From positions 1 through 22,033 of IMG/VR virus record IMGVR_UViG_3300007346_000292: DNA of 22,033 bases. The stretch is one strand, 5' to 3'. Under the pieces are notes generated by a model. The model was not told the DNA's origin, did no database searches, and saw only the letters and a program-made list of their open reading frames with translations. Positions within the stretch are counted from its first letter, which is position 1. Each line of letters begins with the position of its first letter. Source of the stretch: a virus. The position numbers and the translations under genes were made by a program. Positions 1 to 22,033 of the stretch are shown in pieces.

Positions 1-153
1 CACGCCATACCCCATGACACAACCACGGCGCACCACCTTGAACACCTTGCCATGCCTCATAGCTTTGCCCATGTCATGCCCACGAGACAAGATGACGCCA
101 GCCAATGCACGGTATGCACCCGCCTCAGAGATGAAGATAGATTGATTACCCAT
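1..153 (-). CDS. Partial hypothetical protein, cut by left edge
   Basis: An open frame begins with ATG at 153-151 and runs off the left edge with no stop (51 codons visible). The product starts MGNQSIFISEAGAYRALAGV and is mildly basic. A good ribosome binding site, AAAGGA, lies about 8 nt upstream of the ATG and overlaps the 3' end of the preceding 40-residue gene, so the two look translationally linked in one minus-strand operon with the 350-880 gene. I do not recognise the family and no domain can be called from the visible part. The start is well supported by the Shine-Dalgarno site; function is unknown. Confidence 0.6.
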   Translation of the reverse strand, partial: MGNQSIFISEAGAYRALAGVILSRGHDMGKAMRHGKVFKVVRRGCVMGYGV

Positions 154-157
154 GTTA

Positions 158-280
158 TTAATCCTTTCCGTGTGGAAGTATGAAGGCGTCACGCCCATGA
201 AAGACACATTCTTGCTTTGCACGTTCCAAGTCACGACATGACATGACACACGTGCCCTTCACATAGATAGAATATTTCAT
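158..280 (-). CDS. Small hypothetical protein, 40 aa
   Basis: A short frame from ATG (280-278) to TAA (160-158) encodes 40 residues beginning MKYSIYVKGTCVMSCRDLER and ending HGKD. It has three cysteines (residues 11, 15, 25). A GGAG ribosome binding site stands 9-10 nt upstream, and the stop lies 4 nt before the next start on the minus strand. It sits between two minus-strand genes in the same orientation with little spare sequence, which supports it being real despite its size. No family is recognised. It could be one of the small early host-interacting proteins phages often encode, but that is inference only. Confidence 0.5.
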   Translation of the reverse strand: MKYSIYVKGTCVMSCRDLERAKQECVFHGRDAFILPHGKD

Positions 281-308
281 CACACATTTCTCCTGCATAG
301 ACACATCA

Positions 309-332
309 CTAGGGCAACACACGCCGCCCTAG
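309..332 (-). other. 7-bp hairpin in minus-strand intergenic gap
   Basis: CTAGGGC (309-315) and GCCCTAG (326-332) form a perfect 7-bp stem around a 10-nt loop. It lies in the 69-nt gap between the 176-aa gene and the 40-aa gene of the minus-strand unit. There is no U tract on the downstream (lower-coordinate) side, so it is not a classical intrinsic terminator; an RNA-processing or mRNA-stability element is possible. Confidence 0.35.
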
Positions 333-349
333 GTATTTGCCTACGTCAC

Positions 350-880
350 TCACACGGTTGCCTTGACCATGGCCTTGAGGTCAGCAATCATCGCCTCAGG
401 CACAGCCGACTTGTCACCAACCTTGGCACGATCCTTCTCCATCTTCTTGATAAGGTTCTCAAGCAAGGTGCGAGGGTCAGCAATGGGCGTATAGTCAGCC
501 TCAGGCTTAAACTCCCACCACCGGTTGTTGGTCAAATCTTTCACGTTAAGATGCTTGCCATCACGAATATCCTTGGGTACATACATAGCACCCTTGTTAT
601 CGCCATCTTCAACAAGCATCATGCCCATGAAAGTTTGTACCCATGCCTTGATGGCATTCTTGCGCACACCACCCAGCTTATCCTTGGACAACAGATGGTT
701 GATATGCTTGGCAACCGGACGCACGTCACCTGAGGACGCCCACCGAGTGCAGATCGCAACCAATGTCTTGTGAATGTCAAGCTGAAGGCTGTCACCACGC
801 GCATGAAGGCTGTCGATTGCCTTTGTGATTGCGGCCTCGTTGTTGACTTCGTGCAGTTTTGCGAAAGATACTTTTGTCAT
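350..880 (-). CDS. Hypothetical phage protein, 176 aa
   Basis: Encodes 176 residues from ATG at 880-878 to TGA at 352-350. The start is fixed by an AGGAG site about 8 nt upstream. The protein is soluble-looking and mixed charge, with no signal peptide or membrane segment. A central part (about residues 60-120) contains the aromatic stretch NNRWWEFKPE, and the C-terminus (about residues 135-170) is a lysine-rich, probably helical or coiled-coil region. I do not recognise a Pfam family with confidence; proteins of this general look occur among accessory genes of marine podovirus-like phages. It heads a minus-strand unit continuing leftward into the 40-aa gene and the partial gene. Codon use is GC-richer than in the rightward genes, suggesting a different history. 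Function unknown. Confidence 0.7.
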   Translation of the reverse strand: MTKVSFAKLHEVNNEAAITKAIDSLHARGDSLQLDIHKTLVAICTRWASSGDVRPVAKHINHLLSKDKLGGVRKNAIKAWVQTFMGMMLVEDGDNKGAMYVPKDIRDGKHLNVKDLTNNRWWEFKPEADYTPIADPRTLLENLIKKMEKDRAKVGDKSAVPEAMIADLKAMVKATV

Positions 881-1389
881 GTCATGTCTCCTGATAGACC
901 CTATGAATACACTCCATGTGTACTCATATGGGCCTACCCTATGCGTTCCGGCTCGTCACACCGGACCACATAAGACAGACCTTTCCCGCATACGTCATGG
1001 GTGGCGTGTACGTGTTGGCATAAGACTTGCGTGACCCGTCAAGGAATACGCGCGTCACCCACACATAAGCCCGCCCATGATAAAGCGGTTGGATAGCACC
1101 GGCAATCGGCTCGGCCCTTTTTACTATCCCATGCCCTTCAAGGTACGTCGAGCGACTTACAGATGCACTCGAACGGTTTCTTCCCGAGACTTGTACCCTC
1201 GCACAATCTCACCTCAGGTTGAGCAACCTTTGTGCCACAAGATATTAGGGCACTATGCGCGGGTCTGATATTCTGACCCTATCGATCCGAACCCGTGTCC
1301 GTTTCGATGAATCAGTTATGGCATTTGGTGTTTTCTTCGTAAATAGCTATTTTTACTTTTTTGTAAGTAATTGAAAATAAACGATTTTC

Positions 1390-1726
1390 TTCGTGATAAT
1401 TGTTACAAAACTATCTAAGTCTTTGAAATAATTGAATAAATCTATCTTTGATCTGATATAGAATCCCGCGCGTGTGTGTGACGCGTGTGTGTACGTGCGC
1501 GAGGCATGGGATCGAATCAGAGTCAATGGGGTAGTTTAACGATTGAACGATTAAATTTTAAGCTGTTTTGAAATAGTGAATAAAATCAATAGTTTAGGTA
1601 TCAGATTCGCAAGTCTGGTTTTTATGACCCTAGGTGCCTGAAAAACACTAATGCGATTCTGGGGGCATTTTTGGGGGGTCTCTGGCGATATTCGCTGTTT
1701 GTTCTCATTCGTGAGAATTGTTACAA
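1390..1726. repeat. Pair of 19-bp direct repeats
   Basis: The 19-mer TTCGTGAKAATTGTTACAA occurs at 1390-1408 and 1708-1726 with a single T/G difference, 318 bp apart. Its end TTGTTACAA is a small odd palindrome, as seen in repressor half-sites. A shorter repeat TTTTCTTCGT at 1331-1340 and 1385-1394 overlaps the first copy. It could be an operator or replication-protein site; no assignment is possible from the sequence alone. Confidence 0.5.
1467..1501. other. Alternating purine-pyrimidine (GC/GT) tract
   Basis: Positions 1467-1480 and 1481-1501 are two strictly alternating pyrimidine-purine runs of 14 and 21 nt, mostly CG and TG steps, broken by one G-A step. This composition favours left-handed DNA under negative supercoiling. 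It lies between AT-rich flanks in the non-coding control region. Confidence 0.45.
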
Positions 1727-1852
1727 GTGTGTCATACTTGCGTGATTCGTGTTCTGGTTGAATGGTTATGTTATAACGTTTGGTCATTGTTTTTGGTATA
1801 TGCCCCATTAATTGAACACCCGTTCATTTCAATTCTGTAAATGTGATCACAT

Positions 1853-1904
1853 AACGGTATACAACGGTATACTGTAACGATTTCTACGGTATGCAACGGT
1901 ATAC
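1853..1904. repeat. Iteron-like AACGGTATAC repeats
   Basis: The decamer AACGGTATAC is found at 1853-1862 and immediately again at 1863-1872. A second tandem pair, with one substitution in its first unit, follows at 1885-1904 (unit boundaries 1885-1894 and 1895-1904). The pairs are offset by 32 bp, about three helical turns, and units repeat every 10 bp, so all copies face the same side of the helix. This is the arrangement expected of cooperative binding sites for a repressor or an origin-binding protein. Confidence 0.55.
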
Positions 1905-2016
1905 CGAATGTGCCTTAGAGCCATACGGGCATGGGCCACGGGGGGGTACCTGGTACGTATATACCACCAATGACAGCGGGGGGAATTTTAGAGTTTGTAA
2001 AGTACTTTCTACTGTC

Positions 2017-2062
2017 TAAACCAAAGTTATAGGTATTATAATACCCCAAATAAACCAAAGTT
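2017..2062. repeat. 34-bp-spaced repeat flanking a 14-bp palindrome
   Basis: TAAACCAAAGTT occurs at 2017-2028 and 2051-2062, exactly 34 bp apart. Between the copies lies the perfect 14-bp palindrome GGTATTATAATACC (2032-2045). A further perfect 12-bp palindrome, TAGGGTACCCTA, is at 2162-2173. These look like protein-binding sites in the control region. Confidence 0.45.
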
Positions 2063-2327
2063 TATGGGCCAAATTGGGGGTTCCTGCGTAAAAAGGTATT
2101 TTTATAGGGTATCTAGTGGTTTTTAGGGCTTCGTTCAGGAGTTCATTTTAGTGGTGTCAGGTAGGGTACCCTAGGAGAAGGTCGACTTGGCGCTGTAGGG
2201 TGCCTCTGAGAGCCTCTACGGGGCATTCTAGTTCTGGTGGAGGGTGGTTGTAAGTAAGAAAATTTAGGTATGGGTCTAGGTAAAGCTATTGTGTTTAAAT
2301 TATTTTCAGAAAAGTTAAAATAAAGTC

Positions 2328-2355
2328 TTGACTTTTAACGCGAGGCGGGTATAAT
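2328..2355 (+). promoter_or_regulatory. Sigma70-type promoter P1
   Basis: TTGACT (2328-2333), a 16-bp spacer, and a perfect TATAAT (2350-2355). Predicted transcription start is near 2362, giving a ~360-nt leader before the first rightward gene. The promoter would drive the lysis/packaging module. Repeats just downstream (2393-2446) could be operators. Confidence 0.65.
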
Positions 2356-2392
2356 TATTATAACATAAGTATATACACTAGTACTTACGCAG

Positions 2393-2446
2393 GTACTAAC
2401 TCGCGGTATATAACATTAGTACATTAGTACTAACCTGCGGTATATA
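2393..2446. repeat. Pair of 20-bp direct repeats downstream of P1
   Basis: GTACTAACYYGCGGTATATA occurs at 2393-2412 and 2427-2446, differing at one base and spaced by 34 bp, the same period as the 2017/2051 repeat. They lie 30-80 bp after the P1 start point, a position suited to a repressor or anti-termination site. Confidence 0.5.
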
Positions 2447-2458
2447 TCTAGTGGTATT

Positions 2459-2542
2459 ACTTAAGTATCCTTAAGTATAACTATTATATAACTATTATAT
2501 AACTAAAATAATACTTAAGTATACCTAATGTATATACATTAG
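2459..2542. repeat. AT-rich tandem repeat and palindrome cluster
   Basis: CTTAAGTAT occurs three times (ending at 2468, 2478 and 2522), the last inside the 12-bp palindrome ATACTTAAGTAT (2511-2522). An 11-bp tandem repeat, TATAACTATTA, covers 2476-2505 in about 2.7 copies. A perfect 18-bp palindrome, CTAATGTATATACATTAG, lies at 2525-2542. The stretch is very AT-rich and easily melted, and sits in the leader after P1. Confidence 0.5.
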
Positions 2543-2689
2543 TATTCTTATATAGGATAAAGATTTTAGATTTAAAGTACTAGATAATAATTTCTTCTTC
2601 ATATCAATATCTTTCATCCATCAAATAAACCCACATGGGTGTCATCTTAAGATAAAACTAAAAAAACCCCCATGAACTACATTTGTAGC

Positions 2690-2717
2690 TTGACTTACTA
2701 CTAGAAAAGGATATAAC
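2690..2717 (+). promoter_or_regulatory. Sigma70-type promoter P2, start at the GTG codon
   Basis: TTGACT (2690-2695), a 16-bp spacer and TATAAC (2712-2717). By standard spacing the first transcribed base would be 2724, which is the G of the GTG start codon of the next gene, so P2 would make a leaderless message. The 16-bp spacer matches P1 and the capsid promoter. Confidence 0.5.
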
Positions 2718-2723
2718 TAGGTT

Positions 2724-2945
2724 GTGGTTAAATATTATGAATCAGATAATGTGATTGAAGAGTTTTATAAGGCTCTTGCTGAACAAGATGAAGGCAAGCT
2801 ACGTAGAGTACATATCCCAAGGTCAGATGTATTTTACGTGAGAGCAGCCATAGAAGCTGACACTGGCGTTAGGTATAGCTTAGGTCACGTAGAGCAAGCT
2901 ATGTACCTTGAGGGTATGTTAGACAAGAAAGATATTTTTGAATGA
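2724..2945 (+). CDS. Hypothetical protein, 73 aa
   Basis: Encodes 73 residues from a GTG start to TGA at 2943-2945, overlapping the endolysin start by 4 nt (ATGA). The protein is acidic and helical-looking, with motifs HIPRSDVFYVRAAIEADTG and YSLGHVEQAMYLEGML in its second half; I do not recognise the family. No ATG is available in frame near the start. AAAGG at 2706-2710 is a rather distant ribosome binding site (about 13 nt), and promoter P2 may start transcription at the GTG itself. As the first gene of the rightward unit, coupled to the lysis gene, it could be a regulator or lysis accessory; this is inference from position only. Confidence 0.6.
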   Translation: MVKYYESDNVIEEFYKALAEQDEGKLRRVHIPRSDVFYVRAAIEADTGVRYSLGHVEQAMYLEGMLDKKDIFE

Positions 2946-3373
2946 ATTTTAATTTTTCAAAAAGAAGTTTAAGAAATCTTAAGGGTGTTAATCCAGACCT
3001 TGTAGCGGTAGCTAACGAGGCTCTTCGTATTACTTCTAAAGATTTTATGGTTATTGATGGTCTTAGAACTATTCAAGAACAAAGACTCCTTTTTAAGAAA
3101 GGTAAGTCCCAAACACTTAAGTCAAGACACCTGACAGGACATGCAATTGATATTGCGCCATACCCTGTTTCTTGGGACTTTGATGATTTCTATCCGTTAG
3201 GTAATGCTTTTATTCAAGCCTGCAAGAATGTTGATGTGCCTCTTCGTTGGGGTGGTAACTGGCGGGCACATGACCTACGCGAATGGCAAGGTAGTGCTGA
3301 AGGATTGGTACAGAGCTACAAGGGCACTTTTTATGATCTTCCTCATTTTGAGTTGTCTTCGAGGTTCTACTAA
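2942..3373 (+). CDS. M15-family peptidoglycan endopeptidase (endolysin)
   Basis: A 143-residue zinc peptidase of the M15 (VanY/Ply500-like) type, expected to cut the peptide stem of peptidoglycan during host lysis. The zinc-site motif SRHLTGHAIDIAP gives ligands His63 and Asp70, and DLPHFE near the C-terminus gives the third ligand His135 with Asp132 as the probable catalytic acid, matching the D-x-x-H spacing of Ply500. Arg42 in DGLRT is the conserved substrate-binding region. The length equals a bare catalytic domain; there is no cell-wall-binding domain and no signal peptide, so export needs a holin. The ATG overlaps the previous stop (ATGA), and its own stop overlaps the next start (TAATG). 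Lysis genes follow directly, consistent with the role. Confidence 0.92.
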   Translation: MNFNFSKRSLRNLKGVNPDLVAVANEALRITSKDFMVIDGLRTIQEQRLLFKKGKSQTLKSRHLTGHAIDIAPYPVSWDFDDFYPLGNAFIQACKNVDVPLRWGGNWRAHDLREWQGSAEGLVQSYKGTFYDLPHFELSSRFY

Positions 3374-3639
3374 TGACTGACGAATGGCATCTCTCCAAGA
3401 GTGTACCTATCTCTTTCATCCTAGCAATTGTAGCTCAAACTATAGCTCTTATTTGGTTTGTTGCAACTCTTCGCAATGATGTAGATAACAATGCTAATCA
3501 ACTACTTCGTCATGAAGTACGCATTGAAACAATTGAGGCTACTATCCAAAGTCAGGCTGTTCTGTTGGCTAGAATTGATGAAAACTTGAAAGCCATTAGA
3601 GATGCTATTGAGAGAAACCAAAAGAACCCTCATCAGTAA
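3373..3639 (+). CDS. One-TM coiled-coil lysis-cassette protein
   Basis: An 88-residue protein with a short N-terminal segment (residues 1-10), one strong membrane helix (about residues 11-32, from VPISFILAIVAQ to ATL) and a long amphipathic, probably coiled-coil C-terminus (residues 33-85) with repeated RIETIEATIQ- and ARIDENLKAI-type heptads. It starts at a TAATG overlap with the endolysin and its end is overlapped by the holin-like gene. The family is common next to endolysins in marine phages and is often called holin-like; the topology would also fit an inner-membrane spanin subunit, but a complete single-chain spanin follows two genes later. I favour a holin/antiholin or lysis-timing role, with moderate certainty. 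Confidence 0.7.
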   Translation: MTDEWHLSKSVPISFILAIVAQTIALIWFVATLRNDVDNNANQLLRHEVRIETIEATIQSQAVLLARIDENLKAIRDAIERNQKNPHQ

Positions 3640-3940
3640 GAAAACTTACAAAAGAGAACTAGCTGTAGCACTTCTTATTTGGTTTGCTTATCTGGTTGAA
3701 ACAAAGGATATAAACCTTGTCGAAGTTCTTGTTTGGCCTGTCTTCACGTACTCTGCTCTTGCTTTTGGTATTGATTGGTGGGGTAAGTCTAACGGGATGC
3801 AGCGGAACCCAAGCACTCAGTCTACTTACGGGGGGAGGTCCCAACGTAGCAGCGAATACCCAGATTGGGAAGAACAACCAACAGACCATTGGCACGTCGA
3901 CCGTCATGGGAGACCAGAAGATAGTCCGGCCACAAGCTAG
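3602..3940 (+). CDS. Two-TM holin-like protein
   Basis: 112 residues from ATG 3602; a TTG at 3608 is an alternative start and neither has a strong ribosome binding site. After a basic N-terminus there are two predicted membrane helices (about residues 19-32, ELAVALLIWFAYLV, and 39-58, LVEVLVWPVFTYSALAFGID), followed by a hydrophilic tail. The double hydrophobic pattern and place in the lysis cassette suggest a small holin that lets the endolysin reach the wall. Its last 224 nt are also read in the +1 frame by the spanin gene (3717-4109); the hydrophilic tail (residues ~60-112, rich in R, S, P, E, D) falls exactly in the shared region, as though its sequence were set by the other frame. Its start overlaps the preceding gene by 38 nt. 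Confidence 0.65.
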   Translation: MLLRETKRTLISKKTYKRELAVALLIWFAYLVETKDINLVEVLVWPVFTYSALAFGIDWWGKSNGMQRNPSTQSTYGGRSQRSSEYPDWEEQPTDHWHVDRHGRPEDSPATS

Positions 3941-4109
3941 AGATATTAGACAGTCTCAAGATACCAACAAGGTACAAGCTGATAGAGTAGAGACTATAGT
4001 TGTGAATGAGTTACCTCCTTGGATAATACTCTTGGCTATCCTAGGTTGGCTACTACCCACACCAAGAGACATGATATTAGGTTTTATAAACATCTTTAGG
4101 AGGAAATAA
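3717..4109 (+). CDS. Putative unimolecular spanin (outer-membrane lipoprotein with C-terminal TM)
   Basis: 130 residues from a TTG start at 3717, supported by AAAGGA 8 nt upstream. The N-terminus is a lipoprotein signal: basic start, leucine-rich core (residues 12-23) and lipobox LTGC with Cys28 as the lipidated residue. A linker carrying LLTGGGPNVAANTQIGKNN and a charged part (residues 65-98) follows. The C-terminus has a membrane helix (about residues 100-114, PPWIILLAILGWLLP) and a basic end (FRRK). Outer-membrane lipid plus inner-membrane helix in one chain is the architecture of unimolecular spanins such as T1 gp11, which fuse the two membranes in the last step of lysis. It begins inside the holin-like gene in another frame, recalling lambda Rz/Rz1. 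Confidence 0.72.
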   Translation: MSKFLFGLSSRTLLLLLVLIGGVSLTGCSGTQALSLLTGGGPNVAANTQIGKNNQQTIGTSTVMGDQKIVRPQARDIRQSQDTNKVQADRVETIVVNELPPWIILLAILGWLLPTPRDMILGFINIFRRK

Positions 4110-4114
4110 AAACC

Positions 4115-4549
4115 ATGAGAATCGATCCCAATTCCAGAACTGCCAAAAGAATGAAAGCCCTTTCAAAGAGTAAAGGAATGAAAAGCAGCATGTCACGCCG
4201 AAGCGGCGTAACCAAACCAACTAGTAAACCTTCAACTTTTATTCTTGATCCTAGTCGTCTGCCAGCAGACTATCGTCCCGCTCCGGGCGCAACCAAACCA
4301 ACTGGTAAACCTGCACCTACTACCATTGGTCGTCCCGCTCCGGGCGCAACCAAACCGAAACAACCTACTGGTTTGCGTAAGCCCACAAGCAATCCTACAG
4401 GAGTAAAAAAAGTTTCCTACGCAAACCCGGCACTTACTAAACAAACCCAACCCAAGAAAAATGTAGCACGTACTGCTGCACGTAGGGCAAGCAATGCTAC
4501 ACGCAGAGCTAACCGTACCACAGGTCCCCGGAACATGAATCGTACGTAA
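4115..4549 (+). CDS. Basic, proline-rich low-complexity protein, 144 aa
   Basis: 144 very basic residues, rich in K, R, P, T and S, with no hydrophobic core and therefore probably disordered. Residues about 53-62 and 72-81 repeat RPAPGATKP, encoded by two identical 27-bp stretches (4273-4299 and 4330-4356, 57 bp apart). The C-terminus (residues 113-144) is an arginine-rich run with RTAARRASNATRRANRTTGP. An AGGAGG site ends 11 nt before the ATG. No family is recognised. Such composition suits nucleic-acid binding, for instance a DNA-condensing or virion-internal protein, but this is only inference. It opens the block of small basic genes that lies between lysis and terminase genes. Confidence 0.65.
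   Translation: MRIDPNSRTAKRMKALSKSKGMKSSMSRRSGVTKPTSKPSTFILDPSRLPADYRPAPGATKPTGKPAPTTIGRPAPGATKPKQPTGLRKPTSNPTGVKKVSYANPALTKQTQPKKNVARTAARRASNATRRANRTTGPRNMNRT
4273..4356 (+). repeat. 27-bp direct repeat inside basic gene
   Basis: Identical 27-bp segments at 4273-4299 and 4330-4356, in the same reading frame (57 bp = 19 codons apart), encode the repeated RPAPGATKP peptide. Exact nucleotide identity suggests a recent duplication or recombination. Confidence 0.7.
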
Positions 4550-4551
4550 CA

Positions 4552-4821
4552 ATGCCTTCAAGTAAAAACTACGTCAGAGATTATAAGCAGGAATACGCCA
4601 CAGCTAAGAGGCGTAAAGAAGTAGCTGCAGGTTCTAATGGTGATAATGCCAAAAGAAAAGCTGCAAGACGAAAGCTACAATCTGCAGGTGTCAGTGTTAA
4701 AGGTAAAGACGTAGCACACAAGGACAACAACCCAAAGAATAATTCTATGAAAAATTTGGCAGTACAGTCCAAGAAGGCTAACAGATCGTTCTCAAGAAAC
4801 AAGAAAGCAGGAAGAAAGTAA
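4552..4821 (+). CDS. HNH-like small basic protein, 89 aa
   Basis: 89 residues, strongly basic, starting 2 nt after the previous stop with no obvious Shine-Dalgarno, so probably read by reinitiation. Residues 52-78 (KDVAHKDNNPKNNSMKNLAV and the following SKKANRS) resemble the core of phage HNH nucleases, which typically read DVDHIDGNPLNN..NL: His56 fits the first histidine and Asn64/Asn68 the central asparagine. The third metal-binding position is Asn77 rather than His, and the usual Asp before the first His is Ala55, so activity is doubtful. Known HNH proteins near terminase genes take part in packaging of some phages. It could be an HNH-fold DNA-binding protein without cleavage. Stop and next start overlap (TAATG). 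Confidence 0.6.
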   Translation: MPSSKNYVRDYKQEYATAKRRKEVAAGSNGDNAKRKAARRKLQSAGVSVKGKDVAHKDNNPKNNSMKNLAVQSKKANRSFSRNKKAGRK

Positions 4822-5132
4822 TGAAGATTGGACTTATGGTTGGGGAAGCCCCCAAAGTAGACCCCAAAAACAAAAAACGTGCTGAAAAATACTGGATGTA
4901 CGGAGATAGTCCTGCAGAGCTTGCTAAGGCTTGGGGTATTGATACTGAATGGGCGGAACTTAAGAAGTGCACTAATTGTGAATACTTCGACAACCGTAAG
5001 TCCACTCTCAAAGCAGTTAAAGCAGACGCCACTCAAGGCGCTTGTATGAAGTTTAACTTTGTGTGTAGTGGGGATCAATCTTGCCAAGCTTGGGACTGTG
5101 TTTCTGAGAAGTGGGAAGAGGGTGATGATTAA
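4821..5132 (+). CDS. Six-cysteine small protein, 103 aa
   Basis: 103 residues starting at a TAATG overlap. The first half (residues 11-47) is charged and holds conserved-looking tryptophans (25, 38, 44). The second half has six cysteines: Cys50 and Cys53 (KKCTNCEYFDNR), Cys75 (QGACMKFNFVC), Cys82, Cys88 and Cys93 (SCQAWDC). A CxxC knuckle plus later cysteines could bind zinc or an iron-sulfur cluster; spacing resembles small high-potential-iron-like folds but I cannot assign it. Acidic overall, unlike its neighbours, so it may pair with one of them. It overlaps the next gene by 8 nt. Confidence 0.65.
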   Translation: MKIGLMVGEAPKVDPKNKKRAEKYWMYGDSPAELAKAWGIDTEWAELKKCTNCEYFDNRKSTLKAVKADATQGACMKFNFVCSGDQSCQAWDCVSEKWEEGDD

Positions 5133-5412
5133 AAAAGATCCTAGACTTGCAAGAGCAGGTGTTTCAGGTTATAATAAACCTAAGCGTACACCCAACCACC
5201 CCAAAAAGTCTCATGTTGTTGTTGCTAAAGAAGGTGACAAAGTTAAAACAATTCGATTTGGTGAACAAGGCGCATCTACAGCAGGTAAACCTAAAGCAGG
5301 TGAGTCTGAGCGCATGAAAAAGAAACGTGCCTCCTTTAAGGCCAGACATTCAAAAAATATATCTAAAGGTAAAATGTCTGCTGCGTATTGGGCCGATAAG
5401 GTTAAGTGGTGA
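5125..5412 (+). CDS. Conserved small basic phage protein, 95 aa
   Basis: 95 residues from ATG 5125, which gives the N-terminus MIKKDPRLARAGVSGYNKPK; a GGAAGAGGG purine run just upstream supports this start and the gene overlaps the previous stop by 8 nt. A longer frame back to 5059 exists but would overlap the previous gene needlessly. The protein is basic and contains KSHVVVAKEGDKVKTIRFGE, which looks like a beta hairpin, then a basic helix ending FKARHSKNISKGKMSAAYWA. I recognise this as a widely conserved hypothetical family in marine phages, always near terminase and capsid genes; its function is not known to me. It may be a virion or packaging accessory protein. Confidence 0.75.
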   Translation: MIKKDPRLARAGVSGYNKPKRTPNHPKKSHVVVAKEGDKVKTIRFGEQGASTAGKPKAGESERMKKKRASFKARHSKNISKGKMSAAYWADKVKW

Positions 5413-5418
5413 ATAAAA

Positions 5419-5634
5419 ATGCCAATGAGCAAAGCAGGAAAGAAAATGATGAATAACATGAAAAACCAATACGGAGACAAAAAAGGCAAACAAGTTTTCT
5501 ATGCTATGGAGAACCAAGGTCGTGTACCCGGTATGGCTAAAGGTGGAATGGTTAAAGATTGCAAAGGTTATGGCAACGGTGGCCTAGTTAAATCCACAGG
5601 TAAACTTGATACTGGCATTAAGGGGTGCAAATAA
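5419..5634 (+). CDS. Small GG-motif protein, 71 aa
   Basis: 71 basic residues. The N-terminus MPMSKAGKKMMNNMKNQYGD followed by KKGKQVFYAMENQG is a pattern I know from many marine-phage hypothetical proteins. The second half has two copies of the recurring motif: KGGMVK (residues 41-46) and NGGLVK (53-58). Two cysteines (48, 70) are present. The gene starts 7 nt after the previous stop, and its stop overlaps the next ATG (TAATG). Function unknown; shared motif links it to the 277-aa and 1503-aa proteins described below. Confidence 0.7.
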   Translation: MPMSKAGKKMMNNMKNQYGDKKGKQVFYAMENQGRVPGMAKGGMVKDCKGYGNGGLVKSTGKLDTGIKGCK

Positions 5635-6467
5635 TGAAGGATCGTTATAAAGAAGGGGTAGACTTTAAATGGGTCCCCATGAGAGACAAAGACGGCGACA
5701 TTATTAAAGATGGCAGAGGTGGAGCCGTTAAAACTCGTAAATTCTTTACCAAAGCTGAAAAAGAAGCTATGAAGTCTAAAGACAAACCTAAAGCTAAACC
5801 TAAGGCTTCAAGTTCTGCACCTGAGTCAACCCCCACAAGACCTCAGGCAAGACGTACTGAAGGTCAAATTCGTAGCTCTTCTGGCGGTCGTACCCGTTAC
5901 ACACCATCTGAGTTTACTAATGATGGTGGCCCTCGTCGTGGCGGCAGAAAACCTAAATCTAAAAGTGAAGCGCCTTCTGCAATGACAGAAGCGCCTACTT
6001 TGTCTGGCAACCAAACATCTTCCGGTGGCGCACCTATAAACAAGTCCAGCCCAGATTCAAATATTAGTGCTGGTTATGGGTCTCTTGCAAACGCAGCAAA
6101 CAGAATGAAGTTTTATGAAGTATCTAAAGCAGATAAAACTATTAATGGTGTCTCTTTTGATGAGTGGAAAAAACTAACAAGAGCACAACGAGTAGTAAAA
6201 AACTTGCCACTTACTAATCAAGAGTTTATGCGAGCAATGCGTTTGAAAGGTGCAGAACTAGAAACCTCCGCTCCTTCCGTGTCTACTGGTTCTCGTGGAA
6301 GAAAACAAAAAAGACCATCCAGTAATTATACACAAGAAGAACTAGACAGCCGTTCAGGTGGCAGAAGAACAGGAATGTCTAAAGGCGGTATGGTTAAATC
6401 TGGCAACAAAGACTACAAAAAGTCTGGTATGTTCTACAAGTCTGCTTCTCCCCGAGGTTACAAGTGA
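5634..6467 (+). CDS. Disordered basic GG-motif protein, 277 aa
   Basis: 277 residues from ATG 5634, chosen because AGGGG lies 8 nt upstream and the stop of the previous gene overlaps it; an in-frame GTG three codons earlier is less likely. Residues 1-50 form a possible small domain with DFKWVPMRDKDGDIIKDG and KTRKFFTKAEKEAMK. Residues 50-150 are low-complexity, rich in S, P, K, R and G. Residues 158-210 look folded and helical (KFYEVSKADKTINGVSFDEW, LTNQEFMRAMRLKG). The C-terminus carries MSKGGMVKS (248-256) and ends basic. No known family. Composition suggests a DNA-associated or capsid-internal role, as inference. It ends at a GTGA overlap with the next gene. Confidence 0.65.
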   Translation: MKDRYKEGVDFKWVPMRDKDGDIIKDGRGGAVKTRKFFTKAEKEAMKSKDKPKAKPKASSSAPESTPTRPQARRTEGQIRSSSGGRTRYTPSEFTNDGGPRRGGRKPKSKSEAPSAMTEAPTLSGNQTSSGGAPINKSSPDSNISAGYGSLANAANRMKFYEVSKADKTINGVSFDEWKKLTRAQRVVKNLPLTNQEFMRAMRLKGAELETSAPSVSTGSRGRKQKRPSSNYTQEELDSRSGGRRTGMSKGGMVKSGNKDYKKSGMFYKSASPRGYK

Positions 6468-6814
6468 AAAACTACAGAGAAAAATCTGTAATTATTAGTT
6501 GCACAACAGATGCACAAAGGGAAACTCTTTATGAGTGCCCTGCAAACTGTCGTGCAAAAGTTCCTCTTGTTTTTATTACTAATGCTAATGGAACTGTGTC
6601 TATCACTTTTGAATGGTATAGAGCAGCAGATACAACTCACTATTATATTATCAGTGGAAAAAATCTAAGCGCTGGAGAGTTTATTCAGCTTTCTGATGGG
6701 TATATTGTGCTTGAGCCGGGGGACAAACTTGAAGTAACTCCTACAGGTTCTACACCAGTTGTAGACGCTCTTTGCACTGTTGAAGAAATATTTATTCCTG
6801 TAGGTGGTGCATAA
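6464..6814 (+). CDS. Conserved beta-rich phage protein, 116 aa
   Basis: 116 residues from a GTG start at 6464 that overlaps the previous stop (GTGA); AGG at 6455-6457 is the likely ribosome binding site. Unlike its neighbours it is neutral and beta-rich, with alternating hydrophobic strands (SVIISCTTDAQRETLYECPA, SITFEWYRAADTTHYYIIS, EFIQLSDGYIVLEPGDKLEV). The order of strands and the motif L..GYIVLEPGD are typical of a small conserved phage family found in structural gene clusters, probably a beta sandwich. I expect a virion surface or head-tail accessory role; exact function unknown. Stop overlaps the next ATG (TAATG). Confidence 0.65.
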   Translation: MKNYREKSVIISCTTDAQRETLYECPANCRAKVPLVFITNANGTVSITFEWYRAADTTHYYIISGKNLSAGEFIQLSDGYIVLEPGDKLEVTPTGSTPVVDALCTVEEIFIPVGGA

Positions 6815-7212
6815 TGGGACGCACTAATGAAGCCCTGTGGAAACGTACTGTGTCTCGCATTAAAGCTGGCTCTAAGGGTGGTAAAGCAGGACAATGGTCA
6901 GCTAGAAAAGCTCAGTTAGCTACAAAAGCATATAAAGATGCTGGAGGAAGTTACTCTGGTACAAAGACTAAAGCTCAAAAATCTTTAAGCAAGTGGACAA
7001 AAGAAGACTGGGGAACTAAATCCGGAAAACCTAGTACTCAGGGTAAAGATGCTACTGGTGAACGTTATCTTCCCAAAAAAGCTAGAGAATCTTTGTCTAA
7101 AAAAGAGTATGCTAAAACCTCCGCAAAGAAACGTAAAGACACTAGGGCAGGCAAACAATTCTCTAAACAACCAAAAACAATTGCAAAGAAAACCGCAAGG
7201 TATAGGAAGTAA
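6814..7212 (+). CDS. DUF5872-like basic protein, 132 aa
   Basis: 132 residues, extremely lysine-rich. The N-terminal third has KAGSKGGKAGQWSARKAQLA and then YKDAGGSY; the central block (residues 57-95) has SLSKWTKEDWGTKSGKPS, TQGKDATGERYLPKKA and RESLS; the end is basic with KQFSKQPKTIAKKTARYRK. The block WGTKSGKPS..TGERYLPKKAR is the signature I associate with DUF5872, a family found in marine phages and large algal viruses. No function is established; composition suits DNA or capsid-interior binding. It lies directly before the small terminase gene, 1 nt from its start, and starts at a TAATG overlap. Confidence 0.78.
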   Translation: MGRTNEALWKRTVSRIKAGSKGGKAGQWSARKAQLATKAYKDAGGSYSGTKTKAQKSLSKWTKEDWGTKSGKPSTQGKDATGERYLPKKARESLSKKEYAKTSAKKRKDTRAGKQFSKQPKTIAKKTARYRK

Positions 7213-7213
7213 A

Positions 7214-7573
7214 ATGGCTAAAACAGAAAAACAACAAGCATTTCTTGATGCACTCTTTAACGAGGCAAGAGGTGACCTGTATCAAGCCAAAAAAATTGCA
7301 GGTTATTCTCCAACAACACCCATGAGTGTTATTATTGGGCCTCTTGCAGAAGAAGTTACAGAACTTACACGTAAGCACATTGCTACTTATGGCGCAAAAG
7401 CAATGTTTTCTATTGCAGATGTTATGGAACGTCCTACTGATCTTGGTAATAAGGAAAAACTTGCTGCAGCTAAAGACTTTCTTGACCGTTCTGGACTAAA
7501 AGGCGCAGATAGAGTTGAGGTTAAGTCAGAGTCCCCTTTATTTATTTTGCCTTCTAAGGAAGAAAATGAGTAA
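7214..7573 (+). CDS. terS: Terminase small subunit (putative)
   Basis: 119 residues from ATG 7214, with AGGA about 6 nt upstream; longer readings of this frame run back through the previous gene and are rejected. The N-terminal half has a helix-turn-helix-like arrangement (KQQAFLDALFNEARGDLYQA then KKIAGYSPTT), the usual DNA-recognition part of small terminases. The second half has DLGNKEKLAAAKDFLDRSGL, the helical stretch seen in this family before a short beta-like tail (DRVEVKSES). The subunit would select viral DNA and hand it to TerL. Placement two genes before TerL supports this. The stop overlaps the next gene. Confidence 0.75.
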   Translation: MAKTEKQQAFLDALFNEARGDLYQAKKIAGYSPTTPMSVIIGPLAEEVTELTRKHIATYGAKAMFSIADVMERPTDLGNKEKLAAAKDFLDRSGLKGADRVEVKSESPLFILPSKEENE

Positions 7574-7982
7574 AAAAAGCTTGAAGATACCTGCACCTCT
7601 GTGTTATAATGAGGAATATGAATACTTTCCTCTTGTTCGTGTAAGTAGAATTATTCCTTTTGGTTATGAAGAAGACCCTAACGATCCTGATATTCTTCTG
7701 CCTATTGTAGAAGACTTAGAACTTCTTGAACAAGCAAAAGTGCATTTGAAGCAATATAGCCTTAGAGACGTTGCTGCTTGGTTGTCTGAAAATGCCTCAA
7801 GAAGTATCTCACACATGGGTTTAAAAAATAGGATTGAAATTGAGCAACGAAAACATAGAGAAGGCCTCAATCAACGCCAGCTCATTGAGCAGCTTAAGAA
7901 AGCGATCCACAAGGCCGAAAAAATCGAAAAAAGCTATCTCGGAAAAAGAAGAAAAACTTCCCGCGAAAGCCAAGACGCCTGA
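7566..7982 (+). CDS. HTH protein preceding TerL, 138 aa
   Basis: 138 residues from ATG 7566, with GGAAG just upstream; it overlaps the small terminase stop by 8 nt. Residues 20-45 contain VRVSRIIPFGYEED, a short conserved-looking segment. Residues 64-90 (YSLRDVAAWLSENASRSISH then MGLKNRI) form a clear helix-turn-helix of the resolvase/sigma-like kind. The C-terminus is a charged coiled coil (residues 90-125). I read it as a DNA-binding packaging or regulatory partner, conserved just upstream of TerL in related marine phages. Its last 143 nt are shared with the start of TerL in the +1 frame. Confidence 0.7.
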   Translation: MSKKSLKIPAPLCYNEEYEYFPLVRVSRIIPFGYEEDPNDPDILLPIVEDLELLEQAKVHLKQYSLRDVAAWLSENASRSISHMGLKNRIEIEQRKHREGLNQRQLIEQLKKAIHKAEKIEKSYLGKRRKTSRESQDA

Positions 7983-9417
7983 TCTAATCGTAGAAGAAGC
8001 ACAAGAAAAACTTCAAGAAGTTGCTAAAGAACGAAAGATCATCTTTCAACCTAACCCCGGACCACAAACTAATTTTCTAGCCGCAAGTGAGCAAGAAGTT
8101 CTTTATGGTGGCTCTGCTGGAGGAGGTAAATCTTATGCAATGGTTGCAGACCCTATTCGTTACGTTAACTCTGCAGGGTCTCGTAAGTTGTTGTTGCGTA
8201 GGACAACAGAAGAACTAAGGGAGCTTATTGGGGTATCTAAGATGTTATACCCAGAAGCAGTACCCGGAGCTAAGTTTCTAGAACGAGACAAAACTTGGGT
8301 ATTTCCTTCTGGCGCTACTCTCTGGATGTCTTATCTTGATAGAGATGATGACGTAACTCGATACCAAGGTCAGGCGTATAACTGGATTGGTTTTGACGAA
8401 CTTACTCAGTGGGCAAGTCCTTACGCTTGGAACTACATGCGTTCTCGTCTACGTAGTGCAGATAGAAATTTGCCTTTGTACATGAGGGCAACAACTAACC
8501 CCGGAGGTTCAGGGCATCAGTGGGTTAAGAAAATGTTTATTGACCCTTCTCCTGCAGGTAAAGCTTTCTGGGCAACTGACGAGTTTGGAGAAACAATTAC
8601 GTGGCCTAAAGGGCATTCACGAGAAGGTGAACCTCTTTTTAAGCGTAGATTTATTCCCGCTACTTTGTTTGATAACCCTTATCTTGCTGATGATGGAATG
8701 TATGAAGCTAACCTTCTTTCATTGCCTGAACATCAACGCAGACAACTTCTTGAGGGTGATTGGGATATTAACGAAGGTGCAGCATTCCCAGAGTTTAACC
8801 GTAAAGTTCATGTAATTGAACCTTTTGATATTCCCTCAAGCTGGCCTCGTTTTAGAGCATGTGATTACGGATATGGTTCTTACTCTGGTGTTCTTTGGTT
8901 TGCTGTAGCCCCCGATGAGCAGCTTATTGTTTACAGGGAACTATATGTTTCTAAAGTTCTTGCTACAGACCTAGCAGACATGGTGCTTGAAGCAGAGTCA
9001 GAAGAAAAAGTACGATATGGTGTTCTTGACTCTTCTCTTTGGCACAGACGTGGTGATACAGGGCCTAGCCTAGCAGAAACAATGATTCGTAAAGGTTGTC
9101 GTTGGAGGCCCTCTGATCGTTCTGCTGGTTCACGTGTAGCAGGTAAGAATGAAATACATAGAAGGCTTCAGCTAGATGACTTTACTGAAGAACCTCGTAT
9201 GGTTATTTTTAATACTTGCAAGGCTTTGATTGAACAACTTCCTTCACTTCCTCTTGATAAAAATAATCCAGAGGATGTAGACACTAAATCTGAAGATCAC
9301 CTCTACGATGCCCTTCGCTACGGTCTAATGTCCAGACCTAAAACAGGGCTTTTTGATTACGATAACTGGGCGGGTAAAAAACAATACCAACCCGCAGATA
9401 ACAAATTTGGATACTGA
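7840..9417 (+). CDS. terL: Terminase large subunit
   Basis: About 525 residues. The ATPase domain has Walker A GGSAGGGKS (about residues 90-98), Walker B NWIGFDEL with the DE pair (about 186-187) and the coupling motif TTNPGG (about 218-223). The C-terminal RNase H-like nuclease has acidic residues in RACDYGYG (about D342), YGVLDSSLW (about D397) and EDHLYDALRYG (about D486/D490). It cuts and translocates DNA into the procapsid at the portal. The start is unusual: the frame opens at 7825 and offers no ATG before the ATPase core. TTG 7840 has AGGA at 7830-7833 with a 6-nt gap, better placed than TTG 7834. The lysine-rich first ~60 residues lie inside the HTH gene. GC content is low. Confidence 0.93.
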   Translation: MSNENIEKASINASSLSSLRKRSTRPKKSKKAISEKEEKLPAKAKTPDLIVEEAQEKLQEVAKERKIIFQPNPGPQTNFLAASEQEVLYGGSAGGGKSYAMVADPIRYVNSAGSRKLLLRRTTEELRELIGVSKMLYPEAVPGAKFLERDKTWVFPSGATLWMSYLDRDDDVTRYQGQAYNWIGFDELTQWASPYAWNYMRSRLRSADRNLPLYMRATTNPGGSGHQWVKKMFIDPSPAGKAFWATDEFGETITWPKGHSREGEPLFKRRFIPATLFDNPYLADDGMYEANLLSLPEHQRRQLLEGDWDINEGAAFPEFNRKVHVIEPFDIPSSWPRFRACDYGYGSYSGVLWFAVAPDEQLIVYRELYVSKVLATDLADMVLEAESEEKVRYGVLDSSLWHRRGDTGPSLAETMIRKGCRWRPSDRSAGSRVAGKNEIHRRLQLDDFTEEPRMVIFNTCKALIEQLPSLPLDKNNPEDVDTKSEDHLYDALRYGLMSRPKTGLFDYDNWAGKKQYQPADNKFGY

Positions 9418-9425
9418 GGAACCTC

Positions 9426-11522
9426 ATGAACGAAGAACTTACATTTGACTCTGAAGATATGGCTTCTATTGAAGACACTTCCGGAGAAATGCCTACAGAT
9501 AAACCTGCAGGACGTATTGTTAGCTATGTTCAGGAGCGTTTTTCAAAAGCAGAAACTGCAAGAGAAACTGAAGAGCGCCGTTGGCTTCAAGCTTACCGCA
9601 ACTATCGTGGTATTTATGGCCCTGATGTTCAATTTACTTCCACAGAAAAATCTCGTGTTTTTGTTAAAGTAACAAAGACTAAAGTTCTTGCTGCCTATGG
9701 ACAGATTGCAGAAGTTCTTCTTGGTAATAATAAGTTTCCCATTACCATCAATCCAACAGTACTTCCTGATGGCGTAGCTGAGTCTGTTTATGTAGAATCA
9801 AACGATCAGTTTCTTGAAGCTGAAGAAAAAGTTTTAGGTGGTCCAGACACTAAACTTCGACCCGGAGAAACTCTTCGTGATCTTCGTGAACGTCTTGGTC
9901 CCCTTACTGAAAAGCTTAAAGACGTTGATGTACGCGAAGGACCCGGAACACTTCAAAGCCAAATTACTTTCTCCCCTGCACTTATTGCTGCAAAAAAGAT
10001 GGAGAAAAAGATTCATGACCAACTAGACGAATCTCAAGCGAACAAGCATTTGCGTGCTGCTGCATTTGAGTGTGCTTTGTTTGGTACTGGTATCATGAAG
10101 GGGCCGTTTGCAATTGATAAAGAATACCCCAATTGGGATGAAGATGGTAACTACAATCCCACAATAAAAACTATCCCATCTACTTCTAATGTTTCTATTT
10201 GGAATTTTTATCCTGATCCAGATGCGCATAATATGGAAGAAGCCGAGTACGTAGTTGAAAGACATAAAATGTCACGTAATCAGCTTCGTAACCTTAAAAA
10301 GCGTCCTTATTTCCGTGAAAACGAAATTGATGTTGCCATTACAATGGGTGAGTCCTACACTAAAGAGTGGTGGGAACAAGAAATGGAAGATGATGCAGAG
10401 GAGGTTCGTACAGAACGTTACGAGGTCCTTGAGTTTTGGGGTAATGTAGACCGTACTATTCTTGAAGATCATGATGTAGCTATCCCAAGAGAACTTCGCA
10501 GAAAAGACTCTCTTAGTGTCAATATTTGGGTTTGTAATGGTCGTGTACTTAGACTTGTTATGAATCCATTTACTCCTGCGATTATCCCCTACTACGCAGT
10601 CCCTTATGAAATGAACCCTTACAGCATGTTTGGTGTTGGTGTTGCTGAAAATATGGATGACACCCAAACACTTATGAATGGGTTTATGCGTATGGCAGTA
10701 GATAACGCTGCTCTTAGTGGTAACCTTGTATTTGAAGTTGATGCAAACAATCTTGAGCCGGGACAAGACCTAGAAATTTATCCGGGTAAAGTTTTCCGAA
10801 GAGAAGCAGGTGCTCCGGGACAAGCTATCTTTGGCACTAAGTTCCCCAACGTCTCCAATGAAAATATGCAGATGTTTGATAAGGCCCGAGTGCTTGCGGA
10901 TGAGTCTACAGGATTCCCCTCTTTTGCTCATGGTCAAACTGGTGTAAGCGGAGTAGGACGCACAGCTTCAGGTATCTCTATGTTGATGTCTGCTGCTAAC
11001 GGCTCTATCCGTAATGTAGTTAAAAACGTAGACGATTATCTTCTTGCGCCTCTAGGTCGAGCACTATTTGCTTTCAACATGCAGTTTGATTTCGATCCGG
11101 AAATTAAGGGTGATCTAGAAGTTAAAGCAGAAGGCACTCAAAGTCTTATGGCTAATGAAGTACGTAGCCAGCGTCTTATGCAGTTCCTTGGTGTTGTTCA
11201 GAATCCTGCCCTTGCTCCCTTCGCACGTCTTGACTACATTGTCCGTGAGATTGCATCTTCTATGGACCTTGATCCTGATAAAGTTGCTAATAGTATGCAA
11301 GAAGCAGCCCTTCAGGCAGAAGTACTTAAGAAGTTCCAAGAGATGAATCCACCAGCACCTCAACCTCAAGGTGCCCCCGGACAGGCCCCAGCAGCCCCTC
11401 CAGCAGGCGCACAAGCGCAAGACACTCAAGGTAGTGGTGGGGGTACCATAGGAACAGGGTCGGCACCTCCTCCGGGCGCTCCGGGCTTCTCAGGCAATAC
11501 TGGTGAAGGAGCTATGGAGTGA
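9426..11522 (+). CDS. Portal protein
   Basis: 698 residues, with AGGA 6 nt before the ATG and only 8 nt after the TerL stop. The N-terminal part contains GRIVSYVQERFSKAETARE, then RRWLQAYRNYRGIYGPDVQF and VKVTKTKVLAAYGQIAEVLL, which I recognise from portal proteins of marine podovirus-like phages. The central region has NPYSMFGVGVAENMDD, the clip/wing-type segment that is conserved in large portals, and later GVGRTASGISMLMSAANG. A proline/alanine/glycine-rich tail (about residues 640-698) is probably disordered. It forms the dodecameric channel for DNA and the docking point for the terminase and the tail. The GTGA overlap with the next gene suggests coupled translation. Confidence 0.9.
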   Translation: MNEELTFDSEDMASIEDTSGEMPTDKPAGRIVSYVQERFSKAETARETEERRWLQAYRNYRGIYGPDVQFTSTEKSRVFVKVTKTKVLAAYGQIAEVLLGNNKFPITINPTVLPDGVAESVYVESNDQFLEAEEKVLGGPDTKLRPGETLRDLRERLGPLTEKLKDVDVREGPGTLQSQITFSPALIAAKKMEKKIHDQLDESQANKHLRAAAFECALFGTGIMKGPFAIDKEYPNWDEDGNYNPTIKTIPSTSNVSIWNFYPDPDAHNMEEAEYVVERHKMSRNQLRNLKKRPYFRENEIDVAITMGESYTKEWWEQEMEDDAEEVRTERYEVLEFWGNVDRTILEDHDVAIPRELRRKDSLSVNIWVCNGRVLRLVMNPFTPAIIPYYAVPYEMNPYSMFGVGVAENMDDTQTLMNGFMRMAVDNAALSGNLVFEVDANNLEPGQDLEIYPGKVFRREAGAPGQAIFGTKFPNVSNENMQMFDKARVLADESTGFPSFAHGQTGVSGVGRTASGISMLMSAANGSIRNVVKNVDDYLLAPLGRALFAFNMQFDFDPEIKGDLEVKAEGTQSLMANEVRSQRLMQFLGVVQNPALAPFARLDYIVREIASSMDLDPDKVANSMQEAALQAEVLKKFQEMNPPAPQPQGAPGQAPAAPPAGAQAQDTQGSGGGTIGTGSAPPPGAPGFSGNTGEGAME

Positions 11523-11710
11523 GTTTGAAGCAACTAGTTAATAACTCTGAACTGTGGGTTTCTTTTCTTTCAGAGATAGATGATCGAATTAGAGTAGTTC
11601 AAAAACAAATGTCTACTGCTGAGGAACCAAAAGATTTGTATCGGTGTCAAGGTGAATTGAAACAACTTAATAGCTTGAAAAGACTAAGGGATAAAGTAAA
11701 CAATGGCTAA
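11519..11710 (+). CDS. Small portal-linked protein, 63 aa
   Basis: 63 residues from a GTG at 11519 that overlaps the portal stop (GTGA). It is a single helical hairpin-like protein: LKQLVNNSELWVSFLSEIDD, then RIRVVQKQMSTAEEPKDLYR, then CQGELKQLNSLKRLRDKVN. The pattern L....WxxF..ELDxRI......A....LyR.QG....L..L is common in small genes that directly follow portal genes in marine and enteric phages. I do not know an established function. A role in head assembly or head-tail joining is plausible. Its end overlaps the next ATG by 8 nt. Confidence 0.68.
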   Translation: MSLKQLVNNSELWVSFLSEIDDRIRVVQKQMSTAEEPKDLYRCQGELKQLNSLKRLRDKVNNG

Positions 11711-14700
11711 TCTTGGTATTGAATCCGTACCTTTTTTTAACAGACCTCAAAGTTCTGGACCTAAAGACAGATTTATTGGTATAGATGAAGCAGGTAATTT
11801 TGTTTTTAAAACTGTTCTTGGTCAAGTCTACACCATTAAACCTGCAGCAGATCAACGTACCACAAGAACAAAAATTGAAGAAGACGTAGTACCTGCTGTT
11901 AAAGAGTATATTAAAGACCCAAGCCTTCCTTCTGCAGAGGAAATGAAACAATTTGGTGTTGATACTGTAACTGGTGCATATGAAAGTGTTAGTGATGCTG
12001 TAAGAGGTATGGGTACCTACGGTGATGCGTTTAGTGTTGCTGGAGCTACTGCCGTACCTCGTCTGCCAAAAACAAAAGGAACTTCTACTGACCCACTAAC
12101 TGCAGACGAATTCTTTGAGTTTTATTCTCCTTCAAAAGAGTCTCTTAAAAAAGAGGCAGACTTGATGATGGGACCTGAAAAAAATCCGGATTCTGATTTA
12201 TATGAGCAAACCTCTTTTGTAGCAGATTTTGCTTTTGAAGATGTACCTTCTTACATTAAATTTGACACACTAGAAGATGCAGTTGACAGTTTTAAGTCTG
12301 AATTTAACGACTCTATACAAAAATATGGACCTGAGTCAACTACTGGAAAAACAGCGCAAGCAAAACTAAAAGCACTTGAAGTGCTTGGAGAAGACTTTTT
12401 TATACAGGCATCTAATAATCTTCCGCACTGGGAGTCTAAAGATTATGATAAATTTACAGAAAATTTCTTTAAAAAAGTAGAAGAAAATGGACTCGATAAG
12501 TACGCAAGCTTTCAACTTTTGAATGATTTAGATAACATTAGTCAAGACATCTACGGAATAAAAATAAGCCCGCTACTAGATGAAATGACAGAAAAGCCTC
12601 TACCCTATAAACAAAAAATTGGTAAAAGAGTATTTGGTGGAAAAGAAAGACCCTCAGATAAAAGAGCAGAAGCCTTAGGTTTTAAGGATACCGTATACCA
12701 CACATCAAATGCACCAGAAGAATTTACTGTGTTTGATATGGATAGTGACTTAGGTCCGTTTAGTTTTAGGGCTGCACAAGATTTGTTAGGTGTGCACGTT
12801 GGTACTGCTCGTGCAGCAGCGGAACGTAATCTTGTACCATCAGATAAACAAAAAAACCCTACAGGTTTTACTATGGAACTTAGGGCAAGGACAACTAAAC
12901 CACTGACTCCAGAAGCAGTAGAAAAAGACTTTAATTTTGAAGTACCAAAAGGCATAGGATTATTTGACTCAGACGGCAATTTTACTGAAAAAGGTTTAAA
13001 TTATCTCATTAATAGGCATCACGATAACATGTTTAAAGGTACTGTAACAAGTTTACCTGATAACAGTTCTCATATAGCCGCAAGAGATTTTAGTAGGGAA
13101 CTCTCAAAAAAAGGTTATACGCATATTCCTTATATCAATGATATTGAAGACCCGGGATCAACAAGTTTTGTTATGCTGGTAAATAGGCCTAAAACTGATC
13201 CAGCAGTACTTAGAGATGTTAGAGCTAAATTTGACCCGGATAAAATAACAGACCCAGACCTTAGATTTGCAGAGGGCGGAACAGTGACTAATAGTAAATC
13301 TCGCAGAAATTCACGGACTAGAAATCGCGATAAGCTTAATGCGATAGACCAAATAAAAACTTTTTACAAGGCAGCTACAACTGTACCTGCAAAAGAATTT
13401 TTGCAAGATATTTTTGTCCCTACAATGGGCAGGGTTATTACGGAAGACACGTTTTCAAAAGAAACTCTAGATGTTCTTAGGCAAATGGTTGTCGATCAAG
13501 GATTAAAACCCGGAGATTTTCATAGGTTTACTTACACGGACTATGATAGATATAACACAACTCTTTCTCCTTTATTTACTACATATGGTGGAGAAAAAGT
13601 ACACGAAAATCTTATTGAAAAAGTTGCTAATCTAACTCCAGCAGATCAAGCTAAAATGACTCTTGGGGAAATTTTAGTTGTTGTTGATAAAGATGGGATT
13701 GCTACGATAAAAGATAGGTACAACTTTAATAATTGGGCCGACTATAGCGCTGAACCCTACAGGGATAGTTCTGGTAATCTTCAATATCCTACTTATACAC
13801 CGGAAGAGTTTGAAAAGCTCGGGCTTTCTTTTGCTGATGCAGCAGAAATTACTTTTAAATATGGCCCAAGTGAGTACCAAAAGTTAAGAAACTTTGGTTT
13901 TTTGCTCGGTTCTAGGGATTATAAAGATGATTCAAAAGACGAAGGTAAAAAAGTTGAAATTGATCTAGGCGCGGTAACAGAACCAACAGGTCTTGCTGTT
14001 AAAAAGTCAAAAAGACCACGTGCTCGTGTTAAAGATAGAATTACATTAGACCTTAGTCGTGAAGCACCTACAGAAAATTCTCTATTAACTTATTTGGAAA
14101 AAGCACCAAAAAGAAAACTAGCACCTGAAAAGTCTATTCGTCCTCAAGAACGACCTAGGGATGAAACAGCAGAACTTTTTGGTGAAGTGTCAGAATACCT
14201 AGACGAACTTCCTGAAAGAAAACTAGCACCAGAAACTTCTGTAAGACCTCAAGTAAGACCTAGGGATGAAACTGCAGAACTTTTTGGAGAAGTATCTCAG
14301 TATCTTGACACTTTGCCTGAAAGAGAGCTAGCACCAAAAACTTCGGTAAGACCTCAAGCAAGACAAACAAAAACTGTTGAAGCACCTTCTGCGGAATCTA
14401 ATTCTGTAGACACAGATAGCATGTCTTTTGGTGATGCCTTTAAATACTACACAGATAGTACAGATCAAGACGTATTTGAATGGCGGGGTAAAAAATACAA
14501 AACAGAAAGAAAGTTTTCACAAGGTGGAGCAGTGGAGAAACAAATGAACAGACTATATCAAGAAGGTGGCCTTACGGACGATGGTGCTCGTGTAGAGCCA
14601 GTTACAGGCAATGTAGTACCTCCGGGCAGTATGCAGCAAGAAGTGCGCGACAATGTAGATGCTAAACTCTCAGAGGGTGAATATGTCGTACCTGCTGATG

Positions 14701-16214
14701 TAGTTCGTTATTACGGAGTTCGTTTCTTTGAAGACCTTCGTTCAAAAGCTAAAGAAGGGTTTTCTCGTATGGAAGCTGAAGGTCGTATTGGCGGGGAACC
14801 TGTAAATTCTCAAGGTGTTCCCGTGGAAGATGACGAGCTGACCCCTGAAGAAATGCAAATGCTTGCTGAAGCTCTTGGTCAAGCCCCTACAGGAATGGCT
14901 ATGGGTGGTATGGTTGAACCTGTCTACAATCCGTATGAACAACAACAAGTTCAATACACAAACCCAAATCCTCAAATGCCTGTTGGTATGCGTGAAGGTG
15001 GTTTTGCACTAGCCAATCAACAAACAACCCAACCTCAAAATCAACAAACAACCCAACCTCAAAATCAACAAACTTCCACTTTTAACCCTGCTCAGTGGAC
15101 ACTAGGTAACACCCAAAGTCTGGGGGATGTTCGAGAGTTTAGAGAATATATCAATATCCAAACCGGTGAAACTCGTTTTATCAGTTTTGTTAACGGTCAA
15201 CCTGTTGGAGCTATACCCTCTGGTTTTGTGCCTAAAACGCCAGAAACAGTAGAACAAGCAAACAACAAAAAAGTAGAGACTAAAACAGAAGGCACAGAAA
15301 CACCAGTATGGATGGATGACTCTGAAAGTGAACAACGTAGAGCAGAACAAGAAGGACAAACTAAGTCCGGTCCAAGCAGGTGGGCTAGAGAAAATTACGA
15401 AGATATTGTAAAAGATCCTATTTCTTTCGGTCTTGGTGAGTTAGAAAAGTCTAAAATAGGAACCTTTGCAGAGAAAAATGCAGCAAGACTTGGTGCTACT
15501 TTTGGGGGACTTCCGGGTTTGGTTCTTGGTGGAGGTTCGGGAGTTTACTCGGAACTTCGTCCTTTGGCTGAAGCCAGAGCAGCACTTGGATTAGCAGAAA
15601 TACAAGGGGTAGCTCAGGAGCAAATTGATAGACTAAAAGCTGGGATTGCAGAAGCTGAAAAAGGTTTAAGCAATGCCTCAAGAATTGTTAATAATTTGGG
15701 TCTAGCTTCAGGAAAGAATCTGCTGGATGATTTGGTTGAGCTTAGTAATGCTAGTAAGCCAAGCGTACCAAGTAGTACAGGTAGATCAAGTAGCACAGGT
15801 AGATCAAGTGGCTCAAGTACACAAAATAAAGTTAACATTAGTTACGACCCTAGTTACACTCGTGATGAGAGTGATAGTGAAGAAATAAGAGCAGCCAGTA
15901 GGGCCTCAGAACTTTCTGGAAGTAAAGACGTAACCATCTCTACTGATTCTACAGGAGTAACTCGTGCAACTTCTGGTAGGGCATCTGTAACTGTTGGAAG
16001 TTCGGCACCTAAAACAATTACAGTTAGCCCGCCAACAAGTCCTGATAGGTCTTCTGCAACTAATGCAACTGATTCAAGAGGGAGAACGGCAGGAGACGAA
16101 GGTTTTGGCAGTGAAGGTTGGAATGAAGGCGGTCTAGTTGCAAAACCCTCAAGTTATAAAAGTAAAGTTACCCGTAAAAATGAAAATAAACGTCGTGGTC
16201 TAGGTTCAAAGTAA
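11703..16214 (+). CDS. Giant mosaic virion-associated protein with ART-like domain
   Basis: 1503 residues with AAGGGA ~10 nt before the ATG. Residues 1-310 are unassigned. Residues ~318-522 look like an ADP-ribosyltransferase of the phage polyvalent (ART-PolyVal) type: RAEALGFKDTVYHTSN with His333, LGVHVGTARAAAERN, MELRARTTKPL, and YINDIEDPGSTSF with Glu482, then RAKFDP. Residues ~541-740 hold another folded domain with LVVVDKDGIATIKDRYNFNN. Residues 797-888 are a 35-residue tandem repeat. Residues 988-1020 contain KLSEGEYVVPADVVRYYGV, recurrent in marine phage proteins. Glutamine repeats, an alanine-rich coiled coil (1285-1325) and a serine-rich tail follow. Six GG-hydrophobic motifs separate the parts. 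Between portal and scaffold, it is probably a capsid-internal or ejected protein; this is inference. Confidence 0.7.
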   Translation: MANLGIESVPFFNRPQSSGPKDRFIGIDEAGNFVFKTVLGQVYTIKPAADQRTTRTKIEEDVVPAVKEYIKDPSLPSAEEMKQFGVDTVTGAYESVSDAVRGMGTYGDAFSVAGATAVPRLPKTKGTSTDPLTADEFFEFYSPSKESLKKEADLMMGPEKNPDSDLYEQTSFVADFAFEDVPSYIKFDTLEDAVDSFKSEFNDSIQKYGPESTTGKTAQAKLKALEVLGEDFFIQASNNLPHWESKDYDKFTENFFKKVEENGLDKYASFQLLNDLDNISQDIYGIKISPLLDEMTEKPLPYKQKIGKRVFGGKERPSDKRAEALGFKDTVYHTSNAPEEFTVFDMDSDLGPFSFRAAQDLLGVHVGTARAAAERNLVPSDKQKNPTGFTMELRARTTKPLTPEAVEKDFNFEVPKGIGLFDSDGNFTEKGLNYLINRHHDNMFKGTVTSLPDNSSHIAARDFSRELSKKGYTHIPYINDIEDPGSTSFVMLVNRPKTDPAVLRDVRAKFDPDKITDPDLRFAEGGTVTNSKSRRNSRTRNRDKLNAIDQIKTFYKAATTVPAKEFLQDIFVPTMGRVITEDTFSKETLDVLRQMVVDQGLKPGDFHRFTYTDYDRYNTTLSPLFTTYGGEKVHENLIEKVANLTPADQAKMTLGEILVVVDKDGIATIKDRYNFNNWADYSAEPYRDSSGNLQYPTYTPEEFEKLGLSFADAAEITFKYGPSEYQKLRNFGFLLGSRDYKDDSKDEGKKVEIDLGAVTEPTGLAVKKSKRPRARVKDRITLDLSREAPTENSLLTYLEKAPKRKLAPEKSIRPQERPRDETAELFGEVSEYLDELPERKLAPETSVRPQVRPRDETAELFGEVSQYLDTLPERELAPKTSVRPQARQTKTVEAPSAESNSVDTDSMSFGDAFKYYTDSTDQDVFEWRGKKYKTERKFSQGGAVEKQMNRLYQEGGLTDDGARVEPVTGNVVPPGSMQQEVRDNVDAKLSEGEYVVPADVVRYYGVRFFEDLRSKAKEGFSRMEAEGRIGGEPVNSQGVPVEDDELTPEEMQMLAEALGQAPTGMAMGGMVEPVYNPYEQQQVQYTNPNPQMPVGMREGGFALANQQTTQPQNQQTTQPQNQQTSTFNPAQWTLGNTQSLGDVREFREYINIQTGETRFISFVNGQPVGAIPSGFVPKTPETVEQANNKKVETKTEGTETPVWMDDSESEQRRAEQEGQTKSGPSRWARENYEDIVKDPISFGLGELEKSKIGTFAEKNAARLGATFGGLPGLVLGGGSGVYSELRPLAEARAALGLAEIQGVAQEQIDRLKAGIAEAEKGLSNASRIVNNLGLASGKNLLDDLVELSNASKPSVPSSTGRSSSTGRSSGSSTQNKVNISYDPSYTRDESDSEEIRAASRASELSGSKDVTISTDSTGVTRATSGRASVTVGSSAPKTITVSPPTSPDRSSATNATDSRGRTAGDEGFGSEGWNEGGLVAKPSSYKSKVTRKNENKRRGLGSK
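14091..14366 (+). repeat. 105-bp (35-aa) tandem repeats in giant gene
   Basis: Three units begin at residues 797, 832 and 867, exactly 35 residues (105 bp) apart; the third is partial. Shared core: LAPExSVRPQxRPRDETAEL then FGEVSxYLDxLPER. The units are charged and proline-containing and probably form an extended linker between folded parts. Confidence 0.75.
15015..15073 (+). repeat. 24-bp tandem repeats (glutamine-rich)
   Basis: A 24-bp unit occurs at 15015-15038 and 15039-15062 and partly from 15063, encoding NQQTTQPQ repeats at residues ~1105-1124 of the giant protein. Nearly perfect identity suggests slippage. Confidence 0.7.
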
Positions 16215-16234
16215 CGTAGTACAATGGCTACCCA

Positions 16235-16249
16235 GCTAGTTAGTCTAGC
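16235..16249 (+). other. Small hairpin before scaffold gene
   Basis: GCTAG (16235-16239) and CTAGC (16245-16249) pair around a 5-nt loop in the 59-nt gap between the giant gene and the scaffold gene. No U tract follows. It could affect message stability; evidence is weak. Confidence 0.25.
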
Positions 16250-16273
16250 AGGCCCCAACAAAGGAGAATAGTT

Positions 16274-17143
16274 ATGGCCCAAGATAAAGTATATGTAGAT
16301 TCAAATTACCGGCGCTCTAAAAATCAAGCTCGTATTGAGAAAGAAGAAAAAGAACTAGAAGCTTTGATTAATAAATCCTCTGAAGAAGTGGAGGAAGAAA
16401 TTCAAGAAGAAGAGGCGCAAGAACAGCCAAAAGAAGCTGAGTCTGAAGACAAAGAACTAAACGCAGAAGAAAAAACTTTTAAGAAGCGTTATGGTGATCT
16501 TCGTCGTCATATGGCTGAAAAAGAAAAAGAGTGGGAAAAGCGATTTGCTGCACTAGAAAACGCAAAGAAAACTTCTGAGATTGTTCCGCCTAAATCTGAT
16601 GAAGATATTGAAGCTTGGGCTAGAAAGTATCCTGATGTAGCCAGTATTGTACACACAATTGCTGAAAAGAAAGCTAAAGAACTTTTTTCAAAAACAGAAA
16701 GTCGTCTGAGAGAGTTTGATGAAGTTCAGTATGAAGCACAACGTACTAAAGCAGAAACACAAATTCGCAAAGCACATGAGGATTTTGATGAGCTAAGAGC
16801 TTCTGATGAATTCCATAACTGGGCAGAAGAACAACCTAAATGGGTACAAGACGCACTTTATGAAAATTCAGATGATCCAGCTTCTGTAATTCGTGTTATT
16901 GATCTTTATAAGGTAGACAATGGACTTACACCAAGCGCAAAAAAGGCTAAGTCGAAAGATGCTGCAAAGTCTATTCGTACTTCTTCTACCCCAAAAGTAA
17001 ATACAAATAACAATGGAAAGATTTTTAAAGAGTCTCAAATTGCTAAAATGTCTGATAAAGAATTTGAAGCTAACTGGGATGCCATTCAAGCTGCACAAGC
17101 CTCAGGGAATTTTGTGTATGATATGTCTGGTGGAGCACGTTAA
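16274..17143 (+). CDS. Scaffolding protein
   Basis: 289 residues with GGAG about 8-9 nt before the ATG. It is highly charged: residues 18-75 are glutamate/lysine-rich and almost free of hydrophobics, and residues 65-100 (KRYGDLRRHMAEKEKEWEKR) are a coiled coil. A helical middle (DEDIEAWARKYPDVASIVHT to residue ~190) and a conserved-looking acidic/aromatic stretch (FDELRASDEFHNWAEEQPKW) follow, then a basic low-complexity linker and a C-terminal segment (MSDKEFEANWDAIQAAQASG) that probably contacts coat protein. Composition, length, and its place directly before the coat gene are those of a phage scaffold, which guides procapsid assembly and leaves before or during packaging. Confidence 0.85.
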   Translation: MAQDKVYVDSNYRRSKNQARIEKEEKELEALINKSSEEVEEEIQEEEAQEQPKEAESEDKELNAEEKTFKKRYGDLRRHMAEKEKEWEKRFAALENAKKTSEIVPPKSDEDIEAWARKYPDVASIVHTIAEKKAKELFSKTESRLREFDEVQYEAQRTKAETQIRKAHEDFDELRASDEFHNWAEEQPKWVQDALYENSDDPASVIRVIDLYKVDNGLTPSAKKAKSKDAAKSIRTSSTPKVNTNNNGKIFKESQIAKMSDKEFEANWDAIQAAQASGNFVYDMSGGAR

Positions 17144-17157
17144 TTTTAAATTAAACC

Positions 17158-17185
17158 TTGACAATTAAGACTTTTTTAATATAAC
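17158..17185 (+). promoter_or_regulatory. Sigma70-type promoter P3 for capsid genes
   Basis: TTGACA (17158-17163), a 16-bp spacer and TATAAC (17180-17185), just after the scaffold stop. Predicted start is near 17192, giving a ~209-nt leader. It would raise expression of the coat and decoration genes above that of the rest of the module. Confidence 0.65.
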
Positions 17186-17191
17186 TTAGAT

Positions 17192-17400
17192 TGTCTAAGG
17201 ATAATATGTAGGTCAGCCCCTTTATGGACAACCTGACCTACAAAACCAAAGCCTACAGCACAATAAGACTAACCTGAATAAGTATAGGCCCGTTTTAGTA
17301 ATCTCTGGCCGGAGTGACCTAAAACGCACCCTAGAAAGTACAGCCTCTTAGACGTGGTGTTTAGCTTTAACAAAGCCAAATATCATAGGAGGATTATAAA
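17192..17400 (+). ncRNA. Structured 5' leader of the major capsid gene
   Basis: The ~209-nt leader has three inverted repeats. Stem 1 is a perfect 10-bp pair TGTAGGTCAG (17207-17216) / CTGACCTACA (17233-17242) with a 16-nt loop. Stem 2 is CGTTTTAG (17291-17298) / CTAAAACG (17319-17326), enclosing an inner CTC/GAG stem (17303-17305/17312-17314). Stem 3 is GCTTT/AAAGC (17364-17376) just before the ribosome binding site. AGGAGG (17387-17392) stands 8 nt before the capsid ATG, outside the stems. None of the stems is followed by a U tract, so these are not intrinsic terminators. A message-stabilising or translation-enhancing leader is likely; a regulatory RNA is possible. Confidence 0.5.
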
Positions 17401-18474
17401 ATGGCTTTTAATACCGCAAGCGGTTACGGCAACCTTCCTAATGGAAATTTTAGTTCCGTAATCTATTCCAAGAAGGTACAACTTGCCTTCCGTAAATCGA
17501 CCGTTGTTGGTGACATCACTAACTCGGATTATTTTGGTGAAATTGCTGCTCAAGGTGACACAGTTCGTATCATCAAAGAGCCGGAAATTTCCGTAAGCCC
17601 CTACGCACGTGGTACTCAGATTCAAGCACAAGACCTTGATGACGAAGACTTCTCGCTGGTTATCGACAAAGCTAACTATTTTGCTTTCAAAACAGATGAC
17701 ATTGAAGAAGCTCACAGCCACGTTAACTTCATGGACCTTGCAACCAACCGTGCGGCTTACCGCTTGGCTGACCAGCATGACCAAGAAGTTCTGGGCTATC
17801 TGTCTGGTTACAAGCAATCCGCAACTCATGCAAATGCTGACACTGTTAACGACCAAGTTAATGGCACTAAAGCTGTAGACACTGCAGGTTCTGACGAACT
17901 TCTGTCGAGCATGAAGCTTAAGAAGGGTGATTTTGGTAACATCACGACTGCATCTGCTGGTGATCACTCGATCCCTGTTGCTGCACGTCTTCCGGGTGCT
18001 ACTGCTCTTCCGACTGACTATGTTTCTCCGGTGATGCTCATCAACCGTATGGGTCGTCTTCTGGATCAACAGAACGTTGATAAAGCTGGTCGTTGGATTG
18101 TTATTGATCCGGTAATGATGGAAATCCTGCAGGACGAAGACTCGCGCTTCCTGAATGCAGACTTCGGTGATTCGGGTGCTCTCCGTAACGGCCTCGTGCT
18201 GAACAACTGGAACGGCTTCCGTGTTTATGTCTCTAACAACCTGCCTTCGGTTGGTACTGGCGCAGCTACCACTGGTACTGCTAACCAGAACGCTAACTAT
18301 GGTGTGATTGTTGGTGGTCATGATTCCGCTGTTGCTACGGCTGAACAGATCAACAAGACAGAGACGTACCGTGATCCTGACAGCTTCGCAGATATTGTTC
18401 GTGGTATGCACCTCTATGGCCGTAAGATTCTGCGTCCTGAGGCTCTTGTCACTGCAAAATATAACCTCGCTTAA
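17401..18474 (+). CDS. Major capsid (coat) protein
   Basis: 357 residues preceded by an ideal AGGAGG site. The N-terminus has the arm-like NTASGYGNLPNGNFSSVIYS and VQLAFRKSTVVGDITNSDYF. The motif GDTVRIIKEPEISVSPYARG and the stretch LVIDKANYFAFKTDDIEEAH, then MDLATNRAAYRLADQHDQEV, are characteristic of HK97-fold coat proteins of the P22-like/short-tailed phage sort. The C-terminal half has RWIVIDPVMMEILQDEDSRF and a domain ending in YGRKILRPEALVTAKYNLA. It builds the icosahedral shell on the scaffold. GC content and C-ending codons are higher than in the preceding genes, which fits selection for high expression. It has its own promoter and leader. Confidence 0.93.
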   Translation: MAFNTASGYGNLPNGNFSSVIYSKKVQLAFRKSTVVGDITNSDYFGEIAAQGDTVRIIKEPEISVSPYARGTQIQAQDLDDEDFSLVIDKANYFAFKTDDIEEAHSHVNFMDLATNRAAYRLADQHDQEVLGYLSGYKQSATHANADTVNDQVNGTKAVDTAGSDELLSSMKLKKGDFGNITTASAGDHSIPVAARLPGATALPTDYVSPVMLINRMGRLLDQQNVDKAGRWIVIDPVMMEILQDEDSRFLNADFGDSGALRNGLVLNNWNGFRVYVSNNLPSVGTGAATTGTANQNANYGVIVGGHDSAVATAEQINKTETYRDPDSFADIVRGMHLYGRKILRPEALVTAKYNLA

Positions 18475-18497
18475 GCTGAGATAGAAAGGATTAAATC

Positions 18498-18989
18498 ATG
18501 GCTACCGTAAGCTCTCTCGCAAAAGCCGTTGGTGGTAAGGGTAACCCCGGTCGTAAGCCGTATTTCGTTGAGGTTGAAATTGACCTCGCGGCTGCAGCTA
18601 CGGCAAAGGGTTCTGCTCTTGCAGCTAACGACATCATCCAAGCAATTACTGTTGGTACTAACACCGCAGTAATGTTTGCAGGTATGGAAATCACTGCTGC
18701 TCCGGCTGGTGGTACTTCCTGTACTGCAGACCTTGGTATCACAGGTGGTGACGTTGACGCATTTGTTGACGGTTTCACCATCACTGGTGGTTCGGCTGGT
18801 GATTATGCCACTTTGGCAAACACTGCTGCTCCCATCATCGTAACTACCTCGGACACTATTGATGTGCTTCTGCTTGGTACTACACCGGATACTTCTGGTA
18901 AGATTCGCGTTTTTGCGTATCTGATGGATGTTGACAGTGTTGGTACAAGCCGTGCTGCTGATGAAGTTGTTCGTGACGTTCTTGCGTAA
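18498..18989 (+). CDS. Putative head decoration protein, 163 aa
   Basis: 163 residues with AAAGGA 6-7 nt before the ATG, 23 nt after the coat gene and sharing its codon style. A short basic N-terminus (KAVGGKGNPGRKPYFVEVEI) leads into a beta-rich, alanine/glycine/threonine-rich body (ITVGTNTAVMFAGMEITAAP, DAFVDGFTITGGSAGDYATL, TTSDTIDVLLLGTTPDTSGK, IRVFAYLMDVD). Small beta-sandwich proteins right after the coat gene are commonly capsid decoration or cement proteins, and that is the most likely role. I cannot name a family with certainty; a head-fibre base or tail protein is less likely. Confidence 0.65.
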   Translation: MATVSSLAKAVGGKGNPGRKPYFVEVEIDLAAAATAKGSALAANDIIQAITVGTNTAVMFAGMEITAAPAGGTSCTADLGITGGDVDAFVDGFTITGGSAGDYATLANTAAPIIVTTSDTIDVLLLGTTPDTSGKIRVFAYLMDVDSVGTSRAADEVVRDVLA

Positions 18990-18997
18990 CTAACTTA

Positions 18998-19021
18998 GGG
19001 GACTGCCTCAGGGTGGTCCCC
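18998..19021 (+). terminator. Strong hairpin after the decoration gene
   Basis: GGGGACTGCC (18998-19007) and GGTGGTCCCC (19012-19021) form a 10-bp stem with two G-U pairs and a TCAG tetraloop. It sits in the 53-nt gap before the next gene; a T run occurs only about 14 nt further on, so at most it is a partial terminator. An RNase-resistant 3' end that protects the abundant capsid message is an equally good reading. Confidence 0.45.
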
Positions 19022-19042
19022 ACTTACCCTAAGGATTTTTAA

Positions 19043-19480
19043 ATGGCAACCTTCACTAAAGTAAACGATTTTGTGGCTAATGCTGTCCACAATATGGACC
19101 TTGAGTCTGATCAAATCGTTATTGCGCTTTCAAACACTGCTCCGGGTGCTGAAACAAGTGACCCTACAGCGGATGGTAATGGTGTTTTGGCTAATGTGAC
19201 TGAAGCCACTTACACTAACCTTTCTTCTCGTAATGTTACAACTACTAGCTCAAGCCAAACTTCTGGCGTATATAAGTTGGTGCTTGCTGATCTTACACTT
19301 ACTTCTACTGGTGGTTCTACGGGACCTTTCAGATATATTTATATCTACAATGATACAGTGACTACCCCTGCTGATCCTTTGATTGGTTATTATGACTATG
19401 GCTCCAGCCTGACTTTGAATAATGGTGACTCTCTCACTATTGATTTCTCTGAAGCTAATGGCGTCCTTCAAATTACTTAA
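19043..19480 (+). CDS. Conserved virion protein, beta-rich, 145 aa
   Basis: 145 residues with AAGGA 8-9 nt before the ATG. It starts MATFTKVNDFVANAVHNMDL and continues DQIVIALSNTAPGAE, a pattern I recognise as a conserved phage structural family. The rest is beta-rich with TYTNLSSRNVTTTSSSQTSG, YKLVLADLTLTSTGGSTGPF, YIYIYNDT and PLIGYYDYGSSLTLNNGDSL. No transmembrane or catalytic motif is seen. Position after capsid genes and before fibre-like genes suggests a head decoration, tail or neck protein. Exact role is unknown to me. Confidence 0.65.
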   Translation: MATFTKVNDFVANAVHNMDLESDQIVIALSNTAPGAETSDPTADGNGVLANVTEATYTNLSSRNVTTTSSSQTSGVYKLVLADLTLTSTGGSTGPFRYIYIYNDTVTTPADPLIGYYDYGSSLTLNNGDSLTIDFSEANGVLQIT

Positions 19481-19492
19481 GGTTTTTTATTC

Positions 19493-19870
19493 ATGGTCAA
19501 ACTCGTCAACCGCGCTAAGATGTCTACTGCCACTACTGGCACGGGAAGCCCAATCACGCTTGGCTCTGCTGAGAGCGGCTATCAGTCATTCGCTGATGCT
19601 GGCGTGGCTGACGGGGATACCGTGCGTTACGTCATCGAGGACGGTACGGCTTGGGAGATTGGAACAGGCATCTACACGGCGTCTGGAACCACTCTAAGCC
19701 GTACTGTTACGGAAAGCAGCAACTCGGACGCAGCGATTAACCTTTCTGGGTCTGCTGTTGTGTTTGTGGCGGCAACTGCGGCGGATTTAGGCAAGTCGGC
19801 GGATGGCGGCGTGGCTTCGTCTGTTTACACTGCGGTACAATTTATAGACGGAGGTTCAGCAAGTGGCTGA
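19493..19870 (+). CDS. Tail/appendage protein, 125 aa
   Basis: 125 residues from ATG 19493, 12 nt after the previous stop; the upstream sequence AAGGTTTTTTATTC offers an AAGG at about 9-10 nt. The sequence [20 protein letters not shown], then [40 protein letters not shown] and [13 protein letters not shown], is a conserved pattern in phage structural regions. The pattern is known from proteins encoded beside tail fibres, often as a base or connector domain. It is beta-rich and acidic, without hydrophobic membrane segments. From here the sequence is GC-richer than the giant gene, pointing to a separately acquired appendage module. The stop overlaps the next start. Confidence 0.65.
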
Positions 19871-20372
19871 CATTATTCAAATTCGGCGTGATACGGCTGC
19901 AAACTGGACAAGCGAAAACCCGATTTTGGCCCAAGGTGAGATGGGCTATGAAACTGATACGGGCAAACTGAAGTTTGGTGACGGTTCTACGGCTTGGTCC
20001 AGTCTTTCGTATTACTCTGCTGGCACGGCTTTTTTATCTGACACCAACCCTGTCATCACGGCAGGAACCATCACAGAAGATGTCTATGCCCTGAGCGGTA
20101 CAAGCGTTGCCTTGGAGCCTGACAATGGTTCCATCCAAACTCACACGCTGACTGGCAATACCACTTATACTGACGGGTTCTCTGCTGGTCAGGCGATCAC
20201 GTTGATGGTTGATGACGGTACTGCGTACACAATTGACTGGAGCGGGATGAGTGTAACTTGGGTGAACAATGGCGGCTCTGCACCTACGCTGGCGACTTCT
20301 GGCTATACGGTCATTGCGATCTGGAAAGTCAGCACAACGCTCTACGGCGCACTCGTTGGGGACGGTTCCTGA
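19863..20372 (+). CDS. Tail-fibre-type protein with Mtd_N-like N-terminus, 169 aa
   Basis: 169 residues from a GTG at 19863, supported by GGAGG 8 nt upstream and an 8-nt overlap with the previous stop. The N-terminus (residues 1-50) reads [20 protein letters not shown], then [20 protein letters not shown] and AWSSLSY. This is the classic phage fibre-attachment module of the major-tropism-determinant N-terminal (Mtd_N) type: RRdTa..W...NP.La.GE.GyEtDTgk.K.GDG...W..L. Residues 60-169 form a beta-rich domain ([56 protein letters not shown]) seen in other fibre proteins. It is probably part of the receptor-binding apparatus. Confidence 0.78.
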
Positions 20373-21058
20373 TGTTGTGGCATAAGGTTCAAGGCGCTGG
20401 TGGGACCATTGGCGGTGGCGGCGCAATTGAATTTATAGATTATCTTGGGTTTGATGATAGTGCTGGCGACACAACTGTAACTTTCCCTGCTGGGGTTCAA
20501 AACGGAGATTTAGTAATACTCCTTGCTGCTTCTGACTCTGGTTACACATACCCAACCCCTCCATCTCCTTTTACTGAAATTTGGTCTTGCGATCAAAGTA
20601 ATGCCCAGTCCGTCGCCGTCCATTCGCAGATGTCATACGGCTTCTATAATTCTGCAACATGGCCCTCAAGTGTTGTAGTCACGGGCGCTTCAGGATCGTC
20701 CGGCGCGGTTGTTGCGGTTTATAGAAATGTATCGACGATAACCTCTCAGACCTCAAACGGGCAGCTTCAGGTGGTATCTGCGGGTCCAACTGTATCATTT
20801 AACTCCAGCACGCTCTCTTCTGACGGTAGAGTTTTGTGTGCCGTTGCAATAGATGACGATATACCCAGCGCCGCATCGCAAACTGGATACACCGCAGACG
20901 CTGTTGATTTTGTAGGCTCAGGTGCTGGCAATGGGTGCGGTATTGTTCTGACCTTGTCCGACAGCACTATATCTTCTGGGTCATACACACCACCAAACGT
21001 CAGCATAACAGGCGTTAGCAATGAAACAATTAACTCTATGTATTTACTGCTCACCTAA
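20372..21058 (+). CDS. Appendage protein with beta jelly-roll, 228 aa
   Basis: 228 residues from ATG 20372, which overlaps the previous stop (TGATG); an upstream in-frame start at 20258 would lie inside the previous gene and is rejected. The N-terminus [11 protein letters not shown] is a small motif I know from phage appendage proteins. The body (residues ~25-228) is beta-rich and reads DTTVTFPAGVQNGDLVILLA, PSPFTEIWSCDQ, then GFYNSATWPSSVVVTGASGS and VVAVYRNVS, consistent with a jelly-roll domain shared by many phage surface proteins. Likely a host-contact or fibre component; the receptor is not predictable. Confidence 0.66.
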   Translation: MLWHKVQGAGGTIGGGGAIEFIDYLGFDDSAGDTTVTFPAGVQNGDLVILLAASDSGYTYPTPPSPFTEIWSCDQSNAQSVAVHSQMSYGFYNSATWPSSVVVTGASGSSGAVVAVYRNVSTITSQTSNGQLQVVSAGPTVSFNSSTLSSDGRVLCAVAIDDDIPSAASQTGYTADAVDFVGSGAGNGCGIVLTLSDSTISSGSYTPPNVSITGVSNETINSMYLLLT

Positions 21059-21070
21059 CCGGAGAAACCA

Positions 21071-21574
21071 ATGCACTTGAAACTGACAAACGGCCAGCCT
21101 GAGATTTACACAATCGGGCAACTGCGTCGTGATAACCCGAACACCTCTTTCCCCAAGAACATCCCTGATGAACGCTTGGCGGAATATGACGTTTATCCGG
21201 TGACAGTGCTGGATCGACCAACCACTGAGACTTGGCAACGTGCGACACGCAATGACCTGCCAACGCTTGTTGATGGCGTCTGGACGCTTGGTTGGGCAGT
21301 GGTAGACATTCCGGCAACTGCTGAGATGGTCAAGACCGAAGCTGGTCGCCGCATTGTTGCCATCTGTCCTGAATGGAAGCAACGAAACTTGACGGCTCAA
21401 GCAGCGCAACTTGCCAAGAAGGGTCAAGCAAATTGGACGCCAGAAGAACAAGCCGCATGGGACGCTGGTGAGGCTCTCTGGAACCAGATTGCAGCTATCC
21501 GGGCCAAGTCTGATTTGCTTGAGGCAATGGACCCTATCCCGGTTGATTATACTCTGGACACATACTGGACCTAA
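21071..21574 (+). CDS. Tail fibre assembly/chaperone-like protein, 167 aa
   Basis: 167 residues with GGAG about 7-8 nt before the ATG. The N-terminal domain has YTIGQLRRDNPNTSFPKNIP then DERLAEYDVYPVTV, a pattern typical of small proteins next to fibre genes. The C-terminal part is helical: CPEWKQRNLTAQAAQLAKKG, then NWTPEEQAAWDAGEALWNQI and AAIRAKSDLLEAMDP, matching the end of tail-fibre assembly proteins. These proteins help fold or attach fibres, usually without being fibre themselves. Position among appendage genes agrees. It closes the GC-rich block: the following gene returns to low GC. Confidence 0.65.
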   Translation: MHLKLTNGQPEIYTIGQLRRDNPNTSFPKNIPDERLAEYDVYPVTVLDRPTTETWQRATRNDLPTLVDGVWTLGWAVVDIPATAEMVKTEAGRRIVAICPEWKQRNLTAQAAQLAKKGQANWTPEEQAAWDAGEALWNQIAAIRAKSDLLEAMDPIPVDYTLDTYWT

Positions 21575-21577
21575 CAG

Positions 21578-22033
21578 ATGCTTGGCTTCTCCCCATTAGC
21601 TGCCACAACCCTAGCGGATGATGGGGCTGTAGGAGTAACTCTTGTAGCTGACCAAGGTTCTTTCAACCTATCTGGTCAAGATTTAGTATTAAATGTTTCT
21701 CTTTTAAGTCAGTTTGATGCAGGTTCTTTTAGCCTATCTGGTCAAGATTTAGTATTAAATGTTTCTGTTTTAAGTCAGTTTGATGCAGGTTCTTTTAGCC
21801 TATCTGGACAAGATTTAGTATTAACTGCTTCTTTTTTAAGTCAGTTTGATGCAGGTTCTTTTAGCCTGTCTGGACAAGATGTAACTTTAACCTTTGCTAA
21901 AAACTTTATTGCTGATCAAGGTTCATTTAGTTTATCTGGTCAGGACGTTGGACTAACAACTTCAAAAAATATTGTAGCTGATCAAGGTTCATTTAGTTTA
22001 TCTGGTCAGGACGTTGGACTAACAACTTCAAAA
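21578..22033 (+). CDS. Partial repeat-built appendage protein, cut by right edge
   Basis: A frame opens at ATG 21578, 3 nt after the previous stop, and stays open for 152 codons to the right edge. After a short start (MLGFSPLAATTLADDGAVGV) it consists of tandem 22-residue units with the core DxGSFSLSGQDLVLNxSxLS. Units start at Asp codons at 21650, 21716, 21782, 21848, 21914 and 21980, exactly 66 bp apart, and the last is truncated by the edge. The units look like short beta strands joined by turns, as in a fibrous stalk. Similar GSFxLxGQD repeats occur in phage tail-associated proteins. I infer a fibre or adhesin-like appendage; the complete length and C-terminus cannot be seen. Confidence 0.68.
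   Translation, partial: MLGFSPLAATTLADDGAVGVTLVADQGSFNLSGQDLVLNVSLLSQFDAGSFSLSGQDLVLNVSVLSQFDAGSFSLSGQDLVLTASFLSQFDAGSFSLSGQDVTLTFAKNFIADQGSFSLSGQDVGLTTSKNIVADQGSFSLSGQDVGLTTSK
21650..22033 (+). repeat. Exact-period 66-bp tandem repeats
   Basis: Six units start at 21650, 21716, 21782, 21848, 21914 and 21980 with an unvarying 66-bp period. Units 2-4 are alike in nucleotide sequence and units 5-6 are close to identical to each other, suggesting two rounds of local duplication. The array continues past the edge. Confidence 0.85.

What the first reader, a model, noticed from the sequence alone, without database searches (positions are those of the whole stretch)
12657..13269. ADP-ribosyltransferase-like domain inside a virion-module giant protein
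Residues ~318-522 of the 1503-aa protein carry the ordered marks of the ART-PolyVal class: RAEALGFKDTVYHTSN, LGVHVGTA, MELRARTTKPL and YINDIEDPGSTSF, then RAKFDP. Placement between portal and scaffold suggests an enzyme packaged in the capsid and ejected into the host, as T4 Alt is, but in an unrelated protein. The family resemblance is from memory of motifs; the ejection idea is inference.
Basis: partly seen in the sequence, partly recalled or inferred. Interest (0 to 1): 0.8.

Follow-up and report, generated by a model that had tools for sequence, protein, structure and literature searches.

The report
Swappable ADP-ribosyltransferase-like cargo in phage head-gene protein
A marine virus of bacteria carries, inside a large protein encoded among its head genes, an enzyme-like module of the kind that tags other proteins with ADP-ribose; related viruses swap this module as a block, so it is probably cargo injected into the host, but its expected active site is altered and its activity is untested.

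Summary
Residues 297-532 of the 1503-aa ORF (window 11703-16214) contain every quoted motif at the stated place. AlphaFold2 gives a confident model (pLDDT 82.5, pTM 0.83), and its structural neighbours are almost all ADP-ribosyltransferases (ARTs). One lies in the solved pre-ejectosome protein of cyanophage A4. Profile comparison links the region to ART-PolyVal relatives. The sequence is under purifying selection.

The phage is HMO-2011-type. In these phages the gene between portal and scaffold has a constant 104-aa core with a variable N-terminal extension. Other extensions hold lysozyme, CHAP, NlpC/P60, methyltransferase, metallopeptidase, LPD23 and other ART domains. This matches the known 'polyvalent protein' kind. 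One set of contigs shares a 97%-identical ART cassette in diverged flanks: direct evidence of exchange.

Corrections: canonical ART-PolyVal has a His-Tyr-Asp active site. Here strand 2 carries His365, and the strand-5 acid is Thr487 (Ile, Val or Leu in relatives). Invariant Glu482 lies in the loop before strand 5, as the catalytic acids of anti-CRISPR AcrIF11 do. Activity is plausible, not shown. Packaging and ejection are inferred from context. The concept is published; this lineage, its altered site and its cassette exchange are new details.

The parts
11703..16214 (+). Giant multidomain ORF, 1503 aa, between portal and scaffold-position gene
   Evidence: neighbours identified
11703..12056 (+). 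N-terminal domain (residues ~1-118), shared with giant proteins that lack this ART (L104, L107, L116, L129, L136 and others)
12240..12590 (+). Block (residues ~180-296) co-inherited with the ART domain
   Evidence: coverage; similar sequence proteins
12591..13298 (+). ADP-ribosyltransferase-like domain, residues 297-532
   Evidence: AF2 model; fold matches; hhalign
12699..12701 (+). His333, strand 1 (DTVYHTS)
   Evidence: strand map; invariant in close family
12795..12797 (+). His365, strand 2 (LGVHVGT), at the canonical Tyr position; 48 of 48 aligned homologues
13146..13148 (+). Glu482 in NxxE loop between strands 4 and 5; 47 of 49 aligned homologues
13161..13163 (+). Thr487, first residue of strand 5, where canonical relatives have Asp (GRDSW, GSDSL)
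13275..13280 (+). GG of the RFAEGGTV motif closing the ART block
14110..14364 (+). 105-bp (35-aa) tandem repeat, 2.4 copies, in the part of the protein with almost no detected relatives
14523..14528 (+). GG junction (KFSQGGAV) just before the constant core
14538..14849 (+). Constant core (EVRDNVDAKLSEGEYVVPADVVRYYGVRFFEDLR), found in at least 589 viral stretches
15477..15551 (+). Gly-rich hydrophobic segment (residues ~1259-1283) in the C-terminal tail; similar segments recur in relatives
   Evidence: helical with high local pLDDT
9426..11522 (+). SU10-like portal protein
16274..17143 (+). Scaffold-position protein (phrog_13678, function unassigned)
17401..18474 (+). Major capsid protein

Best explanation
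This is a diverged ART-PolyVal-like domain carried as one exchangeable cargo module of a polyvalent internal virion protein of an HMO-2011-type podovirus. The constant core and hydrophobic C-terminal tail would anchor the protein in the head or its ejection apparatus. On infection the protein would pass into the cell with the DNA, and the ART domain would use NAD+ to ADP-ribosylate a host target, probably a defence or gene-expression component. His333 (strand 1), His365 (strand 2) and the loop acid Glu482 would form the active site. Shown here: predicted fold, homology, purifying selection, modular exchange, gene context. Inferred: packaging, ejection, NAD use, target.
For: Confident AF2 model, with structural neighbours almost all ARTs: ParT, MbcT, exotoxin A and diphtheria catalytic domains, tankyrase, AcrIF11. 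The best, Z 7.3, is the part of cyanophage A4 pre-ejectosome protein 9k3a_B that contains a YHGT/GTYFS ART motif. BFVD matches include proteins named ART-PolyVal. hhalign: 98.9% to L056, 96.5% to Rctr197k, against 0.6% for two unrelated controls. L056 matches PF18760 at E 1.2e-5. dN/dS 0.08-0.22. In a second phage group the ART gene lies directly upstream of the portal gene. Other N-terminal extensions in this slot carry LPD23, lysozyme, CHAP, NlpC/P60, methyltransferase, metallopeptidase and ART-PolyVal. Cassette exchange L017 versus L018/L019. Published precedent for head-packaged polyvalent ARTs (PMC5512222, PMC9503650) and for loop acids in AcrIF11 (PMC12421852).
Against: The strand-5 acid is absent (Thr487; Ile, Val or Leu in relatives). 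The window sequence alone does not reach PF18760, and no direct sequence match to the RPP1 prototype or AcrIF11 is found. VIA-align Z values of 5-7 are modest. No proteomics, so packaging is context only. In the second family the strand-1 His aligns one residue off.
Confidence: 0.55

Rival explanations
1. The domain keeps the ART fold but has lost catalysis. It binds NAD, ADP-ribose or a protein partner, or serves as a structural spacer in the internal virion protein.
For: Canonical strand-5 acid lost throughout this lineage and its sister family; strand-2 Tyr replaced by His (but His is also there in the canonical-acid relatives L056 and Rctr197k).
Against: Glu482, Asn479, Tyr477, His365 and Gly-Thr 367-368 stay near-invariant over homologues as low as 27% identical, a pattern expected of a used active site; AcrIF11 works with acids in a comparable loop (PMC12421852; the likeness of its GYTSVEMEDEHGTTW to GYTHIPYINDIEDPGSTSF is by eye).
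Confidence: 0.3
2. The protein is a morphogenesis or tape-measure-like protein that acts during assembly; the ART domain modifies phage or host proteins late in infection, inside the producing cell, and is not injected.
For: Core region has a PHROG tape-measure match at 2.7e-7; gene lies in the late structural module.
Against: Gene order is that of HMO-2011-type podoviruses; many relatives lack any N-terminal extension (19 of 55 in the core-selected set), so the enzyme part is not needed for assembly; the solved cyanophage A4 pre-ejectosome protein bears an ART-like region.
Confidence: 0.2
3. The ART domain counters a specific host defence at entry, as AcrIF11 counters type I-F CRISPR. This is a sub-case of the best explanation, not exclusive of it.
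For: AcrIF11 (6kyf) is the top Foldseek hit, though weak (E 0.16), and among the VIA matches (Z 5.3); cassette exchange between phages with 71-76% identical flanking DNA fits conflict genes.
Against: No sequence similarity to AcrIF11; no target evidence; exchange also fits host-takeover roles.
Confidence: 0.25

Closest known systems
ART-PolyVal (Pfam PF18760), polyvalent-protein ARTs of Iyer et al. 2017 (PMC5512222)
   Same: ART fold; strand-1 YH; G-x-H/Y-x strand-2 motif; YxNxxE loop; C-terminal RxxAKFDP tail shared with marine relatives; large multidomain protein in the portal-terminase module
   Different: Strand-5 Asp replaced by Thr (Ile, Val or Leu in relatives), strand-2 His instead of Tyr; window sequence below the Pfam threshold
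Cyanophage A4 pre-ejectosome protein (9k3a_B, ORF27)
   Same: Podovirus pre-ejectosome protein with an ART-like region; best structural neighbour (Z 7.3)
   Different: No detectable sequence similarity in the PDB sequence searches; different gene position, downstream of the capsid gene; His and Tyr motifs canonical there
AcrIF11 (6kyf, 8dwq)
   Same: Small phage ART fold; catalytic acids in a loop preceded by a similar GYT strand
   Different: Free-standing small protein; no sequence similarity at profile level
Phage T4 Alt
   Same: Head-packaged, injected ART (functional analogy only)
   Different: R-S-E clade, unrelated protein, not in a polyvalent polypeptide (PMC5512222)

Membership tests
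ADP-ribosyltransferase superfamily | ART fold with split NAD-binding beta core | tested here: met
   AF2 pLDDT 82.5, pTM 0.83; almost all of the top 40 VIA-align rows are ARTs, Z 3.6-7.3. Predicted fold, not solved.
ART-PolyVal (PF18760) | Score over the Pfam gathering cut-off | tested here: not met
   No hit for the window sequence; one relative at E 0.03; bridge L056 26.6 bits against cut-off 31.2
ART-PolyVal (PF18760) | Homology to recognised relatives by profile | tested here: met
   98.9% to L056, 96.5% to Rctr197k; controls 0.6%; but no match to the RPP1 prototype domain
ART-PolyVal / Tox-ART-HYD2 | His in strand 1 | tested here: met
   His333, invariant in close family; strand map
ART-PolyVal / Tox-ART-HYD2 | Tyr in strand 2 | tested here: not met
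   His365 in 48 of 48 aligned; Rctr197k also has His here
ART-PolyVal / Tox-ART-HYD2 | Asp in strand 5 | tested here: not met
   Thr487 by alignment to GRDS/GSDS
Polyvalent proteins (phage type) | Large protein with varied unrelated domains encoded beside portal/terminase | tested here: met
   (met by the gene family; in the window protein itself only the ART domain was recognised)
Polyvalent proteins (phage type) | Packaged in virion and delivered to host | not testable with these tools
   No proteomics found for HMO-2011-type phages in the papers searched
T4 Alt family | R-S-E active site | tested here: not met
   Strand-1 residue is His333, not Arg

The most novel reading that the evidence does not exclude
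An ART lineage with a relocated active-site acid (His-His-loop Glu) is carried as a mobile cargo cassette of a head protein. Each cargo is joined to the constant core through a conserved x-GG-hydrophobic junction that serves as a processing or exchange site; in L022 the same boundary is a gene boundary. The HMO-2011-type virion would thus be a general delivery device for exchangeable early effectors.
Probability: 0.2. Interest if true: 0.75.

Novelty: new variant of a known kind. Interest (0 to 1): 0.5.

Why it matters
[quoted passage not shown] If it is an injected carrier of exchangeable enzymes, the slot between portal and scaffold becomes a place to read out what these phages do to hosts in the first minutes of infection. 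The altered ART active site would widen the known chemistry of the family, or mark a pseudoenzyme; either is directly testable.

Tried and rejected
Direct Pfam, PHROGs and PDB sequence searches of the window domain gave nothing useful. Foldseek against PDB had no significant hit (best E 0.16), so the fold claim rests on VIA-align and BFVD. An ART/ADP-ribosyl-hydrolase pairing, suggested by ARH genes in some HMO-2011-type genomes (PMC9038755), was tested: no ARH in 19 records, many of them fragments. The genome-contig scan found no relatives. Profile match to the RPP1 prototype ART and to AcrIF11 failed. An alignment of canonical ARTs without L056 (A8) was too poor to use. Structure prediction of the core and tail gave pTM 0.36, so it was not searched. 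His333 is not claimed as invariant over both families: in the second family His falls one column earlier. The first alignment count did not settle this.

Full report
What is there. The window is a 22-kb virus record with terminase, SU10-like portal, a 1503-aa ORF, a scaffold-position protein and a P22-type capsid protein in that order. The giant ORF matches phage HMO-2011 and Roseobacter CRP phages only in residues ~914-1184, and those phages have the same gene order.

Homologues. Three rounds of viral-contig searches gave a close family (mostly HMO-2011-type, 40-60% identical) and a second, more distant family whose complete proteins are about 360-711 aa. In the two contigs of the second family that were checked, the gene lies directly upstream of a phrog_1216 portal, followed by scaffold and capsid genes. 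The only match among 50,697 phage records is one at E 3, and the genome collection gave none.

Fold. AlphaFold2 on 33 sequences gave pLDDT 82.5 and pTM 0.83. VIA-align's rows are ARTs almost without exception down to Z 3.6; unrelated proteins start near Z 3.5. Z of 5-7 alone would be weak, but the consistency of the list is not. The top row is 9k3a_B, which is ORF27 of cyanophage A4, a pre-ejectosome protein; its sequence holds SLYHGT and GTYFSKSSQAA. BFVD hits reach 3.5e-8 and include, at weaker E-values, proteins named ART-PolyVal.

Family. PF18760 does not detect the window sequence. A relative, L056, has both the window lineage's LGVHVGT and AKFDP features and a PF18760 match (1.2e-5). Profile comparison of the close family gives 98.9% with L056 and 96.5% with Rctr197k, and 0.6% with two controls. 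L056 was itself found through the window family, so Rctr197k, found independently as the only phage-record hit of the window domain (E 3), is the cleaner link, although Rctr197k did not itself reach PF18760.

Active site. Iyer et al. give H (strand 1), Y (strand 2), D (strand 5) for this clade (PMC5512222). Here strand 1 has His333, strand 2 His365, and strand 5 starts at Thr487. Alignment to Rctr197k (YTNEVEHKGRDSW) and L056 puts the canonical Asp at Thr487, which is Thr, Ile, Val or Leu in this lineage and Asp in three sequences only. Glu482 matches the conserved Glu of the YxNxxE loop. In AcrIF11 the catalytic acids D115 or D146/E147 also lie in a loop (PMC12421852); the sequence GYTSVEMEDEHGTTW of 6kyf resembles GYTHIPYINDIEDPGSTSF by eye, but no profile match supports it. 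So catalysis is plausible and unproven.

The carrier. A 104-aa core is found in at least 589 stretches. In 55 non-redundant core-selected ORFs, 19 start at the core and 35 have more than 150 aa before it; only one of these has this ART family. Among 41 scanned non-ART entries, the extensions match LPD23 (8 members), methyltransferase (3), ART-PolyVal of other subfamilies (3), metallopeptidase (2), lysozyme (2), and one each of cell-wall hydrolase, NlpC/P60 and CHAP (two proteins are entered twice, so counts are upper bounds). This is the polyvalent toolkit. Before the core, 62 of 63 extensions have a GG motif, and the pattern is about five-fold over shuffles in the whole set (406 against 78). 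Shared ancestry and redundancy contribute to that excess, and the shuffle does not control for them. In L022 the ART part is its own ORF, ending FGGGLSQ, its stop overlapping a possible GTG start of the core gene; a sequencing frameshift is not excluded.

Exchange. L017 and L018/L019 share a 1.67-kb block at 97% DNA identity covering the extension and ART; between L017 and L019 the upstream flanking stretches are 71-76% identical, and the protein C-terminal half falls to about 24%. L002 and L003 share an identical ART block behind different N-termini. The module moves as a cassette, with the conserved core near its right border.

Virion role. Evidence is positional: two phage groups place the gene beside the portal; the C-terminal tail has a recurrent Gly-rich hydrophobic segment; a solved pre-ejectosome protein has an ART-like part. 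No proteomics was found.

Verdict. A real ART-like domain in a polyvalent head-module protein: a new variant of a known kind.

Noticed in passing
window 14523-14528; L002-L160 core ORFs: A x-GG-hydrophobic motif precedes the constant core in 62 of 63 extended proteins and recurs at other domain borders; role unknown (processing site, linker or recombination seam).
   Followed up: partly
L017, L018, L019 giant gene: 97%-identical 1.67-kb cassette in otherwise diverged phages: recent transfer of the ART-bearing block.
   Followed up: yes
L022:4723-6702 and 6666-8588: ART part and core part are two separate ORFs, with the ART stop codon overlapping a possible GTG start of the core gene.
   Followed up: partly
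L025-L059 (for example L038:5347-6642, L032:5332-6576): Second ART-like family in a different phage group, as a free-standing gene directly upstream of the portal in the contigs checked.
   Followed up: partly
L011 residues ~185-200: IHELRH zinc-peptidase-like motif in the N-terminal part, ahead of the ART domain; read by eye, not matched to a family.
   Followed up: no
window 14110-14364: 105-bp tandem repeat (35 aa) in the part of the giant protein with almost no detected relatives.
   Followed up: no
window 21647-22033: 66-bp tandem repeats at up to 95% match inside the last, truncated ORF.
   Followed up: no
L009:3796-9870: 2025-aa protein with this ART but without the usual core; other possible modules by eye.
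   Followed up: no

Follow-up and report, generated by a model that had tools for sequence, protein, structure and literature searches.

What does a long structured leader do ahead of the major capsid gene, in a phage genome whose genes nearly touch over much of its length? The locus lies in a virus record of 22,033 bases (IMG/VR record IMGVR_UViG_3300007346_000292), which was analyzed over its whole length and is referred to here as the window. A first-pass annotation had described a promoter followed by an untranslated stretch with three hairpins, and had proposed that this stretch stabilizes or boosts the capsid message or acts as a small RNA.

The leader and its setting in the window

Among the proteins encoded in the window are a terminase large subunit (phrog_979), a portal protein and a tape-measure-like protein, as well as a member of family phrog_13678 and the P22-like capsid protein. 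The latter shares 86.6% identity with its counterpart in Roseobacter phage CRP-13 and 71.1% with the one in Puniceispirillum phage HMO-2011; these identities place the window, as a fragment of such a genome, with the HMO-2011-type podoviruses. The accessible portion of one report describes HMO-2011-type phages as a dominant group with a broad distribution in the ocean (PMC9038755). Three features frame the leader:

16274 to 17143, plus strand: upstream gene, assigned to family phrog_13678, whose function is not known, by a match to it; a putative scaffold gene, by position only
17158 to 17185, plus strand: sigma-70-type promoter, TTGACA-N16-TATAAC; the sole exact match in the window, with the same type in related leaders
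17401 to 18474, plus strand: major capsid protein gene, P22-like coat (phrog_267, E 3e-64; PF25209)

The near-consensus promoter described in the first-pass annotation was borne out: the sequence at 17158-17185 is the only exact match to TTGACA-N15..18-TATAAY in the window, and 100 dinucleotide shuffles yielded none. We examined 91 leaders, comprising the window, 80 metagenome loci (the best 80 of 599 relatives) and 10 phages. In 80 of them the capsid gene is preceded by a TTGACA-like, TATAA-type promoter and, behind it, a structured leader, and several of the 11 leaders lacking such a promoter are from cut contigs or distant phages. From the promoter only, we infer a transcription start near 17192, behind TATAAC, which would give a leader of ~209 nt (17192-17400). 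Taken together with the first 20 nt of the capsid gene (17192-17420), the leader folds better than shuffled sequences (z -2.59, with 2 of 200 equally good).

The leader had also been called unusually long for a genome of this kind. Genes are indeed tightly packed over much of the window, but a longer ORF-poor stretch lies at 881-2723, and the capsid leader is therefore not the sole long gap. This stretch of ~1.8 kb contains TTGACT-N17-TATAAT near 2329-2357 as well as repeated short motifs, and may be home to other control elements.

Conserved fold of the leader and its spread among phages

Parsing fitted 77 of the 91 leaders to a common pattern. Removal of near-duplicates left 56, and the 38 of these with a typical P4 length formed alignment A1 and were used to build covariance model R1. 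The model gave 92 matches, corresponding to 87 leaders once four chance matches on the other strand and one leader (L094) were left out; 80 of the 87 have the promoter, and removal of near-duplicates from those 80 produced a set of 61 leaders. In the window, the fold consists of the following elements:

17207 to 17242, plus strand: P0, a 5' hairpin with an inner helix and an internal loop of CC (17217-17218) opposite ACAAC (17228-17232); from folding and covariation
17249 to 17367, plus strand: the rod (core), with nested helices P1, P2, P2', P3 and P4, described by model R1; from covariation, and the window core alone folds in this way
17264 to 17278, plus strand: P2 5' strand UAAGA, loop strand CUAAC and P2' 5' strand CUGAA, pairing with 17339-17350
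17280 to 17284, plus strand: AAGUA, facing GAAA (17334-17337); conserved in alignment A1
17285 to 17290, plus strand: P3 5' strand UAGG and CC, facing CAC (17327-17329) and CCUA (17330-17333); from the covariation alignment
17291 to 17326, plus strand: P4 hairpin with apical loop UGGCCG (17306-17311); many compensatory pairs
17339 to 17350, plus strand: P2' 3' strand, CC (17344-17345) and P2 3' strand UCUUA; from the covariation alignment

Two of the three hairpins originally described are part of this fold. The perfect 10-bp stem is present as the outer stem of P0 (17207-17216/17233-17242), with a small inner helix and a fold z-score of -4.2, and the 8-bp stem with an inner helix corresponds to P4 (17291-17298/17319-17326), the inner helix being 4 bp. 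Covariation among relatives, which had been put forward as the check on the fold, revealed compensatory changes in both the rod and P0. In a plain MAFFT alignment of the 38 leaders, standard pairs filled 87.2% of cells, compared with 73.7% in shuffles; doubly changed cells numbered 192, compared with 72.1 in shuffles; and sliding the partner by one column reduced pairing to 48% or less. RNAalifold, run without the proposed structure as input, recovered P2', P3 and P4. A tree-preserving test on the 61 leaders ranked proposed pairs in 22 of the top 24 places among 23,005 column pairs, with the top place taken by 17214-17235 in the covarying outer stem of P0 and the second by 17251-17365 in P1, the closing helix of the rod. 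Only four pairs reached E < 0.05 in this phylogeny-aware test. Since its core columns came from a structure-fitted alignment, the MAFFT test on 38 leaders is the fairer one. A swap test of P1 gave z -3.5, falling to z -0.02 once the segment also took in CCUCUU. Within the rod, AAGUA/GAAA may resemble the loop E, or bulged-G (sarcin-ricin), element, whose consensus is AGUA facing GAA; at the sequence level only, these letters are present in most rows of A1.

P0 and P2 have an internal loop in common, with CC on one strand and four bases ending in AC (NYAC) on the other. In P0 this loop, of the CC/ACAAC type, recurs in most of the P0 hairpins listed for related leaders, and a near copy with CAC or CAAC is found at the P3/P4 junction, giving three CC/NYAC loops per marine leader. 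Our search for a named motif matching the CC/NYAC loop found none, and its likeness to the C-loop is that of one asymmetric internal loop to another, at that level alone. A scan of the whole window for CC/NYAC hairpins gave one match, at 1116-1146; shuffles give 1.2, indicating that this match is due to chance.

Rhizobium and Sinorhizobium phages, together with related soil-type contigs, have a more compact version of the leader, in which the rod carries two CC/NYAC loops in opposite orientation and which R1 scores poorly. For 28 soil-type leaders the mean pairing score was 14.5, compared with 5.3 for shuffles, with anchors picked to maximize pairing in both cases. The pairs adjacent to the loops were fully compensated in 23 distinct soil-type leaders (C-G in 17 and U-A in 6; G-C in 17 and A-U in 6; A-U in 17 and G-C in 6). 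Among 80 divergent leaders, 66 passed our thresholds; the other 14 are one cut contig and 13 lower-scoring leaders. Sequence comparison establishes the rod, the 5' hairpin and the loop repeated within them.

We parsed 160 exact core matches from the viral collection and from loci found by capsid comparison. In 158 of these, 107-196 nt separate the match from the start of the capsid gene downstream; one of the remaining two lies at 64 nt from a gene aligned only from capsid residue 126, and the other is on a contig that ends before the gene. A scan of 84,980 genomes of bacteria and archaea for the exact core gave no match. With model R1 the element is recovered from marine Roseobacter and SAR116 phages; of 13 named phage genomes searched in full, 7 have a single copy of the leader. 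The model also matches CRP-9, CRP-207 and CRP-235, matches CRP-212 weakly (E 0.0023), and at E <= 1 picks up 37 of 80 capsid loci from the divergent set, which comprised the best 80 of 154. No R1 match was obtained in CRP-738 or RHph_TM3_14A, nor in the four gammaproteobacterial capsid relatives (Aeromonas, Vibrio and Pseudoalteromonas) with gaps of <30 nt. The leader is likewise absent from Pelagibacter phages HTVC115P and HTVC033P, where the gaps before the capsid gene are 58 and 31 nt. By these comparisons the structured leader is a conserved RNA that reaches well beyond the window. No gene strictly tracks the leader across six genomes, four with it and two without; ORFs of 666 and 138 aa come nearest, but their matches in CRP-3 are partial and weak. 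The genes common to all six are few, the capsid gene and its neighbors among them.

A predicted competing pairing over the ribosome-binding site

The third hairpin, described as a small stem near an unpaired AGGAGG, has to be redrawn. Its arms (17364-17368/17372-17376) belong to a longer alternative hairpin, and the 5' arm is shared with the rod, where it forms the 3' side of the closing helix, so the small stem is not independent. When tried as an element of its own, it showed no notable covarying column pair beyond the shared strand. Nor does AGGAGG stay single-stranded: its partner in the predicted minimum-energy fold is CCUCUU, from 17344 on. Two segments take part:

17344 to 17368, plus strand: switching strand CCUCUU...GUUUAGCUUU, either the 3' side of P2 and P1 or the partner of the Shine-Dalgarno (SD) region; from swap tests and forced folds
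17372 to 17392, plus strand: conserved 3' element AAAGCCAAAUAUC and the SD sequence AGGAGG (17387-17392); from conserved sequence and a duplex with the switching strand

The rod and the SD-hiding helix share bases and are therefore mutually exclusive. In the soil-type leaders the alternative is one long helix, formed by the switching strand and its continuation with the SD sequence and the bases before it. In swap tests, whose statistics ignore the kinship of the leaders in both groups, the own partner beat swapped partners in 20 distinct soil-type leaders with z -5.34 (0 of 10,000 permutations), and the SD region of the marine leaders (n = 61) gave z -2.99 (11 of 10,000). Soil-type decoys gave z -0.33 for the reversed partner and z -0.95 for another rod strand, and marine decoys ranged from z -1.58 to +1.95. 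The soil-type M2 3' strand tested against the M2 5' strand gave z +1.41, that is, no swap signal for the few, near-invariant rod pairs. In 58 of 60 marine leaders, the SD core lies within the best duplex that the switching strand forms. CCUCUU on its own shows no covariation with the SD sequence (z -0.8), since both are conserved. Together with the covariation of the rod, these comparisons demonstrate coevolution of both pairings.

We also folded the 61 leaders with each state forced. The rod and the alternative were close in predicted energy, differing by a mean of 1.3 kcal/mol, and the rod was lower in 25 of 61. With the closing helices of the rod switched off, all scored SD letters were paired in 43 of 61 leaders and the SD sequence was fully open in none. 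For the leader tail alone, SD openness was 0.175, compared with 0.274 when tails were shuffled (lower in 44 of 61) and with a mean of 0.53 for eight other genes of the window. Only a weak alternative duplex (-4.0 kcal/mol) is predicted in CRP-1 and HMO-2011.

Several relatives (loci L009, L021, L048, L052 and L069 among them) have an extra hairpin inserted between the rod and the AAGCCAAAC element, and these retain the alternative pairing only partly. Two further pairings were considered. A pseudoknot between the P4 loop and the 3' element gave z -2.8 for a short segment and z -1.95 for a longer one, and GCGC and GATC loops do not fit it. Pairing of AAGCC with the start-codon region (AUGGCUU) was rejected: AAGCC is retained in leaders with GCA, and the swap signal was weak (z -1.55). 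Codon 2 of the capsid gene is mostly GCU in the 91 relatives, other early alanine codons being mostly GCA, and this bias may reflect a local RNA constraint.

Explanations for the leader and its relation to known RNAs

We consider it reasonably probable, from sequence and modeled folds, that the leader acts in cis on the major capsid gene as a two-state element controlling its translation, and is transcribed from a host-type promoter of its own. Transcription would begin behind TATAAC. The 5' hairpin and the long rod would form first, holding the rod's 3' closing strand off the ribosome-binding site (the ON state). Should the rod open or never form, the closing strand (CCUCUU and the next ~20 nt) would cover the AGGAGG stretch, and capsid translation would drop (the OFF state). 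Capsid synthesis would then be raised by a factor that held the rod or the CC/NYAC loops in place; the loops are the sites most likely to be recognized, whether by a protein of phage or host or by some other ligand. A purely kinetic version, with the rod first and the OFF state later, is possible. We infer that the states interconvert, that translation is affected and that a trigger exists. A conserved two-state capsid leader would mean that tailed phages time shell production at the RNA level, and the leader offers a family that can be modeled and a repeated internal-loop module whose partner can be sought directly.

One possible trigger is autogenous: the product of the capsid gene or of the upstream gene may bind the repeated loops and set capsid translation, a reading we hold tentatively and whose likelihood overlaps with that of the two-state element itself. 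The leaders of ribosomal proteins and T4 gp32 place translation under autogenous control, and as here a structured leader sets the translation of an abundant protein; the comparison with our leader was made through the Rfam scan alone, and its binder is putative. Autogenous control is consistent with the presence of three loops in each marine leader and two in each soil-type leader, and with the inclusion of the capsid gene and its neighbors among the genes common to all six genomes. The loops, however, are features of the open-site fold, and for simple repression the binder would have to block access by another route.

A constitutive stabilizer or booster, in which P0 guards the message at its 5' terminus, the rod holds the site open and nothing is regulated, is rather unlikely. 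Capsid protein is required in large amounts, the promoter is strong, and P0 begins a few nt to ~20 nt behind the -10 box in relatives, all of which would suit it; a stabilizer would, however, need neither conserved CC/NYAC loops nor a coevolving SD-hiding helix. Of the earlier proposal that the leader boosts or stabilizes the capsid message, the role in cis is upheld by the capsid gene downstream of 158 of 160 core matches, and a switch is favored over simple stabilization. We found nothing in support of a separate small RNA, and action of that kind is weakly supported.

A riboswitch-like sensor is a speculative and rather unlikely reading, in which the CC/NYAC modules bind a component of capsid assembly, or copies of the message join at the palindromic P4 loop, steadying the rod and opening the ribosome-binding site. 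If so, shell production would follow assembly state or message level in dominant marine and soil phages.

The palindromic P4 loop raises the prospect of a trans-acting or structural RNA that oligomerizes, by analogy with phi29 pRNA or GOLLD/ROOL, which we judge improbable. The apical tetramer is self-complementary (GGCC, GCGC or GATC) in 42 of 61 leaders. A loop was identified in 59 leaders, and in 56 of these the two central bases are complementary if AGCG counts as a failure, with about 10 parsimony changes. All 59 fit a list of loop patterns, but the list was chosen by the analysts, and GGCA (11 leaders) and GGCG (2) are not palindromic. The palindrome would suit a kissing dimer, and dimerization of the RNA is weakly supported. 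Against an oligomerizing RNA, the element has no separate gene and always lies ahead of the capsid gene. The phi29 packaging RNA is likewise a phage RNA that joins through loops, but it differs in packaging machinery and gene context, and the loops of the capsid leader are at best self-complementary. In place of a phi29-type packaging ATPase, the window phage carries the terminase large subunit and portal. GOLLD and ROOL, in the accessible text of their report, are likewise ornate phage-encoded RNAs with conserved intermolecular contacts and kissing loops, but are ~660 to >800 nt long, often near tRNA islands and not leaders, unlike the ~209-nt capsid leader (PMC12286853); their Rfam models had no match in the window or related loci. 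A DNA-level element (an origin, recombination or packaging site) would account for inverted repeats and palindromes but hardly for G-U pairs, strand-specific CC/NYAC loops and the linkage to promoter, SD sequence and start codon, and can be set aside as very improbable.

The two-state element would, on its sequence and modeled folds, work like a translational riboswitch or a protein-controlled leader, although membership in either class needs a ligand and is not claimed. It shares with translational riboswitches a conserved structured 5' domain, a predicted and coevolving SD-hiding pairing that excludes it, a closing 3' strand that is also the anti-SD strand, and a position directly before the start codon. 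It differs in its repeated loops, control of a virion structural gene, lack of an Rfam match and putative ligand. The cyanophage manA, wcaG and PhotoRC-II RNAs are similarly structured marine-phage RNAs found by covariation and proposed or likely to act in cis; they adjoin metabolic or photosynthesis genes, and the accessible text of their report names no capsid gene (PMC2864571).

The 4227 families of Rfam 15 had no match in the window at the gathering score, and the best match within 17100-17460 at E<=10 was rliD, with 8 bits against 50. A literature search that covered subscription journals thinly found no report of this capsid leader, and the accessible text of two papers on HMO-type phages has no mention of it under promoter, intergenic or RNA-structure terms. 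By comparison with Rfam 15 and the literature covered, the leader appears to be new, carrying a CC/NYAC module that appears undescribed; a 2010 survey also lists an Ocean-VI motif, which is marine only and has no Rfam entry (PMC2864571).

An Rfam scan of 20 related loci likewise gave no leader match, its only matches there being two group I introns outside the leader. These introns (RF00028) lie at or just behind the 3' end of the capsid gene (L003:3088-3314 and L245:2574-2813). On the minus strand of the window, a 342-codon open frame at 17383-18411 runs antisense to the capsid gene and is probably a by-product of codon usage. Further downstream, positions 19863-20372 encode a protein with an Mtd N-terminal domain (PF18454, E 2.4e-19), a domain known from the targets of diversity-generating retroelements.
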